From contig CAIYWI010000075.1 of NCBI GenBank assembly GCA_903929885.1, positions 1 to 64,000 of the forward strand: a stretch of 64,000 bases of DNA, in the 5' to 3' direction. Positions 1 through 64,000 of the stretch are shown here, piece after piece. Below the pieces are notes generated by a model. It was not told the origin of the DNA, made no database searches, and saw nothing but the letters and a program-made list of their open reading frames with translations. This DNA is from an uncultured Phycisphaerales bacterium (GTDB taxonomy: Bacteria > Planctomycetota > Phycisphaerae > Phycisphaerales > UBA1924). The position numbers were made by a program, and so were the translations under genes. Positions within the stretch are counted from its first letter, which is position 1. Every line of letters starts with the position of its first letter.

Positions 1-2
1 AT

Positions 3-722
3 CGCATCGTCGGCAGGCACGCCTTCGACTCGTGGCTCCCCGCCGCGATCCCGCCGTGCGGCGATCAGGCGGGCATCGACTATGAAACGCTGTTGACGCT
101 GCGGCCCACGCACGTGCTGACGCAGTGGGGGAGTCGCGAACTGCCCCCTCGGCTTGCCGAACTCGCGGGCGCGCGGGGGTGGATGCTCAGCGATCATCCG
201 ATGTTGTCGCTCGACGACATCCGCCGATGCGTCGACGCCATGGGCGAGGCCTTCCTGCCCGGCGACACGGACGGACGCGTGGCGTCGCTCAAGCGGCGGA
301 TGGATGACGCGTGGTCGCCTCGCGCGGGCCTGCCCGCAGGCCGGGTGCTGCTGCTGGCGTCGCTCGGCCCGCCCGCGGCGTTCGGGCCCGGTTCCTGCCA
401 CCAGCAGGTCGTCGAGGCCATCGGCGCCACGCCCGCCATCACCACCGGCGGGGCGTTCGTGACGCTCGATCACGAAGATGTCAGGCGGCTGGCTCCCGAC
501 ATCTTCATCGTGCTGCTTCCCGGCGCGGGAGATGCCTCCGGGCCATCGGTGGTCCCGCTTGAAGCAGCGGCCAAGGGGGCGCCGTTGCTGCCGGGCATGA
601 CCGCCGCCAACACGCGCGTCATCGTCGATCCCGAATGCCAGATTCCCGGCATGGCGATGATCCGCCTGGCCGACCAACTCGACGCGGCCATTCGCGAGGC
701 GGGTTCGTCGACCATGCGTTGA
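3..722 (+). CDS. ABC-type metal/cobalamin substrate-binding protein (BtuF/FepB-like), 5' partial
   Basis: The reading frame is open from the window edge, so the N-terminus and any signal peptide lie outside. The visible 239 residues fit a class III periplasmic binding protein for iron-siderophore or cobalamin. A YETLLTLRPTHVLTQ stretch matches the 'E.ll.l.PDlVl' signature that precedes the interdomain helix. A second lobe follows (GRVLLLASLG, then a Gly-rich loop, then LAPDIFIVLLPG). Such proteins deliver ligand to a BtuCD/FhuBG-type importer; the permease and ATPase are not in the window and could lie upstream. The substrate cannot be told from sequence alone. It is the first gene on the plus strand and converges on a zinc-ribbon protein 14 bp downstream. 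Confidence 0.75.
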   Translation, partial: RIVGRHAFDSWLPAAIPPCGDQAGIDYETLLTLRPTHVLTQWGSRELPPRLAELAGARGWMLSDHPMLSLDDIRRCVDAMGEAFLPGDTDGRVASLKRRMDDAWSPRAGLPAGRVLLLASLGPPAAFGPGSCHQQVVEAIGATPAITTGGAFVTLDHEDVRRLAPDIFIVLLPGAGDASGPSVVPLEAAAKGAPLLPGMTAANTRVIVDPECQIPGMAMIRLADQLDAAIREAGSSTMR

Positions 723-736
723 GGTCGACTCGGTCC

Positions 737-1513
737 TCAGATCAACCCCGTCGCCCTCGCCACCCCGGCGGCCAGCACATGGGCCGCCAGGCACAACGCC
801 CCGACGCATCTGGCATCGAAGGGCTCGAGGTCGAGGAACTTCTCCATCAGCACGAGGTACAGCCCCACCGCGGCGACCAGCGCGAACGCCATCACGCCGA
901 ACGCCGCGAAGACGAACAGTCCCACGCCCAAGGCCACCGCGTGCGTCGCCGCCACTTCGAGCGACGCCAAGGGCACCGAACTCGAGAAGCCCACCCACAT
1001 CGCGCCGCATGCCAAGAGCACGGCGATGCCGATGCCCGCCGACAGCAGATAGCACCCCACGAACACGAGGCCCGCCCACCACCCCGACGTGGCCGCTTGC
1101 ACGACCACCCCGAGCAGCAGTCCGCCTGCCGCGAGCGAGGCGGCGTGCAGATAGGCCTGCCGCGCCACTTCGCGAGAGGTGTCCGACGACCGCACGCGGC
1201 GGTCGCGAGCGAGCGACGTGCCGCACTCCGGGCACGTGTCGCCGATCAGTCCAACAAGGGAATAGCCGCAACCGCGACAGGTTCCGGAGGTGCGCCGACG
1301 GGGTGATGCCGAGTCCAAGCCGCCCACGCCGGCATCGAGTGAGGGAGCGTGGCCGCACGAACCGCATGCGGGCACGCCGGGCACGGTCGAGGCGCCGCAT
1401 CGGGGGCACGGCGCGCGTTGAACGTCACTCAGGTCGGGCGGTTCAACCGGGATCGGACCGACGCCGGGATCGTGCGGGGAGGCCATGCGGCGATCATGGT
1501 CGGCGTGGGGCAT
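737..1513 (-). CDS. Zinc-ribbon membrane protein, function unknown
   Basis: The predicted 258-residue protein has two CxxC-type zinc ribbons in its N-terminal third: CPRC...CGSC, then CRGCGYSL...CPECG. About four hydrophobic segments follow in the C-terminal half (for example AAGGLLLGVVV, GIGIAVLLACG, ALGVGLFVFAAFG, LVAAVGLYLVLM). The second ribbon, with the GCGYSLVGL turn, recurs in the protein at 34978-36960, so it appears to be a lineage-specific module placed before membrane segments. No catalytic motif is visible and no function can be assigned. An alternative start is the ATG at 1486 (MASPHDP); neither start has a clear Shine-Dalgarno site. It is convergent with the upstream binding-protein gene. 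Confidence 0.6.
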   Translation of the reverse strand: MPHADHDRRMASPHDPGVGPIPVEPPDLSDVQRAPCPRCGASTVPGVPACGSCGHAPSLDAGVGGLDSASPRRRTSGTCRGCGYSLVGLIGDTCPECGTSLARDRRVRSSDTSREVARQAYLHAASLAAGGLLLGVVVQAATSGWWAGLVFVGCYLLSAGIGIAVLLACGAMWVGFSSSVPLASLEVAATHAVALGVGLFVFAAFGVMAFALVAAVGLYLVLMEKFLDLEPFDARCVGALCLAAHVLAAGVARATGLI

Positions 1514-1540
1514 GACGGTCGGTGGCGTCGCGACGGCCGC

Positions 1541-2212
1541 TCAACGCCTGCGGCGTGCGGCAGCCGCAGCGATGCCGAGCAGCGCGACGGCCGCGGGCGC
1601 GGGCACGACGGGTTGGTGGAACTCCGCCACGAGCATGCCGCCGCCCGACCACACGCCATCGGGGAAATACGTATGGTGATATCCGCCGTCGATGAAAATC
1701 GGATGGCCGCCGCAGGACAGGTCGGGGAACTCATCGTCCTCGCCCGCCGACACCTGCATGAGTTGGCCCGCGACAATCGCGTTGTCGGGGTCGACAAAGG
1801 TCATGGAGATCGAGAAGGTGCCGGCGGACACCACCGTGGCCGGCACGACGGTTCCGAAACTGCCGAAGCGAATCTCGTACTCGCCCACGTACTCGCGGCG
1901 ATCAGGTCGAATGACCTGTGACGTCGTCGAGGTCATCACGAAGTTGTAGAACTCCAGATCCGACAGAGTGATCACCGGATCGAGCGGATGCCCGTCCGAA
2001 TGGAAGGCCCGAAAGCCGCGAGCGGGATTCTCGGTGTGAAACACCGGTGAACCGTCATGCACGTGCTGCAGCAGCACGAAGGTGGCTCGCGACTCGAGCA
2101 GGAAACCGGCTTGAGCCGTCGACGCGGCGAGGGCGACGCCCCCTGCACCCAACATCAGCATCCTCGGCCAGATTCCTCGTTGAGCAAAGCGGTTGCACAT
2201 GCTGAGGCCCAT
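1541..2212 (-). CDS. PEP-CTERM sorting-domain exported protein
   Basis: This 223-residue protein has an N-terminal signal peptide (hydrophobic MLMLGAGGVALAAS, cleavage near AQAG). Its C-terminus is the tripartite sorting tag VVPAPAAVALLGIAAAAARRRR seen from residue about 202: a P-A-P in place of PEP, a short hydrophobic stretch, then an Arg cluster. Proteins of this class are processed by exosortase and usually end up in extracellular matrix or at the surface. The central part is a beta-rich segment without a recognised domain. A GGAG motif about eight bases before the ATG supports this start. No exosortase gene is visible in the window. Confidence 0.75.
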   Translation of the reverse strand: MGLSMCNRFAQRGIWPRMLMLGAGGVALAASTAQAGFLLESRATFVLLQHVHDGSPVFHTENPARGFRAFHSDGHPLDPVITLSDLEFYNFVMTSTTSQVIRPDRREYVGEYEIRFGSFGTVVPATVVSAGTFSISMTFVDPDNAIVAGQLMQVSAGEDDEFPDLSCGGHPIFIDGGYHHTYFPDGVWSGGGMLVAEFHQPVVPAPAAVALLGIAAAAARRRR

Positions 2213-2546
2213 ATGTCACTCTCCGTCGGTTACGTAGGCGACGCCAGAACCTTGGCGCCGGTCCGGGCACGTTCCTGGTGCCCGCACGCGTGCGGTCCGA
2301 CTGTCCGAGTCTAACCGTTTCGCGCGCCATTTCGATGCGCTATTTCTCGGGCCTGAACGAAACCCGTTCCGCCCGCGTGGGCCAAATTGGTCATCTGGGC
2401 ACTCCGGCCCCATCAAGGCCATCGTTATGGGACTTCAATGACCCGAATCGGCCTCCATCTGCCCGGAGTCGCTCAGATCCCCCTCTTCAGGGGACGATGG
2501 ATGGAGCGTCGGAGGCGGAGCGCGGCGCGCCGACAGGGGATCGCCG
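2213..2546. other. Intergenic region without recognisable gene
   Basis: This stretch of about 330 bases separates the leftward PEP-CTERM gene from a small rightward lipoprotein gene. It must hold divergent promoters, but no convincing -35/-10 pair, hairpin or coding pattern was found. Short open frames here have no signal peptide, domain or ribosome site. Confidence 0.4.
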
Positions 2547-2777
2547 ATGGAGGATGCTCGAGGGTGGAGGAGGTGCGGAGTCTTGCTCGTCTGGGTGATC
2601 GTGGTCGGATCGCAGGCGGGTTGTGCCGGTCCCCTGTCGCGCGGCGTTCGCGACCTGGCGACCGATGTGGCAGCGACGGCCGGTGGCGGCGTGGCGGGAC
2701 TGGTGGTCGTGCGGGAGGGGCGTGCGGTGGTTCGACGCGCGTCACGCGTGGTGCGAGCGATCGTGCCGGGCTTGTAG
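2547..2777 (+). CDS. Small predicted lipoprotein
   Basis: A 76-residue open frame begins with a positively charged start, then a hydrophobic core (VLLVWVIVVGS) and a lipobox-like QAGC around residue 26. Cleavage before that Cys would leave a mature peptide of about 50 residues, rich in Ala, Gly, Val and Arg. No family was recognised. The evidence is the signal peptide and lipobox plus its position, co-directional and 36 bp upstream of the PIN/TRAM gene. It could be a chance frame in this GC-rich DNA. Confidence 0.4.
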   Translation: MEDARGWRRCGVLLVWVIVVGSQAGCAGPLSRGVRDLATDVAATAGGGVAGLVVVREGRAVVRRASRVVRAIVPGL

Positions 2778-2813
2778 ATCCGTCCGGGCCCCGTGCCCGT
2801 ACACTGCTCGAGC

Positions 2814-4103
2814 ATGAGCACGTCACTCGAGGACATCAGGCCGACGGAAGCGGCTGACCGACGTCGCACGATCGTCCTTCGGATCGTCCGAACCGCCTTT
2901 GTCGCGCTCATGTTCACCTTCGCGCTGCTCGCGGCGCTCCAGCAGCAGCAGAGCGAGAAGCGACTGTTTCTCTCGGAGTCGGGCGGCTGGATGCCCGTGA
3001 TCGCCTCGATCAGCGTGGCGGCCATCCTCATCGTGGTCGCCATCGCGGTCGACTTCGCCACCCCCAAGAAGAAGATCTCGACGATCACCGGCGTCATCTT
3101 CGGCATCCTGGCCGGCGTGCTGGCCACGGCGGCGCTGGGCTTCATCGTCGACTTGCTGCTCGAGAGTTGGGTCCAGAACAAGGACGCCATCGACGTGCTT
3201 CGGCCCGTCGCCAACTCGCTCAAGGTGCTCATCGGCATCACGCTGAGCTACATCGGCGTCACGACGGTGCTGCAGACCCAGGACGACTTCCGGCTCGTCA
3301 TCCCGTACGTGGAGTTCGCCAAGCAGATCCGGGGCGTGCGGCCGCTCATCACCGACACCTCCGCGCTCATCGACGGCCGCCTGCCCGACGTGGCCACCAC
3401 CGGCTTCCTTCAGGCGCCCATCGTCATCCCGCGATTCGTCATCGTCGAGTTGCAGACGCTGGCCGACAGCGACGACTCCCTCAAGCGGGCCAAGGGGCGA
3501 CGCGGGCTCGAGTTGGCCGCCAAGCTTCAGCGCATTCCGCGGCTGGATGTCACCATCGACGAACGCCCGGTGTCGGGCATCGGCGTCGATCAGATGATCA
3601 TCGAGTTGGCCCGGCTCATGCCCGCCTTCGTCGTCACCACCGACGTGGCGCTCGCGCAGGTCGCCCGCCTCAACGGCATCTCGGTGCTCAACATCAACGA
3701 TCTCGCCAACGCCATCAAGACCGCCGCCGTCCCCGGTCAGACCATCAGTGTCCAGTTGATGCGGGCCGGCGAGCAACCGGGACAGGCCGTCGGATTCCTG
3801 CCCGATGGCACCATGGTCGTGGCCGAACAAGCCGCGACGCTCATCGGCTCGAGCGTCGATCTGGTGGTGTCTTCCAGTCTCCAGACATCGGCGGGACGGC
3901 TCATCTTCGCCTCGCTCGTGTCGCCGCCGTCCTCGCCCGCCCAGCACACGTCGGAGGTGCCGGCCGTCGAGGCCGAATCGCTCGATGAAGGCGATGCCGC
4001 GGGCGGGGGCGTGGATCAGCCCGGCGTTCCGCGCGGTCCGTTCCCGCCGCCCAAGGCCTTCAGGCCCACGCGTCCGGGCACGCCTCGGAATCCGCGGCGG
4101 TAG
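2814..4103 (+). CDS. YacL-like membrane PIN/TRAM-domain protein
   Basis: The 429-residue protein resembles the YacL family. Hydrophobic segments lie at about residues 28-42, 62-80, 90-112 and 136-154. A PIN nuclease fold begins near residue 178 (PLITDTSALIDGRL, acidic D181 and D187; later VVTTDVALAQVA), followed by a C-terminal TRAM-like beta barrel from about residue 300. PIN domains are metal-dependent ribonucleases and TRAM binds RNA, so a membrane-tethered RNase is the usual guess; the true role of YacL proteins is not settled. The C-terminal 60 residues are Pro-rich and look disordered. A GTG seven codons upstream (2793) is possible, but the ATG at 2814 gives the cleaner N-terminus. Confidence 0.8.
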   Translation: MSTSLEDIRPTEAADRRRTIVLRIVRTAFVALMFTFALLAALQQQQSEKRLFLSESGGWMPVIASISVAAILIVVAIAVDFATPKKKISTITGVIFGILAGVLATAALGFIVDLLLESWVQNKDAIDVLRPVANSLKVLIGITLSYIGVTTVLQTQDDFRLVIPYVEFAKQIRGVRPLITDTSALIDGRLPDVATTGFLQAPIVIPRFVIVELQTLADSDDSLKRAKGRRGLELAAKLQRIPRLDVTIDERPVSGIGVDQMIIELARLMPAFVVTTDVALAQVARLNGISVLNINDLANAIKTAAVPGQTISVQLMRAGEQPGQAVGFLPDGTMVVAEQAATLIGSSVDLVVSSSLQTSAGRLIFASLVSPPSSPAQHTSEVPAVEAESLDEGDAAGGGVDQPGVPRGPFPPPKAFRPTRPGTPRNPRR

Positions 4104-4122
4104 CGGTTCCTACGCTCTCGTC

Positions 4123-4713
4123 ATGCAGACGCCCTCGCGACCGATCACCTGCGCCGTGACGATGCTCATCGCCTTGACGGCGACCGGATGCGCCAGCCGT
4201 CGGGCCGAGCCGACGGTGGCGATGCCCGCCGGCGGGTACGCCGGCGGATTCGACGCCGCTCGCGAGGCGCTTCGATCGGCGGGCTTCGAACTCGACCGCG
4301 TGGATGCGCAGGCGGGGACGATCACGTCGCAACCCCGGGCGTCGTCGGGGCTGGCCACGCCATGGGACACGCAGCAGAGCGGCTTCACGCAGGAGGTCTC
4401 CGACCTGCTGAACCAGCAGCGGCGGCGGGTTCGCGTCACGTTCACGGCGGCGGGCACGGACACGCCGCCGGTGGCCGGAGAGGCGGTGGAGGCGAGGGTG
4501 GAGGTCTACGTCGATCGCCTCCAGCATCCCGGCCTGCGGGTTCCCAGCAGGGCGGCGACTTTGTGGTCGGTGACTCGCGACCCGGTGCGGAGCGAGCGAG
4601 GGCTTGGCAGCGGGTATCAGACGCCGGTCAATCGCGACCGGGCCTTGGAGCGACGAATCGCCGACGAAATCGAGCGGCGGATGAAGACGTCCCCTGCCGA
4701 CAAGGCGTCCTGA
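4123..4713 (+). CDS. Lipoprotein, function unknown
   Basis: This 196-residue protein starts with a lipoprotein signal peptide: TCAVTMLIALTATGCAS, a lipobox with Cys at about residue 25. The mature part has mixed alpha/beta character and begins with a helix (FDAAREALRSAGFELDRVD), then TGTITSQP-like beta strands, resembling small outer-membrane-lipoprotein folds that remodel a single repeat. No catalytic motif is seen. It follows the PIN/TRAM gene by 19 bp in the same direction and could share its transcript. It converges on the STN-like gene 30 bp downstream. No terminator was recognised. Confidence 0.65.
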   Translation: MQTPSRPITCAVTMLIALTATGCASRRAEPTVAMPAGGYAGGFDAAREALRSAGFELDRVDAQAGTITSQPRASSGLATPWDTQQSGFTQEVSDLLNQQRRRVRVTFTAAGTDTPPVAGEAVEARVEVYVDRLQHPGLRVPSRAATLWSVTRDPVRSERGLGSGYQTPVNRDRALERRIADEIERRMKTSPADKAS

Positions 4714-4743
4714 TCGCAGCGGAGCCGTGCGGCCGCCCGAGCG

Positions 4744-5658
4744 TCACTTGGGGCCGCTGACCTGCTGGTTCTCGATGCCGGCAAGCCCTGCGAGGGCTGC
4801 ATCGGGCGAGAGCGTGACGTAGCGGCGTCCCTTCACCGAGGCCACGCGAGTGGCGCGCTGCGGCCAGTACGGATAGCCGTCGAGTTGACGGTGGACGTAA
4901 TCGGGCGCGTTGACGATGAAGGTGTTCTGGAAGAAGCGGATGCTGGCGGCCTCGCCGCCGTTGTCGACCCACTGTTCGGGCTCGACGAGTTCGGTGATGA
5001 GCGACTGGAGCTCCTCGACGCGCTGGTCGAGGGGCCGCGTGGTCGAGCCGCCCTGATCGCCGTTGTCGCGGAAGGGGCTCTGGCCGCCGCCGCCGCCCTG
5101 CTGCCCTGAGCTCTGCAACACGCTCTGGAGGTCGAACTCCGGCGCATTGGCGTACTGGGGAATCTCCATGAGCAGGTCTCGCACCGAGTAGATCTCGACG
5201 CGCCGGAACTTGTTGAGGCGATCCTTGGGGCCGCACTGGAGCGTGCCGTTCTCGGTCATCTGCCAGGTGTTGCCGCCCGCGCCGGTGGCGTCGGTGGTCG
5301 CCTTCTCGAGCACGCGTTCGAGCAGGTCGAGCCCGGTGCCCTTGTCGAGCTTGAGGGTGATCTGGCGTTCCTTGTCGAGCCCGGTGGAGTTCTGGTCGTC
5401 CACCCACATCGCCTCGATGTCCGCGCCCGTCACTTCGGTGATGAACTTCATCGCGTCGGCGAGCGGCGTCTCCTTGAAGTCGACGCTCAGCGTCCGTTGC
5501 ATCTTGATCAGCGTGTCACGAGCCGGATGCCCCGTCGACGGAGCGGCCTGCATCCCCGCCGACGCGGGCTTGGACTGCGGCTGCCCGGCTGCCCAGGGCG
5601 ACCCGGCGAGGGCGGCGACGAACGCGACGATGGCGGGGGCGTGCTTGGACAGGTGCAT
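4744..5658 (-). CDS. Exported STN-like domain protein
   Basis: The 304-residue protein begins with a signal peptide (AIVAFVAALAGSPWAAGQ). Residues about 55-130 read DFKETPLADAMKFITEVTGADI followed by ITLKL and GLDLLERVLEK. This is the layout of the STN/secretin-TonB short N-terminal fold found in many planctomycete exported proteins. The rest includes a Gly/Gln-rich linker (GQQGGGGGQSP) and a C-terminal module with RVEELQSLITELVEP. Such modules mediate protein contacts in the periplasm; a specific partner is not evident. The start is well supported by AAGGAA seven bases before the ATG. A much longer frame extends upstream but only overlaps the neighbouring glycosyltransferase antisense. Confidence 0.7.
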   Translation of the reverse strand: MHLSKHAPAIVAFVAALAGSPWAAGQPQSKPASAGMQAAPSTGHPARDTLIKMQRTLSVDFKETPLADAMKFITEVTGADIEAMWVDDQNSTGLDKERQITLKLDKGTGLDLLERVLEKATTDATGAGGNTWQMTENGTLQCGPKDRLNKFRRVEIYSVRDLLMEIPQYANAPEFDLQSVLQSSGQQGGGGGQSPFRDNGDQGGSTTRPLDQRVEELQSLITELVEPEQWVDNGGEAASIRFFQNTFIVNAPDYVHRQLDGYPYWPQRATRVASVKGRRYVTLSPDAALAGLAGIENQQVSGPK

Positions 5659-5827
5659 GGTGGATTCCTTGGAGCCGTCTTGATGATATCGATTCGACGC
5701 CGCCCCCGCGCTCAGTTCCCCGGCACTTGGGCCTTCAGGTCGCGAAAATGCGCTCGCGTGCGTGGTTTTGGGCATGCGAACGGCCTGCGAACGCCAAGCG
5801 ACGGCCGTTTCCCGGCGTGGTCGGCCC

Positions 5828-7051
5828 TCAAAGGCGTTCCAGAAGCTCGGCCCACGCGCGGCAGGCGGAACTGGCGTCGTAGCGGCCCAGCAACGTCTGC
5901 CGGGCCCGTTCGCCCATGGCCTTGGTACCGGCCGGGTCGGCCGCGAGTTGCTCGATCGCGGCGGCGAGGCCCTTGGCGTCTCCCTCTCGCACCAGCAGGC
6001 CCGAGCCGCTCTCGGCAAGGACGCGAGCGATCTCCGAGTTCGGATGGCCGATGAAGATCGCCGGCCGGGCGGCGGCCATGATGCCGAAGAGCTTGCTCGG
6101 GACGATGAGCCCCTCCATGCCCTCCCGCAGCGAGATGAGATGCGCGTCGCCCGCGCCCAGACTCTGCGAGAGTTGCTCGCGGGGGACGTAATCGCGATAG
6201 GAGGCGTTGCGGAGGCCGTGCTCCTTGATGAAGGCCTCGATCTCGGCGCGGCGCTTTCCGCCGCCGACGAACACGAACTTCACGTCGTCGCGAGACTGGA
6301 GCGCGAGCATGGCGCCCTTGATCGTCTCGGCATCGTGCCCCAAGCCGAAGTTGCCCGAGTACATCAGGGTGAAGGCCGAGGCCAGGCCCCACGCGTCGCG
6401 GACGGCGTTGCCCTCGCGGGGGAGCGGACGCACGCCGGTCTCGTCGGACCAGACCGGGATGAAGGTGATGCGATCGCGGGGCAGGCCCTTGTCGAGCAAT
6501 CGTCCTTCCATGCAACGGCCGAGCACGACGGTGGCGTCGCAGCGGCGGACGATGAGGCGGTGAAGTCGCTCGAGCGCTCGCGTGACGATCGACCGCTCCT
6601 TGAGCATGCCGCTGGCGACCGGCACGTCGGGGTAGAGGTCCATCGCCCAATAGACGGCCTTGCCGCCGCGGAGCGTTCTGGCGGCCAGCGCGACCAGGGC
6701 GATGAATGGGGGCGTGGAGAAGCCGACGACGACATCGGCCCTGGGCATGGTGAGCACGCGCCACGCGGCCATGAGGTAGAAAAAGGCGAAGTCGAGCAGG
6801 CGAGCGAGCGTGCCCTTCTTGCCAAAGAGCGAGAATCCCACGCGGTGCACGACGATGGGGTGCGTTGCGCCTTGGACGGGGATCTCCTCGCGGGCCGGGA
6901 GCGTGGCGCCCGCCGAGCCGTAGATCGATCGCGACGCGACGGCGGAGACGCGGTGCCCGCGCCTGGCGAGATGATCGGCCAGGTCCTTGGCCATCTGCGC
7001 GGTGGCCACCACGTCGGGGTGGAAGGCCTGGTTGAGCAGGACGATGTGCAT
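5828..7051 (-). CDS. Glycosyltransferase family 4 (WbuB-like)
   Basis: This 407-residue protein is a GT-B fold glycosyltransferase. The N-terminus MHIVLLNQAFHPDVVATAQM with a Gly-rich acceptor loop (LARRGHRVSAV) and a GT4 donor domain (SGNFGLGHDAETI, FVFVGGGKRRAEIEAF, SGLLVREGDAKGLAAAIEQL) are clear. Such enzymes add an activated sugar to a lipid-linked or surface glycan at the cytoplasmic face. It is the last gene of a leftward cluster after the GDP-fucose-synthase-like gene (24 bp gap), the MBOAT gene and the SGNH gene, which points to exopolysaccharide or O-antigen synthesis. Donor and acceptor are not predictable. Confidence 0.85.
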   Translation of the reverse strand: MHIVLLNQAFHPDVVATAQMAKDLADHLARRGHRVSAVASRSIYGSAGATLPAREEIPVQGATHPIVVHRVGFSLFGKKGTLARLLDFAFFYLMAAWRVLTMPRADVVVGFSTPPFIALVALAARTLRGGKAVYWAMDLYPDVPVASGMLKERSIVTRALERLHRLIVRRCDATVVLGRCMEGRLLDKGLPRDRITFIPVWSDETGVRPLPREGNAVRDAWGLASAFTLMYSGNFGLGHDAETIKGAMLALQSRDDVKFVFVGGGKRRAEIEAFIKEHGLRNASYRDYVPREQLSQSLGAGDAHLISLREGMEGLIVPSKLFGIMAAARPAIFIGHPNSEIARVLAESGSGLLVREGDAKGLAAAIEQLAADPAGTKAMGERARQTLLGRYDASSACRAWAELLERL

Positions 7052-7075
7052 TCGTCGGGCGTGGGTGGCCGCGGG

Positions 7076-8044
7076 TCAGCGGTTGGCGCGATACCAATCG
7101 ATGGTGGAGCGCAGGCCCTCTTCGAAACGGATCTGCGCCTGCCAGCCGAGCAGGCGGCGGGCCTTGTCCGTGGAGAGGCAGCGGCGAGGCTGGCCGTCGG
7201 GCTTGGTGGAGTCCCACACGATGCCGCCCTTGAAGCCGGTCAGGCGGACGACCAGTTCGACCAGGTCCTTGATGGTGATCTCGAAGCTCGCGCCGAGGTT
7301 GATCGGGTCGGGGTCGTTCATCACCTCGGCGGCGCGGAGGATGCCCTCGGCGGCGTCCTCGACGTGCAGGAACTCTCGCGAGGCCGAGCCCGTGCCCCAG
7401 CAGACGATCTCCTTGTCGCCTCGCTCCTGGGCCTCGACGCACTTGCGGATGAGCGCGGGGATGACGTGCGAACTGTTCAGGTCGAAGTTGTCGTGGGGAC
7501 CGTAGAGGTTGACCGGCAGCAGATACGCGCTTTGGAGGCCGTACTGCAGGCGATAGGCGTCGAGCATCTGCCAGGCGGCCTTCTTGGCGACGCCATAGGG
7601 GGCGTTGGTCTCCTCGGGGTAGCCGTTCCAGAGCTCTTCCTCGCGGAAGGGCACGGGCGTGAACTTGGGGTAGGCGCAGATCGTCCCGACCTGCACGAAC
7701 TTGCCGCCCCGGAGGTGGAGGTTGTCGAGGCGAGCCTGCTCGATGAGGTGGAGGGCCATCGCCATGTTGGCGAAGAAGTAGCGGCCCGGGTTCGCGCGGT
7801 TGGCGCCGATGCCGCCCACTTCGGCGGCGAGGTGGATCACCATGTCGGTCTTTCGGGGCCCGAAGGCGTCGCGGTAGAGGCGAGCCACGTCGCGTTCGCT
7901 GGTGAGGTCGCAGTCGCGTCGGCGGGGCACGACGATGTTGGCCTCGGCGGCGCCTCGCGCGAGCAGGCGGGACTTGACGCAGCGGCCGAGGAAGCCCGCG
8001 CCGCCGGTGAGGATGATCCGCGTATTGGGCCAGTCGATTGGCAT
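7076..8044 (-). CDS. fcl: GDP-L-fucose synthase-like NAD(P)-dependent epimerase/reductase
   Basis: The 322-residue protein is an extended short-chain dehydrogenase. It has a [11 protein letters not shown] nucleotide-binding motif at about residue 13, a Ser/Thr plus YGVAKK catalytic pair ([14 protein letters not shown]) and the [11 protein letters not shown] substrate-side motif typical of GDP-4-keto-6-deoxymannose epimerase/reductase. It would convert GDP-4-keto-6-deoxymannose to GDP-L-fucose. A GDP-mannose dehydratase was not found in the window, so a related sugar-nucleotide reaction is possible. The ATG at 8044 is chosen because the upstream alternative (8104) would run into the MBOAT gene. 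It lies between the MBOAT and glycosyltransferase genes in one operon. Confidence 0.85.
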
Positions 8045-8075
8045 GGGTGCGTCGCCGTCGAGGTCGTGGGGAGGG

Positions 8076-9824
8076 TCAGAACTGGAAGTAGATGAAGGCG
8101 GCATTGGTGGAGGGCCAGAAGAAGTAGAAGATCGCCGCGAGCGAAGCGTAGATCAGCGGCAGCAGCGCCCGCGGCGCGCGGTCGAGGCGGTCGTGGATGC
8201 GGCCCTTGAAGCGGCTGGCGGCGTGGAGCGCGAGGAACGCGCCCACCAGCGTCGCCGCCAGGAAGGGCGAGCTCTTGCCCAGCCCGAGCGAGGCGAGTCC
8301 GAAGTTGAAGTCGAAGACGACGAACTTCTTGAGGCAGTAGACCAGGTTCGTGAAGTCGAAGGGATCGGCCGGGTTGTTGATGCGGAAGATCAGCCATCCC
8401 AGCAGCACGAGGTACATCGTGCATCCCCACCGCAGCACGGTGCCCGGCTTGGACTCGAGGAGCGCCGCCACCGGCGGGACCTTGGCCACGGCCCACCGGA
8501 ACATCCGGTTCAGGCACAGCAGCGCGCCCTGATAGAAGCCCCAGAGCACGAAGTTGGCCGACGCGCCGTGCCACAGGCCTCCGAGCACCATCGTCGCCAT
8601 CAGGTTGAAGTAGACGCGGCCCAGCGTGCCGCGACCCCCGCCCAGCGGGATGTACAGGTAGTCGCGAAGCCACGTCGACAGCGAGATGTGCCACGTCCGC
8701 CAGAAGTCGATGATCGAGGTCGCGAAGTACGGGTAGTCGAAGTTGAGCGGAAGCTCGACGCCGAACATCCTCGACACGCCCCGGGCGATGTCCGAGTAGC
8801 CCGAGAAGTCGCAGTAGATCTGGATGGCGAAGAAGAACGCGCCGAGCATCACCACCAGGCTCGTCGCCCCCGACGCCGCCGGGTTCCCCAGCATCTGGTC
8901 CACCAGCGGCGCGATCGTGTCGGCGATCAGCACCTTCTTGAAGAAGCCGTTGAGGCACAGGTGGAACCCCGACACCACGTGGTCGCTCCTGAAGCGCCAG
9001 GGCTCGTTGAGCGTGGGCAGGAAGTTGTCGGGCCGGATGATCGGCCCGGCCACGAGGTGCGGGTAATAGCACACGAACAGCGTGAACCTCAGGAACGATC
9101 GCTCCGCCTGAAGCTGCTTGCGATAGGCGTCGATCGTGTACGACATCGAGACGAAGGTGTAGAAGCTGATGCCCATGGACAGCAGCACCTCGAGGTGCGG
9201 CCGCGTGAAGTCGACGCCCATGGCGTGCGTGGCCGTCGCCACCGAGTCCACGAAGAAGTTGAAGTACTTGAAGAAGGCCAGCACCGACAGGTTCGAGACG
9301 ACGCTGGTCACCAGGAACGCCTTGCGACGCCCCTCCCCCTCGAAGCTCCGGAAGAGCCATTCGTACGCGAGGGGCCACAGCAGCGAGAAGGCCGCGCATG
9401 CCCCCAGCGACAGCCATGCCGCGTAGGAGAGGTTCGTCGCGCCCTCCGTGCCCGGGGCGGCCCAGTCGCCGCGGGTCAGCGGCTGCAGGAAGGTCTCGAG
9501 CGTGAAGGGCACGCCCGTATAGGCCTCCCCCTGGATCAGCGGCCAGTTGAACCCCAGCGTCACCAGCGCGCCCGTCATCGTGAACAGCGACAGGCCCCAT
9601 CGCTTGCGCCAACTGAGCTGAACCCCGTCCATCCCCAACGCCGCCGCGAAGTCCACCAGCGACGTGATGAGCAGCAGGATGAGGAACCGCACGTCGAGCC
9701 AGGCATAGAAGACGTACGAGAGGATCGCCATCAGCACGTGCTGGTGGGTGTTGCGTCGCAGCATCGCGATGCCCGCGACGCTCACGAGGAACAGGATCAG
9801 GAACTCGGGTGTCTGAAAGAGCAC
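8076..9824 (-). CDS. MBOAT-family membrane O-acyltransferase (AlgI-like)
   Basis: The 582-residue protein is strongly hydrophobic with roughly a dozen predicted membrane spans. It carries the MBOAT hallmarks: [19 protein letters not shown], the [14 protein letters not shown] motif, and [14 protein letters not shown] containing the conserved catalytic His. The family transfers acetyl groups across the membrane onto secreted polysaccharides such as alginate and peptidoglycan. The SGNH protein encoded 57 bp upstream is the expected periplasmic partner (compare AlgI with AlgX/AlgJ). The pair followed by sugar-nucleotide and glycosyltransferase genes indicates O-acetylation of an exopolysaccharide. 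Confidence 0.9.
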
Positions 9825-9881
9825 TGGGTGGGTCCTGTCAGGCGTTCAGCAGGGCGGGAGCGTTCAGCGGTTCAAGGGCCT

Positions 9882-10943
9882 TCAGCGGGCGGGCGGCATG
9901 TTCGTCCCGATGAAGGACGACAACGCCTCGCGGCCCTTGCGGTTGGGGTGTTGACCGTCGGCGAACCCCGTCTCGTCCAGGAGCGTCGTCGCGTCGATCC
10001 ACGCTCCGCCGTGCGACGCCGCCCACGACGGGCCCAGGGTCCGCATGCGATCCGCCGTCGGGCCGAAGGCCTCGCGAAGCCGAGGGTGGATCGGCGAGGC
10101 CACGAGCACCGGCTTGATCCCCGCGGCGGCCAGGTGCGACACCAGTCGCTCGAAGTCCCGCTCGTGACGCTCGGTCCCCTCGCGAATCGCCTCCTGCAAC
10201 TCGGTGTCGAGGGCCCGGATGTGATTGTCCAGCGTCGCGCCCTCGATCGAGATGGTCAGGTTGTACGGTGCGGTCCAGTCGTCGATGGGTGCGATCCGCA
10301 CGCCCGATCGCAACTTGGCCCGCAGTCCGGCGTTGATCATCTCCATGATCGCCGTGCGAAAGTGCAACTGCGACTCGAGTCGCGACCCGCTCAGCGCCTC
10401 CTGCTGCTCGGGAGGCAGGCCCGGAGTGTCCGGGCGGATCCACCCCTCCGGCCAGGCGGCGGGGAACCCGCCCAGGTTGTACGCGTGGGCGCCGTCGATG
10501 TTGACCGCCGGCGGGGCGGCGATGCTCAGCGGCCGCATCACGATGCACACCGCCGCGGGCCTCAACCTCGCCACCTTGGGCACGATCACGTCGAGTTCGG
10601 CGCGGTCCGCGCCGTTGAGTCCGAAGTTCAGGGCCTTCCAGCCGCCGCCCGTCGCCGACTCCACGATCGAGGCGTCGATGCCCTCCACCGTGACCGAGTC
10701 GCCGATGAACACGACCGTCGGGGTCGTCGGCGACCCCTCGTCGAGTCGTTGGCCCAGGGCGATCATCCGGTTCAGGTCCGGCGATCCCGTCCCGAGGCAG
10801 GCGAGGACCACGAACAGGTGGAACGCCACCGCCGCGGCCACGCCCGCCGCTGTCGGCAGCATGCACGAGGCGAATGCGCTCGCGGGCGTGAGCCCTCGGG
10901 CGGCGGGAATCGAGGCGGGCGATTGGGCGGCAGGTGCGGACAT
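9882..10943 (-). CDS. SGNH-hydrolase-like membrane-anchored protein (AlgX/AlgJ-type partner of MBOAT)
   Basis: This 353-residue protein has one N-terminal membrane segment (about residues 31-51). A SGNH-type domain follows: VVFIGDSVTVEG with GDS at residues 81-83, a central LNFGLNGADRAEL block with Gly/Asn, and a C-terminal D..H pair (D329, H332 in FADGQHPNRKGRE). The triad suggests transfer or hydrolysis of acyl groups on a glycan in the periplasm. It is the first gene of the leftward polysaccharide cluster and starts 172 bp from the divergently transcribed L,D-transpeptidase gene, so its promoter lies in that gap. Confidence 0.75.
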   Translation of the reverse strand: MSAPAAQSPASIPAARGLTPASAFASCMLPTAAGVAAAVAFHLFVVLACLGTGSPDLNRMIALGQRLDEGSPTTPTVVFIGDSVTVEGIDASIVESATGGGWKALNFGLNGADRAELDVIVPKVARLRPAAVCIVMRPLSIAAPPAVNIDGAHAYNLGGFPAAWPEGWIRPDTPGLPPEQQEALSGSRLESQLHFRTAIMEMINAGLRAKLRSGVRIAPIDDWTAPYNLTISIEGATLDNHIRALDTELQEAIREGTERHERDFERLVSHLAAAGIKPVLVASPIHPRLREAFGPTADRMRTLGPSWAASHGGAWIDATTLLDETGFADGQHPNRKGREALSSFIGTNMPPAR

Positions 10944-11115
10944 CGGCGATTCGGGTTATCGGCTGGAAGGCTCCAGAGCGTAGAGGCAGGCCCCCCCTCC
11001 CTGCCATGCGAGGGCCGCACATCCCGGGGATGGACCTCCGGACTGGGGTCCGCCGCCGCTCGCCTCCGGGGTCGAACGGGCGGTCCTCCCGCATGCTCCC
11101 CGCCAATAGTTCCCC

Positions 11116-12105
11116 ATGTCGATGCTCAAGATGGTGCTCGGCGGCCTTCTCCTCGCGGTGCTCTGCTCGCCCATGGCGCCGACGTCGGCCTTGGGCCGGA
11201 CGCAACCGGCGATCGATGCCGCCATGCCGGACCGACTCGTCCATGCGGAGTGGCAGACGCTGCTCGCCCGCGCCGGATTCTCGCCGGGACTCATCGACGG
11301 CAAGCCGGGCCGCAAGACCCGTCTGGCCATCGAACGCTTCCAACTCGCCCAATCGCTCCCGGCGACGGGCACGCTCGATGAAGGCACCCGTGAGGCCCTG
11401 CGCCGACGCGTCGGGCTTGGAACGGCCGACTGGACTCGTTCATACGTCATCCAGGACCGCGACGCGGCGCTCGTCACCGGGCCCATCCCCGAGGATTGGA
11501 ACGAGCGGGCCACGCTCCCGCTCAGCGGCTACGCCGGCATGCACGAACTGCTCGCCGAGCGAGGGTGGTGCTCCGTCGATCTGGTCTCGCTGCTCAACCC
11601 CGACGTGCCGCTCGACGCGCTGACACCGGGGGACGAAGTGGTGCTGCCGAACGTTCCCGATTTCCTGGCCCGTCGCGACACGCCGTTGCCGGCGGTGGCG
11701 AGCATCGAGATCGACCTTGGCGACAAGATCGTCACCGCGTTCGACAACGCGGGCGGGGTGGTCGCGTTCTTTCACTGCTCGATCGCCGAGTCGGTCGAGA
11801 AGCGGCCGGTGGGCGAGCTTTCGGTGAAGGTCGTGGTGACCGATCCCGACTACACGTTCAATCCCGCGTCGTGGCCCGAGGTGTCCAACGTCACCCGCAA
11901 GCTTCGCATCGCTCCGGGACCTCGCAACCCCGTGGGCGCCGCGTGGATCGGGCTCGACAAGCCCGGCTACGGCCTTCACGGCACCGTTCGCCCTCAGGAC
12001 ATCGGCAAGACCGGGAGCCACGGTTGCTTCCGCATGGCGAACTGGGATGCCGCCCGTCTCGCCCGCGCCGTCAGCATCGGCACGCCGGTGGTCGTTCGCG
12101 AATGA
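11116..12105 (+). CDS. L,D-transpeptidase with peptidoglycan-binding domain
   Basis: The 329-residue exported protein has a signal peptide (about residues 1-26). A peptidoglycan_binding_1 domain follows at about 47-95 (LIDGKPGRKTRLAIERFQ, GTLDEGTREAL), then a short LysM-like segment (SLLNPDVPLDALTPGDEVVLPN) and a YkuD catalytic domain. The YkuD site reads HG (H288) and SHGCFR with H302, C304 and R306, the expected catalytic Cys set. It would crosslink meso-diaminopimelate residues in periplasmic peptidoglycan, or modify stems. Its 3' end overlaps the convergent glycosyltransferase gene by 35 bp. Confidence 0.88.
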   Translation: MSMLKMVLGGLLLAVLCSPMAPTSALGRTQPAIDAAMPDRLVHAEWQTLLARAGFSPGLIDGKPGRKTRLAIERFQLAQSLPATGTLDEGTREALRRRVGLGTADWTRSYVIQDRDAALVTGPIPEDWNERATLPLSGYAGMHELLAERGWCSVDLVSLLNPDVPLDALTPGDEVVLPNVPDFLARRDTPLPAVASIEIDLGDKIVTAFDNAGGVVAFFHCSIAESVEKRPVGELSVKVVVTDPDYTFNPASWPEVSNVTRKLRIAPGPRNPVGAAWIGLDKPGYGLHGTVRPQDIGKTGSHGCFRMANWDAARLARAVSIGTPVVVRE

Positions 12106-13369
12106 GCGTCGCGGGGACGTACGCGGCGATGGCGTCGACGGCCGCCGCCGCGCCCGATTCGCCTTCAAGCCGGCGCGACATGCCGCCTGCATGGGCATGC
12201 AGCGACGTGTCGTTCGTGGCGTCGATGATGCCCCTTCGAAGTCGCCTTGCGGTGGCGCGGGCGAGCGGCAGCGTCTCGGCCACGCCCAGCCGCCGACACC
12301 TCGCCGCGTTGTCGAACTGATCGTGCGACGCGGGCAGGATGAGCGAGGGCACGCCGGCGAACATCGCCTCGGCGCACGTGCCGATTCCGCCATGGTGCAC
12401 CACCAGGCGGCTCCGGGGAAAGAGCGACCGGAAGGGGGCGCGGCTCGTCGCCATGATCGATCGAGGCAACCCTCGCGGCGAATAGTCGTCGTCGCCCGTG
12501 ACCAGCACCGCGCGCAGCCCGGTGTCCGCCAAGGCGTCGACGACCATCGCATGAAACCTCGGATGCGCGTGGCTCACCGCCGTGCCGAGCGTGACGACCA
12601 GAGGCGGAGCCCCGTCATCGAGGAATCGACGCAGGCGGGCTTCCATCGGCTCGTCGTCGGCCGTCTCGAGCCGCGCGAATCCGGTCGCGCACGCCCGGGG
12701 CGGGTCGCCGAGCATGACGGGGCGCACCGCGGACGACCACAGGCCCAGGTGAAGGCACGCCGCTCCGAGTTCCTCGAACCAGACGTGACGCACGGGCTTG
12801 AGCCCCAGCGAACGCCTCGCCCGGTTGAGCGTCCCGTCGGTGAGCCAGCCCGTGAGGCGGCGTCCGACCCACACGTCGAAGCGGACGGCGCGGGGCGTGG
12901 GCGTGGAATCCCGCCACGGCGTGAGCGACAGCGTGTCGCGAGGGTTCATCCACACGCAGGGCGACAGGGCGCAGTCGACGAAGGGGACGCCCGCCAGTTC
13001 AGTGGCCCACCGGGCGCCGATGCACGCCTGATGAGCCACGACCACGTCGGGGGCCAACGCGTCGATGGCCGACCGCACGGCCTCGGCCAACGCGGGGGTG
13101 CGAGGCGCGATGATGTCGCGCAACACCGTCAGCGGGCCGTGCATCGCGTGCATGGTGGCCGGACGATGCGACACCCACGCCCGCACGGATTCGCGAGGGC
13201 CGAAGGGGATGCAACGCACGCCGCACGAGGCGGCCTCGGGCTCGAAGTGGGGGTTGGTCAGGATCGCCGCGGTCCCGCCGCGTCGGATCGCCTCGGCGCC
13301 GATGGCCAGCAGCGGCCTGATGTCGCCGTGACTCCCGAGGGCCACGAGCAGCATGCGAGCGGGCGTCAT
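12071..13369 (-). CDS. UDP-glucuronosyl/MurG-like glycosyltransferase (GT1/GT28)
   Basis: The 432-residue GT-B enzyme has an N-terminal acceptor domain (LLVALGSHGDIRPLLAIG, the GDV-type loop of YjiC-like enzymes). The C-terminal donor domain contains VTLGTAVSHAHPRFH and VVHHGGIGTCAEAMFAGVPSLILPASHDQFDNA, the HHGG...P...DQ nucleotide-sugar signature. These enzymes glycosylate small molecules, sterols or lipids. The ATG at 13369 overlaps the TGA of the upstream esterase gene (ATGA), which implies translational coupling and a shared substrate or lipid pathway. A longer open frame reaches 13468 but would lie inside the esterase gene. Confidence 0.82.
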   Translation of the reverse strand: MTPARMLLVALGSHGDIRPLLAIGAEAIRRGGTAAILTNPHFEPEAASCGVRCIPFGPRESVRAWVSHRPATMHAMHGPLTVLRDIIAPRTPALAEAVRSAIDALAPDVVVAHQACIGARWATELAGVPFVDCALSPCVWMNPRDTLSLTPWRDSTPTPRAVRFDVWVGRRLTGWLTDGTLNRARRSLGLKPVRHVWFEELGAACLHLGLWSSAVRPVMLGDPPRACATGFARLETADDEPMEARLRRFLDDGAPPLVVTLGTAVSHAHPRFHAMVVDALADTGLRAVLVTGDDDYSPRGLPRSIMATSRAPFRSLFPRSRLVVHHGGIGTCAEAMFAGVPSLILPASHDQFDNAARCRRLGVAETLPLARATARRLRRGIIDATNDTSLHAHAGGMSRRLEGESGAAAAVDAIAAYVPATLIRERPPACRC

Positions 13370-14916
13370 GGGGCTTGGTCCGCCGATGTCAGTCGCCGGG
13401 CCTCGAGGAACGTCAACGCCCGGGCGGCCTGGTCGCCGACGATGAGCGTGTGCCCGTTGCCCTTGCACTCTTCATAGGCGACGGGCAGTCCGGCCGCCTT
13501 CGCCCTCGCGACATTGGCGGCCAGTCGCGAAGCGGGGATGAGCGGGTCGATCTCCGCGCCAAGCACCAGCGTGGGGGCGGAGGGTTCCTTGGGGTCGATC
13601 GAGCCGCCCGCGAAGCACACGGCCGCCGCGATGATGTCCCGATGGCGACGCGCGATCATGCTCGTGGCCGCGCCGCCCATCGAGTGCCCCGCGACGTAGA
13701 TGCGAAGGGGGTCGATGCCGTACATCGACGACGCCGCGTTCACGACCGCCCTGGTCGCCGCGCCGCTCCCCATCATCGCCGTCGTCCCCGGCGAGGCGAC
13801 CACCCACCCCTTGGCCACCGCGGCCTTCGCCAGGCCGCCCTGCCCGTACCCGTGCAGGAACATGCTCTCGTCGCCGCCCGCGCCGTGAAGCACGATCAGG
13901 AGGGGCATGGGCCCTCGCCGGTCGGCGGGCGGCGGCGCATCGAACCAGCACGGAATCGAGGTCTTGCCCGCCTTCACCGTCGTCCACCACGCGCCGTCTC
14001 GCGGGTAGGGCGACCTCCCTTCCTTGAGCGCCGCCAGTTCGGCCGTCAGCGAGGTGGTCAGCGTGTGGTAGGGCGCGAGGAACTCGCTCGACCTGTTGCG
14101 GTTCGGCTCGTCCGTCAAGAGGCCGTTGCGAGATTCGAACATCGCCAGCGCCATCGCATGCGCGTCGTTGGCGGGAGCGATGGCCGCCGCCGACGTCGCG
14201 TTGCGCTCGCGGACCGCCGCCAGCGATTCGCTCGAGACCACCAGTCGTTCGGCGGCGATCGTCTCGCCGTCGTGCACGAGGGAGAGATCGACCGTCATCG
14301 CCGCCCGCTCGCCGCGGAACGCCGCGATCGACGGCCAGTGGATCCCCCCGAGCGTCCATGGACCCGTCTGCCCGTCGGCCCTCGTCGGCGCGACCTCAAA
14401 GGTGGCCGTGGCCCCGGTGGCGGAGGTCGCCACGAGCGTGAGTGGTCCCGGCGGCGTGCCGCCGCGATCCAGAGACGCCAACGAAATCACGGGCGTCTCG
14501 CGCGAACCGATCCACACCCGGGGCGTCGCCTGCATGGTCGCCGCATGCACCGGGGCCTCGACGTCCCCCCCCGAGAGCGAGCGTCGCAGGCGTGCCAGTT
14601 GCTTCACCGCGTCGGCCATGTCGAGACGGAAAAAGGCCAGCGTCGCGCGATCAAAGGCCTCGTGAGCCGCCCGCGTGGCCGCGGCGTCGGCGGTCGGGCG
14701 CGCCTGTTCCCAGGCACGATCCACTTCGAGGTACCACCAGGCGAGCAACTCGCGGTTGGGAAGCCCCACCGCAACGCCGCCCGCGGGAGCGACTGTCGCC
14801 GGAGGCGACGCGGGGGCGACAGCCGGGGCGTCGCTCGTGGCGGGGGGCGAGGGCTGCCACGCCGTCGCCTGGATGGCCAGGGACGCAAAGAATCCCGCGG
14901 TGACGAGAGTTCGCAT
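13366..14916 (-). CDS. Exported alpha/beta-hydrolase (PHB-depolymerase/feruloyl-esterase-like)
   Basis: The 516-residue protein starts with a signal peptide (LVTAGFFASLAIQATAWQ) and a Pro/Ala-rich linker. About 270 residues without a recognised domain follow, then an alpha/beta-hydrolase. The hydrolase has an oxyanion region LLIVLHGAGGDESMF, nucleophile elbow GHSMGG, an acidic residue in LVLGAEIDPLIP, and a catalytic His in CKGNGHTLIVG near the end. It probably hydrolyses esters of polymers or glycans in the periplasm or outside. It ends with an ATGA overlap with the downstream glycosyltransferase gene. Confidence 0.78.
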   Translation of the reverse strand: MRTLVTAGFFASLAIQATAWQPSPPATSDAPAVAPASPPATVAPAGGVAVGLPNRELLAWWYLEVDRAWEQARPTADAAATRAAHEAFDRATLAFFRLDMADAVKQLARLRRSLSGGDVEAPVHAATMQATPRVWIGSRETPVISLASLDRGGTPPGPLTLVATSATGATATFEVAPTRADGQTGPWTLGGIHWPSIAAFRGERAAMTVDLSLVHDGETIAAERLVVSSESLAAVRERNATSAAAIAPANDAHAMALAMFESRNGLLTDEPNRNRSSEFLAPYHTLTTSLTAELAALKEGRSPYPRDGAWWTTVKAGKTSIPCWFDAPPPADRRGPMPLLIVLHGAGGDESMFLHGYGQGGLAKAAVAKGWVVASPGTTAMMGSGAATRAVVNAASSMYGIDPLRIYVAGHSMGGAATSMIARRHRDIIAAAVCFAGGSIDPKEPSAPTLVLGAEIDPLIPASRLAANVARAKAAGLPVAYEECKGNGHTLIVGDQAARALTFLEARRLTSADQAP

Positions 14917-14950
14917 GCGTCAAGGATAGTCGAAGCGGCCGGCGGCTCGT

Positions 14951-15697
14951 TCACGTCGCCGCGTTCCCGCCGATCCAGCCCATGGCCCGGAAGATCGCCC
15001 GCGTGGCGCCGATCGTCTGGTCGCCGTCGAATGCGGCGGCATCGGTCACCGGCATCCACCGGGTCTCGTCATACTCCCAGTTCGCCGGGCCCGACGCGGC
15101 CTCTGCGGCGTCGAGCTGGCCCGCCTCCAGCAGCAGCACGAGGTCGTCGCTGCACGCCACGTGATCGCGCACATAGGCCACCGGCACGCCCGGACCCTTC
15201 ACGCTCAGCCCCGCCTCCTCGCGAACCTCCTCGACCAGGTGCTCGCACAGTTCGTCCAGCCCCATGCGTTCGACGGCAGGTGGAGGCACGCCCACGCCTC
15301 CCGAGGGGCCGAGTTCCCAGCACCCGCCGTAGATGCGAGTGCGGTGCGAACGACGCCCCAGCAGCACGTGCGACGCGCCGGAGGGGTCGACCGCTCGCAG
15401 GATCGCCGTCACCGCCAGCAAGCGCACTCCCGTCGGCACGCGGGGTTGCACCGCCAGTCGCTTGTACGAATCTCGCCGCGCCGCGATCATGTTGGTGTCC
15501 GCGTCGAACCCCATCACGCTGAGCACCGCGCCGTCGTGCAACATCGGATTGGCCGCGACCCGTCGCGCCCACTCGGTCTCGACGGCCGCGCTCGGCGGGG
15601 GCGGTCGCTCCCGCGTGATGTGCACACGAAGATCGCCCCGAGCGGCATCGACTCGCCAGCATTCGATCCCAGGGATGTCGTTCGACGGCGTGTCCAT
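14951..15697 (-). CDS. NUDIX-like hydrolase, altered Nudix box
   Basis: The 248-residue protein shows a NUDIX-type core: TGVRLLAVTAILRAVD, LLGRRSH, YGGCWELGPSGGV, then LVEEVREEAGL, with a C-terminal DETRWMPV strand. The box should read REUxEExGU; here it is EEVREEAGL (residues 156-164), so the first Arg is Glu while the metal-binding E160/E161 remain. The first 90 residues are an extra N-terminal domain. Substrate is unknown; nucleoside-diphosphate derivatives are typical. A TTG start at 15724 would overlap the upstream ybaB gene; the ATG at 15697 avoids this. It sits downstream of dnaX-ybaB, where recR often lies. Confidence 0.65.
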   Translation of the reverse strand: MDTPSNDIPGIECWRVDAARGDLRVHITRERPPPPSAAVETEWARRVAANPMLHDGAVLSVMGFDADTNMIAARRDSYKRLAVQPRVPTGVRLLAVTAILRAVDPSGASHVLLGRRSHRTRIYGGCWELGPSGGVGVPPPAVERMGLDELCEHLVEEVREEAGLSVKGPGVPVAYVRDHVACSDDLVLLLEAGQLDAAEAASGPANWEYDETRWMPVTDAAAFDGDQTIGATRAIFRAMGWIGGNAAT

Positions 15698-15713
15698 GGA
15701 TCGGAGTTCGCGC

Positions 15714-16085
15714 TCACGAGCCAAGCAGGTTCTCGAGGCCCGGCAGGCCCTCGATGCCCAGGGCGCGGGATTCCTCCTCGACCGCCTCCTTCATCGCGAA
15801 CTGGGCGCGACGAAGCCCTTCGTTGACCGCCTCCGCGATCAACGCGCCCGCGAGGGCTCGCGTGCGAGGGTCGGCGTTCATCCCCTGCACGAGCCCCGGA
15901 GCCAACTCCACCTCCAGCACCTTCATCGTGCCGCTGACCACCACGCGGGCCGCCCCCGCGCCCGCCTCGCCGATCACGCGAGTGGCCTCCATCTTCGCCT
16001 TGACCCGATCGGCGGCTTCCCTGAGCTTTTCCTTGTTCTTGAGCAGGCCAGCGATGGCGCCCAGCGACTTGATTTGATCGAACAT
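15714..16085 (-). CDS. ybaB: YbaB/EbfC-family nucleoid-associated protein
   Basis: This 123-residue protein matches the YbaB/EbfC family in length and pattern. There is an N-terminal helix (KEKLREAADRVKAKMEATRVIGEAGAGAARVVVSG), the central beta hairpin and a C-terminal helix (RALAGALIAEAVNEGLRRAQFAMKEAVEEES). YbaB dimers bind DNA as tweezers and are usually encoded directly after dnaX. Here it starts 49 bp after the -1-frame stop of dnaX, which supports the extended form of that gene. A GAGGAG motif nine bases before the ATG gives a good ribosome site. Confidence 0.88.
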   Translation of the reverse strand: MFDQIKSLGAIAGLLKNKEKLREAADRVKAKMEATRVIGEAGAGAARVVVSGTMKVLEVELAPGLVQGMNADPRTRALAGALIAEAVNEGLRRAQFAMKEAVEEESRALGIEGLPGLENLLGS

Positions 16086-16134
16086 GCAAGGGACTCCTCG
16101 CCGGATCGCGACCGATCCGGACGTGCGTTCATGG

Positions 16135-17510
16135 TCACGAGTCGCGGCGGACGCGGGGTTGCACCGTCACCACCCGCGCGCCGAACAGTTCCATCGTCTG
16201 CTTCACGAGCGGGTGCTCGGAGATGGCCGCCGCGTCGGCCGGCGTCGCCGGCGGCGGCGACACGGGACGTGGCGGCGGCGTGGGGACCGGGGCCGGGGCC
16301 GCAGGCTGCGTCGCCGCGGGGGCGGGCAGCGACCGGGGCGACGGGGAAGGCGGGAGCGCCGCCTTCGCCGTTGCCGCCGGCGGAGCGCCGGCCGTCAGGC
16401 TTTTTTTGGCGAGGGGGCCCCCGAGATGATCGCCGCCGCATCGGCGAGTTTGTCCGTGATCGCCATGCGCACCAGCGCGGCGTCGAAGATGGCCCGCGGC
16501 ACGCTGCTGCTCTTGGCCGACCGTTGCACGTTCTCGCACAGGGCGATCATGTGCACCAGCGCCGCGGGCTCGAAAGGAGCCGCGAGGGCCGACTCTCTCG
16601 CCCGCGTGTCGGGGCTGGCCTCCACCAGCGAGGTCTGCTCGCCGCAGACCTTCAGCACGAGCAGGTCTCGAAGGCGAAGGAGCATCGCCTCGAGGCACTG
16701 ATCGATGCTCACGCCCTTGGCGATGAGCTCTCGCCCGCGATCGAGCGCCTTGGCGGCGTCGCCCTGCGAGAAGGCCTTGATCATCTCGGAGACCAACTCG
16801 CGGCTCGGCAGGCCGAGCAGTTGCTCGAGGGTCTCCGCCGTCAGCTTCTTCTGTCCGCAGGCCAGGAGGCGGTCGGCGATCGAGAGCGCATCGCGCATGG
16901 AGCCGTTGCCCTGGCGAGCGACGGCCTCGACGAGTTCGGGATCCGCCTCGACGCCCTCCTCCTTGAAGACATGCGCCAGGTGCTTGGCGATCATGTCCGC
17001 GGGGATGGCGCGGAACTCGAAGCGCTGGCAGCGGCTCTGGATGGTCGCGGGCACCTTGTGCTGGTCGGTGGTGCACAGGATGAACACCACGTGCTCGGGC
17101 GGCTCCTCCATGGTCTTGAGCAGCGCGTTGAACGCGCTGGTCGAGAGCATGTGCACCTCGTCGATGATGAAGACCTTGTACTTGCCCCGCATCGGGCGAT
17201 AGCCGCAACTGGCGATGAGCTCGCGGGCGTCGTCGACGCCCGTGTTGCTCGCCGCGTCGATCTCGATGACGTCGGTGTCCTGCCCTCGCATGATGGCATC
17301 GTCGATCTCCGGCGTGCCGCCGTTGATCGCCTTGGCGAAGAGCCGAGCCGACGTGGTCTTGCCCACGCCGCGAGTGCCGACGAAGAGATACGCATGCGCG
17401 ACGCGATTGGTCTTGATCGCGTTGAGGAGCGTCCGCGTGATGGCGTCCTGGCCGATCACCTCTTCGAACTGCCTCGAGCGATACCGGCGTGCGAGAACGG
17501 TGTAAGCCAT
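16135..17510 (-). CDS. dnaX: DNA polymerase III subunit tau (dnaX), full-length product by -1 frameshift
   Basis: DnaX is the clamp-loader ATPase. Zero frame encodes GTRGVGKTTS (Walker A, residues 45-54), the IEIDAASN segment, YKVFIIDEVHML (Walker B), the Arg-finger region IQSRCQRFEF, and domain III. Zero frame stops at 16395. In the -1 frame, entered at the A7 run (16401-16407 on the plus strand), translation continues to 16137: a Pro/Ala-rich linker, then HPLVKQTMELFGARVVTVQPR, which resembles the C-terminal element I recall from planctomycete DnaX proteins. The shifted product would have 458 residues. The usual four-Cys zinc module after Walker A is missing (see findings). An upstream extension to 17690 is not credible. 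Confidence 0.8.
16376..16407 (-). promoter_or_regulatory. Programmed -1 frameshift signal in dnaX (A7 slippery run plus hairpin)
   Basis: In the sense (minus) strand the zero-frame codons are CCA AAA AAA GCC TGA. This places a perfect X XXY YYZ-type heptamer A AAA AAA at 16401-16407. After an 8-nt spacer (16393-16400) comes a perfect 7-bp stem GCCGGCG/CGCCGGC with a 3-nt loop (16376-16392). Slippery run, spacer and stem-loop are the three classical elements of -1 frameshifting. A run of seven A could also promote transcriptional slippage. Confidence 0.75.
16395..17510 (-). CDS. dnaX: DNA polymerase III subunit gamma-like (dnaX zero-frame product)
   Basis: Read without frameshifting, dnaX gives a 371-residue protein ending SGAPSPKKA, two codons after the A7 run. 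It keeps AAA+ domains I-III of the clamp loader but lacks the linker and C-terminal element of the -1 product. This corresponds to the gamma form made by frameshifting in Escherichia coli. Whether both forms are made here is inferred from the signal, not shown. Confidence 0.65.
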   Translation of the reverse strand: MAYTVLARRYRSRQFEEVIGQDAITRTLLNAIKTNRVAHAYLFVGTRGVGKTTSARLFAKAINGGTPEIDDAIMRGQDTDVIEIDAASNTGVDDARELIASCGYRPMRGKYKVFIIDEVHMLSTSAFNALLKTMEEPPEHVVFILCTTDQHKVPATIQSRCQRFEFRAIPADMIAKHLAHVFKEEGVEADPELVEAVARQGNGSMRDALSIADRLLACGQKKLTAETLEQLLGLPSRELVSEMIKAFSQGDAAKALDRGRELIAKGVSIDQCLEAMLLRLRDLLVLKVCGEQTSLVEASPDTRARESALAAPFEPAALVHMIALCENVQRSAKSSSVPRAIFDAALVRMAITDKLADAAAIISGAPSPKKA

Positions 17511-17574
17511 GCGTCGCGAGGGTAGGCGAAGGTCGGGTGGGCGAACCCCGGGCACGCGGCGACCCGGGCGCGTG

Positions 17575-17598
17575 AAAAAGGCACGCGGGTGCGTGCCT
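17575..17598 (-). terminator. Rho-independent terminator after tatA
   Basis: On the minus strand AGGCACGC and GCGTGCCT form an 8-bp stem around a 4-nt loop, followed directly by five T. It lies 48 bp downstream of the tatA stop and separates that gene from dnaX, so dnaX probably has its own promoter. Confidence 0.8.
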
Positions 17599-17646
17599 GA
17601 CGGACGAGATTCGGCATGGGAGGGAACCGCCGGCCGGAGCGCCGGG

Positions 17647-17952
17647 TCAGGCCATCGGCTGGCGGGGCGCCGCGGCCGGGTCGACGGCATCCTCGCGACT
17701 CACGCGACGCTCCTGCCCGTCGGTGATCGGCGCGTGATACTGACGCTCATGCTCGGGGAGGTTGCCGCGACGCGACGCGGCCTGATCGATCTCGTCGTCG
17801 ACGCCCTTGAGCCCCTTCTTGAACTCGACGATGCCCTTGCCCAGGCTCTTGCCCACTTCGGGCAAACGCTTGCCGAAGATGAGCAGGCCCAGCACGAGGA
17901 TGAGCATCCACTCCCAAGGCCCCAAGTTGCCGATGAATGCAAGCGTGTTCAT
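17647..17952 (-). CDS. tatA: Twin-arginine translocase subunit TatA/TatE
   Basis: The 101-residue protein has the TatA layout. A short N-terminal membrane helix (WEWMLILVLGLLIFG) is followed by the conserved FGKRLPEVGKSLGKGIVEFKKGLKG hinge and amphipathic helix, then a charged, disordered tail. TatA forms the pore for folded proteins with RR signal peptides. A likely client in this window is the phosphoesterase at 52116-53093. TatC was not seen here. A terminator follows 48 bp downstream, so it appears monocistronic. Confidence 0.9.
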   Translation of the reverse strand: MNTLAFIGNLGPWEWMLILVLGLLIFGKRLPEVGKSLGKGIVEFKKGLKGVDDEIDQAASRRGNLPEHERQYHAPITDGQERRVSREDAVDPAAAPRQPMA

Positions 17953-18072
17953 GTCAGTTCTTTCGGCTCAGGTCGTTCGCGAGCCAGGCTCGACTCCGAC
18001 GAGTTCGAGGCCAGATCCTCGCGGAGGCTCCCTCGCGTCCGGAGAATGGTAGGCCTTCCCCCCTTCGGTCGT

Positions 18073-18816
18073 TCACGTGCCGCGGGTGTGCCCGAACAGG
18101 TCGATGTGCAGCCGGGCGCAGTATCGGTACCCCCGCCGAACGCACGCCTGCACCAGCCATTGCCGCGTCGCGGCGGACGGCGGCGTCACGCCTTCGGGCA
18201 TCAGCAGCACGTCCGATGGCCGCCATCCCCGCAACAGGCCCAGCAGTTCCTCGATCTCCACGAGGTCCGGTTCGCTCGACACCACGAACTTGAGCTGGAA
18301 GTCGGGCGAGCGGTCGATCAGCGACTGGATCGCCGGGGGGTTGATCCGTCGCTGCTCATGGAGCGCTCGCCACGATCCCGACGGGTCCCGCGGGTCGCCC
18401 GGCAGGGGCGTCGAGTCCGAGAGCTTCGGACTGATGCTCATGAGGTCGCACGGCAGTTCCCGGAACAAGGTGCCCGCGGTCTCGATCGTGATGTGGATCG
18501 ACCTCGCTCGCAGCAGGTGGGCCAGGCGGTCGAGCGACGGGAACATCATCGGCTCGCCGCCCGTCAACACCGCGTGGCGAGCGCCGCTGGCCGTCACCTC
18601 ATCCACCAGTTCCTCCACCGACCGGATCGTCCGCTCGGGCGACCAACTCGCAAAGGGCGTGTCGCACCAGCGACATCGCAGGTTGCAGCCGCTCGTCCTG
18701 ATGAAGAATGACGGCACCCCCGTCAACTTCCCCTCGCCCTGCACCGACAGGAACGTCTCGGAGATCGGAAGCGTGGCGGGAGTCGGGGAGGCGATGGGCA
18801 ACATGGAGTTCGTCAT
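18073..18816 (-). CDS. queE: 7-carboxy-7-deazaguanine synthase (radical SAM)
   Basis: The 247-residue protein is a QueE-type radical SAM enzyme. It has the typical N-terminus ISETFLSVQGEGKLTGVPSFFIRTSG and the 4Fe-4S motif CNLRCRWC. VLTGGEPM is the GGE SAM-binding motif. It converts 6-carboxy-tetrahydropterin to 7-carboxy-7-deazaguanine on the way to queuosine/preQ1. No other que gene is in the window. It is followed 51 bp upstream by trmB in the same direction, so two tRNA-modification functions lie side by side. Confidence 0.9.
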   Translation of the reverse strand: MTNSMLPIASPTPATLPISETFLSVQGEGKLTGVPSFFIRTSGCNLRCRWCDTPFASWSPERTIRSVEELVDEVTASGARHAVLTGGEPMMFPSLDRLAHLLRARSIHITIETAGTLFRELPCDLMSISPKLSDSTPLPGDPRDPSGSWRALHEQRRINPPAIQSLIDRSPDFQLKFVVSSEPDLVEIEELLGLLRGWRPSDVLLMPEGVTPPSAATRQWLVQACVRRGYRYCARLHIDLFGHTRGT

Positions 18817-18867
18817 GGGTCGTGTCAGCAGGGGTGCGAGGCGTCAAGGTCGAGCGACGCCTGAAGG

Positions 18868-19656
18868 TCACTGCTTCCGAAGCACCACCGAGTGCGGCGG
18901 TCGATCGTCCTTGCGGAACTTCCGCTCGTAGTTCGTCCCCACCAGTTCGCCCTCGCCCACCCATGGCGGCGGCACGAAGGCCTCGGCCTTGAACGGGGCC
19001 AGACCCGGCGCGGCCGTCGGCAGTATGGCGACCGGAGGCACGGGTTGGTGCTCCGGGCCGGCCTTCCAACGGCCCTCGCGCCACGCCGCCCACGCCGCCG
19101 GGTCGGTCCAGATGGCAACGTGCGCCTCGTCCCACGCCCACAACTCGTCGTGGTCGGTGACCACCCGCAACTCGCCGCCGGGGGCCAGCACGCGCCACGC
19201 CTCGGCCAGGAAGCGGTGCTGCACCACGCGATTCTTGTGGTGCTTGCGCTTGGGCCACGGGTCGGAGAAGTAGAGATGAATGACCGACGCGATGCCCCCC
19301 TGGCACCGCCACCGCAGGAACTCGGCGGCGTCGGTTCGCAGCATCCGCACGTTGGCCAGATGGGCTCGACGCACCCGGTCGGCCGCGTAGAGGTAGAACT
19401 CCCTCGCCCACTCGATGCCCAGGAAGTTGGTCGCGGGATTGGCCTTGGCGGTCTCGAGGATGAACGTGCCCTTGCCGCAGCCGATCTCGATCTCGAAGCG
19501 GCGGCCGGGATCCGCGAACCAGCGACGCGGATCAAGCCGTCCCGCCAGCGGATCGGCCATCGCCTCGTCGGGCAGCGCCGGCAGTTCGGCGTCCGTCACG
19601 CCGATGACGCCCGGGGCGTCGTCGAGGTCGCGTCCATGTCCAAGTCCGAATCCCAT
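18868..19656 (-). CDS. trmB: tRNA (guanine-N7-)-methyltransferase
   Basis: The 262-residue protein is TrmB. It has the SAM-binding motif EIEIGCGKGTFIL, FLGIEWAREFYLYA, and the family signature HLYFSDPWPKRKHHKNR followed by VVQHRFLAEAWRVLAPGGELRVVTDH. It forms m7G46 in the tRNA variable loop. The C-terminal part (about residues 175-262) is longer than in the Escherichia coli enzyme, with a Pro-rich insertion before NYERKFRKD. Its start is 62 bp from the divergent aroC start, so the two share a small promoter region. Confidence 0.92.
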   Translation of the reverse strand: MGFGLGHGRDLDDAPGVIGVTDAELPALPDEAMADPLAGRLDPRRWFADPGRRFEIEIGCGKGTFILETAKANPATNFLGIEWAREFYLYAADRVRRAHLANVRMLRTDAAEFLRWRCQGGIASVIHLYFSDPWPKRKHHKNRVVQHRFLAEAWRVLAPGGELRVVTDHDELWAWDEAHVAIWTDPAAWAAWREGRWKAGPEHQPVPPVAILPTAAPGLAPFKAEAFVPPPWVGEGELVGTNYERKFRKDDRPPHSVVLRKQ

Positions 19657-19718
19657 GACCCCAAGCGTACGGTGCCGCCCCGCCGGGGCGGTTGGTCCGC
19701 GTTCCTACGCTTGAGGCG

Positions 19719-20882
19719 ATGTCGCTTCACTATCAGACCGCCGGAGAATCGCACGGCCCGGGCATGGTCGCCACCGTCTGCGGTCTTCCCGCCGGCACCC
19801 CCGTCGACGAGGCCTTCATCAACGGCGAGCTGACGCGCCGGCAGGGCGGTTACGGCCGGGGCGGCCGCCAGCACATCGAGTCCGATCGCATCGAGATCCT
19901 CACGGGCGTGCGTCGCGGCTTGGCCATCGGCTCGCCGGTGACGATGCTCATCCGCAATCGCGACTCCCGACTCGACGATCTCGAACGCACGCCCCCCGTC
20001 CACAGGCCGCGGCCGGGTCACGCCGACCTCGCCGGCAGCATCAAGTACCTGACCGACGATTGCCGCGAAACGCTCGAGCGGGCCAGCGCGAGGGAAACCG
20101 TCGCGAGAGTGGCCGCCGGGGCGCTCGCCCGGTGCCTCCTCCGCGAGTTCGGCATCGACTCCTTTGGCATGGTGCGGGCCATCGGCGGTCACGCGACAGC
20201 CGCGGCCGTCGACGAATCCGCCATCTCGTCGCTCGCGGCGCTTCGCGACGCGAGCGACACCTACTGCCCCGATCCCGACGCAACGCAGCGGCAGGTCAAG
20301 GCCATCCACGACGCCAAGCTCGCCAAGGACACGCTCGGTGGCATCGTCGAAGCCCATGTCTTCGGCTGTCCGCCCGGTCTGGGCTCGTGCATGGATTGGC
20401 GCGACCGCCTCGACGCTCGCCTTGCCGGCGCGGTCATGGGCATTCAGGCCATCAAGGGCGTCGAGATCGGCCTCGGCTTTGACGCCGCCTCGCGCCCGGG
20501 CAGTCGCGTGCACGACCCCATCGAGTTCGATGCCTCGCGTCGCGAGTCGCACCATGCGTTGGGCTTCGTGCGGCCAAGCAACAACGCCGGCGGCACCGAA
20601 GGGGGCATGACCACCGGGCAACCCGTGGTGGTCCGGGCCGCCATGAAGCCCATCGCCACCATCGGACAAGGGCTCCCCAGCGTCGACCTGCGCACGCGAG
20701 AACCCGAGCGAAGCCAACACGAACGCAGCGACATCTGCGCCGTCGCCGCCGCCAGCGTCGTCGTGGAGAACGTCTGCTGCTTCGAGATCGCCCGCGTGCT
20801 GCGGGAGAAATTCTCGGGAGATTCGCTCCGCGAAATGCGATTGCAGCATCAGGCCTTCGTCGCCGCCGCTCGCACGCGCTGA
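19719..20882 (+). CDS. aroC: Chorismate synthase
   Basis: The 387-residue protein is chorismate synthase, the last step of the shikimate pathway (EPSP to chorismate, FMN-dependent). The signature stretches are GESHGPGMVATV, the RRQGGYGRGGRQ-type loop, RPRPGHADLAGSIKY, RASARETVARVAAG and NNAGGTEGGMTTGQP. A GAGG motif just before the ATG at 19719 fixes the start; an upstream ATG at 19692 is unlikely. Shikimate kinase and phosphoribosylanthranilate isomerase lie at 56-57 kb, unlinked to this gene. Confidence 0.95.
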   Translation: MSLHYQTAGESHGPGMVATVCGLPAGTPVDEAFINGELTRRQGGYGRGGRQHIESDRIEILTGVRRGLAIGSPVTMLIRNRDSRLDDLERTPPVHRPRPGHADLAGSIKYLTDDCRETLERASARETVARVAAGALARCLLREFGIDSFGMVRAIGGHATAAAVDESAISSLAALRDASDTYCPDPDATQRQVKAIHDAKLAKDTLGGIVEAHVFGCPPGLGSCMDWRDRLDARLAGAVMGIQAIKGVEIGLGFDAASRPGSRVHDPIEFDASRRESHHALGFVRPSNNAGGTEGGMTTGQPVVVRAAMKPIATIGQGLPSVDLRTREPERSQHERSDICAVAAASVVVENVCCFEIARVLREKFSGDSLREMRLQHQAFVAAARTR

Positions 20883-20912
20883 GCCGGCGTCGGCAGGCGC
20901 CATCACGCATCG

Positions 20913-21533
20913 TCACACGCCGCAGGCGCGGATCAGCGCGAGATATTCGACGTTGCCCGTTCCCTTGCCCTTGTGCGCGCCGCCGAGCAGCGGGGACGGC
21001 GTGACGCCCTCCACGCATGCCCCCATCGCGGGAACGCCCTCCAGCACGCGGCGGCACTCCTCGGCCGCGGCGGCCTCGTCGAGCACGCCCCCGCGAGGCA
21101 GTCCTTTGGGATCGCGGTCCTTCAACTCATAATGTGGCTTGACGAGCGTGATGATCCGACCCTCCGGTCGCAGCCAGCGCAGGGCCGAGGGAATCAGCAG
21201 ACGCTGAGGCGTCCATCCCAGGTCGACCACCGCCAAGTCGACTCCGCCTGCCGGCGGCGTGGCGTGCAGGGCGTTGGTGCGCTCCGTGACCACCACGCGA
21301 GGATCATTGCGGAGTTTCCACGCGAGTTGCCCGTACGCGGTGTCGACCGAGTGCACCTTCACCGCGCCCGCCTGCAGCAGGCAATCGGTGAACCCGCCGG
21401 TGCTGCAGCCCAGATCGACGCACGTCCAGCCCGTCGGGTCGATCCGAAAGTGCGTCAACGCATGACGGAGTTTCAGGCCGCCGCGGGACACGTACGTGGG
21501 CGTCGGCGCATCGGGGGGCGTGGATTCGCTCAT
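20913..21533 (-). CDS. TlyA-like rRNA methyltransferase without S4 domain
   Basis: The 206-residue protein has an FtsJ-type SAM methyltransferase core: YVSRGGLKLRHALTHF, CVDLGCSTGGFTDCLLQAGA (motif I), VDLAVVDLGWTPQRLLIP, and GRIITLVKPHYE with the catalytic Lys. The order and the opening SRGGLKL match the TlyA/hemolysin A family, which 2'-O-methylates ribosomal RNA. TlyA proteins normally carry an N-terminal S4 RNA-binding domain of about 60 residues; this one starts only 13 residues before SRGGLKL. It is 14 bp upstream of lpxI in the same direction. Confidence 0.8.
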   Translation of the reverse strand: MSESTPPDAPTPTYVSRGGLKLRHALTHFRIDPTGWTCVDLGCSTGGFTDCLLQAGAVKVHSVDTAYGQLAWKLRNDPRVVVTERTNALHATPPAGGVDLAVVDLGWTPQRLLIPSALRWLRPEGRIITLVKPHYELKDRDPKGLPRGGVLDEAAAAEECRRVLEGVPAMGACVEGVTPSPLLGGAHKGKGTGNVEYLALIRACGV

Positions 21534-21547
21534 GGCGGCGGGGCGGC

Positions 21548-22540
21548 TCAGGCCGTGCCGGCCCCGGCATCCTGTGCCGCGAAAGGCTCGGTGCGGACCG
21601 ATTCGGCGTGGATGGTGTCGCAGGCCATCGAACCGTCAGTCACGCCGTGCAGGCGTTCCACGCCGACGATCGCGATGCCCAGGCGATTGGCAAGGCGGAT
21701 CATGTGCTCCTTGTCCAGCATGATCACGTCGCCCGCGGCCAACGCAAGGCACGTGCCGCCATTCGAGTGCAGGTTCCGGATCGTGTTCACGCCCACCGTC
21801 GGCACGTCCGCCCGGCGATCGTGCCCGACCCGGGCCCCCTTCACGAGCGTCCAACCCTTCTTGCGACACAACTTGCCTGCACGCTCGATCATCCGGTCGG
21901 TGCCCTCGACGGCCTCGACCGCAATCACGTCGCGTTCACGCACGGCGATCGCCTGCCCGATGTCGAGCCGCAGCGAGTGAGCCAGGAGCGGCCACGCGAA
22001 GTCGATGTCGGCCTGCTGCTGGGCGGTGGGGGCCTTGGCCGTCATGGGACCGATGGTCGCCAACTCCTCGGGGATGGGGGCCGTGGAATCGAGCAGCGTC
22101 ACGCCCGACTTGATGAGTTGGTCCGCGACCGCCGAGAGCACGGCGTGCGAACGCTTGTCGTGGCGGAGATGTCGGTACCAACTCACGATCGCCGCCCAGT
22201 CGGGCAGGTTCCGCAGCATCCGCCACGGATCGTGCATGAGCCTGGCCTTGTCCACCTTGCCGACCATGATGGCATGGCGAACGCCAAGGCCCGACAGGAT
22301 CTTGCCCCAACTGCCGATGCGGAGCAGCCCCACCGAGCGAAACGTCGAGCACAGCGCCGGCAACTCGGGTTCGTACTGGTTCGCGAGTCCCAAGCCGTGC
22401 ACGGGATGGCCCGCGTCGCGAAGCGATTGCGCAATGACGATCGGGAGCCGCCCGCCGCCCGCGATCAACCCCATGGGTGTCGGCGGCGGCGGCGGGCTCG
22501 ACAGAATCGTCAGAGATGGAGGGACGACGACCGACGACAT
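21548..22540 (-). CDS. lpxI: LpxI-family UDP-2,3-diacylglucosamine pyrophosphatase
   Basis: The protein matches LpxI: MGLIAGGGRLPIVIAQSLRDAG at the start, HAIMVGKVDKARL, a Thr/Ile-rich middle, IAVRERDVIAVEAVEGTDRMIERAG, and VPTVGVNTIRNL with LALAAGDVIMLDKEHMIRLA. LpxI hydrolyses UDP-2,3-diacylglucosamine to lipid X in lipid A synthesis, so it implies an outer membrane with LPS. The ATG at 22540 gives 330 residues with a Pro-rich leader. The internal ATG at 22474 gives 308 residues and begins exactly at the family's N-terminus, so it may be the true start. Confidence 0.85.
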   Translation of the reverse strand: MSSVVVPPSLTILSSPPPPPTPMGLIAGGGRLPIVIAQSLRDAGHPVHGLGLANQYEPELPALCSTFRSVGLLRIGSWGKILSGLGVRHAIMVGKVDKARLMHDPWRMLRNLPDWAAIVSWYRHLRHDKRSHAVLSAVADQLIKSGVTLLDSTAPIPEELATIGPMTAKAPTAQQQADIDFAWPLLAHSLRLDIGQAIAVRERDVIAVEAVEGTDRMIERAGKLCRKKGWTLVKGARVGHDRRADVPTVGVNTIRNLHSNGGTCLALAAGDVIMLDKEHMIRLANRLGIAIVGVERLHGVTDGSMACDTIHAESVRTEPFAAQDAGAGTA

Positions 22541-22892
22541 GGCTTGCTGCAATCGATTCCCGACGGCTTTGCCGCACTCGGCGACCTCCGCCACCGTGCT
22601 CCCGACCTTCGACCCTCCCGTTGCCGCGAAGTTCCGACGCTGGCGGCATGCCGCCGCTTCGGTTCCTCGACCGACGCTCCGGATGGCCGCCATCGGCCTC
22701 CGTTTCGGTCCGCATCGACACCTCGTGCGGCGGCCTCTTGTGTGTTCCACGAGCCGATCATGCCGATGGAACCACGGTCAGTTTACGGGGTGAGAAGTTG
22801 CGGGTCCACCGAACCCGAACGCCATCCGATCATCGGTGCAAGATGTTGTGGGGCAAAGGTTTTGCCGGATCGGGCGCAACGATGGGTTGCGA
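22541..22892. other. Intergenic region, nothing recognised
   Basis: About 350 bases between lpxI and a small zinc-ribbon gene transcribed away from each other. It should contain two promoters. I see no clear hexamer pairs, hairpins or supported coding sequence; the open frames crossing it are out of frame with both neighbours and lack family features. Confidence 0.4.
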
Positions 22893-23165
22893 ATGTCAGT
22901 CGGGATGAACGCCATGACACCTGACGCTGAACTCGATGTGACCGAGGGGGATCCGTGGAAGGGCCATGCAGGATCGTCCGATCCGCAAATGGCGAGGCCG
23001 TCTCTTCAGGTCTATTTCGCCTGCGCCAATGCCTATCAACGCGTTCTGAGATCCTTCGACGGTGCGTCATACACCGCCCGTTGCCCGAAGTGCGGCATGG
23101 TCAAGCAGTTCGTCGTCGGGCCCGGCGGCAGCGACCAGCGGACCTTCCGCCTGTCGTGTGAATAG
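22893..23165 (+). CDS. Small CxxC protein, function unknown
   Basis: A 90-residue protein with a conserved-looking C-terminal half: RPSLQVYFACANAYQRVLRS, YTARCPKCG and a terminal FRLSCE. The CPKC pair and the last Cys suggest a small zinc-binding fold. The start is uncertain: ATGs occur at 22893, 22905 and 22914. It precedes the giant surface-protein gene by about 200 bp in the same direction, but a promoter lies between them. No function can be assigned. Confidence 0.55.
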   Translation: MSVGMNAMTPDAELDVTEGDPWKGHAGSSDPQMARPSLQVYFACANAYQRVLRSFDGASYTARCPKCGMVKQFVVGPGGSDQRTFRLSCE

Positions 23166-23249
23166 GCCAGGACGCCAGCGGGGACCGATCGCGGATGAGG
23201 GCAGTGTCACCGGGTTCTCGGACATTGCCCTGAATGCCGCAGATTTCCC

Positions 23250-23278
23250 TTGGGTTCTTCGAGCCAGTCTGGTAATCT
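23250..23278 (+). promoter_or_regulatory. Candidate promoter of the giant surface-protein gene
   Basis: TTGGGT (23250-23255) and TAATCT (23273-23278) are separated by 17 bp, and the -10 has a TGG extension just upstream. This would give a leader of about 75-80 nt. The match is moderate and unproven. Confidence 0.4.
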
Positions 23279-23280
23279 AA

Positions 23281-23312
23281 CGGTCCGCTGTATCCGGAGA
23301 GCAGCGGCACCG
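23281..23312 (+). other. Stem-loop in the 5' leader of the giant gene
   Basis: CCGCTG (23285-23290) pairs with CAGCGG (23302-23307), extended by CGGT/ACCG with one bulged base; the loop is 11 nt. It lies near the predicted 5' end of the mRNA and could stabilise the transcript or act in regulation. Confidence 0.45.
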
Positions 23313-23363
23313 TGGGCTGGCTTTTCGTCATTTCGGCGAGGCCAAAGACTAAGACGAGGTTCC

Positions 23364-26300
23364 ATGAAGAGCGTCTTCTTGCACCGCTTCCTGGTGGGCG
23401 TGGCCGGCATGGCCGGCATCGCGTCCGCTCAAGTCACTCGAATGACCATCGAGACGTCAGTGGACGGCCTGTCGTGGGCCAGTGGCACGCGAGCGGTGCC
23501 TGCGGGTTCGTCGCTTCAGTTCCGCTATGTCGTCACGTTCGATCCGAACGGAACCACGGCCAGTCCCATTGGATTTGCCGCGTTGACCTTCCAGCCGACG
23601 ATTTCCGGATGGTCGGCCGGCGAGACGCTTCTTCCATTCGCGACCGCCGGCAACAACCTCAACGGCGGCAGCGTGTCGGAGGCGTCGGGCCTCTATGGGC
23701 GCATCATCCCGTTCGCGGCGACCGGCCCGACGACCACTGATCCGTATCGCGGCCACACGCAAGCCGTCAGCGGCGTGAACTACCTCCGGCTGGCCCGCAC
23801 CACCATCACCAACTGGATCGGCGTGGGGGCCACGTCGGGCACCTCCGCTGCCAACAACACCAACGGCGCGGGCGGGATCGTCTGCGTGCAGAAGGGCGTC
23901 AACGCCCTCAACACCTCCGATCCGGCCTTCAACGGATCGATCAGCGGGGTCGTGCTGGCGAGGTTTGGCATGACGCTCTCGGGGGACACCTCCGAGCGAA
24001 CGCTGGTCTTCGATGCGCCGCTGGGCGGCATGAGCCGCAACTCGACCACGGGCGTTCGCGAAGGATCGTGGTACGCCGGTCCCTCCGACCTCACGGGCAC
24101 CATCAAGGGCGCGGTGGCCGTGACCCCCGCCCAGGTCATCATCTGTCAGCCGCCGGTCATCAACTCGCAGCCGTCCTCGACATCCGCGTGTGTCGGCACG
24201 CCCGCCTCGTTCACGGTCGCCGCCACCAACGCCACCGCGTTCCAGTGGCGCAGGGGCGGGGTTGACATCGCCGGAGCGACCAACGCGACGCTGTCGCTGC
24301 CTGCGGTGCTCGCGGGCGATGCAGGGGCGTACGACTGCGTCGTCACCAACGGTTGCATCACCGTCACCACGTCGGCTGCCACACTCACGGTGAACAGCGT
24401 GCCGGGCATCACCTCGCAGCCGGTCTCGACCGCCGCGTGCGTCGGTTCGAATGCCAGCTTCACCGTGGGGGCCACCGGGGCCACGTCGCTGCAGTGGCGA
24501 AAGGGCGGCGTCAACATTCCCGGCGCGACCTCCGCCACGCTCAACCTCAGCGGCGTGACCGCCGCCAACGCGGGTGCGTATGACTGCGTGGTCACCAATG
24601 TCTGCGGCAGCGTCACCACCGCCACCGCCACGCTCACGGTGAACACCGTACCCGTCATCGAGACGCAGCCCTCAAGCCGCTCGGCCTGCGCGGGCGAGAT
24701 GGTCACGTTCTCGATCGTCGCCTCCGGCGCCGACTCGCTCCAGTGGCGCAAGGACGGCGTCAACATCCCCGGCGCCACGTCTGCCACGCTGAGCATCAAT
24801 CCCGTCGTGTCGGCCAGCGCGGGTTCCTACGACTGCGTCGCCACCAACACCTGCGGCAGTTCGACCAGTTCGGCCGCTTCGCTTGCGGTGCTCGTGCCCC
24901 TGTCGGTCACAAGCCAGCCCGCCCCCGTCGACGCTTGCGAGGGCACGCCCGCCTCGCTCACCTTCGCCGTCGCGGGCAGTGGCCCCATCACCTATCGCTG
25001 GACCAAGGACGGCGTCGACATCCCCGGCGCCACCAGCGCCACGCTCTCGTTCGCCTCGCTCGCGGTCGCTGATGGCGGCACCTACGCCTGCACCGCCACC
25101 GGCGCGTGCGGCGAGCTCGCCAGCGCCTCCACGACAGTGACAGTCAAGCAGCTGCTCGCCCTCACAGGCCAGCCTGCATCGCTCGTCAAGTGCGAGGGCG
25201 AGTCGGCCTCCTTCAGCGTCACGGTCAGCGGCACCGGCCCCTTCACGTATCGCTGGACCCGCAACGGCGAGACGATCGCGGGCGCCACGGAGGCCTCCTA
25301 TGCCATCGCCTCGGTCTCCGCGGCTGGTGCCGGCTCCTACGCCTGCATCGTCGAGGGACCTTGCAACACCGTGACCAGCGAAGCGGCGACGCTTGACGTC
25401 CGCACGCCTGCGACCATCACCACGCAGCCCTCCACCGTCAGCGCGTGCACGGGCCAGCCCGCGACGCTCACCGTTGCCGCCTCGGGCACCGGCCCGCTCA
25501 CCTACGCCTGGCGCAAGGACGGCTCGCCCATCGCCGGCGCCACGGCCGCCTCCCTCTCCTTTGCCTCGCTCAGCGCCTCCGACAGCGGCTCGTACGACTG
25601 CGTCGTCACCGGACCATGCAACTCGGTCACGTCGAGCGCCGTGGCCATCAACGTGGGCACCGCGCCCTCGGTCACGACTCAGCCCGCGAACGTCAACCTC
25701 TGCGAGGGGCAGGCCGCCTCGCTCTCCGTCGCGGCCTCGGGCACCGCGCCCCTGACCTTCCAGTGGAAGCGTGACGGGGTCGAGGTGCCCGGCGCCACGT
25801 CCAGCACGCTCTCCTTCTCGTCGCTGACCTCGGCCGATGCCGGTTCCTACACCTGCGTCGTGACCAACGGGTGCAGCTCCGCGACCAGTTCCGCCGCCAC
25901 CGTCACCGTTCGCCAGCGGGTCGTGATCACGCTCCAGCCCCAGTCCGTCACGGCGTGCGTCGGTTCCAGCGTGTCCTTCAGCATCTCGGCCACCGGTGCG
26001 GGTCCGCTCACCTTCCAGTGGAAGCGCAACGGCACCAACATCAGCGGCGCCACCACCGCCTCGCTCAGCTTCACCTCCGTCACCGCCTCCCAGGCAGGCA
26101 CCTTCACCTGCGAAGTCACCGGCTCGTGCGGCAGTCTGCTGAGTTCCGCCGCCACGCTCACCGTCCAATCGCCCCTGATCTGGTCGCAGCAGCCCTCCTC
26201 CGCCTCCGCGGCGGTCGGCCAGAGCGTCACGCTGACGGCTCAGGCCTCGGGTGTCGGCTCGATCGTCTACCAGTGGCGGAAGAACGGCATCAACATCCAA

Positions 26301-29300
26301 GGCGCCACCTCGACGTCGCTGGTCTTCGCCTCTCTTGCTCCCTCCGACAGCGGCACCTATGTCTGCGTCGCCACGGGCAGTTGCGGCTCGGTCACCAGCA
26401 ATGCCGCCGAAATTCTGGCGATCACCCCCGCCGGCGTCAGCGCAGGCCGCTGCAGTCCCGTGCAACTGATTGATCCCAGCGGGGCGGCCGGCGACTTCTT
26501 CGGCGCCGTGGCCTCCTCGGGCGACATCATCGTCGCCGGCGCGGCCCGCGACACCGTGGGCTCCAACGCCCTCCAGGGGTCGGCAAGCATCTTCCGCTGG
26601 AGCTCCTCCGGTTGGACCCGAGAGGCCGCGCTGATCGCCTCCGACGGCATCGCTTCCGACGGCTTTGGCAACGCCGTGGCCGCCGAGGGCGACACGGTCG
26701 TCGTCGCCGCCTCCAACGCCCGCGTCTCGGGCAACAACGGTCGCGGCGCGGTGTATGTCTTCGTCCGTTCGGGCGCCACGTGGACGCAGCAGGCCAAGCT
26801 CGTCGCCTCCGACGGAGCGGCAGGCGACGCCTTCGGCGCCTCGGTCGCCATCGACGGCGACACCATCCTCGTCGGCGCTCCCGCCGACGACTTGTCGGTG
26901 GCTGATGCCGGTTCCGCCTACGTCTTCACCCGCTCGGGCAGCGTCTGGACGCAGCGACAGAAGCTCGTCGCCGGCGACGCGGCCGTGAACGCCAGCTTCG
27001 GCTTGTCGATCGCCATGGATGCCGACGGAGATTTCGTGATCGGCGCACCGGGCTCGCTCGTGGGCGGCGTCCGTCGCGGTGCGGCGTACGGCTTTGCTCG
27101 CACGGGCAACGCGTGGGCGCAGGCGGTGAAGCTCGTCGACGCTTCTGGCGCGCAGGACGACCGCTTCGGCGCGTCGGTGGCTGTCGAGAACAACCTCGTC
27201 CTCGTCGGCGCCACCGGCGATGACGTGGGCGTCAATGCCGACCAGGGCTCGGTGTGCGCCTTCGACGGCTTCTTCGGTGGCGTCTTCCTCAAGATCACCG
27301 ATCCCGCAGGCGCGGCGGGCGATCAGTTCGGCGCCTCGGTCGCCATGCGTGGCGATTCCTTCGTGGTGGGCGCTCCGCAGGACGACAACGGCTCGAACGC
27401 CGATCAGGGCTCGGTGGTCGGCTTCGAGTTCGCCGGCTTTGCGGCGGGCGCGTCGGCCGTGGCTCGGCTCACCTCCCCCGGCGGTGCGGCGGGCGATCGT
27501 GCCGGCGAGAGCGTCGCCTTCTTCGGCGATCGCATCGTGATGGGCGTCAGGTCCGACGATGTCGGCAGCGCGGTTGATCAGGGCTCGGCGTGGGTCTTCG
27601 AACTCTGCCCGGGCCATTGGACGTGGCTCGCCGGTGATCAGCGGCTCAACTTCAACGGCACGGGCGACGGCGCGAGCGAGGCGGGCGATGCCGCGGGCTC
27701 GTCGGTGGCGGTCGACGGCGACCTGATGGCCATCGGCGTGCCCAACGACGACGCGCCCGGCCAGACCGACCGCGGCTCGGTCCGCGTGCTGGTCCGTCAG
27801 CAGGGCGAGTGGGTGCATCGAGCCACGCTCGCGGCCCCGGCTCCGGTCGCGGGCGGGCGGTTCGGCGCGGCGGTCTCCGTCAGCGGCCAGCGTGTCGCGG
27901 TCGGTGCGCCGGGTCAAGGCAACGGTCAGGGTGCCGCCTTCGTCTTTGCGGCCAGCGGCGCTTCGTTCGTGCTCGAGCAGTCCTTCGTCGCCTCCGATGG
28001 CGTGGCGGGCGACGAGTTCGGCGCGGCCGTGTCCTTCGCGACGTACTCGCGAATGCCCCGCGACAACGACTCCGACGACGATGGGCTTGTGATCGGCGCT
28101 CCCGGCGCGGACGTGAACGGCAACGCCGATCAGGGGGCCGCCTACGTGTTCGAGCGAGTCGGGTCCGCATGGACCACGCAGGATCGGCTCGTCGACAGCG
28201 CAGGTTCCGCCGGCGATCGCTTCGGCTCGAGCGTCGCACTGACCAGCATCATGGTTCCCGACGACTGGGAGCAGCCGCTCCGCGTCTGTGCCGTGGGTTC
28301 GCCATTCGATGACGGTTCCGCCGGCCTCGATCAGGGCAGCGTCGTTGTCTTCCTCGGCGGCGAGGAGTGGTACTCGTTTGTGCAGAAACTCGCCCCGACC
28401 GACGCCGCCGCGGGCGACGCCTTCGGCGCATCGGTCGCCCTGCACGGGGGCGTGATGGCCGTCGGATCGCCCTTCGACGACGTGTCGGGCAGGATCGATC
28501 AGGGCAGCGTGGTGGTGTATGTCGGCGGCGAGGAGTGGTACTTCCGCCAGAAGCTCGCATCGTCGAGCGGAATGGCGGGCGATCGCCTCGGCGGGTCCGT
28601 GTCGCTCTTCGACGGCCTGCTGGCCGCCGGTTCGCCCGGCGACGATGTCGGCATCGCGGCCGATGCGGGTTCCATCGCCTCCTTCGCTCGCGTTGGTGGG
28701 TCCTGGGTGCAGCAACAGGCAGAGCAGACGCTCGTGGCGACCGATGTGGTCTCCGGAGCCGGGCTCGGTTCGTCCGTCTCGATCGCGCAAAATCGAGTCG
28801 TCGGCGGCGCACCCGGCCAGTCGTCGGCGTCGGTTGCGGGCATCGGTGGGGCGTGGATCTTCGACGCCCCCTCGCAGTGCGTCGCGCAGGCCACCAACCT
28901 GACCACCGGCCTCGGCGGCGGTTCGCTGGCTGCCGGCGTCCTGTCGGCCCGCACGGGCGACACGTTGTCCGTCACTCCCGCGGCGTTCGCCGCGTTGTCG
29001 ACGGTCGACACCGTGGGCAAGTCGCTCGCGATGGTCTCCACGGGCAACATCCGCACCACATCGACGTCGGTGCTCACGCTGGGCGGGGCCTCCTCGCTCA
29101 CGGCGGCCGACGACGCAGGCGTCGAGATCAACGGACGCATGCTGACCTCCTCGGGCGCCACCGGCTACATCGCCGGCGGGCACTTCTCGCTGGGCGCCAA
29201 GGGATCGCTGACGGCACGCCTCAACTCCTCGGTGCTCGTCGACACCGCGAGCGCGGGGCTCTTGGGTGCATTCCGGGTGGAAACCAACGGGTCGGCCTCC

Positions 29301-30362
29301 TTCTCGGCGGCGAACGTCACCTCGGTCGGTTCGATGCGCGTCGATCAGGGCGGTTCGCTCGCCTTCGATGGCTCGCTGGCCTTCGCCTCGACCTTCGTGG
29401 CGGCCACCGACGCGATGATCTCCGCGCAAGGCGCCATCGACGTGCACGGCACGATGTCGGTGACCAACGCCCAGATCTCCTCGTCGTTGCTCTTCAATCG
29501 CGACATCCTCGAGTTGTCGGGCGCGGTGAGCATCTACGGTCCGACGGTCAACCTCGACGACATGCGAGTCTTCGGGTCGTCCGCCCTCTTCGGCGACTTC
29601 ACCAACGAGCTCGGCGCCCAGACCACCATCCGTTCGGGCACGCTCTTCCTCTTCGGTTCGCTCACCAACAACGGCACCATCCTGGGCACCCTGTGCGACA
29701 ACTGCACCGGACTGCCCCCGGGCATGGATGTCGGCGGCGACCTCATCCTCGGTTCGCAGGCCACCTTGATCCTGCCCTTCCAGGGAAGCACGGTCAACCT
29801 CGGCGGCAGCTTCGATTGCGCCATCGACTCCAACGAGCGGTTCGACCTCTCGCTGGCGACGGTTCAACTCGAGGGTCGCGGCGGCGAGCAGGCCTTCGAG
29901 GCCATGTCGGTCGACATCGGTTCGCTCGAGTCGGGTCTTGATCGCGCGACGCCGGGTCAGTATCCCATCGGCACGCTCCGCATCGGGCCGACGCCCTCGG
30001 TCGTTCGTCTCGTCGACGCCCGCGACAATGACGGCCAGGGGCAGGAGTTCTCCTGCGAGGCCATCTACGTCGACACCCTCGAGATCTTGCCGGGCAGCCG
30101 CCTGATCAACGACGGGTGCATCAAGATCTACTACCGGACGCTCGTGCTCGAAGGGGTGGTCGACAACCCCGACAACCTCGTGGTGTACGCCCCGCCGTGC
30201 TTCGCCGACTTCAATGGCGACGGCGGCGTCGACTTCCTCGACATCGAGTCCTTCTTCGGGGCATGGGAGTCCGGCGATGCCGGCGCCGACGTCAATCTCG
30301 ACGGCGGCATCGACGGCACGGATATCGAACTGTTCATCGCCCAGTGGGAGAACGGCTGCTGA
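23364..30362 (+). CDS. Giant exported Ig-like / FG-GAP / dockerin-tail surface protein (2332 aa)
   Basis: Signal peptide at residues 1-22 (FLVGVAGMAGIASAQ). An N-terminal beta domain runs to about residue 260. Nine Ig-like domains of about 84 residues follow (about 262-1020), each with a Q-P opening, C.G, QWR.G....GAT and Y.C.....C. About 14 FG-GAP-like repeats come next (about 1034-1835; AGD.FG.SVA......VGAP.DD), enough for two seven-bladed propellers. Then a low-complexity beta-helix-like stretch (about 1840-2270). The end is a dockerin/EF-hand-like tail (ADFNGDGGVDFLDIE...DVNLDGGIDGTDIELF..QW.NGC). GAGG before the ATG at 23364 supports the start. Probably a cell-surface or matrix adhesin. 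Confidence 0.88.
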   Translation: MKSVFLHRFLVGVAGMAGIASAQVTRMTIETSVDGLSWASGTRAVPAGSSLQFRYVVTFDPNGTTASPIGFAALTFQPTISGWSAGETLLPFATAGNNLNGGSVSEASGLYGRIIPFAATGPTTTDPYRGHTQAVSGVNYLRLARTTITNWIGVGATSGTSAANNTNGAGGIVCVQKGVNALNTSDPAFNGSISGVVLARFGMTLSGDTSERTLVFDAPLGGMSRNSTTGVREGSWYAGPSDLTGTIKGAVAVTPAQVIICQPPVINSQPSSTSACVGTPASFTVAATNATAFQWRRGGVDIAGATNATLSLPAVLAGDAGAYDCVVTNGCITVTTSAATLTVNSVPGITSQPVSTAACVGSNASFTVGATGATSLQWRKGGVNIPGATSATLNLSGVTAANAGAYDCVVTNVCGSVTTATATLTVNTVPVIETQPSSRSACAGEMVTFSIVASGADSLQWRKDGVNIPGATSATLSINPVVSASAGSYDCVATNTCGSSTSSAASLAVLVPLSVTSQPAPVDACEGTPASLTFAVAGSGPITYRWTKDGVDIPGATSATLSFASLAVADGGTYACTATGACGELASASTTVTVKQLLALTGQPASLVKCEGESASFSVTVSGTGPFTYRWTRNGETIAGATEASYAIASVSAAGAGSYACIVEGPCNTVTSEAATLDVRTPATITTQPSTVSACTGQPATLTVAASGTGPLTYAWRKDGSPIAGATAASLSFASLSASDSGSYDCVVTGPCNSVTSSAVAINVGTAPSVTTQPANVNLCEGQAASLSVAASGTAPLTFQWKRDGVEVPGATSSTLSFSSLTSADAGSYTCVVTNGCSSATSSAATVTVRQRVVITLQPQSVTACVGSSVSFSISATGAGPLTFQWKRNGTNISGATTASLSFTSVTASQAGTFTCEVTGSCGSLLSSAATLTVQSPLIWSQQPSSASAAVGQSVTLTAQASGVGSIVYQWRKNGINIQGATSTSLVFASLAPSDSGTYVCVATGSCGSVTSNAAEILAITPAGVSAGRCSPVQLIDPSGAAGDFFGAVASSGDIIVAGAARDTVGSNALQGSASIFRWSSSGWTREAALIASDGIASDGFGNAVAAEGDTVVVAASNARVSGNNGRGAVYVFVRSGATWTQQAKLVASDGAAGDAFGASVAIDGDTILVGAPADDLSVADAGSAYVFTRSGSVWTQRQKLVAGDAAVNASFGLSIAMDADGDFVIGAPGSLVGGVRRGAAYGFARTGNAWAQAVKLVDASGAQDDRFGASVAVENNLVLVGATGDDVGVNADQGSVCAFDGFFGGVFLKITDPAGAAGDQFGASVAMRGDSFVVGAPQDDNGSNADQGSVVGFEFAGFAAGASAVARLTSPGGAAGDRAGESVAFFGDRIVMGVRSDDVGSAVDQGSAWVFELCPGHWTWLAGDQRLNFNGTGDGASEAGDAAGSSVAVDGDLMAIGVPNDDAPGQTDRGSVRVLVRQQGEWVHRATLAAPAPVAGGRFGAAVSVSGQRVAVGAPGQGNGQGAAFVFAASGASFVLEQSFVASDGVAGDEFGAAVSFATYSRMPRDNDSDDDGLVIGAPGADVNGNADQGAAYVFERVGSAWTTQDRLVDSAGSAGDRFGSSVALTSIMVPDDWEQPLRVCAVGSPFDDGSAGLDQGSVVVFLGGEEWYSFVQKLAPTDAAAGDAFGASVALHGGVMAVGSPFDDVSGRIDQGSVVVYVGGEEWYFRQKLASSSGMAGDRLGGSVSLFDGLLAAGSPGDDVGIAADAGSIASFARVGGSWVQQQAEQTLVATDVVSGAGLGSSVSIAQNRVVGGAPGQSSASVAGIGGAWIFDAPSQCVAQATNLTTGLGGGSLAAGVLSARTGDTLSVTPAAFAALSTVDTVGKSLAMVSTGNIRTTSTSVLTLGGASSLTAADDAGVEINGRMLTSSGATGYIAGGHFSLGAKGSLTARLNSSVLVDTASAGLLGAFRVETNGSASFSAANVTSVGSMRVDQGGSLAFDGSLAFASTFVAATDAMISAQGAIDVHGTMSVTNAQISSSLLFNRDILELSGAVSIYGPTVNLDDMRVFGSSALFGDFTNELGAQTTIRSGTLFLFGSLTNNGTILGTLCDNCTGLPPGMDVGGDLILGSQATLILPFQGSTVNLGGSFDCAIDSNERFDLSLATVQLEGRGGEQAFEAMSVDIGSLESGLDRATPGQYPIGTLRIGPTPSVVRLVDARDNDGQGQEFSCEAIYVDTLEILPGSRLINDGCIKIYYRTLVLEGVVDNPDNLVVYAPPCFADFNGDGGVDFLDIESFFGAWESGDAGADVNLDGGIDGTDIELFIAQWENGC
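24148..26425 (+). repeat. Nine tandem Ig-domain-coding repeats of about 250 bp
   Basis: Each unit encodes QP....C.G...F.......QWR..G..I.GAT..L........AG.Y.C.....C. Units 1-8 carry the early Cys in the C.G position; unit 9 has SAAVG instead. The copies are diverged in DNA but keep their length, which indicates old tandem duplication under selection. Confidence 0.8.
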
Positions 30363-30407
30363 GTCGTTGATTCGGCGACAGTCGCGGGCTGAATCGGCCG
30401 GCATCCA

Positions 30408-30440
30408 ACGCCGCCGCCCTTCATGGGCGGCGGCGTTTTT
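30408..30440 (+). terminator. Rho-independent terminator after the giant gene
   Basis: ACGCCGCCGCCC (30408-30419) and GGGCGGCGGCGT (30425-30436) form a perfect 12-bp stem with a 5-nt loop. The arm runs into five T (30436-30440). It lies 46 bp after the stop codon. Confidence 0.9.
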
Positions 30441-30830
30441 CATGAGTCGACTTGTTCCCACGTTGCGTCGTCATGCTCTGCTCGACGCACCCTGCATCGC
30501 GACTCGCCGTTGCCACCATTCGCCACGCCTGCAGAATGGAGCGGTCGCTTCGACAGCGTGAGGCGTGTCGCACGCCCTGGATGGATGCGTGTTGGTCGGC
30601 TCATGCGGTTCGACGCTGCAAGGCGGCCCGAGCATCATCGCAGCATGACGGCGACGCTGTCAATCGTCTCCAAGGGAATTCCAACTCCTCTGGCAGCGAT
30701 CGTCGACGCATCGACGTGCAGTAAACCAGCACGCGGGCTGAAGACCGACTGAAAGTCCGATTGGACTCAACTCGTTGGAGGCATCAACCGGCACGCTGGG
30801 TGCAGGCGGCGGGGTGAGGAACGTTGGCGC
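30441..30830. other. Intergenic region downstream of two convergent genes
   Basis: About 390 bases between the terminator of the giant gene and the stop of the leftward exported protein. No coding pattern, RNA gene or second strong terminator was found. Confidence 0.4.
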
Positions 30831-32522
30831 TCAGCACCCGCCCCGTTCCCACAGCAGGATGAACGACTCCACGTCGCCCCCGTCCACGCCGCCGTCGAGA
30901 TTCACGTCCGCGCACGATTCTGCGTCGGCCCATGCCGGGAAGAAGCCCTCGAGGTCCAGCCCGTCCACGCCGCCGTCTTGGTTGAAGTCGGCCGCGCAGG
31001 GCGGGCAGCTCGGCGGCAGCGACTCGGTCTCCAGCCGGATCCAGTACTGCTCGCGCCCTGTGCCGCACGGGAAGTTGTCGAAGTAGGACACGCCCGTCGC
31101 CAGCACGTACTCGCCCGCGTCGAGCGCGACTTCCGCCTCACGCTCCTCGCACAGATTGAGGTAGCCCATGTCCTCCTCGAAGATCACCACCTCGCTGTAA
31201 CAGCTTTCCGTGTCGGCACCGCGACGCCACCCGACCAGAAAACAGGGCAGCTGCGATGAACGCCGGATTGTCACGCTCGAACGCTCGGACACCGTGAACG
31301 TGAACCAGTCCGTGTCGCGGAGCGTCGGGGTCGTGAAGAGCGTGCCCGTCACCGTCTGCCCGATGTCGATGGGATCGAACGGGCGGCTCGGGACGTTGCA
31401 GCCCCCGTTGAGGTCCTCGCCGCACGCCGACTCGCTCTCCGTCACCGCGCCCGCCGGCGTCGTGAACTCGCAGGGGTCCGGAACGAGGTTGATGTTCAGC
31501 ATCATGTCATACACGCCGCCGGCGCGGATGCCCACCGCCAAGAGCACCGGCACCCCCTGCGTCACTGGCACGAACATGCGGGTGCCTTCGTCGAAGACGA
31601 TGCTGCCGCCGCCAGCGCACTGCACGCTGGCCGAGCCGCAGCCCTGATCGGCGTCGTAGCGATCGATCATCGGATTCGCGCCTCCCGCTCCGCCCTCGAC
31701 GGTGATGATCGCAAAGCCCGTTCTCGAGGGGATGTAGCGGAACCAGACGTCCTTGGTGTCGAACGGAGGCTGGTTGAAGCGATAGCAGGGGAACTGGCCT
31801 TCCGCTCTCGCTCCGGCGTTGGTCCCGATCCACACTGGGGTTTCGGCATCGGGATTCTCGCCCACGATCAGGGCATCCTCGCACAGGTCGTTGGGTGGCG
31901 GCGGCAGAGGCGTCGTGTTGCCGACGATCATCGAGATTTCGAGGTAGTAGGTGCCGGGATCGAAAAGCCCGATCGAATATGCCGCGTCGGTCTCGATGTC
32001 CCAATCCGTGGCCCCCGCAGTCGTCAGGTTCAGCCCGCCCGCCGACAATGCGAGCCAGTACACCCCGGGCTGCAACGCCCCATCCTGACCGACGCTCAGA
32101 TAGAACTCCGGCGGCACCCGGTACGCCGTCGACCCGAACGAAAGACCCGCCGAGCCGAAACCCTCCGGGAACGTCCCGTCGCGATCGTCCACCGCCACCA
32201 GGTTGCCCGAGGCGTCGTACAACGCCAGCGTGAGGCCCACGGGCAGGTTCTCGAGTTGATACAGCCGCGTGTCGACGTCGAGATACAGCGGCGGCGCCAC
32301 CGCCGTCGTCAGGTCGAACCGCATCCACTCCACCGTCAGCAGGTCGCCCTCGAAGGGGTCGAACAGGTCGAACGAACTGAGTTGAACGAACTCGCGCGCC
32401 GTTGCCGGGGCGGCCGGAGGCGTCACCGGCCCGATATCGAAGAACTCCGTCGGTTGTGCCGAGGCGGCACTCGCGGCGAGCATGCAGATCATCAGCGAGC
32501 GACGCACGGTGGTGATATTCAT
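30831..32522 (-). CDS. Exported protein with dockerin/EF-hand-like tail, paralog A
   Basis: The 563-residue protein has a signal peptide (SLMICMLAASAASAQ). A PTEFFDIGPVTPP beta domain follows with VDDRDGTFPEGFGSAGLSFGS and YYLEISM, of the PPC/DVUA0089-like type, then a second beta domain (NDLCEDALIVGENP...DTKDVWFRYIPS). A third DTDWFTFTV segment with several Cys and the tail ADFNQDGGVDGLDLEGFF...DVNLDGGVDGGDVESFILLW....GC complete it. A GAGG site ten bases before the ATG supports the start. Its neighbour at 32841-34529 is a close paralog throughout, so the pair arose by tandem duplication. Role is presumably at the cell surface; ligand unknown. Confidence 0.8.
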   Translation of the reverse strand: MNITTVRRSLMICMLAASAASAQPTEFFDIGPVTPPAAPATAREFVQLSSFDLFDPFEGDLLTVEWMRFDLTTAVAPPLYLDVDTRLYQLENLPVGLTLALYDASGNLVAVDDRDGTFPEGFGSAGLSFGSTAYRVPPEFYLSVGQDGALQPGVYWLALSAGGLNLTTAGATDWDIETDAAYSIGLFDPGTYYLEISMIVGNTTPLPPPPNDLCEDALIVGENPDAETPVWIGTNAGARAEGQFPCYRFNQPPFDTKDVWFRYIPSRTGFAIITVEGGAGGANPMIDRYDADQGCGSASVQCAGGGSIVFDEGTRMFVPVTQGVPVLLAVGIRAGGVYDMMLNINLVPDPCEFTTPAGAVTESESACGEDLNGGCNVPSRPFDPIDIGQTVTGTLFTTPTLRDTDWFTFTVSERSSVTIRRSSQLPCFLVGWRRGADTESCYSEVVIFEEDMGYLNLCEEREAEVALDAGEYVLATGVSYFDNFPCGTGREQYWIRLETESLPPSCPPCAADFNQDGGVDGLDLEGFFPAWADAESCADVNLDGGVDGGDVESFILLWERGGC

Positions 32523-32840
32523 GGAGCAACCTCTGCAACGACCAAACACACGCGTGACCTCACGGGCGAACCCACGACTTCGTGATGCAAAGCATACCTC
32601 ACGGCTGCCGTCATTGGATGCTTGCATGTGTCGACATCGCGATGCGACAACTTGAATGTTGGCCAATAACCGCGTGCAGGCAGTCGTTTCCGCGGGGGAT
32701 CGGTCGGCGGGTGTCAGACCGCGACTGGAGCGATCGTGAGCACTCGGATGTCTCCTGCCTCGACTTCCAGATGGTGCCCGCTCATCGGTTCTCATGCCGC
32801 GACAGCGGGCGAGCGTTTGAGTCGGCCGATCTCCGACGCA
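32523..32840. other. Spacer between tandem paralogs
   Basis: About 320 bases downstream of paralog B and upstream of paralog A. A GCCCGCT/AGCGGGC inverted pair with a 19-nt loop occurs around 32777-32810, but no T-run follows, so no terminator is called. A promoter for paralog A is expected here but not recognised. Confidence 0.4.
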
Positions 32841-34529
32841 TCAGCAGTCGCCCGCCTGCCACACGCGAATGAACGTCTCGACATCGCCGCCGTCGACGCC
32901 GCCGTCCACATTGACGTCGCCGCAGGTGCCGCCCGCCTGCCATTCGACGAAGAACGACTCGATGTCGGCTCCGTCCACGCCGCCGTCCTGGTTGAAGTCC
33001 GCTGCGCAGGAAGGGCAGGTGTCCGGCAGCGACTCCGCGTCGACGCGGATCCAATAGTCGCTGTATCCCGATCCGCACGGCAGGTCATCGAAGAAGGCGG
33101 CCCCGATCGCCATGACGTAGGTGCCGGGTTCCAGATCCACAAGCAACATCCGTTCCTCGCAGATGACGGAATAGCCCGGATCCTCGCTGAGCAACACCGC
33201 CGGGGCGTAGCACTCCTCGGGGTTCTCCGGACGCGGCCAAGCGACGATGAAGAGGGGCAACTGCGACGAGGAGGTGATCGTCGCCGACGAGGCCTCCTCG
33301 ACGGTGAACGTGAACCAGTCGGTGTCGCGGAGGGGCCGCGTGGTGAAGAGCGTGCCGCGGACAGGGAGGCCGATGTCGATCGAGTCGAAGGTGGGGGTGG
33401 GCATGTTGCAACCCCCGTTGAGGTCCTGGCCGCAGGAGGACTCGCTCTCGGGCACCGAATCAGCCGGCGCCGAAAGTTGGCACGGCGAGGGCACCAACTC
33501 GATGTTCAGTTGCATCTCATCCACGTACCCGGCCCTGAGCCCGATCGCCAGAAGCACCGGTTCACCCTGCATCACGGGCACGAACATGCGGGTCCCCTCG
33601 CCGAAGGTGATGCTTCCGCCGCCCGAGCACTGCACGCTGGGAGACCCGCACCCTTGGGCACCGTCGTATCGGTCGATCATCGGGGTCGCGCCGCCCGCCC
33701 CGCCCGTCGCGGTGATCACCGCGTACCCCGCCCTCGAAGGCACATAGGAGAACCAGACGTCCTTGGTGTCGAAGGGCGGCGTGTTGAACGGATAACAGGG
33801 GAACTGCCCGTCGCTCAGCGCGCCGGCATTGCTGCCGCTCCACGTCGGCGTGAACGGGTCGGGGTTCTCGCCCACGATCAACGCGTTCGCGCACAGGTCG
33901 TTCGGCGGCGGCGGCACAGGCGTCGTGTTGCCCGCCACCATCGAGATATCGAGGTAATAGGTGCCGGGATCGAAGGACCCCATCGGGTAGGCCGCGTCCG
34001 TCGTGACGTTCCAGCCGGTCGGTCCGGCCTGTGTCAACAGCAGCGAACCCGCCGAGAGCGCGAGCCAATACGTGCCCGCCGCCAGCGTTCCGTCTTGACC
34101 CCGGCTCAGGTAATAGTCGGGCGGCACACGGAACTCCGTCGACCCGAACGAAAGACCTGCCGAGCCGAAGCCCACCGGGAAGGTCCCGTCGCGATCGTCG
34201 ACCGCCACCAGATTGCCAGAGGCGTCGTACAACGCCAGCGTGAGGCCCACCGGCAGGTTGTCGATCTGGTACAGCCGCGTGTCGACATCGAGGTACAGCG
34301 GCGGCACGATCGGCGTCTGCACGTCGAATCGAACCCACTCCACCGTCAGCAGGTCGCCCTCGAAGAAGTCGAAGAGGTCGAAGTTGGTCAGCGGCAGGAA
34401 CTCGCGCGCTGTTGCGGGAGTCGCCGGAGGAGTGACCGGCCCGAGATCGAAGAACTCCGTGGGCTGAGCCCCCGCCCCAGTACAGGTTGCAATCGCGATG
34501 CCGCAGGCGGTCAGAAGTTGCTTGAGCAT
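32841..34529 (-). CDS. Exported protein with dockerin/EF-hand-like tail, paralog B
   Basis: The 562-residue protein has a signal peptide (LLTACGIAIATCTGAGAQ) and follows paralog A domain by domain: PTEFFDLGPVTPPATPATAR, YLDVDTRLYQIDNLPVGLTL, GTFPVGFGSAGLSFGSTEF, NDLCANALIVGENP, DTKDVWFSYVPSRAG, DTDWFTFTV. Its tail reads ADFNQDGGVDGADIESFF...DVNVDGGVDGGDVETFIRVWQAGDC. The near-identity in the first domain and the weaker match in the Cys-rich third domain suggest relaxed or diversifying change there. An AAAGG motif lies about nine bases before the ATG at 34529. Confidence 0.8.
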   Translation of the reverse strand: MLKQLLTACGIAIATCTGAGAQPTEFFDLGPVTPPATPATAREFLPLTNFDLFDFFEGDLLTVEWVRFDVQTPIVPPLYLDVDTRLYQIDNLPVGLTLALYDASGNLVAVDDRDGTFPVGFGSAGLSFGSTEFRVPPDYYLSRGQDGTLAAGTYWLALSAGSLLLTQAGPTGWNVTTDAAYPMGSFDPGTYYLDISMVAGNTTPVPPPPNDLCANALIVGENPDPFTPTWSGSNAGALSDGQFPCYPFNTPPFDTKDVWFSYVPSRAGYAVITATGGAGGATPMIDRYDGAQGCGSPSVQCSGGGSITFGEGTRMFVPVMQGEPVLLAIGLRAGYVDEMQLNIELVPSPCQLSAPADSVPESESSCGQDLNGGCNMPTPTFDSIDIGLPVRGTLFTTRPLRDTDWFTFTVEEASSATITSSSQLPLFIVAWPRPENPEECYAPAVLLSEDPGYSVICEERMLLVDLEPGTYVMAIGAAFFDDLPCGSGYSDYWIRVDAESLPDTCPSCAADFNQDGGVDGADIESFFVEWQAGGTCGDVNVDGGVDGGDVETFIRVWQAGDC

Positions 34530-34719
34530 GTCAGGGAGCCTTTCGGGTTCTCGGACTCGCGTGGGGCGGCGCATGCAAGGCCCGCCACGCCGCCGGAGCC
34601 CCAGTCTACCGCAGGCGAGTGCGCAAAGGAAGCCCGCCGATCCACAATCCGGGAACGAGATGCCTTGGAAATGAGCCGCCGTGGCTTCTTCGAACGGCAG
34701 GGCCCGGAAATCAGGCCGA

Positions 34720-34796
34720 TCAGCACCTGCCCGCTTGCCAGACCTCGCTTGTCAGACGACGAAGAAGGCCTCGAGGTCGCCACCGTCAATGCCGCG
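34720..34796 (-). pseudogene. Relic of a dockerin-like protein tail
   Basis: On the minus strand one frame reads GIDGGDLEAFFVV then stop (34796-34752). Fourteen bases later another frame reads EVWQAGRC then stop (34746-34720). Joined, these rebuild the end of the tails of paralogs A and B (DGG.DGGD.E.F...WQAG.C). No upstream part of such a gene is visible. It looks like the leftover 3' end of a further paralog with a 14-bp insertion. Confidence 0.6.
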
Positions 34797-34977
34797 AAGA
34801 ACGACGCGGGCACGGCGTTGGAATGAAGGCGGCGGGGCAAGGGTGGGTCCTCATCTCGGATCGATTGTCCCGCGGGAATCGGCCGGACGTGTGCGGATCC
34901 GACCGGCGATGCCGGCGCGTCGATCCTTCGTGCCGCCAGTCGATAGAAACTTCCGCAAGGTCGGCCTGCATGCCGCG

Positions 34978-36960
34978 TCAGCCGGGATCGTTCAGCACGT
35001 AGTCGGTTCCCAGTGGCCAGTTCAGCCACAGACCCGACTTGCTGTACGGCGGAGGCGGCGTGCGTCCGCCGTCGTCCTTGCCGTCGGGGCCGGTCGAGTA
35101 GAGCAGGTAGCCGCGGAGGTTCGGACGCGATGCCGCCTCGTCGGGCGTCAGGCGGCGATACTGCAGAAGTTGACCGGGGACGATGCCGCCCGGATCGTCC
35201 GCCAGCGTGAGGCCTCGCTCGGCGAGCAGCGAGGCGAGCGACTCGCGAGACTCGGGCGGCTCGCCGCGAGTGCGGATCGCGCGCTCGATCTCGAGTTGCA
35301 TCCGAAGGCCTCGCCGGTCAAGTGCTGCGACTTCCGTGGTATCGAGGACCGAAAAGCCACGCAGTCCAAACACTCCCGCCACGTGCCGCGGGAGCACGAG
35401 CGACGGATCCTGACCCGTGCGGAGCAAGCGAGGCGTGGCGTCCCAAGTCTCCATCGCCGTCTGGCGTGCATCGAGTTCGTCCAGCGTGCCATGGAGCGTG
35501 CCGACCCACTGACGCCCCAAGGCGGCACCGCCGAGGGACTGGGCGCCGGCCCCCAGCACGTCGAACCTCGCCCACGTCGGATTCGAGAAGAACCATGCCA
35601 CCGATGCGCGACCGGCCAGGCGATACCCCTGCCACGGATAGTCCGCCGGCGGCTTGAACTCGGTGGCGTCGATCGCGCTGGCCAGCAGGTCGAGCATCGC
35701 GGCATCGATCGCCGATGCGTTGGATGCCAACACGCGGCGAATGCCCTGAATTGCCCGAATCTCGATTCGCGCTCCCTTGAAATGGTCGATCGTGGTCGCC
35801 TGCATGCGAGACATCCGCCCGATCGCCAGCATCGCCCGCAGCGTTCTCGCCATCGCCGCCATGTCACCGTCCGTGACGCACTGCTGCATTCTCGTGGCGA
35901 GGAGAATGTGATGCGCCTCGATGTCCTCGTCCGTCCTCTGCCGGTACTGCCACGCCGGTGGCGTGTCGGCGGCTGGCTGCGGCGGCACGGCGAGCAGCGG
36001 TGTGGTGCCCAAGGCGTCATACTCGTCGAAGAGTTTCTCCGCCGCGTAGGCCCGCAGCCGCCGCAACGCCTCGTCACGGGCCGCCGTGATGTCATTCCCC
36101 TGACGATTCGTCACCGTGCCGGTCGGTGACCAAAGGACCAGGGAGTAGTCCGGCATCACGCGGACGCCGTCGGGGCCGACCAGCGCCGACTCGGCTAGTG
36201 TCGTGTCCAGTTCGACGCGACGCTTGCTCAACTGCAGCAACTCCTGCCAGCCGTCGATGCCCTCCTTCGGCCCCAACGAGATGATCCACGCATCGAGTTC
36301 CGCGCGGGTGCTCGTAGCCAACGCCGCGGCACGGCTCGCCTGCCAACGCAGGAATACCTCATAGGTGACGAAGACCAACGCCGCGACCGCGAGCACGATC
36401 ATCGCGAACCGTCCGGCGATGCGTCGGAGCGAGCGTCTCGCACCCTTGGGCGCGGTGGCACGCCACTGGGCGGCGGTGGGGGGGAGGAACCCGGTGGCGT
36501 CGTCCGTCAAGGCCGCCATCGCCGCATCGACGGTGCAGGCCGTGCGACACTCGGGGCAGATCACTTCGAGATTCGCCCCGATGGGAATGCCCAGCAGGCT
36601 GTAGCCGCAGCCGTAGCATCGCCCTCGGGCCCGCAGCACGCGCCGCACGCGAAGTCGCAGGGCGACGTCGCGGGTCATGATGCCCGCGAACGGCCCGAGC
36701 ACGAAGCCGACGACCAACGAGACATCCATCCACAGAGGCGGCCACGTGAATTGGCTCGCGAGCGATGTGGAGCGGAGCCATGTCATCGCCGCGGGCGGGC
36801 CGACCAGCCCGAGGAGGACCGCCGCGAGCACGGCCGCGATGGACGCAAGTCGGCCCGACCTCGATCGGGCGGCTTGCGCGACGAACCGCTCGCACCGCCC
36901 GTCATCGAATGGATCGAGTTCCGGGAAGGCGCGATGGAGTTGACGCGTGAGCAGCCGCAT
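34978..36960 (-). CDS. Zinc-ribbon membrane protein with pseudopilin-like C-terminal phrase
   Basis: The 660-residue protein has membrane segments at about residues 40-62, 76-96 and 185-205. A zinc ribbon lies between the second and third (RCYGCGYSLLGIP...VICPECR), the same module as in the protein at 737-1513. A long helical domain of about 430 residues follows without recognised motifs. The end reads RGYLLYSTGPDGKDDGG, a phrase common in planctomycete proteins related to type II pseudopilins. Function is unknown. It lies 30 bp downstream of the 3-hydroxyacyl-CoA dehydrogenase gene boundary (stop 36991 on the other side) and ends 250 bp from the dockerin relic. Confidence 0.65.
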   Translation of the reverse strand: MRLLTRQLHRAFPELDPFDDGRCERFVAQAARSRSGRLASIAAVLAAVLLGLVGPPAAMTWLRSTSLASQFTWPPLWMDVSLVVGFVLGPFAGIMTRDVALRLRVRRVLRARGRCYGCGYSLLGIPIGANLEVICPECRTACTVDAAMAALTDDATGFLPPTAAQWRATAPKGARRSLRRIAGRFAMIVLAVAALVFVTYEVFLRWQASRAAALATSTRAELDAWIISLGPKEGIDGWQELLQLSKRRVELDTTLAESALVGPDGVRVMPDYSLVLWSPTGTVTNRQGNDITAARDEALRRLRAYAAEKLFDEYDALGTTPLLAVPPQPAADTPPAWQYRQRTDEDIEAHHILLATRMQQCVTDGDMAAMARTLRAMLAIGRMSRMQATTIDHFKGARIEIRAIQGIRRVLASNASAIDAAMLDLLASAIDATEFKPPADYPWQGYRLAGRASVAWFFSNPTWARFDVLGAGAQSLGGAALGRQWVGTLHGTLDELDARQTAMETWDATPRLLRTGQDPSLVLPRHVAGVFGLRGFSVLDTTEVAALDRRGLRMQLEIERAIRTRGEPPESRESLASLLAERGLTLADDPGGIVPGQLLQYRRLTPDEAASRPNLRGYLLYSTGPDGKDDGGRTPPPPYSKSGLWLNWPLGTDYVLNDPG

Positions 36961-36990
36961 GCGATGGCTCGGGCCGCGAACGCGGCGGGG

Positions 36991-37857
36991 TCACTTGGCC
37001 GGATACTCGTACACGCCGCGGCCGGTCTTGTCGCCAAGACGCCCGGCCGTGACGAGTTGCTTGAGCAGCGGGCACGCGCGGTAGCGGTCGTTGTTCAGGC
37101 CGTCGGCCAGCACGTTCATGATGTGCACGCACGTGTCGAGCCCGATGAAGTCGGCCAACCGCAGCGGCCCCATCGGGAAATTGCATCCGAGCTTCATGAT
37201 GCCGTCGATGGCGTCGGGTTCGGCCACGCCCTCCATCCACGCGTAGAAGGCCTCGTTGATCATCGGCATCAGCACGCGGTTGGAGATGAAGCCCGCGCGG
37301 TCGTTGGCCTTCAGCGGCGTCTTGCCCATCTTGGTCGCCAGCGCGATGGTCCGCTCGACGACCTCCTTGGAGGTCTGCACGCCGGGGATCACCTCGACGA
37401 GCGCCATCAACGGCACGGGGTTGAAGAAGTGCATGCCCACCACGCGGTGCGAGGCCTTGCCCGCCGCCGCGGCGATCTCGGTGATGCTGATCGAACTGGT
37501 GTTGGTGGCCAGCACCACCTCGTCGGCGGGGAACATCGCCGCGAGGTTCGCGAAGAGGTCCTTCTTGACCTTCGCGTCCTCGACGATGGCCTCGACGACC
37601 CACTGGGCGCCGGCGATGGCGGAGAGTTCGGTCGCATAGGAGATGCGACCGAGGGCGGCGTCCATGTCGGCCTGCGTGATCTTCTGCTTCTCGACGAACT
37701 TCGAGAGACTTTTGCGGTGCACGCCCTTGCACTTGTCGACCGCGCCGGGGAAGGCGTCGAAGACGACGACGTTGAGGCCCGCGACGGCCGCGACCTGGGC
37801 GATGCCGCCGCCCATCTGACCTGCTCCGATGACCGCGATCGTGCCGGGAATGCTCAT
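36991..37857 (-). CDS. hbd: 3-hydroxybutyryl-CoA dehydrogenase
   Basis: The 288-residue protein is a 3-hydroxyacyl-CoA dehydrogenase of the short, single-function type. It has the Rossmann motif AVIGAGQMGGGIAQVAA, LATNTSSISITEIA, the catalytic HFFNPVPLMALVEVI (His within HFFNP), and the C-terminal helical domain with GFISNRVLMPMINEAF and DGIMKLGCNFPMGPLRLADF. It oxidises (S)-3-hydroxybutyryl-CoA with NAD(P), in fatty-acid or butanoate metabolism. It is divergent from lepA (195 bp) and may be followed by the zinc-ribbon gene on one transcript. Confidence 0.92.
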   Translation of the reverse strand: MSIPGTIAVIGAGQMGGGIAQVAAVAGLNVVVFDAFPGAVDKCKGVHRKSLSKFVEKQKITQADMDAALGRISYATELSAIAGAQWVVEAIVEDAKVKKDLFANLAAMFPADEVVLATNTSSISITEIAAAAGKASHRVVGMHFFNPVPLMALVEVIPGVQTSKEVVERTIALATKMGKTPLKANDRAGFISNRVLMPMINEAFYAWMEGVAEPDAIDGIMKLGCNFPMGPLRLADFIGLDTCVHIMNVLADGLNNDRYRACPLLKQLVTAGRLGDKTGRGVYEYPAK

Positions 37858-38051
37858 GCGTGCTCCTTCGTGCGGGCGGTTGGACGTGCGTTGGGTGCGT
37901 GGATGGCGGGTTGTCCCGCCCGACCGCCAACGATAGACCCGCAGCCCCGCTTTCTGGCTGCCGTGCGGGGTTCGTCAGGGGCGATTCGGCGCGTCGGCGC
38001 GGCCCCCGCCGGTGCCTCGTCGGGCGGGTTTCCTATCATTCAGGCCACCCC

Positions 38052-40103
<2,052 letters not shown>

Positions 40104-40121
40104 CGCCTCTTCGTCGCGACC

Positions 40122-41225
40122 TCACCGCGTGACGGGCAGGAACGGATAGTCGGTGTAGCCCTTCTCGCCGCCGCCGTAGAACGTCGAGGGATCGACGGTG
40201 TTGAGCGGTGCGCCGGTGCGGAAGCGTTCCACGAGGTCGGGGTTGGCGATGGCCGCGACGCCGAAGGCGATGCTGTCGGCCCATCCCTCGCGGAGGTAGT
40301 GGTTGGCTTTCTCGAGCGTGAAGCCGCCGTTGGTGACCAGCGGGCACTTGACCATCGGTCGGAAGTACGAGGCCGGGATTGGCTCGTAGCCGGGAATGGT
40401 CGCGCGGCCGTGCTTGGCGTCCGACTCTTGGGCCTCGGTGATGTGCAGATAGGCCGGGTTCATGTCGGAGAGACGCTGGACGACATGGCCGTAGGTGGCC
40501 TTGGGGTTGGAGTCGGCCATGTCGTTGAAGACGCCGCTGGGGGAGAGTCGCACGCCCAGACGCGACGCGCCGACGGCGTCGACCAGCGCGTGGGCGGCCT
40601 CGAGCATGAAACGGGCGCGGTTCTCGATGGGGCCGCCGTAGTCGTCGGTGCGCTGGTTGACGCCGTCGCGAAGGAACTGGTCGGGCAGATAGCCGTTCGC
40701 GCCGTGCAGTTCGACGCCGTCGAAACCCGCCAGCAGCGCGTTGCGGCCGGCACGGCCGTAGTCGTCGATGGTGCGACGGATGTCGTCGAGGGTCATGGCC
40801 TTGGGCGTGGGCGCGGGGGCCTTGGTCCAGTCCGGGAGCAGCACGTCGTTCTTGCGGGGGGTGGCCGACGGACACAGTGGAGCCGCACCGGCGGGTTGGT
40901 AGGCGTTGTGCGAGACGCGGCCGACGTGCCAAAGCTGGCAATAGATCGTGCCGCCGGCCTCGTGGACGGCGTCGGTGACGAGCTTCCAGCCCTCGATCTG
41001 GGCCTGCGTGTAGAGGCCGGGGGTTCGGGGATAGCCGTGACCCTCGCTGTTGATCGGGGTGGCTTCGGTGATGATGAGGCCCATCGAGGCCCGTTGGCGG
41101 TAGTAGAGGGCGTTGAGGGCGTGCGGAGCGAGGTGCTCATCGGCGCGGCAACGCGTGCAGGGGGCAAAGAAGACGCGGTTGCGCAAGGTGCGGCCGCCGA
41201 TGTCGATGGGGGAGAGGATGTCCAT
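40122..41225 (-). CDS. Old Yellow Enzyme-family alkene reductase
   Basis: The 367-residue flavoprotein is an NADH:flavin oxidoreductase of the OYE/NemA group. It has LRNRVFFAPCTRCRADEH, QLWHVGRVSH, GFDGVELHGANGYLPDQFL, TDDYGGPIENRARFMLE and NGGFTLEKAN. It binds FMN in a TIM barrel and reduces activated alkenes (enals, enones) or nitroesters with NAD(P)H. Convergent with lepA (18 bp). The ATG at 41225 is fixed by the family N-terminus MDILSPIDIGG; the upstream region to 41393 is repeat DNA and not coding. Confidence 0.9.
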   Translation of the reverse strand: MDILSPIDIGGRTLRNRVFFAPCTRCRADEHLAPHALNALYYRQRASMGLIITEATPINSEGHGYPRTPGLYTQAQIEGWKLVTDAVHEAGGTIYCQLWHVGRVSHNAYQPAGAAPLCPSATPRKNDVLLPDWTKAPAPTPKAMTLDDIRRTIDDYGRAGRNALLAGFDGVELHGANGYLPDQFLRDGVNQRTDDYGGPIENRARFMLEAAHALVDAVGASRLGVRLSPSGVFNDMADSNPKATYGHVVQRLSDMNPAYLHITEAQESDAKHGRATIPGYEPIPASYFRPMVKCPLVTNGGFTLEKANHYLREGWADSIAFGVAAIANPDLVERFRTGAPLNTVDPSTFYGGGEKGYTDYPFLPVTR

Positions 41226-41292
41226 GGGTTGGGGTCCTGTTGGTGAGCTTGGGAAGGGTATCGACGGTGGGGGTGGGTGTTGGGTATCGTGG

Positions 41293-41387
41293 GGTCCGCG
41301 ACGCACGTGACCGCCCATGACGCTCGATGAAAGACACGACCTTAGCCCGGGGTGCTGCGAGTCTTCGAGCGAACCCCGGGCACGGCA
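41293..41387 (+). repeat. REP/BIME-like repeat, copy 1 (95 bp)
   Basis: Identical to the 41498-41592 copy at 93 of 95 positions. The core is an inverted repeat GCCCGGGGT...ACCCCGGGC (9 bp) enclosing a GCTGCGAG-TCGAGCGA region, able to fold into a long hairpin. Confidence 0.8.
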
Positions 41388-41438
41388 CATCACGAAAGGC
41401 CATCACCACACCCGCATCGCATGGCACGCGGCCCGGGG

Positions 41439-41480
41439 CCCGGGGCTTGCTCGCTGCGCTCGCGGCGCACCCGGGCTACG
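41439..41480 (-). repeat. REP/BIME-like repeat, inverted diverged copy
   Basis: Reading CCCGGGGCTTGCTCGC...ACCCGGGCTACG, this is the reverse complement, with differences, of the hairpin core of the two flanking direct copies. Alternating orientation of short palindromic units is the BIME pattern. Confidence 0.65.
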
Positions 41481-41497
41481 TTCGCGGGCCTTGCTGC

Positions 41498-41592
41498 GGT
41501 CCGCGACGCACGTGACCGCCCATGACGCTCGATGAAAGACACGACCGTAGCCCGGGGTGCTGCGAGTCCTCGAGCGAACCCCGGGCACGGCA
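41498..41592 (+). repeat. REP/BIME-like repeat, copy 2 (95 bp)
   Basis: Second near-identical copy, with the same GCCCGGGGT/ACCCCGGGC palindrome. It ends 25 bp from the dnaE2 stop codon, so the hairpin may also shape the 3' end of the imu operon transcript. Confidence 0.8.
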
Positions 41593-41616
41593 TGCCAACT
41601 CGGTGCGGCATCAGCC

Positions 41617-44600
41617 TCAATGAAAATTCCGTGGCGTGGTCGTCAACGACTCCATCTGACCATCAAGATCCTCCAGTCTCGTCACGATGACGTTGATGAC
41701 TTGGCCCTGTCGCTCCACGCGGCCATGGGCCAGCACGATGACGCCATGGCGTGCCGCCTTGCGGTGACGCTCATACACGGCGGGTCGCACAATGAGATTG
41801 GCGATGCCCGATTCGTCCTCTAGCGTCATGAAGGTGATGCCCTTCGCCGTGCCGGGTCGCTGTCTCACCAGCACGATGCCGGCCACGGCCGCGGGCTTGC
41901 CCGACACGACCGTGCCGAGTTGATCGCACCGGATCGCGCCGCGATGCGTCAAGTCTTGCCGCAGGAACGACACGGGGTGCGCTTTGAGCGAAAGCCCAGT
42001 GGCGGCATAGTCGCGCACCACCATGAGCGACGGAGCAAGACGCGGCAGCGCGGGCAAGGGGTCGGCCCGACTCTCCACGCCATCAAAGAGCGGAAGATGC
42101 TCGTCCCTCAGTTCGCGAAGTTGCCACTGCGCCTGCTGGCGATTCAGACCCATCGAGCCGAATGCGTCGGCATCGGCAAGTCGACGCAGCGATGGCACAT
42201 CAGTGCCGGATCGCCTCCAGAGCTCCTGCAGCGTTCGTGGCGGTCCGTGCTTCTCGATGCAGCCGGCGATGGCCTCGCCCGACGCCTCGCCCAAGCCGCT
42301 CACCAGCCGAAGCCCGAGCCGGATCGCCTTGCCCCCGGCTGAAGCGGCATCGGGCTCCAAGTGACAATCCCACCGACTGTGCGCCACATCGATGGAGAGG
42401 CATCGAACCCCGTGGTTCTGGGCATCGCGGATGATCTGTGCCGGTGCGTAGAAGCCCATCGGCTGGCTGTTGATCAGCGAGGCGGCGAAGGCGGCGGGGT
42501 GATGGTGCTTGAGGTAGGCCGAGGCGTACACGATCCCGGCGAAACTGGCGGCGTGCGATTCGGGAAATCCGTACTCGCTGAATCCCTTGATCTGATCGAA
42601 CACGCGACGCGCGAACGACTCGTCATAGCCCGAGGCGGTCATGCCGTCGATGATCTTCTGGCCAAACCGGTAAATGACGTCGCTCTTGCGCTTCCATGCC
42701 GCCATGGCGCGACGGAGTTGATCGGCCTCACCCGGCGTGAACCCCGCGCATGCCACCGCCAGAGCCATGCACTGCTCCTGAAAGAGAGGCACCCCGAGCG
42801 TTCGTCCCAGCACCTGACGCACACGCTCGTCGGGAAAGGTGACCGCCTCCTCGCCGTTGCGACGCCGCAGATAGGGATGCACCATGTCGCCCTGGATCGG
42901 CCCCGGCCTCACGATCGCCACCTCGATCACCAAGTCGTAGAAACACCGGGGGCGAAGCCGCGGCAGCATCGACATCTGCGCCCGGCTCTCGATCTGGAAG
43001 ACGCCCACCGTGTCCGCCCGGCAGATCATGTCGTACACCGCCGGATCCTCCGGCGGCAGCACCGCCATGTCCGGCTTCGCCGCGTCAAGCCCCGGCGGCG
43101 ACACCATGTGCAGGCACTTGCGCACGCATGTCAACATGCCCAGCGACAGCACGTCCACCTTCATCATGCCCGCGGCGTCCACGTCGTCCTTGTCCCACTC
43201 GATCACCGTGCGATCCGGCATCGACGCGTTCTCGATGGGCACCAACTCGCACAAGGGCGTTCGCGTGATCACGAAGCCGCCGACATGCTGGGACAGATGC
43301 CGAGGGAATCCCAGCAACTCGCCGACCAGTTTCGCGAGATGTCCGAGCGTCGGGTTGCGAGGGTCGAGCCCCAGCGAGCGAAAGCTCGTCTCCTTGATGC
43401 CGCCGTCATCCCACCACTCGGTGTCCTTGGCCAATCGATCCACCACGTCGAGCGAGAGTCCCAACGCCTTGCCCACGTCGCGAATCGCGCTGCGTCGGCG
43501 GTAGGAGATGACTTCCGCCGTCAACGCCGCCCGTTCGCGACCATACTTGGCGTAGATGTACTGAATCACCTCCTCGCGACGCTCGTGCTCGAAGTCGATG
43601 TCGATGTCCGGCGGCTCGTTGCGCTCCTTCGAGATGAACCGCTCGAAGAGCACCGACATGCGCGCCGGGTCGACCGCGGTGACACCAAGGCAATAGCACA
43701 CCGCCGAGTTCGCAGCCGCCCCGCGCCCTTGACAGAGAATGCCTCGCTCGCGAGCGAACACGACCAAGTCGTGCACCGTCAGGAAATAGCGGGCATAGTC
43801 GAGATCGCCGATCAGCGCCAACTCGTGCTCCAACTGGCGGATCACGGCCGGAGGCACGACGGCATCGAGGGGGGCGTCGGGCGACTGAGACGGCGCGTAT
43901 CGGGCGCGTGCTCCTTCCTGCACCAGACGACGGAGGTGCTCCATCGGCGTGACGCCCTCGGGGACCACTTCGTCTGGGTACTCGTATCGCAACTGGTCGA
44001 GCGAAAAGCCCTTGACGGCAGCCGCCAGTTCGAGCGTGGCCTCCAGGGCCTGTGGGCACGCGGCCAGCAGGCGGTGCATCTCCTCGGGCGGCTTGAGATG
44101 TCGCTCGGCGTTGGCGTGGAGCAGCAGTCCCGCCTGCTCGATCGTGCACCCGTGACGGATGCAGGTCAGCACGTCTTGCAGCATTCGCCGCGAAGCGTCG
44201 TGGTAGAGAGGTTCGTTGGTGGCGATCAGGTTGATTCCCAGCGATCTCGCGATGTCGCGGCGCAACGCGAGCGTTCGGTCGTCGTCACCCTGGCGCCACA
44301 TGCCGATCGCCAGCCGACAGGGAATCGGCAGGGCTTCCACGATGGCACGCGAGCCGCGGGCCAGGATCTGCTCGGCAGGGGCATCGGCGAAGTCCATCCG
44401 TCGCGGCAGGATGACCGCGTGCATCTCGGGGTGCATGTCGCGCAAGTCGTCCAGCCAGAGGTGGCATTCACCTTTGGGGGCACGACGCTTGCCGAGCGTG
44501 AGCAGCCGACAGAGATGCCGATACGCGCCCATCGTGGCGGGGTAGAGCGTGATGTCCGGGAGCGGATCGCTCGGCGTGTGATCCGGGTCGTCGGGATCCG

Positions 44601-44967
44601 CTCGCCACGTCGTGCTGCCGCAGGCGAGGGATTCGTGAGCGGGTTCGCGAGTTGGGGGAGGTGAGATGCCGCAGAGGCGCAGTCGAGCGCCTGCCAGAAG
44701 TTGGATCGACGCCTGTCTTGCCGCCACGTGGGCACGGATGATGCCGGCCAGCGAGTTGGTGTCGCAGATGCCCACGGCGGCGTACCCCAACTCGGCGGCT
44801 CGATGCACGAGTTCTTCGGGATGGCTCCCCCCTTGCAGGAAGGTGTAGTTGCTGGTGGCCGCCACTTCGGCAAAGGGCAGCGTCGCCGCACGGAGGGCGG
44901 CTTTGGGCGAAGGCTGCTGGACCTTCGCCGGGTGGGCTCGCAACTTGGGAAACTCGTGTGCAGGCAT
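41617..44967 (-). CDS. dnaE2: Error-prone DNA polymerase III alpha subunit
   Basis: The 1116-residue protein is DnaE2/ImuC. A PHP domain comes first (TSNYTFLQGGSHPEELV, VGICDTNSLAG). The polymerase palm follows with DIDIDFEHERREEVIQYIYAKYG (catalytic acidic triad region), the fingers (HLSQHVGGFVITR, KVDVLSLGMLTC, FPESHAASFAGIVYASAYLK), and a C-terminal OB-fold but no tau-binding tail. DnaE2 performs translesion synthesis with ImuA and ImuB and causes damage-induced mutation. It is the third gene of the cassette, 273 bp after imuB; a CACGAC/GTCGTG hairpin (7-nt loop) lies in that gap near 45014-45033. GAGG lies about eleven bases before the ATG. Confidence 0.93.
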   Translation of the reverse strand: MPAHEFPKLRAHPAKVQQPSPKAALRAATLPFAEVAATSNYTFLQGGSHPEELVHRAAELGYAAVGICDTNSLAGIIRAHVAARQASIQLLAGARLRLCGISPPPTREPAHESLACGSTTWRADPDDPDHTPSDPLPDITLYPATMGAYRHLCRLLTLGKRRAPKGECHLWLDDLRDMHPEMHAVILPRRMDFADAPAEQILARGSRAIVEALPIPCRLAIGMWRQGDDDRTLALRRDIARSLGINLIATNEPLYHDASRRMLQDVLTCIRHGCTIEQAGLLLHANAERHLKPPEEMHRLLAACPQALEATLELAAAVKGFSLDQLRYEYPDEVVPEGVTPMEHLRRLVQEGARARYAPSQSPDAPLDAVVPPAVIRQLEHELALIGDLDYARYFLTVHDLVVFARERGILCQGRGAAANSAVCYCLGVTAVDPARMSVLFERFISKERNEPPDIDIDFEHERREEVIQYIYAKYGRERAALTAEVISYRRRSAIRDVGKALGLSLDVVDRLAKDTEWWDDGGIKETSFRSLGLDPRNPTLGHLAKLVGELLGFPRHLSQHVGGFVITRTPLCELVPIENASMPDRTVIEWDKDDVDAAGMMKVDVLSLGMLTCVRKCLHMVSPPGLDAAKPDMAVLPPEDPAVYDMICRADTVGVFQIESRAQMSMLPRLRPRCFYDLVIEVAIVRPGPIQGDMVHPYLRRRNGEEAVTFPDERVRQVLGRTLGVPLFQEQCMALAVACAGFTPGEADQLRRAMAAWKRKSDVIYRFGQKIIDGMTASGYDESFARRVFDQIKGFSEYGFPESHAASFAGIVYASAYLKHHHPAAFAASLINSQPMGFYAPAQIIRDAQNHGVRCLSIDVAHSRWDCHLEPDAASAGGKAIRLGLRLVSGLGEASGEAIAGCIEKHGPPRTLQELWRRSGTDVPSLRRLADADAFGSMGLNRQQAQWQLRELRDEHLPLFDGVESRADPLPALPRLAPSLMVVRDYAATGLSLKAHPVSFLRQDLTHRGAIRCDQLGTVVSGKPAAVAGIVLVRQRPGTAKGITFMTLEDESGIANLIVRPAVYERHRKAARHGVIVLAHGRVERQGQVINVIVTRLEDLDGQMESLTTTPRNFH

Positions 44968-45240
44968 GGGATTGATGCCTCAAGAGACGGCGGCAAGAAG
45001 CGATGCTGAGACACGACAGTTCGCGTCGTGATTGAAACACGCGGTGATTGCAACACGATGTCTCGCCGGTCGACAAGGAGAAGCATGGCCCGGCTGCGAA
45101 ATATCACCGAGTGCCGTCGACACGAGCGAAGTTCCGGCGTGGCGCTGTGCGGCTGCGCCCATCTGCGCACGAGACTCGCGTTCGCGGGCGGCGAGGTCTC
45201 GTTTCGTGCGGTGTGATGCGGCTTGCTGCGATGCGACGCC

Positions 45241-46938
45241 TCATGCCCATTCTCCGTGAGCATGCCATGTCTCGGAGGTGCTCAATCGATAGACCCATAC
45301 CCAACGCGGCTCGTGTCCCTCGCACGCAACGCATAGTCGGTAATAGTCGCGATCCGCACACGCGTCTCCCGGTGCATGCAGCCACCATCGGCCTCCGATG
45401 CGTTCGGGACCGATGCATGCCGTGACATGCCAAAGACGATCTCTCCAGTGCAAACGGTGAATCGGACCGTCCGGGCTCATGTGCATCACCTGCATCGGCT
45501 CGGGCTGCAGGAAGAGGCACGACGGGCGAGGCGTCATGTTCACCCGAGCCTCGCCCCGGGGTCGGTGCGATTGCATCACGCTGACCAGTCGAAAGGTCCG
45601 TTCAGGCACGTGTGATTCCACGTGGAACACCCTGGCGACCGCATGGGGCCCGAGACGGCTCATCAGCGTGTCCGACAGCGTTGCGCAGGCCTCCGCCGGG
45701 TCGACATTCAGGACTCCATGAGAATGATTGCCGCCGGTTGCGACCAAAGGCGTGCTCCTGAGCGTGCACTGCATGTGACGCAGCGTGGCAGTGCGAGTGG
45801 CCGTGAGCGTCACGCCCTCGACGCCGTCGCCCAGATGAACGCGCTCAAGGTGGGGCCGCAGCATCGACCACACGTGCCGCCCGTCGCGACAGGGGCGGCA
45901 TAGCGTGAACGCGAGTCGCACCGGCGGACGGTGATTGGCGATTGCCAGGCACGCCTCCAGTCGCCGCACGCCTGCGTGGCGATCGGCAAGGGCGAGCATG
46001 AGCTCCTCGACCAGTGCGGCGACACACGTTTCCACCGATTCCCAGTGGGTGGTGGGGCCGTCGAAGCGGCGTTCCACGCCAACGGGCTCGCAGGGGCGGA
46101 TCGGCTCGATCACGTCGATCATGTCGACGCGTCGCCCCAAGGCGGCATCGAGTCGCTCGAGCACCTCGGGCCCGAATCGAGCCGGCAGGGTTGATCGCGG
46201 CATGCGCATCAGCGAATCGAGTCGCTCAAACCCCATCGCTCGCATGGCCTGCGTGTGTGCCCTCGGAAGGTTCAGCGCCTCCGGCGGCATCGAGGCCAAG
46301 CATCTCGCCTCATCGCCGGGCGACACCCACGAGCAGGCATCGCGTGCGTACCGGGCCGCAGCCCCCGCGCATGCGGCCGTCGACGCGATCGCCACGCGAG
46401 CTCGAAGGCCCATGCGTTCCATGGCGTTGCGGATGGTCATCAGCAGTCGTCGCTCTCCTTTGTGCAAACGCTGCGTGCCCGTGACGTCAAGCACGAGACC
46501 GTCCGGCGAATCGATGCCGACAGTGGGGGAGAAGCGATTGCACCAGATGGCCAGTGCTCGCAGTGATTCCGCATCGCGTTCCGGTGTCCACGGCGCGACG
46601 ATCGCGTCGCCGTGAATCAGTGCACGGGCGTTGGCCAAGGGCATGCCTGCCCTCACGCCGCGGTCCATGGCTCGAGGGCACGCGGCTGCCACCACCTCGC
46701 GTCCCTGCTGTGGTTGGGTCAAGAGCACCGATCGACGATCGTCGACGCGACACCGGCGAGATTCACCCCGCGACGCGACGGTTGTCGCACGACGCTGCAG
46801 TCGTCGCCGCAGCAGATCGATCGGCCAGAACGGGAACCAGATCGAAACCACTCGCCGCGAGATCGGCGCCGTGATCGCCTCGCGTTCGCCGGTTGGCGTT
46901 TCGCTGCAGGTCGTTGAACCGAGTGAAGTCATCGACAC
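45241..46938 (-). CDS. imuB: ImuB, inactive Y-family polymerase-like protein
   Basis: This 565-residue protein is ImuB. The polymerase-like part opens RRVVSIWFPFWPIDLLRRRL, where active Y-family enzymes have an acidic VDMDAFFAS, so the catalytic metal ligands are absent. Further features are RFSPTVGIDSPDGLVLDVTG, a helix-hairpin region (LPARFGPEVLERLDAALGRRVD) and a C-terminal part typical of ImuB. ImuB acts as a hub linking ImuA, DnaE2 and the sliding clamp. As drawn it overlaps imuA by 176 bp. A GTG start at 46851, right before VVSIWF, would still leave 89 bp of overlap. Confidence 0.85.
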   Translation of the reverse strand: MSMTSLGSTTCSETPTGEREAITAPISRRVVSIWFPFWPIDLLRRRLQRRATTVASRGESRRCRVDDRRSVLLTQPQQGREVVAAACPRAMDRGVRAGMPLANARALIHGDAIVAPWTPERDAESLRALAIWCNRFSPTVGIDSPDGLVLDVTGTQRLHKGERRLLMTIRNAMERMGLRARVAIASTAACAGAAARYARDACSWVSPGDEARCLASMPPEALNLPRAHTQAMRAMGFERLDSLMRMPRSTLPARFGPEVLERLDAALGRRVDMIDVIEPIRPCEPVGVERRFDGPTTHWESVETCVAALVEELMLALADRHAGVRRLEACLAIANHRPPVRLAFTLCRPCRDGRHVWSMLRPHLERVHLGDGVEGVTLTATRTATLRHMQCTLRSTPLVATGGNHSHGVLNVDPAEACATLSDTLMSRLGPHAVARVFHVESHVPERTFRLVSVMQSHRPRGEARVNMTPRPSCLFLQPEPMQVMHMSPDGPIHRLHWRDRLWHVTACIGPERIGGRWWLHAPGDACADRDYYRLCVACEGHEPRWVWVYRLSTSETWHAHGEWA

Positions 46939-48277
46939 GATGCACCATCCTCAACAGCCAGGCCTGCTCTCGTTCCGACGGCGACATCGCCGCCCCCTTG
47001 CTTCGCCACAGGCGGGCGGTCCATCCGGTGGACCACACTTCGCCACTGGTCATGATCGCGACAGGGCTCGCCTTGTCGTTCATGCTGCTGCTCGTTCCGT
47101 CTTTCGCATCACGCGAATGCGATCGGTCATCGATCGAGCACGTCCCTGCCGCACGTTTCAGCAGCCATCGAGTCGTCGCGGCAGAGAGGCACGCCATGTC
47201 GCCGGGCGGCCTGGCCAACAGGCATGAACACGACCCCGTCTCCGACGCCAACAGCAGTCGCTGCGTCATCACCCTGCTGAAGCCGCTGCCGTCGGCCACC
47301 ACCAGCACGCACCCGCCACAACGAATGGCCTGCTCGGCTGCCCATGCACGCATGTCCAACGTTGGTGATGTTGCCCGTCGTCCTCGATTGCGAGCGACTG
47401 CGGATCGTGTGGCATCGGGTGTCGCTCGCGATATCGCCTCCGACGTGTCGGCCCCGTCGCAGTCGATGAACAACGAGGCCTGGAGCAAGCCGCGGCATCG
47501 ATGCAGCAACTGCGGACTGGGCCACACTCGACGTCCCACCCATGCCACCGCGGGCATGGATGTGGCTTGCATCGGGTCGGCCTGTATCAAATGGGCCTGT
47601 ATCGAGTCGGCCTGTATCAAGTCGGCCTGTATCGAGTTGATCTGTATGGGGTTGGTCTGTTGGTCGCGATCATCGTTGGGGACGCCGCCGGCCGACAATG
47701 CCATCGCCCGCCACGCAAGCCACGCCATGAACGTCAGCGGCGGCGACCACGGCGTCTGCAACGAGCGTGCCCCGTCGCTGGCGAGAGTTCGAGCGATGGT
47801 GCTCGCATGACCCTCCGCGTCGCAGGGCGCAAGAGCGCCCACGCCAAGACCGCCAGTGCGATCACGTCCAGCGTGATCGCCAGCATCGCTGCCGCCTCCA
47901 TTGGCTCCCTCCGTGCTCATGTCCGCGGCAGCTCGCGCTCCGCTCGCCGTGTCGATCAATCCGATGAACTCGTGCACACCCCTTCGAGAGATCACCACTA
48001 CGTCGGGGCTCGCCTTCGGCCCCGAGATCTCTTGCAGGCGATGGACATCGCATGCGTGGACTCCTCCTGGCCACGCACGCGATGTTCCACCGCCTCTGCC
48101 ACCCTCGCCGATCACGTCGCCAGTCGCGGCCACATCTGGCCCCGGCTTCATGCTCTCAGGGGCCGCCCCTGCTCCAGCCCCTTGGCTGCTGCGTTTGGAG
48201 ATGATCGCCGCCAGGCGTTCCATCGTCGCGGCGGCGATGGGGCTCGGGGCTTTCAGATCCGTACGAAGCACGCCCAT
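46763..48277 (-). CDS. imuA: ImuA, RecA-like mutagenesis protein with inserted repeats
   Basis: The 504-residue protein is longer than typical ImuA/SulA-type partners. Its C-terminal half carries the RecA-like core: VAWVGRRVWPSPQLLHRCRG, LLQASLFIDCDG, WAAEQAIRCGGCVLVVADGSGF, RLLLASETGSCSCLLARPP, SAATTRWLL. The N-terminal 200 residues are low in recognisable structure and Gly/Ala rich. They end in pentapeptide units (INSIQ ADLIQ ADSIQ AHLIQ) coded by a 15-bp minisatellite. Codon use is less GC3-biased than in neighbours. ImuA starts the cassette behind a strong promoter and supports DnaE2-dependent translesion synthesis. Confidence 0.75.
   Translation of the reverse strand: MGVLRTDLKAPSPIAAATMERLAAIISKRSSQGAGAGAAPESMKPGPDVAATGDVIGEGGRGGGTSRAWPGGVHACDVHRLQEISGPKASPDVVVISRRGVHEFIGLIDTASGARAAADMSTEGANGGGSDAGDHAGRDRTGGLGVGALAPCDAEGHASTIARTLASDGARSLQTPWSPPLTFMAWLAWRAMALSAGGVPNDDRDQQTNPIQINSIQADLIQADSIQAHLIQADPMQATSMPAVAWVGRRVWPSPQLLHRCRGLLQASLFIDCDGADTSEAISRATPDATRSAVARNRGRRATSPTLDMRAWAAEQAIRCGGCVLVVADGSGFSRVMTQRLLLASETGSCSCLLARPPGDMACLSAATTRWLLKRAAGTCSIDDRSHSRDAKDGTSSSMNDKASPVAIMTSGEVWSTGWTARLWRSKGAAMSPSEREQAWLLRMVHRVDDFTRFNDLQRNANRRTRGDHGADLAASGFDLVPVLADRSAAATTAASCDNRRVAG
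47564..47668 (-). repeat. 15-bp minisatellite inside imuA (7 units)
   Basis: Seven 15-bp units in phase with the codon frame, for example GGCCTGTATCGAGTC and GGCCTGTATCAAGTC on the plus strand. Four units (47579-47638) are nearly identical and the flanking ones are degenerate. They encode A-[DH]-x-I-Q steps, which match the A(D/N)LXX pentapeptide-repeat pattern. Confidence 0.8.
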
Positions 48278-48286
48278 GATGTTCGG

Positions 48287-48315
48287 AATTTACTCGATAT
48301 CGGAATGGTCGTCAA
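48287..48315 (-). promoter_or_regulatory. Sigma-70-type promoter of imuA-imuB-dnaE2
   Basis: On the minus strand TTGACG (48315-48310), a 17-bp spacer, then TAAATT (48292-48287). The ATG of imuA begins 9 bases after the -10 box, so transcription would start 3-4 bases before the ATG. An 8-bp palindrome CGATATCG (48295-48302) sits within the spacer and could be an operator, for example for an SOS repressor; no known LexA consensus was matched. Confidence 0.65.
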
Positions 48316-48405
48316 GTGTTTGTTTGGTTATTTGAGAAAAAGACGTGGCTGCGGTCCCCGCCGGGGTCCGGCATCACGTCGTCCTGACATCGCGTGGCCT
48401 GTGCT

Positions 48406-49311
48406 TCAGCGGGCTTCCCAAGGCATGCCCGGCTTGTATCCCACGAGGTCGTAGAGCTGCTGGCGAGTCTGCATTGCTCCAAGCAGCGACGCCGCCGACC
48501 CCTCGGACTTCAGCGTCTCGAGCGCCTGCGTCACTGCGTGCATCGCGATGCGCAGGAGCGTCACCGGGTAGATCACGCACGAGTAGCCCATCGCCCCGAA
48601 TCGTTCCAGCGGGACCATGGGCGTCTTGCCGAACTCGGTCATGTTCGCGAGCAGGTACGGACCTCCCCGAGGGTCCGGGCCCTTGAGCGTCCGCATGGCC
48701 TTGGCAAAGGTCTCGAACTCGGCTTCGCTGGTCAGGCCTTCGGGAAAGATCATGTCGGCCCCGGCGGCGACATAGGCCGCCGCCCGGTCGATCGCCGCCT
48801 GCATGCCGTCGACGCCCCGGGCATCGGTGCGGGCGCAGATCACGAATCCCAACTCGCCGCTGACGTCCTTGGCGGCCTTGCGGGCCCACTGCACCTTCTC
48901 GACCATGTGATCGACGGGGATGAGCTCCTTGCCGTCGAGGTGCCCGCACCGCTTGGGGAACTTCTGGTCCTCGATGTGCAGCCCCGCGCCGCCCGCCCGG
49001 GCGTAGTCGAGCACCGTCCGCCGCACCATCTCGGCCTCGCCGAACCCGGTGTCGGCATCCGCCAGCACCGGCAGGCCGCTGGCATCGGCCGCCTCGCGAA
49101 TCTGGCGACAGAAGTGCTCGAGCCCCAGCAGGCCCACGTCGGGCACGCCCGCGGCAACGCTGGTGGCCGCACCCGAGACGTAGCACGCGGCGAACCCCTG
49201 CTTGGCCACGGCCCTGGCGCACAGGGCGTTGAACGCGCCCGGGATGGCGATGCACGACTGGTTCATCGCGAGGCGCAGACGGGTGCCCGGAGATTCATGG
49301 TGATTGGCCAT
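48406..49311 (-). CDS. prpB: Methylisocitrate lyase / isocitrate lyase-PEP mutase family
   Basis: The 301-residue protein is a TIM-barrel carbon-carbon lyase. It has IAIPGAFNALCARAVAKQGF, YVSGAA, VLADADTGFGE (Mg-binding DxD), the active-site loop FPKRCGHLDGKELIP with the catalytic Cys, and FVICARTDARG. This K-R-C-G-H loop is the signature of methylisocitrate lyase, which splits 2-methylisocitrate to pyruvate and succinate in propionate degradation. The upstream ATG at 49311 (MANHHESPG) fits the family better than the internal one at 49266. A citrate-synthase-family gene lies 5.5 kb away. It is divergent from the S41-like gene. Confidence 0.85.
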   Translation of the reverse strand: MANHHESPGTRLRLAMNQSCIAIPGAFNALCARAVAKQGFAACYVSGAATSVAAGVPDVGLLGLEHFCRQIREAADASGLPVLADADTGFGEAEMVRRTVLDYARAGGAGLHIEDQKFPKRCGHLDGKELIPVDHMVEKVQWARKAAKDVSGELGFVICARTDARGVDGMQAAIDRAAAYVAAGADMIFPEGLTSEAEFETFAKAMRTLKGPDPRGGPYLLANMTEFGKTPMVPLERFGAMGYSCVIYPVTLLRIAMHAVTQALETLKSEGSAASLLGAMQTRQQLYDLVGYKPGMPWEAR

Positions 49312-49353
49312 GAACCATCGTACCCCGCGGGGCCGCCCTTCCAACAATGGGCC

Positions 49354-50817
49354 ATGCGTCCGGTCTGCACCCTGATCCTCGGCATGGTGGCCGCGTTTGT
49401 CGGACTGGCGGCGGGGTGTGCCTCGCCCGCCCGGCCGCGAGAGGCACGCGCGGGCGAACCCGGCGGCACATCGGTGGCGGCGCTCAACGGCGAGTATGAC
49501 GTGGAGTTCCATTCCACGTGGTTCGGTCCCATCCGTTCCCGAATGACCGCGCAAGCCCTGCCCCCCGCCGACGGCATCGCGTCGTTCAAGGCCAACACGC
49601 GTCCAGGCGTCGCGTGGACGCTCGTGGGCGGCGTGGCGAGCGCGCTGGGCCCGGTGCTGACGCCCTACTTGTTCCCGCAGGGGATGTTGCTCACCTGGCA
49701 ATCCACGATGCCAAGCCCTGACGGCAAGCCGGGCGAAGGGTGGATCGGGATCTCGCGGATCGGGCCCTTCGGGGCCCGCACGCGGATGAAGTTGGCGGAG
49801 GGGCCCGTGGAGGTGCTCTTCACCGACGGCCGCATGATCGCGATGATGACGCTCGCCAAGCGGGACGGCACATCGGCGGCGCCCATGGCCGACTATCCCG
49901 CGCTGACGGATTCCATCCGCAGGGCGACCGTGAGTTCGCTCTTCGACCCGGCCATCGCCTCGAGCGACGACCTCAAGGCGTACTTCGACGACGTGGCCGA
50001 GGCGGCCTCGGTGGTGCAGGATGATCTCGAGTACACGTTCGCGGGAGGGCTGGCGTGGCGCAAGCGCACCAAACTGCCGCTCCCGCTGGCGTACCGGCCG
50101 GTGACGGAAGAGTCGCGTCGACTGGTGAGGACCTCGGCGTCGGTGGTCGAGCCCATGCGACTGACGGTCGACCCGCTGACGGGCATCGCGACGATCGAGG
50201 CCTTGGCCTTCGTCGATGTCGCCATGATCGACGAGGTGTTCGCCAAGGCGATGGCCGCCAAGCCCAAGGGCATCGTGCTCGACCTTCGCAGTTGCACGGG
50301 GTTCGACCTGACCGCGCTGCGTGCCGCGTGCTGGCTGATGGAGGGGCGGCACGACGCCGGGCGGTTCGTGGCAGCGACGCATCGCAAGACCGATGCCTCG
50401 CACGACGCTCGCATGGACGTGGATTCGGCCTCGAGCGTGGAGGCGGCGCACGCCTTGGTGAAGCGGTCGCGAGCGGCGGCCTTCTCGGTGGTGGGGGAGG
50501 CGGGGGCGTACGACGGGCCGCTGGCGGTGCTCACGCTCGAACGCACGCGGTCGAGCGCGGAGATCCTCGCGTGGCTGCTGCGTTCGCGGCCCGACACGCG
50601 ATTCTTCGGCAGCGCCACGGCGGGGCGGCCTCGCATCGACTTCGTCCAGCCGCTCGAGCAGGGGTTCGTGATCCGGATTCCCGAGTTCGACTGGCAGTCG
50701 CCCGGCGGCGAACTGGGCGTCTGCAAGGTCGTGCCCGACGTTCGCTGCGCCGCGAAGAAGGCGCCGGCGGTCGCGGCCGAGTGGCTCAGGTCGAGGACGG
50801 TCGCGTCCGCGCCGTGA
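49354..50817 (+). CDS. Lipoprotein with S41 peptidase-like domain
   Basis: The 487-residue protein starts with a lipoprotein signal (LGMVAAFVGLAAGCASP; lipobox Cys at about residue 23). The N-terminal 250 residues form a beta-rich domain without clear family. The C-terminal third resembles the S41 (C-terminal processing/tricorn) core: GIVLDLRSCTGFDLTALRAA, LAVLTLERTRSSAEILAWLL with the expected catalytic Ser in the SSAE segment, and FFGSATAGRPR. No PDZ domain is visible. It may be a periplasmic protease or an inactive relative. Its 3' end converges with the exported methyltransferase gene (12 bp). Confidence 0.65.
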   Translation: MRPVCTLILGMVAAFVGLAAGCASPARPREARAGEPGGTSVAALNGEYDVEFHSTWFGPIRSRMTAQALPPADGIASFKANTRPGVAWTLVGGVASALGPVLTPYLFPQGMLLTWQSTMPSPDGKPGEGWIGISRIGPFGARTRMKLAEGPVEVLFTDGRMIAMMTLAKRDGTSAAPMADYPALTDSIRRATVSSLFDPAIASSDDLKAYFDDVAEAASVVQDDLEYTFAGGLAWRKRTKLPLPLAYRPVTEESRRLVRTSASVVEPMRLTVDPLTGIATIEALAFVDVAMIDEVFAKAMAAKPKGIVLDLRSCTGFDLTALRAACWLMEGRHDAGRFVAATHRKTDASHDARMDVDSASSVEAAHALVKRSRAAAFSVVGEAGAYDGPLAVLTLERTRSSAEILAWLLRSRPDTRFFGSATAGRPRIDFVQPLEQGFVIRIPEFDWQSPGGELGVCKVVPDVRCAAKKAPAVAAEWLRSRTVASAP

Positions 50818-50829
50818 CGAGCGGCGCGT

Positions 50830-51960
50830 TCACTTCGCAGGCTTGCGGAGGAGCGTGTACCACGCGAAGCAGTCGTTCTCGAGGTCCATCGGCGACTCGC
50901 CCTGATCCCAACTGAGCGCCTTGCCCAAGAGACGCACCTCGACGCTGTCGTCGACGTCGTAGGCCAGCGCCTCCAAGCCCGCGGCGGCGATGTCCTCGCG
51001 ACTGAAGGGGCACAGGCCGTCGGCCCACGGGATGTACTGGTCCTCGCGCTGCTTGGGGCAGATGTTGTAGATCATGAAGAGGCCGCCTTCGTTGAGCGAT
51101 TCGGCGACGGTCCTCAGGAAGCCCGCGTCATCGACGCCGAGCTTCACGCGCTGGCGATCGGGAATCTCCTTGGCCGGATGCACGTACCCCTTCTTCAGGA
51201 CGTTCTTCGAGATGATGAGGTCGAAGCCGCGGCCGACGCGCTCGGCGACGGCGGGGTCCGAGGGCCAACTGCCGGTGACCAGCGAGATCGAGCCCGCGGG
51301 CGGCTTGGGGTCGCTGATGCCTGCGCCGGGCACTTCGCCCGTGTCGCCGGGTTCGCTGTAGAGGGCCTCGAAGACGGGATTGATCTCGACGCCCGTCACG
51401 TGCGCCCCGACGCTGGCGAGCAGGCGCAACTGACCGATGCCCCCGTAGCCGAAGTCGAGGATGCGCTTGCCGGCGAAGAGCATGTCGGTGCAGCCGAGTT
51501 GCTTCGCGACCAGGTCGAGCGGGCGCGCGTAGGCCAGGGGCGAGCCGTAGGCCGTGAAGTAGTAGAACTCCTCGTTGTATTCGACGGTCTCGAAGGACGC
51601 CTTCCGCTCGGGGGGCAGCGCATCGAAGCGAGCGGGCGACAGCGCGACGCCCGCGGCCTTGTCGCGGTGCACGCGGCGCTTCTCGATCACCGGAAGCCAA
51701 CTGGTGTTGATGAGCAGGCGACGCGTGGTGTCGCATTGCACGCGGCGCATGACCTGCGCCGCCTCGGCGCGGAGTTGCTCGACGACGGTCCCGCCGTCCA
51801 TCTCTCGCACGAAGGCGGGAGGGAGGGGTTGGCTGGTGGGCGCGGGGGCAGGCGTTGTCGCGCCGGGCGCGGCCGGGGGCTCGTGGGCCCACGCCGGCGA
51901 CATCGCCGGCAGCAGGCAGGGCGACAGGGAGGCGAGTCGGCGCAGGAAGGGCGTGATCAT
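50830..51960 (-). CDS. Exported SAM-methyltransferase-like protein
   Basis: The 376-residue protein has a signal peptide (FLRRLASLSPCLLPAMSPAWAH) and a Pro/Ala linker. A class I SAM-methyltransferase-like domain follows: RILDFGYGGIGQLRLLASVG (motif I), HVTGVEINPVFEAL (acidic end of beta 2), FDLIISKNVLKKGYVHP (motif II region) and LNEGGLFMIYNICP. Methyltransferases need SAM, which is cytoplasmic, so export is unexpected; the domain may be catalytically inert or the signal peptide retained. It starts 156 bp from the divergent phosphoesterase gene. Substrate unknown. Confidence 0.65.
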   Translation of the reverse strand: MITPFLRRLASLSPCLLPAMSPAWAHEPPAAPGATTPAPAPTSQPLPPAFVREMDGGTVVEQLRAEAAQVMRRVQCDTTRRLLINTSWLPVIEKRRVHRDKAAGVALSPARFDALPPERKASFETVEYNEEFYYFTAYGSPLAYARPLDLVAKQLGCTDMLFAGKRILDFGYGGIGQLRLLASVGAHVTGVEINPVFEALYSEPGDTGEVPGAGISDPKPPAGSISLVTGSWPSDPAVAERVGRGFDLIISKNVLKKGYVHPAKEIPDRQRVKLGVDDAGFLRTVAESLNEGGLFMIYNICPKQREDQYIPWADGLCPFSREDIAAAGLEALAYDVDDSVEVRLLGKALSWDQGESPMDLENDCFAWYTLLRKPAK

Positions 51961-52115
51961 GATGCGAATGGTAGATGAACGCGGCGCGAAAAAACGCGTC
52001 AGGGGGAGGCGCGGGCGTGCCGGATCGCGGGCCCGGGGGAATCCCGCAGCTATTCTTGGGCACGCCTCGTCCGTCGAGCACGATCGTGTCGACCGCGGCC
52101 CCTTGGAGCATGCCG

Positions 52116-53093
52116 ATGAACCTGACTCTCTCCCGTCGCGGCCTGATCGCCGCCGCCGCCGCGTCCGGACTTGTCCCCTCGTTCCTTCGGCCGGCCCGTG
52201 CCGCATCGACGACCCGCCGAGGCGACGTGCTGCGGGTGGCGCACCTGACGGACATGCACGTGCAACCCGAGTTGCGCGCCGGCGAGGGGTTTGCCGCGTG
52301 CCTCGACCACATGGGTTCGGGCTTCAAGGCCGACTTGATCCTGACCGGCGGCGATCACATCTTCGACTGCTTCGAGACCGACGAGGCCCGCACCGCGACG
52401 CAATGGGAACTCTACCGCTCGGTGCTGAAGAAGCACGCGACCGCGCCGGTGCAGGCGTGCATCGGCAACCACGACATCTGGGGCTGGAACAAGGGCAAGT
52501 CGAAGACCAGCGGCAACGAGCCCAACTGGGGCAAGAAGCGCGCGGTCGCGGAACTGGGACTCCCGGCGAGGTACCACACCTTCGACCAGGGCGGGTGGCG
52601 TTTCATCGCCCTCGACACGGTGCAGACCGATCCCAACGACGCCAACGGCTACACCGCGGGCGTCGACGACGAACAGTTCGACTGGCTGTCCGGCCTGCTC
52701 TCCAAGACCCCGGCGAGCATGTCGACGCTGGTTTACTCGCACATCCCCATCCTGCACGCCGCGGGCGGGTTGTTCAACCGCACCGTCAAGAAGACGACGC
52801 ACTCGCTGGGAGCGAGTCTGGTGTGTCTCGACAATCTGCGGCTGGTCCACCTCTTCTCGAAGCACCAGGGCGTGAAGTTGTGCCTGAGCGGGCACGTGCA
52901 CAACGTGGAGCGGATCGACTTCCAGGGCGTGTCGTACGTGTGCAGCGGCGCGGTGAGCGGCGCGTGGTGGCGGGGCAACAAGGCCGACGACAAGCCGCAC
53001 GTGGCGCGGGCCGTCGAGGGGTACGTCACGCTCGAACTGCGTTCCGACGGCACGTTCTCGCAGGGGTACGAGACGTACGGCTGGAAGGCCTGA
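52116..53093 (+). CDS. Tat-exported calcineurin-like metallophosphoesterase
   Basis: The 325-residue protein has a twin-arginine signal peptide (LSRRGLIAAAAASGLVPSF). The metallophosphoesterase core has VAHLTDMHVQ (D.H), LILTGGDHIFD (GD), CIGNHDIWG (GNHD), YSHIPILH (H) and LSGHVHN (GH.H). These motifs bind two metal ions and hydrolyse phosphoesters. Tat export fits folding with metals in the cytoplasm before secretion. GGAG eight bases upstream supports the ATG at 52116 over the one at 52110. It lies between a divergent methyltransferase-like gene and convergent guaB. Confidence 0.88.
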   Translation: MNLTLSRRGLIAAAAASGLVPSFLRPARAASTTRRGDVLRVAHLTDMHVQPELRAGEGFAACLDHMGSGFKADLILTGGDHIFDCFETDEARTATQWELYRSVLKKHATAPVQACIGNHDIWGWNKGKSKTSGNEPNWGKKRAVAELGLPARYHTFDQGGWRFIALDTVQTDPNDANGYTAGVDDEQFDWLSGLLSKTPASMSTLVYSHIPILHAAGGLFNRTVKKTTHSLGASLVCLDNLRLVHLFSKHQGVKLCLSGHVHNVERIDFQGVSYVCSGAVSGAWWRGNKADDKPHVARAVEGYVTLELRSDGTFSQGYETYGWKA

Positions 53094-53144
53094 CGCCGCG
53101 GCCTGACGCCGCGGGTGGGGCGGACGCGGGCGGGGCGGCGGAGT

Positions 53145-54704
53145 TCAGCCCCCCGCGCGGCCGACCATGTAGTTCGAGCTTTCTTTGGTGATCATGATGT
53201 CGTGCGGGTGGTTCTCGACGACGGTGGCGCCGCTGACACGACAGAACCGGGCGTTGCTGCGGAGCTCCTCGATCGACTTGCAGCCGCAGTAGCCCATGGC
53301 GCTGCGGAGGCCTCCGACGAGCTGGTAGACGAACTCGGCGAGGGTGCCGCGATAGGGGACAAGGCCCTCGACGCCCTCGGGCACGAACTTCTGCGTGGGG
53401 CGGCCGTCCTTGCCGACCTTTTCGGCCTGGCGGTAGCGATCCGCGCTGCCGGCGTTCATGGCGCCTTCGCTGCCCATGCCCCGGTAGCTCTTGTAGCGAC
53501 GCCCCTGGGTGATGACGACCTCGCCGGGGCTCTCCTCGAGACCGGCGAACATGGAGCCCATCATGACGCAGTGCGCGCCGGCGGCGAGGGCCTTGGGAAT
53601 GTCGCCGCTGTGGCGGATGCCTCCGTCGGCGATCACCGGAACGGCACGGTCGCCCAGTTCCGCCATGGCCTGCACGACGTTCATGACGGCGGTGATCTGG
53701 GGCACGCCCACGCCGGTGACCACGCGCGTGGTGCAGATGCTGCCGGGCCCGATGCCGACCTTGACCGCGTCGGCGCCGGCCTCGACAAGGTCTTTCGCGG
53801 CCTCGCCGGTGGCGATGTTGCCCGCGATCACCTGCACTTGGCGCTGACGCACCTCGGGCATGTCCTTGATGGTGCGCACGGTTCGCAGGACGTTCTCGCT
53901 GTGGCCGTGGGCGGTGTCGACGACGAGCAGGTCGACCTCCGCGCCCAGCAGGGCCGCGGCCCGTTCGTACTGGTCGACACCCACCGCCGCGCCGCAGCGA
54001 AGGCGCCCGCGACCGTCCGTGCAGGCGCGGGGGAACTGGCTGAGGCGATCGATGTCGCGCATCGTCACGAGCCCGGCGAGGTTGAAGCGGTCGTCGACGA
54101 GGATGATCTTCTCGACCTTGTTGCGGCTGGCGATCTGGGCGGCCTCGGCGAGCGTGGTGCCCGCCGGCGCGGTGACGATGCCCTTGGAGGTCATGATGTC
54201 GCCCACGCTGGTCGAGTCGTCGAGGACGAACTTGAGGTCGCGCCGCGTGACGATGCCCAGCACCCTGCCCTTGCCTCGCAGCGTCGTCGAGCCGTCCTCG
54301 GTGACGGGGAAGCCCGAGACGTTGTGCTGGCGCATGAGCTCCTTGGCGCGGGCGACGGTGTCGGTGGGCCCCAGCGTGAGCGGATCGACGATGATGCCGT
54401 TGGCCGAACGCTTGACCTTGGCGACCTCGCGGGCCTGGGCTTCGGCGGAGAGGTTCTTGTGGATCACGCCCATGCCGCCCTCTTGCGCCAGCGCAATGGC
54501 CAAGGCGGATTCGGTCACGGTGTCCATCGGCGCGGAGATCAGCGGGATGTTGAGCGTGATCGAGCGAGTGAGGCGGGTGCCGGTGTCGGCCTCGCCGGGC
54601 ATCACGGCCGAGCGGCGCGGAATCAGGAGCACGTCATCGAAGGTGATGCCGTCGAAGAGAATCTTGGAATGTGGCGTGGGGGACGATCCGGCAGGGGTTC
54701 CCAT
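53145..54704 (-). CDS. guaB: IMP dehydrogenase
   Basis: The 519-residue protein is IMPDH. Signatures are [19 protein letters not shown], two CBS domains (about residues 105-235: [41 protein letters not shown]), [12 protein letters not shown], the catalytic loop [18 protein letters not shown] with active-site Cys, and [20 protein letters not shown]. It oxidises IMP to XMP with NAD in guanine nucleotide synthesis. It lies downstream of gltA with a terminator in between, and converges on the phosphoesterase gene. Confidence 0.95.
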
Positions 54705-54760
54705 TCCATAGCGTTGGGGGGTCGTCCGCGGGTGTCAAGGCCCGGCGCACGATCGGGGCT

Positions 54761-54797
54761 GAAACGAACGACGCCGCCCCGAGAAGAGGGCGGCGTC
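54761..54797 (-). terminator. Hairpin terminator after gltA
   Basis: GACGCCGCCC (54770-54779) and GGGCGGCGTC (54788-54797) form a perfect 10-bp stem with an 8-nt loop. On the minus strand it is followed by GTTCGTTTC, a weak U-rich tail. It lies 29 bp after the gltA stop. Confidence 0.6.
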
Positions 54798-54825
54798 GCG
54801 TATCGAAGCGGATGGGTGAGGCGAC

Positions 54826-55956
54826 TCAGCGGCGGTCGATGGGGGTGTAGGCGACGCCGTGGGGGCCCTTGTAGTCGACGTCGGGGCGGAAGAGGCGGTT
54901 GTCGGCGAGCTGCTCGATGATGTGGGCCGACCAGCCGCCGATGCGGCCGACGACGAACATCGGAGTGAAGAGATCCAGGGGCAGGCCGATGCAGTGGTAC
55001 GTGGTGGCCGAGTAGAAGTCGACGTTGGGGTAGATGCCCTTGGCGGCGACCGCGGTGGCCATGACCTGCTCGATGGCGCTGGACTTGTCGTAGAGGTCCA
55101 TGTTGCCCGTGTCCTGGGCGAGCTGCTTGGCGAGCACCTTGAGGTGGGTGGCGCGGGGGTCGTAGGCCTTGTACACCCGGTGGCCGAAGCCCATGATCTT
55201 GTCCTTCTTCGCCAGCTTGTCGTTGACGAAGGCCTCCGCCGCGGCGACGGTGGGGATCTGGTTGAGCATGACCATCACGCCCTCGTTCGCGCCGCCGTGG
55301 AGGGGGCCGCGGAGCGAGCCGATGGCGCCGGTGATCGCCGAGTAGATGTCGCTGAGCGTCGAGATGATCACGCGGGCGGTGAAGGTCGAGTTGTTCAGGC
55401 CGTGATCGGTGTGGAGCACCAGGCACACGTCGAGGGCCTTGGCCATCGTCGACGTGGGCTTCGCGCCGTTGAGCATGTACAGGAAGTTCTCGGCCAGGCC
55501 CAGCGAGGCGTCGGGCCGCACGAAGGGCTGGCCGGAGCGGTGGCGGTGGAAGTACGCCAGCATCGTCGGCGTGGTGGCCAGCAGCTTCACGGCCTTCTCG
55601 CGGATCGACGGCAGGTCGTTGGCGTTGGGCTTCTGGTCGATCAGGCCCATCGCCGACACCAGCGTGCGGATCGCGTGCATCGGCTGCGCGTCCTTGGGCA
55701 GCTGCTTGAGCATCGCCTCGATCTGCGGCGGCAGGTCGTACTGCTTGCGGATGGTCGCGTTGAACTCGGCGAGTTCATTGGCCTTGGGCAGGCGACCGTT
55801 CCAGAGCAGGTACACGGTCTCCTCGAACGTCGAGTGGCTGGCGAGCTCGCCGATCGGGATGCCGATGTACTCGAGCACTCCCTTCTCGCCGTCGATGAAC
55901 GACAGCTTGGTGTCGGTCGCGATCACGCCCTCGAGTCCCTTGGAGTACGTCGCCAT
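54826..55956 (-). CDS. gltA: Citrate synthase (type I small / 2-methylcitrate synthase-like)
   Basis: The 376-residue protein is a citrate synthase: TYSKGLEGVIATDTKLSFIDGEKGVLEYIGI, the GLRGPLHGGANEGV segment with catalytic His, GFGHRVYKAYDPRA, the catalytic Asp in LDLFTPMFVVGRIGGWSAH, and R-rich end. The short length and SKGLEGV start are shared with enzymes that accept acetyl-CoA or propionyl-CoA, so it might serve the methylcitrate cycle with the methylisocitrate lyase 5.5 kb away. The start at 55956 is preferred over 55992 because GAAGGAAG lies six bases upstream. Confidence 0.93.
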   Translation of the reverse strand: MATYSKGLEGVIATDTKLSFIDGEKGVLEYIGIPIGELASHSTFEETVYLLWNGRLPKANELAEFNATIRKQYDLPPQIEAMLKQLPKDAQPMHAIRTLVSAMGLIDQKPNANDLPSIREKAVKLLATTPTMLAYFHRHRSGQPFVRPDASLGLAENFLYMLNGAKPTSTMAKALDVCLVLHTDHGLNNSTFTARVIISTLSDIYSAITGAIGSLRGPLHGGANEGVMVMLNQIPTVAAAEAFVNDKLAKKDKIMGFGHRVYKAYDPRATHLKVLAKQLAQDTGNMDLYDKSSAIEQVMATAVAAKGIYPNVDFYSATTYHCIGLPLDLFTPMFVVGRIGGWSAHIIEQLADNRLFRPDVDYKGPHGVAYTPIDRR

Positions 55957-56201
55957 CTCGTGCTTCCTTCCGCCAGCCACGGCCGTCGTCATGCTGGTGT
56001 CCTCACCTGAGTGGTCCAGTCTGATGCCCGAACGGAATCAGAACATTCGGCCGCCTGCGGACGGCCGTGCGCCCTAAACGATGCCTCGGTGCTGCTGCGG
56101 CGGATGATAGTGAAGCAGCGGAGCGAGGCAACGCGCCGGGCCCTGCGTTTCGCAACGGCGGTCAAAAAGATGCACCGCCGCCCCGTATGGTTGTGCCCCA
56201 T

Positions 56202-56819
56202 ATGGCCAGGACACGCATCAAGATCTGCGGCATCCGCGACGACGACGCCCTGCTGGCCGCCGCCGAAGCGGGCGTCGACGCCGTCGGATTCGTCTTCGAC
56301 GCCGCCTCCCCCCGTTATGTGGACCCCGACACCGCCTTTGCGCTGATGTCGGCCCTGCCCCCGTTCATGGCGAGCGTCGCCGTGGTTCGCGATCCCGACA
56401 TCGACGCTTTCGTCGAGATCGAGGAGACGTGTCCCACGATGTACATCCAGTTGCACGGCGCGGATCACGACAAGATCGTCAAGGCGTTGGGGCCCGACCT
56501 GTTCAAGGTCGTGGCGTCGGACTCGCCGACCTTCGCCTCGGATCTCGAGCGGTGGGAGCGGAGCGAGGATGTTCTTGCAATCTTCATCGAGTGTCAGGGG
56601 AGCCCGGTCGACTGGGAGGGCCTCGCCCGTCACACCGATCATGTCGCCAAGCCGCTGATTCTGGGCGGTGCGCTGACCGTCGCGTCGGTCGCGGATGCGA
56701 TTCGCGTCGTGCGGCCCTACGCCGTCGATGCGTCGGCGTGCGTGGAGACGTCGCCGGGCTCGATCGACGCGGCGATGGTCGAGCGATTCTGCGCCGCCGT
56801 CCGCTCGGCCGACGCCTGA
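56202..56819 (+). CDS. trpF: Phosphoribosylanthranilate isomerase
   Basis: The 205-residue TIM-barrel protein is TrpF: RIKICGIRDDDALLAAAEAGVDAVGFVF (catalytic Cys), PRYVDPDTA, IQLHGAD, PLILGGALTVASVADAI, and the C-terminal VDASACVETSPGSID with catalytic Asp. It catalyses an Amadori rearrangement in tryptophan synthesis. It stands alone, without other trp genes nearby. The ATG at 56202 fits the family N-terminus; an ATG at 56187 is possible. Its stop is 6 bp from the convergent stop of aroK. Confidence 0.93.
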   Translation: MARTRIKICGIRDDDALLAAAEAGVDAVGFVFDAASPRYVDPDTAFALMSALPPFMASVAVVRDPDIDAFVEIEETCPTMYIQLHGADHDKIVKALGPDLFKVVASDSPTFASDLERWERSEDVLAIFIECQGSPVDWEGLARHTDHVAKPLILGGALTVASVADAIRVVRPYAVDASACVETSPGSIDAAMVERFCAAVRSADA

Positions 56820-56825
56820 CGCGAT

Positions 56826-57356
56826 TCACTCGGCGATGGCGATCACGCGCCCGACGACCTCATCGACGCCGAGGTCGTCGATGTCGATCACGGTGTCGGC
56901 CAGCGCGAGGTAGAGGGGATCCCGCTCGGCGAACACCGCACCGATCTCTTCGAGCGGGTGCTTGCCCGTGAGGGAAGGCCGAGTGCTCAGATCGGTGGAC
57001 TCGAGGCGACGTCGAAGCGTGGCTGGCGTGGCGCGAAGGTACACCAGACGAGCAGGAGGGCAAGCCGCGCGGAGTTGGTCGGCCGCACCCGGGGCGGTGG
57101 GGGTGCCGCCACCGAGACAGATCACGCTCCCGCCTTGCTCGGTCAGGGCGGCCTCGAGGCACGCGGCTTCGGCCTCGCGAAAGGCGGGAAGGCCATCGCG
57201 ACGGATCGCGGTCGCGGCGTCGGGCGCGTTCATGCGTCGGGCGGCCCGGTCGTCGATCTCGACCAGCAGCAGCCCCGCGCGACGGGCCACGACTGCGCCG
57301 ACCGTGGACTTGCCCGCGGCACGGAGTCCCATCAGGATGATCGCGCCGCGGGGCAT
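56826..57356 (-). CDS. aroK: Shikimate kinase
   Basis: The 176-residue protein is a shikimate kinase: IILMGLRAAGKSTVGAVVA (P-loop), VEIDDRAARR (substrate D..R), AFREAEAACLEAAL, ICLGGGTPT (GGG motif) and a lid with RPSLTG. Typical shikimate kinases have D-x-D-x-x-I; here EIDDRAARRM is similar. It phosphorylates shikimate before EPSP and chorismate synthases. It is convergent with trpF. Confidence 0.9.
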   Translation of the reverse strand: MPRGAIILMGLRAAGKSTVGAVVARRAGLLLVEIDDRAARRMNAPDAATAIRRDGLPAFREAEAACLEAALTEQGGSVICLGGGTPTAPGAADQLRAACPPARLVYLRATPATLRRRLESTDLSTRPSLTGKHPLEEIGAVFAERDPLYLALADTVIDIDDLGVDEVVGRVIAIAE

Positions 57357-57642
57357 GACAGGGCGAGGGTATCAGGTGGATGGCGGCGAACATCCGAGGC
57401 GATGGCGTCGGCGCATGCAACAAGGCGACTGTTGCGCAGGAAACGCCACCATGAAACGATCGTCTCGGAATTTCCGACGCTCGACAGGCAGGGAGACTCG
57501 GCCATGGCCTCTTTCTCGGGAGTGGCCGTCCATCGCGATCATCGCTTCGATTCGAGGAGTGTGGATTCTGATCGGCATGGTCCCGTCTCCTCCATGTTTC
57601 CACAAGTCTGGCTCGGGTTCCCGCGGGAGTCCCGCTGACGCC

Positions 57643-57675
57643 GCACGAACCTTCGAATTGTCCGAAGGTTCGTGC
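57643..57675. repeat. Perfect 13-bp inverted repeat upstream of the AbiE locus
   Basis: GCACGAACCTTCG (57643-57655) and CGAAGGTTCGTGC (57663-57675) with a 7-nt loop AATTGTC. No T-run follows on either strand. It lies about 250 bp before abiEi inside a 566-bp stretch (57357-57922) in which no gene was recognised. It may be a factor-independent structure, operator or insertion-site remnant. Confidence 0.6.
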
Positions 57676-57888
57676 ATGCCGTCGAGAAGCTGCGGCGACG
57701 TCCCTTGATTCGTGAACGTCTTTGCCTGGACGCGATGGGGCCCGCAACTGGCGGAAACCAGCTTGCAGAGGCGTTCCTGGCCCTTCAGCCCGCGGCGGCT
57801 CGGGTCGCAGAGGCGGCATGGAGGCGAATCGCCTGTCGATGGTCACGACCCGTTCGACAACCATCGGGAAATGGCTGGAGCGAAACGT

Positions 57889-57904
57889 CTATACTTGTCG
57901 ATAG
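57889..57904 (+). promoter_or_regulatory. Candidate -10 box and overlapping operator of the AbiE operon
   Basis: TATACT (57890-57895) is a near-consensus -10 without a clear -35. It overlaps the imperfect palindrome CTATACTTGTCGATAG (57889-57904). AbiEi antitoxins are known to bind inverted repeats at their own promoter, so this is a plausible autoregulatory site. Confidence 0.4.
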
Positions 57905-57922
57905 ATAGAGGCGAATCGAACC

Positions 57923-58549
57923 ATGTCTCCGAGCAAGCGACACGCCCCGACCATTGTCTCAGAGAGGGCCGCCCGGATCTTCCGCGAGGCCGGCGGCACG
58001 CTGCGTGCCGTCGCTGCGCACAGGGCCGGGATCCACCCACGGGTGCTGCACGCCATGGTGAAGGCGGGGGTGATCAACCGGGTCAGCCGCGGCATCTATC
58101 AACTGGCGGATGCGTCGCTTCTCTCCGATCCCGACCTCGTTGTCGTCGCCCACAAGGCTCCGAACGCCGTCGTCTGCCTGATTTCCGCTCTGGCGTTTCA
58201 CGGCCTGACGACGCAGATTCCGCACGGGGTGGATATCGCCGTTGCGCCGGGGGCGCGCACGCCCAAGCTCGATCACCCGCCGGTCCATGTCTTCCGATTC
58301 GGAGGCAAGTCGCTGACCGAGGGCGTCGAGAAGCACATGATCGATGGCGCATCGGTGCGAGTCTTCAGCCCCGCAAAGACGGTCGCCGACTGCTTCAAGT
58401 TTCGCAATCGCGTCGGCATCGATGTGGCGGTCGAGGCTCTCCGAAACCACCTGCGCAAGCGAGGCCGGAACGTCGACGACCTGATCCGGTTCGCGGAGGT
58501 CGATCGCGTGCGGAGAATCATGATGCCCTATATCGAGGCGACGCTGTGA
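57923..58549 (+). CDS. AbiEi-family type IV antitoxin
   Basis: The 208-residue protein has an N-terminal winged-helix domain (SERAARIFREAGGTLRAVAAHRAGIHPRVLHAMVKAGVINRVSRGIYQLA). The AbiEi C-terminal domain follows (HKAPNAVVCLISALAFHGLTTQIPHGVDIAV..., VRVFSPAKTVADCFKFRNRVGIDVAVEALRNHL). It is the antitoxin/repressor of AbiE phage-abortive-infection systems, which neutralises the nucleotidyltransferase toxin indirectly. Its TGA overlaps the GTG of the toxin gene by four bases (GTGA), the usual coupling. AbiE modules are accessory and mobile; the AT-richer flank here differs from the chromosome around it. Confidence 0.9.
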   Translation: MSPSKRHAPTIVSERAARIFREAGGTLRAVAAHRAGIHPRVLHAMVKAGVINRVSRGIYQLADASLLSDPDLVVVAHKAPNAVVCLISALAFHGLTTQIPHGVDIAVAPGARTPKLDHPPVHVFRFGGKSLTEGVEKHMIDGASVRVFSPAKTVADCFKFRNRVGIDVAVEALRNHLRKRGRNVDDLIRFAEVDRVRRIMMPYIEATL

Positions 58550-59460
58550 CCAAGGGGAAACCCGCCATCATCGCGGCATCGGTCCATGCACGGCTCATGA
58601 ACATCGCCCGCGCCCAAGGGCGGTCGTTCAACGACCTGCTCCAGCTCTACGCGATGGAGCGATTCCTCCACCGACTCTCTCGTTCGTCTCACGGTTCGAG
58701 GTTCACGCTCAAGGGCGCACTCATGCTGCGGGTATGGAATCCCGCGACCTATCGCACGACGCGAGACATCGACCTGCTCGGCCGCCTGTCGAACGCGGTC
58801 GACGCGGTCGCCGAGGTGGTCCGTGACATTTGTCGCCAGGAGGTCGATCCGGACGGACTCGAGTTCGATGCGGAAACAGTGCGAGGCGAGTCCATCATCG
58901 AGGACGGCGACTACCAAGGCGTTCGCATCGGCTTCAGAGGCAGTCTCGGCGGCGCGCGTGCGGACATGCAGATCGACGTGGGCTTTGGCGACGAAGTGAC
59001 ACCCTCGCCCGCCGAGATCGAGTTTCCCGTGCTGCTCGCCAACCCTGCGCCGCGGCTCATCGGGTATCCGCCCGAGACGACCATCGCGGAGAAGTTCGAG
59101 GTCATGCTCAAACGAGGCCTGGCCAACAGCCGGATGAAGGATTTTCACGACATCTGGTGACTTTCGCGCTCGAGGGCGTTCGATGGCGGCGTGCTTGCGG
59201 CGGCCATGAAGTCGACGTGTTCCCGCCGCGGAACGGCGATCGTCGAGCGACCGACCGCGCTCACTAGGACGTTCGCCGACGACTCCTCGAAGCGGGCCCA
59301 ATGGCGAGCGTTTCGAGGGCGACTCTCGCCAACGAACTGTCCAGAGGACTTCGCGGTCGTCGTCGAGTCCATCATGGCGTTCATTCAGCCAGTCGCTGCC
59401 GCGATCGCCACGGATCGCGCCTTCACGGGCCAGTGGCAGCCTCCCGGGCCGTGGAAGTGA
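58546..59460 (+). pseudogene. AbiEii-family nucleotidyltransferase toxin, interrupted by an in-frame TGA
   Basis: From a GTG start the frame encodes SFNDLLQLYAMERFLHRL, FTLKGALMLRVW, TTRDIDLLG (the D-x-D nucleotidyltransferase site), GVRIGFRG, TTIAEKFEVML and RMKDFHDIW, then TGA at 59158-59160. The same frame continues without another stop to 59460: LSRSRAFDGGVLAAA...RRGTAI...FADDSSKRAQWRAFRGRL...FTGQWQPPGPW, which is the expected AbiEii C-terminal domain. A single nonsense codon thus splits a full-length gene of 304 codons plus stop. The truncated 204-residue product keeps all catalytic motifs but lacks about 100 C-terminal residues. Confidence 0.85.
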
Positions 59461-59765
59461 CGCACCCTGTCGGCTGCGACCGGAACAGGATTGAATCCAA
59501 GCCTCGAGTCGAGCGGACTGGCGACATGGCTCCGACCACGACTCCGCGTGACGATCGAGTGCACTGAAGGCGAGCGGGCGTTCGTCCTGCTCGCGGTTTG
59601 CGCGTGGGCAGCGATAGGTGTTCGCCCGACGAATTTTCATCCGATTGCCACCCCATGCTGTGTCGGTGGTTGCCGCCGCCTCGTCGCTTCATGCGACCTC
59701 CGAATCCGATCGGATGTTCGCTCGCGTGTCGACCGGAACGGCTCCTGCAAGACTCGGTGACGCGT
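59461..59765. other. Intergenic region, nothing recognised
   Basis: About 300 bases between the AbiEii relic and the stop of thrC. Both flanking genes end here. No clear terminator hairpin or coding pattern was seen. Confidence 0.4.
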
Positions 59766-61301
59766 TCACCCGCCCATCGCCCGCAGGATGTCCTCGATGC
59801 GGTCCGCGACCTTGATCGGCGGGTTGCTCCAGCGTCCGCTTGGGCGGGCGGCGGAGAGATCGACGGAGGCCGCCTTCATCGACGCGCCGGTGTGGTAGCC
59901 GACGGTCACGTCGGGATCCTTGAGCACGTGGCCGGTGAGGATGCACGCCACGGTCTCGCGGGGTGCAATCACGCCTTCGCGGCGCAGCAGACGCACGCCG
60001 GCGACCGACGCCCCCGACGCGGGTTCGCAGCCGAAGCCCATGCGGCCCACGAGCGCCTTGTGCTCGACGATCTCCTCGTCACTCACGCTCCGCACCACGC
60101 CGTCCATCGCGTGCAGGGCCCGCAGCGCCTTGGGCAGGTTGACGGGCCGGTTGATCTCGATGGCGGTGGCGACGGTGTGCGCTCGCTCGTTGGCCTCGTC
60201 CATGCGGCGATATTCGGCGCGGACGCGGTCGATGTCGTAGGTGCCGCGCAGGCACGGCGAGGGCTTGCCGCGACATGCGCATCCCTTGCACGTCACGGCG
60301 CCGTTGCAGGTGGCGGGCGTCCAGCGGACGCCCAGCGTGTTCCAGATGCGGTCGAGCGTGCTGGAGCCCTGGGCCTGGATGACGGCCAGCCGCGGCACGC
60401 GGTCGACGAGCCCCAGCGCCTTGAGCTCGATGAAGGCCTTGCCGAAGGCCGAGCAGTTGCCCAGATTGCCCCCGGGCACCACGATCCAGTCGGGCACCTT
60501 CCAGTCGAGGCCCTCGAGGATGCGGTACATGATCGACTTCTGCCCCTCGAGCCGGAAGGGGTTCACCGAGTTCATCAGGTAGATGCCCTGCTCGGGCCGC
60601 GTCTCGGCGATCTCTCGCACGCGGGCGAGGCACGCGTCGAAGTCGCCCGCGACCTGGAGCGTGACCGCCCCGTACTCGAGGGCCTGGCTCAGCTTCCCGT
60701 AGGCGATCTTGCCGTCGCCGATGAAGACGAAGCAGCGCATGCCGGTGAGTGCGCCGTAGACGGCGAGGGCGGCGGAGGTGTTGCCAGTCGAGGCGCAGGC
60801 GACGCGGGTCGCGTTCACCATCCTGGCGTGCGTGAAGGCCGCCGCCATGCCGTTGTCCTTGAAGCTGCCCGAGGGGTTGAACCCCTCGTACTGCAGGAAG
60901 ACTCGTCCGCCCGCGTCGACGTCCATGCCCACCTCGCGGGCCACGCCGTCGGCGCGTTGCAGGTTGGTCCGGCCCTCGCCGATGGTCACGATCTCGCTCG
61001 GGTCGCGGAAGAATGGGAGCAGGTCGCGGAACCGCCACACGCCTGAAAAGTCGAGGGCCGACTCGGTGGCGGGGCCGCCGCCCGCGGGGCCGCGGGGGCC
61101 GGTGGTGCGGCCGCGTTCCTCGATGAGTCGCCAGTAGTCGCGGGGGAAGTTCGCGGGCCACTCGTAGGACACGTCGAGCAGTTCGCCGCAGGAGCGACAG
61201 GCCACCAGCGGCTCGGTCACGGGATACTCCGCCGCGCACGCAGCGTTGAGGCAGGTCTGGACGACGCGGACGGGCTGGAGGCGATCACCTGGGAATGGCA
61301 T
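59766..61301 (-). CDS. thrC: Threonine synthase with zinc ribbon and internal Cys cluster
   Basis: The 511-residue PLP enzyme converts O-phosphohomoserine to threonine. The N-terminal zinc ribbon reads CLNAAC...CRSC (residues 17-38). The PLP Lys is K148 in [29 protein letters not shown] binds phosphate. [19 protein letters not shown] and [15 protein letters not shown] are further family motifs. A segment at residues 332-350 has five Cys (C332, C338, C341, C343, C350) in a Gly/Lys-rich context, which I do not know from standard ThrC. The ATG at 61301 is set by the zinc-ribbon start. It is divergent from the pseudouridine synthase gene. Confidence 0.9.
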
Positions 61302-61501
61302 GGCGAGTCGAGAGGTGGTGGAATCGGGAGCGAGCGAGGCGGGATGGGCTTCATCCCTATCGGACGAACGAAGGGACGTCACCAGAAGCCCCGAGGCGAC
61401 GCCGGCGGCGGGCCGGCGCTCGGCCGCCCTTCGTCGGCGAGGCTCCCCTCTCGGGGCGGGTCGCACGCCGACGGTTCGCGGTCAATGATCCCCCGTTGCA
61501 G

Positions 61502-62146
61502 GTGCCGGCCCTTTCCATCGTCCACGCCACCGACCGCTACGTCGTGATCGACAAGCCCTCGGGGTTGCTGTCGGTGCCGGGGATCGGGCCTCACAAGCAG
61601 GACTGCGCGGTGGCGAGGGTGCGGGCGATGTTCCCCCGCAGCGAAGGCCCGCTCGTGGTGCATCGCCTCGACATGGAGACGTCGGGCCTGCTCGTCTTCG
61701 GACTCGATCCCGATTCGCAGCGAGAGTTGAGCGGGCAGTTCGAGCGACGCATCCCTTCCAAGTCGTACGTCGCGCTGCTCGAGGGCGTGCTCGACGTCGA
61801 GGAGGGGCTCATTTCGCTGCCGATGCGCCCGGACGTGGCCAATCGCCCGTGGCAGATGATCGACCACATCCACGGGCGCAACGCCGAGACGGCCTTTCGC
61901 GTGATGGCCCGCGAGATCGATCGCACGCGAGTGCGCTTCGAGCCGATCACCGGTCGGGCCCACCAGTTGCGACTGCACGCGGCGACGATGCGCTGTCAGG
62001 GCGGACTCGGCGCGCCGATTCTCGGCGACCCGCTCTACGGCGACGCGGCGTCCGCGCGCCGGCTCATGCTCCATGCGGCCGCGCTTTCGTTCCTCGACCC
62101 TTCGACCGGCGGACGGGTGGAGTTCGAATCGCCCACGCCCTTCTGA
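61502..62146 (+). CDS. RluA-family pseudouridine synthase
   Basis: The protein has the RluA signature VHRLDMETSGLLVFGLD (catalytic Asp in HRLD), preceded by VVIDKPSGLLSVPG. SKSYVALLEG, ITGRAHQLRLHAATM and PILGDPLYGD follow. It isomerises uridine in rRNA or tRNA. No S4 domain is present. The start is uncertain: GTG at 61502 (214 residues) or TTG at 61496 give a normal N-terminus. The ATG at 61295 would add 69 Arg-rich residues and overlap the divergent thrC start by 7 bp. Confidence 0.85.
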   Translation: MPALSIVHATDRYVVIDKPSGLLSVPGIGPHKQDCAVARVRAMFPRSEGPLVVHRLDMETSGLLVFGLDPDSQRELSGQFERRIPSKSYVALLEGVLDVEEGLISLPMRPDVANRPWQMIDHIHGRNAETAFRVMAREIDRTRVRFEPITGRAHQLRLHAATMRCQGGLGAPILGDPLYGDAASARRLMLHAAALSFLDPSTGGRVEFESPTPF

Positions 62147-62236
62147 ACCGGGAAATCGACGAACGAATCGACGGCGGCCGCCCCGGGATGGTGGGCCACC
62201 CCGAGTCGGCCCCGCGAGCGGGGCAATAATCGCGCC

Positions 62237-63493
62237 ATGGACCAGTTCCGAGGCCTCCTCGCCGTGCTCCTGCTGCTTGCGGCGGGATTCCTGCTCTCCG
62301 CCAACCGGCGGGCCGTCAGGCCTCGCATCGTGGTGGCGGGGGTGCTGCTTCAGGTGGTCATCGCGTGGGCGTGCCTTTCCTTTCCGCCGGTGGTCGCCGC
62401 CTTTCAGGGGTTCGCCACCGGCGTGACCAAGGTCATCTCCTTCGCCGACGAGGGCACGGTGTTCCTCTTCGGAAAGCTGGCCGACGCGAGCCAGCCGTGG
62501 GGCTTCGTCTTCGCCGTCAAGGTGCTGCCGGTCATCATCTTCTTCGCGTCGCTGATGAGCGTGCTCTACCACGTGGGCGTGATGCAGCCCGTGGTGGCAT
62601 CGCTCGCCTGGGTGCTGCGTCGCACGCTGGGCGTCACCGGGGCCGAGGCGCTCTCGGGGGCGGCCAACATCTTCCTCGGTCAGACCGAGGCCCCGCTCAC
62701 CGTCAAGCCCTTCATCGCGGGCATGACCCGTTCGCAGATCATGGCCGTCATGACCGGCGGGTTCGCCACCATCGCCGGCAGCGTGCTGGCGGCCTATGTC
62801 GGCATTCTCGGCGGCGAGAGCGAGGAGGGACGCATCCTCTTCGCCAAGCACCTCATGACCGCCAGCATCATGTCCGCGCCCGCGGGCTTCGTCATGGCCA
62901 AGATCATGATGCCCGAGACCGAGGAGCCGCCCGCGGAGGATCTCGAGCGGCTGCGTCGCGAACGAGGCGAGGAGTCCCGCAACGTGGTCGACGCGGCTGC
63001 GGCGGGCGCGTCGGACGGTCTGCGGCTCGCCGCCAACGTGGGGGCCATGCTCGTGGCCTTCGTCGCGCTCATCGCGATGGTCAACTGGCCCCTGTCGTAC
63101 CTGAGCGAGCGGGCGGGCCTCGAACCGCTGACGCTCCAGCGCATGCTCGGATGGCTCTTCATGCCGGTGGCGTGGTGCATGGGCGTCGAGCAGGCCGACT
63201 GCGCCAAGTTCGGCGCGGTGCTGGGGCAGCAGATCGTCGCCACCGAGTTCGTGGCCTACCTCGATCTCTCGAGGCACATCCGTGAAGGCACCATGGAGTC
63301 GAGATCGTGCCAAATCGCCACGTACGCCCTGTGCGGCTTTGCCAACCTGCCCTCGATCGCCATTCAGATCGGCGGGCTCTCGGCCATGGCGCCGTCGCGG
63401 CGGAGTGATTTTGCATCCATCGCGCCGCGAGCGATGGTCGCCGGGGCGTGCGCGTGCTGGATGACCGGTGCGGTGGCGGGGTTGTTTCTCTGA
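62237..63493 (+). CDS. Concentrative nucleoside transporter (NupC/CNT family)
   Basis: The 418-residue membrane protein has about ten hydrophobic segments and the CNT signatures IIFFASLMSVLYHVGVMQPVV, LSGAANIFLGQTEAPLTVKPF (substrate-binding G-Q-T-E), GGFATIAGSVLAAYV and TEFVAYLDL. CNT proteins import nucleosides with H+ or Na+. The two-repeat core is intact. It lies 90 bp after the pseudouridine synthase gene in the same direction and is followed by a 333-bp gap. Confidence 0.92.
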   Translation: MDQFRGLLAVLLLLAAGFLLSANRRAVRPRIVVAGVLLQVVIAWACLSFPPVVAAFQGFATGVTKVISFADEGTVFLFGKLADASQPWGFVFAVKVLPVIIFFASLMSVLYHVGVMQPVVASLAWVLRRTLGVTGAEALSGAANIFLGQTEAPLTVKPFIAGMTRSQIMAVMTGGFATIAGSVLAAYVGILGGESEEGRILFAKHLMTASIMSAPAGFVMAKIMMPETEEPPAEDLERLRRERGEESRNVVDAAAAGASDGLRLAANVGAMLVAFVALIAMVNWPLSYLSERAGLEPLTLQRMLGWLFMPVAWCMGVEQADCAKFGAVLGQQIVATEFVAYLDLSRHIREGTMESRSCQIATYALCGFANLPSIAIQIGGLSAMAPSRRSDFASIAPRAMVAGACACWMTGAVAGLFL

Positions 63494-63826
63494 CGCTCGG
63501 GCATCGGTGGATCGCGGCACGATGACGACCGATGGCGGCATGGCGTTGGTCGCGTCGCCCGGCAGGGCATGCCAGTCGTGGCCGTGTGGCGCGGCGAGTC
63601 TTCGAGCAAGCCCACGGAAGGACGCCGGTTCGCGAATGGCGGGCAGATATGGCGCGTTCATGGGAGCATGGGCGTCCGAGTCGTCGACGACCGCGCTGCA
63701 CGCGATGGATGGCGACGGGCCGATTCGCGGATCGGCGCTCGGCCGTGGGCTTGCCCGCCAAGCCGGGCGGCGCACCACGGCTACGGCTGGTGCGTCCTGT
63801 CGGGCGAAGAGCATGAGGATGCCGGA
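63494..63826. other. Intergenic region with a degenerate copy of the REP-like unit
   Basis: No gene is recognised in these 333 bases. At 63588-63617 the sequence GGCGAGTCTTCGAGCAAGCC resembles the centre of the 41.3-41.6 kb repeats (TGCGAGTCTTCGAGCGAACC). Open frames here give translations similar to those across the 41.4 kb repeats, as expected from shared repeat DNA rather than shared proteins. Confidence 0.4.
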
Positions 63827-64000
63827 TCACTCGGTCCAGAGCGTCGCGAGTTCGTGGCCGACGATCGCGTCGTGCGTGGTGCCGGCCGCCGCGAAGAGGC
63901 GGGCGATGGGTTCGTGACGCGGCTCGTCGCTGAGCTTGAAGGTCGAGTGGTGCATGGGCAGCAGTCGCCTCGCGCCCGACTCGACGAACATCGCCCACGC
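63827..64000 (-). CDS. MBL-fold metal-dependent hydrolase, C-terminal part (UlaG/NAPE-PLD-like)
   Basis: The last 57 residues of a protein that starts outside the window. RLLPMHHSTFKLSDEPRHEPIARL matches the C-terminal His-containing strand of metallo-beta-lactamase-fold hydrolases of the L-ascorbate-lactonase/NAPE-phospholipase D type (pattern hlPmHwGTF.ls.Ep..eP..r). The rest of the metal site (HxHxDH) is outside the window. Confidence 0.7.
   Translation of the reverse strand, partial: AWAMFVESGARRLLPMHHSTFKLSDEPRHEPIARLFAAAGTTHDAIVGHELATLWTE

Follow-up and report, generated by a model that had tools for sequence, protein, structure and literature searches.

The 64-kb window, the whole stretch of DNA analysed here (G+C content 68%), contains a dnaX gene on its minus strand. 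The zero frame (16395-17510) encodes a gamma-like product of 371 residues with the C-terminus PSPKKA. Pfam analysis reports PF13177 (residues 21-168), PF22608 (residues 174-220), and PF12169 (residues 223-360), and the NCBIfam model TIGR02397 (dnaX_nterm) is matched with an E-value of 7e-116. The clamp-loader AAA+ ATPase, the lid, and domain III, as expected of a dnaX gamma/tau gene, are all present. Since domain III ends at residue 360, the frame breaks just past the gamma-type core. At this point lies a run of seven adenines (A7; 16401-16407, minus strand), the sole A or T run of at least seven in the window. It is read in the register CCA AAA AAA GCC TGA, forming a slippery heptamer A_AAA_AAA, and the zero-frame TGA (16395-16397, minus strand), one codon past the slip site, ends gamma. 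The -1 frame (16135-16401, minus strand) reads SLTAG and onward past the second slipped AAA, and adds 88 residues before its TGA at 16137-16135; the shifted product would have a length of 458 residues. An earlier note on this DNA had correctly described the heptamer with its nearby stop and the sizes of the gamma-like and tau-like products; it also had the -1 frame open past the run, which is so, but gave it 87 codons. The -1 frame tail comprises a conserved C-terminal peptide, HPLVKQTMELFGARVVTVQPR (16153-16215, minus strand), and similar peptides lie near the -1 frame end in many relatives. A Pfam search of the 88 residues returns no match. A profile of the tau C-terminus, built from 50 single-frame genes with runs of nine or more adenines (A9+) in which tau is encoded without recoding, matches the -1 frame (E-value 1.7e-7) and none of the other frames, in agreement with the earlier impression of a genuine DnaX C-terminus. 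Downstream of dnaX, the ORF ybaB/ebfC (15714-16085, minus strand) matches TIGR00103 with an E-value of 1.6e-9 and 37.8 bits, under the curated cut-off of 49.45. The 49 bp reported between the stop of the -1 frame and the ybaB start (16085) are reproduced. The segment upstream of dnaX (17647-20882) carries what we take, by the look of the translations, to be tatA, queE, trmB, and aroC.

Two candidate stimulators flank the run. The first is a Shine-Dalgarno-like GGGGG (16418-16422, minus strand), 11-15 nt upstream, whose computed pairing with the anti-Shine-Dalgarno sequence amounts to -8.6 kcal/mol, ranking 29th among 137 heptamer loci. Judged by this pairing energy, the element may act as the upstream Shine-Dalgarno stimulator found in the E. 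coli type of dnaX. A search of the focal draft genome for 16S rRNA returned nothing, and the anti-Shine-Dalgarno sequence was therefore read in relatives, where ACCTCCTT ends the 16S rRNA in six out of six. The second is a 7-bp hairpin (GCCGGCG-CTC-CGCCGGC; 16376-16392, minus strand), predicted by the minimum-energy fold of the 60 nt downstream and present, with the loop CTC and 8 nt past the run, as the earlier note had it. Compared with dinucleotide shuffles, this hairpin taken alone is modest, and weak at some lengths (z of -1.8, +0.5, -2.4, and -2.9 for 35, 45, 60, and 80 nt, respectively), and the convincing evidence is comparative. An Rfam search of positions 16200-16600 returned five matches, each under its gathering score. 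The earlier note mentions neither the upstream element nor the G_GGA_AAA and C_CCA_AAA variants, and it does not cover the A9-A12 runs that form the background in the order and class or the prior reports of tau-by-recoding dnaX genes described below.

The family to which the genome belongs was sampled through 150 genomes, 149 of them with a match, from 74 genera. The dnaX locus was read in 130. The other 20 genomes were omitted since their match was missing, incomplete, located at a contig end, or far down the list; one locus (L131) stops before the site, leaving 129 readable loci. A heptamer in register, a short zero frame, and a gene continuing in the -1 frame occur together in 121 of these, with A7 or A8 at 103 sites, G_GGA_AAA at 16, and C_CCA_AAA at two. 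Here and below, a zero frame counts as "short" if it encodes fewer than 470 residues, a definition that includes at least two A9+ genes with a tau zero frame (L160 and L230) and the contig-cut L229. Within the focal genus, A7 and a stop one codon later are present in all four genomes (L002, L003, L004, and L114). The contig of L114 breaks off right past the stop codon, so that its tail is out of view. Despite this contig end and an N gap, the locus was included in the counts of sites, Shine-Dalgarno-like elements, and layouts, but excluded from the tree and from the tail-profile, tail-substitution, and codon-phase and stop counts. The codon phase is identical in 112 out of 112 A7 runs of the whole heptamer set, and the X_XXY_YYZ pattern expected of -1 programmed frameshifting thus stands in zero-frame register at the frame junction and is conserved across relatives. 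The zero-frame stop follows 0 or 1 codon past the site in 121 of the 131 short heptamer loci of all families, and G occupies position +8 past the slip site in 96% of 123 family heptamer loci.

The layout is absent in eight of the 129 family loci. A heptamer lies within a single long frame in L108 (A7) and L056 (A8), A9 occurs within a single long frame at five loci, and A6 in a long frame of L115, whose assembly is apparently indel-ridden. L115 (genome G108, one contig, 86% complete) shows a frame of 704 residues through A6 with an end resembling YbaB, and apparent indels compared with its relatives around the site; it looks like an uncorrected long-read assembly and was set apart as a probable indel assembly. 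The earlier note had regarded close relatives with a single frame and A6 or A8 as evidence against recoding: there are none in the genus, and elsewhere in the family they are few (L056 with A8, L115 with A6).

Comparison of heptamer loci with A9+ loci reveals that both stimulators are enriched at heptamers. The pairing with the anti-Shine-Dalgarno sequence peaks in an 8-nt window whose 3' edge lies 6-7 nt before the heptamer, and averages -6.06 kcal/mol at 137 heptamer loci versus -1.77 kcal/mol at 83 A9+ loci. It is stronger than in synonymous-codon shuffles at 114 of the 137 heptamer loci (p 6.5e-18) and 37 of the 83 A9+ loci (p 0.41), these p-values, like that of the hairpin test, counting related loci as independent. 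Regarding the hairpin, the 50 nt past the site are compared with dinucleotide shuffles and yield a mean z of -1.72 at heptamers (n=134) and -0.16 at A9+ sites (n=83; p 2.6e-13), and control windows further downstream of heptamers yield -0.22 and 0.05 (n=129 each). In 64 of 134 heptamer loci the first helix begins at a spacer of 6 nt, and in 20 at one of 7 nt, a downstream structure at a short fixed spacer being present across these loci; the focal stem lies at 8 nt. In 86 of 134 loci (64%), the 6-nt arm at spacer 7 is complementary to a stretch of its own downstream sequence, versus 23% with swapped arms, spacer 7 being the best of 11 tried (spacers 6 and 8 give 52% and 53%); at A9+ loci the values are 5% (own) and 6% (swapped). 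With fixed cut-offs, the Shine-Dalgarno-like element is found at 119 of 136 heptamer loci (17 without) versus 27 of 83 A9+ loci, and a perfect 6-bp stem at 100 of 134 (34 without) versus 22 of 83. The 14 heptamer loci outside the family, which belong to three other families, have the former in 11 cases and the stem in 12. The earlier note had proposed to look in relatives for A7, stop, and hairpin kept together; the genus keeps run and stop in four out of four genomes, and the hairpin is enriched at heptamers in general. Once relatedness is removed, eight supported independent contrasts are left, of which 4.7 (Shine-Dalgarno) and 4.9 (hairpin) go in the expected direction and 0.4 and 0.3 in the opposite one (median sign-test p 0.125 each).

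Outside the family, 66 of 112 order genomes and 34 of 164 class genomes were hand-picked, partly favouring short open frames, and the proportions among these 100 loci are not population estimates: 78 carry A9-A12 at the same place (A10 in 63), 14 carry heptamers, and the remaining eight have neither site type, are cut short, or were dropped. In three loci (L232, L233, and L234) the contig ends before the site is visible. The A9-A12 runs occupy codon phases 0, 1, and 2 in 12, 50, and 21 loci. The occurrence of A9+ runs in all phases, with the tau tail in the 0, -1, or +1 frame, is as expected if the run slips in RNA polymerase, and by analogy with the Thermus precedent (as reported in PMC1088944) the A9-A12 runs may act in this way.

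A tree of 228 DnaX N-termini (FastTree), on which changes are undirected, requires a minimum of 11 changes between heptamer and A9+ among the 219 genes with a state, compared with a mean of 67.3 and a lowest value of 60 in 20 label shuffles. Changes among A7, G_GGA, and C_CCA sites also number at least 11, and those between short and long zero frames at least 32 (470-residue cut-off). Given undirected changes, eight contrasts, and a median p of 0.125, the association of the stimulators with heptamers is consistent but not proven by independent origins. A heptamer lies inside one long frame in L163, L167, L177, L108, and L056, the -1 frame stopping after 2-12 codons; these five genes have the polarity of E. 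coli dnaX within the same class. An in-frame G_GGA_AAG at codon 369 of L165, a single-frame gene from another family of the order, looks unlike a gamma site, its Shine-Dalgarno-like pairing being +0.4 kcal/mol and its -1 frame staying open for at least 50 codons. The A8 near codon 413 of the 460-residue frame of L247 is doubtful and was dropped from the heptamer set.

A separate trait of these proteins concerns the cysteine-rich zinc module, which the focal DnaX does not possess (corresponding region 17230-17370, minus strand). The module, scored as at least four cysteines in the expected stretch, is found in 0 of 180 DnaX of the order and in 33 of 34 from the rest of the class, a count that leaves out 14 order loci whose match starts past the module region. 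An ancestor near the base of the order may have lost it.

The final base of the heptamer is A in 136 out of 136 counted, which for A7 is true by definition, and no isolated in-frame A_AAA_AAG occurs at codons 340-480 of the loci read. The best slip sites in E. coli are reported to be C_CCA_AAG, G_GGA_AAG, and A_AAA_AAG (PMC4066793). The sites described here belong to the same three X classes (A, G, and C), but end in AAA. The same source reports G_GGA_AAA as inefficient in E. coli (PMC4066793), which counts against a frameshift reading. According to a review, E. coli has a single tRNA-Lys (PMC5009743). In the focal genome tRNA-Lys(UUU) appears once and tRNA-Lys(CUU) twice among the 30 of 47 tRNA matches listed. 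The latter is present in 16 of 16 relatives, A9+ genomes included, and UUU in five of five; since CUU also occurs in A9+ genomes, it does not separate the site types. If a CUU tRNA reads AAG firmly, the UUU tRNA would be left in the A site by AAA alone, an idea compatible with these data rather than proven by them. Two unrelated genomes with an in-frame A_AAA_AAG in a long dnaX frame, L325 (a Desulfuromonadales MAG) and L300 (a Deltaproteobacteria MAG), have one tRNA-Lys(UUU) and no CUU among the 30 of 80 tRNA matches listed. In L325, GGGAGG stands upstream of the site, as in E. coli. For the class as a whole, it seems likely that the two-product output of dnaX has been held constant and its decoding repeatedly exchanged between RNA-polymerase slippage (A9-A12) and ribosomal -1 frameshifting (X_XXA_AAA with Shine-Dalgarno-like element and hairpin), that the product needing the shift flips too, and that tRNA-Lys(CUU) would lead to avoidance of A_AAA_AAG and to heptamers ending in AAA.

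We are confident that the focal gene would produce tau by programmed -1 ribosomal frameshifting and gamma by normal decoding. Ribosomes staying in frame at CCA AAA AAA would stop one codon on and release gamma, composed of domains I-III. In the others, pairing of the upstream Shine-Dalgarno-like sequence with the 16S anti-Shine-Dalgarno and the G+C-rich hairpin would hold the ribosome, and the two lysyl-tRNAs would re-pair one base back in the -1 frame. Tau would then be completed with a proline/alanine-rich linker and the conserved peptide at its C-terminus, which presumably makes the contact with polymerase alpha. Evidence for -1 ribosomal frameshifting, which the earlier note had proposed, comes from the non-homopolymer sites, from the invariant register and direction, and from both ribosomal stimulators; heptamer and early stop occur in four of four genomes of the genus and 121 of 129 loci of the family. 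The occurrence of both polarities at the same kind of site (131 short and five long frames) suggests an efficiency not far from one half, and the frameshift probably reaches tens of percent.

Tau could alternatively arise by transcriptional slippage, in which the polymerase adds or drops an A and the altered mRNA is translated normally. This is how Thermus dnaX is reported to work, on a run of nine A (PMC1088944), and it has in its favour the A9-A12 found at the site in 78 of 100 loci outside the family; A7 itself might slip slightly. We nevertheless consider it unlikely. The G_GGA_AAA and C_CCA_AAA sites, free of any long homopolymer, argue against transcriptional slippage and against sequencing error alike: the 16 and two family loci concerned have no more than four consecutive identical bases in the heptamer and an unchanged layout. 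The tail frame also differs between the site types. The tau C-terminal profile matches the -1 frame in 109 of the 131 short heptamer loci and the other frames in none, so that all 109 matched loci agree; the 22 loci that return no match comprise eight that are contig-cut and 14 that are not. In contrast, the 33 short A9+ loci are mixed, the profile being matched in the -1 frame in 24, in the +1 frame in five, in the zero frame in two, and in none in two. The enrichment of ribosomal stimulators at heptamers likewise favours the ribosome over the polymerase.

In 27 close pairs, tail substitutions at codon positions 1, 2, and 3 number 539, 395, and 1203, compared with 972, 595, and 2837 in the core, and from this third-position excess the tail behaves as coding in the -1 frame; the comparison used those tail codons that passed an alignability filter, a choice that biases the distant pairs towards conserved stretches but retains almost all codons in the closest ones. 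Tails of short heptamer genes measure 61-252 codons (median 175), and 30 of 123 are under 125 codons. The focal tail, composed of the proline/alanine linker and the C-terminal peptide, is thus without much of the content of longer tails. This variability, together with many linkers that align poorly, might suggest that gamma is the only product and the tail a decaying remnant. The third-position excess and the tau C-terminus recognisable in 109 of 131 short heptamer loci make this very improbable. The least probable account is an error of sequencing or assembly, with a true run of A8 and a gene in one frame: homopolymers are error-prone, the focal genome is a draft of 170 contigs, and the family member L056 does have A8 and a single frame, but the layout recurs in 121 of 129 loci of different genomes, some of one contig (e.g., G039 and G070), and is shared by sites that contain no homopolymer, which excludes error as the explanation for the family.

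The programmed -1 frameshift deduced for this gene differs in several aspects from known dnaX systems. E. coli dnaX likewise yields two products with a shared N-terminus from an X_XXY_YYZ site with an upstream Shine-Dalgarno sequence and a downstream stem-loop. There, however, tau is in frame and gamma arises by the shift at A_AAA_AAG, with an efficiency of about 50%, while here the shorter product, gamma, is read in the zero frame and tau would require the shift. Thermus thermophilus also obtains two products from one gene with a poly-A site and is resembled by the A9-A12 loci of the sister families. The focal gene differs in its seven A, fixed register, Shine-Dalgarno-like element, and hairpin, and neither its A7 nor the G_GGA_AAA and C_CCA_AAA of its relatives attains the homopolymer of at least nine typical of Thermus. 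The closest counterparts are two-ORF dnaX genes, in which recoding is needed for tau and the zero-frame stop comes right past the site; the focal gene has such a stop and a tau tail in the other frame. Antonov et al. (2013) report 17 dnaX genes from 12 genera that make tau by recoding; nine of the genes have A10, and transcriptional realignment is the mechanism that the authors favour (PMC3711429). Their table includes two planctomycete genomes among 1106, and none is known to be named in the dnaX cluster (PMC3711429). Atkins et al. (2016) describe tau from frameshifting, with the gamma stop directly past the site, as much less widespread among bacteria than the E. coli type, their example being Chlorobium phaeobacteroides (PMC5009743). 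Given these two reports, the reversed polarity is not new. The known two-ORF genes have mostly A10, while those described here have A7 or a non-homopolymer heptamer, are enriched in both stimulators, and are near-fixed in a planctomycete family. In the open-access literature searched, we found no paper on dnaX recoding in planctomycetes. What looks new is the near-fixation in this clade, a ribosomal cassette combined with reversed polarity, slip sites that turn over, the minimum of 11 inferred changes between the site types among 219 sampled genes, and the juxtaposition with A9-A12.

Annotation by the zero frame would record gamma only in these genomes. The sister clades offer matched natural pairs in which putative polymerase slippage can be compared with ribosomal slippage at one and the same site in dnaX. 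Whether gamma is needed beyond a few model bacteria is an unsettled question, and one review states that most other bacteria keep no dnaX frameshift signatures and may lack gamma (PMC3290774). That this class apparently keeps the two products while changing the way in which they are produced argues that both are under selection.

What the first reader, a model, noticed from the sequence alone, without database searches (positions are those of the whole stretch)
58546..59460. AbiEii toxin gene split by one TGA with the rest of the frame intact
Seen: the frame from the GTG start continues past TGA (59158-59160) for another 99 sense codons that encode the typical AbiEii C-terminal domain, with no further damage. 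The TGA sits just after the last catalytic motif (RMKDFHDIW). The antitoxin is intact and coupled (GTGA). Possible readings: a recent inactivating mutation (for example CGA or TTA to TGA), a tamed toxin kept with its antitoxin, or UGA readthrough. The next base is C, the leakiest context for UGA.
Basis: partly seen in the sequence, partly recalled or inferred. Interest (0 to 1): 0.62.

Follow-up and report, generated by a model that had tools for sequence, protein, structure and literature searches.

The report
Phage-defence toxin gene with premature stop
A bacterial phage-defence toxin gene in an environmental Planctomycetota genome is cut short by one stop codon while its antitoxin is intact; this is most likely a recent, ordinary loss-of-toxin mutation of a sort found scattered over many related loci.

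Summary
An AbiE type IV toxin-antitoxin operon lies at 57923-59460: abiEi is intact, and abiEii starts at GTG 58546 and is stopped by TGA at 59158-59160 (residue 205). The 99-codon remainder is in frame and is the genuine AbiEii C-terminal region (PADLOC E=5.7e-16).

The tail shows no decay. It keeps 15 of 15 strongly conserved columns, and its branch length is normal relative to the body. No homologue examined carries a stop at this codon; the nearest have Trp there.

Nothing supports programmed readthrough. There is no tRNA-Sec and no UCA-anticodon tRNA among 47 tRNAs, the tRNA-Trp is ordinary, RF2 is intact, and no unusual RNA structure follows the stop.

Among 111 fetched AbiE loci, broken toxins beside intact antitoxins recur. 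Stops lie at residues 52, 131, 139 and 219, with frameshifts near 185, each at a different place. The reverse state (broken antitoxin, intact toxin) was not seen.

Best reading: a recent nonsense mutation that removes the C-terminal helical region and inactivates the toxin. Consensus error, a functional short form and low-level readthrough are less likely and not excluded. Ordinary; interest about 0.17.

The parts
57923..58549 (+). abiEi, intact antitoxin/autorepressor homologue (208 aa)
   Evidence: Pfam AbiEi_4 E=8.4e-08 over cut-off; PADLOC AbiEi E=8.1e-73 over residues 14-207
58546..59160 (+). abiEii up to the premature TGA (204 aa): nucleotidyltransferase part with motifs I-IV (G57, R70, D74/D76, K183, K198-D202)
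   Evidence: Pfam AbiEii E=3.6e-34; PADLOC E=2.7e-75; invariant columns; motifs as defined in PMC3985639
58546..58549 (+). GTGA overlap of the toxin start with the antitoxin stop (translational coupling inferred)
   Evidence: sequence; same overlap in the nearest relatives
59158..59160 (+). premature in-frame TGA at residue 205, inside a predicted helix (197-209)
   Evidence: fold model; sense codon in the intact homologues aligned
59161..59460 (+). C-terminal part of abiEii, open in frame (99 codons plus the natural stop), presumably untranslated
   Evidence: PADLOC AbiEii E=5.7e-16 alone; 15 of 15 conserved columns kept

Best explanation
This is an ordinary AbiE (AbiEi/AbiEii) type IV toxin-antitoxin operon whose toxin has recently been inactivated by one nonsense mutation. 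Shown: one in-frame stop at residue 205, an otherwise full-length undecayed toxin frame, an intact antitoxin, and sense codons in intact relatives. Inferred: translation ends at 204 residues; the product keeps the nucleotidyltransferase motifs but loses the C-terminal helices, so it should be misfolded or inactive; the antitoxin no longer has a toxin to counter and may persist as an autorepressor. Loss of the toxin, unlike loss of the antitoxin, is tolerated, so this is the expected first step of decay.
For: The tail is bona fide AbiEii, and all aligned intact homologues have a sense codon at the site. Tail divergence is not raised: the tail/body branch ratio on the query tip is 1.94, against 1.63 for the whole tree, within the range of intact tips. 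15 of 15 strongly conserved tail columns are kept. Neutral simulation still leaves the tail unbroken with P of about 0.04-0.10 at 0.1 substitutions per site, so a young stop needs no special cause. Independent AbiEii genes are broken elsewhere: TAG at residue 52 (L152), TGA at 131 (L180), TAG at 139 plus a second stop (L183), TAG at 219 (L048), and frameshifts in L010 and L182. In the survey of 111 loci the antitoxin was intact in 12 loci with a broken or partial toxin, and no locus had a broken antitoxin beside an intact toxin. The model with a sense residue at 205 has pLDDT 93 and places residue 205 inside helix 197-209, with the later helices integral to the fold.
Against: Only one genome of this species is at hand, so neither fixation of the stop nor loss of function is shown. 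Persistence of a perfect tail is also what occasional readthrough would give. The three other genomes of the genus (G001-G003) lack the gene, so its age here cannot be dated.
Confidence: 0.72

Rival explanations
1. Consensus error or strain mixture: the draft assembly has a wrong or minority base and the toxin is intact in most cells.
For: The window is contig 75 of a 170-contig draft assembly. There is a single base-level lesion with no other damage, and the column is sense in all aligned intact relatives.
Against: No other sign of error in the frame. Similar single-stop AbiEii genes occur in unrelated assemblies, including one chromosome-level record (L048).
Confidence: 0.1
2. The 204-residue form is a functional product: a tamed or altered nucleotidyltransferase kept with its antitoxin.
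For: All four motifs whose mutation abolishes toxicity in a studied AbiEii (PMC3985639) lie before the stop.
Against: The stop cuts a helix and removes about a third of a compact fold, including columns invariant in 38 relatives (R228, W253, W297). No relative ends there. The untranslated tail should decay under this reading but is undecayed, so the stop would still have to be young.
Confidence: 0.09
3. UGA readthrough by a near-cognate tRNA yields a little full-length toxin, enough to keep the tail under selection and to keep toxin dose low.
For: UGA followed by C; near-cognate tRNA-Trp is a known route of UGA readthrough in bacteria (PMC5373646) and Trp is what the nearest relatives have at this column. 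The tail is undecayed. In-frame stops in bacterial genes under purifying selection have been reported broadly (PMC7918605).
Against: No tRNA-Sec (where the best hit is tRNA-Ser). No UCA-anticodon tRNA among 47 tRNAs. tRNA-Trp has a 5-bp anticodon stem, A9 and G24, not the suppressor types. RF2 is intact. No unusual downstream RNA structure (z=0.89). No other locus has a stop at this codon, so there is no conserved recoding site.
Confidence: 0.08

Closest known systems
AbiE type IV toxin-antitoxin system (AbiEi/AbiEii; PMC3985639)
   Same: Two-gene operon with overlapping genes; AbiEi homologue over its full length; AbiEii with motifs I-IV and a C-terminal region
   Different: The toxin is stopped at residue 205 of 304; neither toxicity nor antitoxicity has been tested
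Nonsense-interrupted bacterial genes as surveyed in PMC7918605
   Same: A single in-frame stop with flanking sequence still looking constrained; [quoted passage not shown]
   Different: Here no second strain shares the stop, so short persistence cannot be tested directly
Broken AbiEii genes next to intact AbiEi in other genomes (L048, L152, L180, L183, L010, L182; this work)
   Same: Toxin frame broken by one or two stops or a frameshift, antitoxin complete
   Different: The lesions lie at other positions (residues 52, 131, 139, 219; around 185 for the frameshifts)

Membership tests
AbiEii nucleotidyltransferase toxin (PF08843) | Profile match over the curated cut-off | tested here: met
   151.7 bits against cut-off 22.5 with the stop read through; 119 bits for the part before the stop alone
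AbiEii nucleotidyltransferase toxin (PF08843) | Motifs I/II (hG[G/S]x15DhD), III and IV (+DxxD) | tested here: met
   G57, R70, D74/D76, K183 and K198-D202 present (definitions PMC3985639). Position 58 is Ala, a variant that PMC3985639 reports in some homologues
AbiEii nucleotidyltransferase toxin (PF08843) | Continuous frame through the C-terminal helical region | tested here: not met
   TGA at residue 205; hence a broken AbiEii gene, not an intact member
AbiE type IV toxin-antitoxin operon | Intact AbiEi upstream, overlapping the toxin gene | tested here: met
   (E=8.1e-73); overlap GTGA, conserved in relatives
AbiE type IV toxin-antitoxin operon | Toxin inhibits growth and antitoxin relieves it without binding it | not testable with these tools
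   Needs bench assay
UGA recoding (selenocysteine, suppressor tRNA, or code change) | tRNA able to read UGA (tRNA-Sec, UCA anticodon, or suppressor-type tRNA-Trp) | tested here: not met
   47 tRNAs, none with UCA; no tRNA-Sec; tRNA-Trp CCA with 5-bp anticodon stem, A9, G24; the assembly is 94.6% complete
UGA recoding (selenocysteine, suppressor tRNA, or code change) | Stop conserved at the same codon in relatives | tested here: not met
   No other locus has a stop at this column

The most novel reading that the evidence does not exclude
The UGA is read through at low frequency, inserting Trp as in the nearest relatives, so that the cell makes mostly inert 204-residue AbiEii and a small regulated amount of full-length toxin: a stop codon used to set toxin dose in a type IV toxin-antitoxin system.
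Probability: 0.06. Interest if true: 0.5.

Novelty: new member of a known kind. Interest (0 to 1): 0.17.

Why it matters
It matters little by itself. It adds one example to a pattern seen here in Planctomycetota and other phyla: AbiEii toxins are repeatedly broken while the antitoxin stays whole. That pattern means AbiE operons counted by domain search overstate the number of working systems. If readthrough were shown, it would be a new way of setting toxin dose.

Tried and rejected
Codon-usage scan for other interrupted frames: the first self-trained model converged on a poor solution and was discarded. A second, trained on neighbouring genes (one of which, 56130-56817, was read out of frame with three stops, so the training is impure), gave no clear signal at 59158 and is not relied on. 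Selenocysteine: rejected; the only RF01852 hit over cut-off is a tRNA-Ser with UGA anticodon. Structured stimulator after the stop: not found (z=0.89). Split toxin made as two proteins: considered because L010 and L182 also split near residue 185, but those are frameshifts, L015 is a lone fragment beside a transposase-like ORF, and no relative shows a conserved split point. Same-site neighbour comparison for an empty site: thrC is found in two genomes of the genus, but shikimate kinase and trpF were not found beside it in the stretches fetched, so the site cannot be compared. Closer relatives in phage, plasmid and viral collections: plasmid and phage hits are all below 60% identity; one viral contig at 66% (L185).

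Full report
Observation. The sequence at 58546-59460 reads as described: GTG start, TGA at 59158-59160, then 99 sense codons to a TGA at 59458-59460. The antitoxin gene abiEi (57923-58549) is intact and its stop overlaps the toxin start in GTGA. The window is contig 75 of a 170-contig, 3.56 Mb assembly (94.6% complete), and this is its only AbiEii. The named loci nearest to it are Phycisphaerales assemblies, so the organism is probably an environmental planctomycete-type bacterium.

Is it more than chance? An open stretch of 99 codons after a stop is common here: 17.6% of stops in the six frames of the window. The tail's homology is what counts. Alone it matches the C-terminal end of the AbiEii profiles (PADLOC E=5.7e-16, profile positions 206-298 of 299; Pfam E=0.008), continuing where the part before the stop ends (profile position 203).

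State of the tail. Full-length homologues at 66-67% identity were found in four genomes of the same taxonomic family, and many more at 40-60% in other taxa. In all intact relatives aligned the stop's column holds a sense residue; it is Trp in the five nearest (L063, L064, L003, L065, L017) and variable elsewhere (Thr, Leu, Ala, Met, Val, Ile, Phe). On a fixed tree the query's tip is 0.214 long for the body and 0.416 for the tail, a ratio of 1.94 against 1.63 for the whole tree and a broad range among intact tips. Pairwise, the query is as far from the outgroup L017 in the tail (47% identity) as the intact relatives are (48-53%). It keeps 54 of 54 body columns and 15 of 15 tail columns that are at least 85% conserved. 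In a neutral simulation of the tail the chance of no further stop or frameshift falls to 0.04-0.10 at 0.1 substitutions per site and to 0.01-0.04 at 0.15. The stop is therefore either young on that scale or the tail is still selected; one genome cannot tell these apart.

What the stop does. A model of the frame with a residue at 205 is confident (pLDDT 93.2, pTM 0.90) and puts residue 205 inside helix 197-209, with helices 214-228, 247-258 and 269-288 beyond it. Motifs I-IV, each needed for toxicity in a studied AbiEii (PMC3985639), all lie before the stop, while R228, W253 and W297, invariant in 38 relatives, lie after it. Loss of the C-terminal region therefore probably destroys the fold; that step is inferred. 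By fold the model is a nucleotidyltransferase: the best PDB matches are H. pylori nucleotidyltransferase-like proteins (JHP933 and another; E about 5e-05 to 8e-05, TM 0.44-0.52 by the model's length), and by sequence profile the AbiGII entry 9hlo (E=3.7e-55).

Readthrough. The RF01852 search gave only tRNA-Ser and other ordinary tRNAs. The 47 tRNAs found hold no UCA anticodon. The single tRNA-Trp (CCA) has a five-pair anticodon stem, A9 and G24, that is, none of the features linked to UGA reading in PMC13092985. RF2 is intact. The 80 bases after the stop fold no better than shuffles (z=0.89). Basal near-cognate reading of UGA by tRNA-Trp or tRNA-Cys occurs in E. coli (PMC5373646) and cannot be excluded here. 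That UGA followed by C is the leakiest context is general knowledge about E. coli and was not tested.

A wider pattern. Other AbiEii genes are broken at other places while AbiEi stays whole: L152 (TAG at residue 52), L180 (TGA at 131), L183 (TAG at 139 and a second stop), L048 (TAG at 219), and frameshifts in L010 and L182 near residue 185. In an automatic survey of 111 fetched loci, 86 had both genes intact. Twelve had an intact antitoxin with a toxin that was stopped (7, the query included), frameshifted (4) or partial (1). No locus had a broken antitoxin beside an intact toxin; in four with an intact toxin an antitoxin was simply not found. The automatic 'stop' calls for L037 and L052 may be natural C-termini and were not checked, and the sample is not random (best matches per genome). 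The direction agrees with toxin-antitoxin logic: toxin loss is tolerated, antitoxin loss is not.

Verdict. A recent nonsense inactivation of an ordinary AbiE toxin is the best account (0.72). Consensus error (0.10), a functional short form (0.09) and readthrough (0.08) remain. PMC7918605 finds in-frame stops widespread in bacterial genes, mostly short-lived and enriched in the mobilome, which fits. The finding is ordinary.

Noticed in passing
L010 1149-2046 (G014:C108): AbiEii split by a frameshift near residue 185 while the AbiEi next to it is complete.
   Followed up: partly
L015 1501-1842 (G023:C22): A lone C-terminal AbiEii fragment (residues 191-304) next to a 385-aa transposase/integrase-like ORF; the same genome holds an intact copy elsewhere.
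   Followed up: partly
L017 42-938 and 2492-3388: Two AbiEii copies with equal match scores on a 4,090-base contig; tandem duplication or assembly artefact.
   Followed up: no
L184 / L026 1517-2933: A second, degenerate AbiE copy lacking about 33 toxin residues (138-170) beside an intact operon.
   Followed up: partly
L185 5001-5915 (IMGVR_UViG_3300033048_000147): A viral-collection contig carries an AbiEii 66% identical to this one (over residues 1-204), with a full 304-aa frame overlapping an upstream 208-aa ORF; AbiE may travel on phages or prophages in this group.
   Followed up: no
window 57643-57675: Perfect 13-base inverted repeat with a 7-base loop about 250 bases upstream of abiEi; role unknown.
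   Followed up: no
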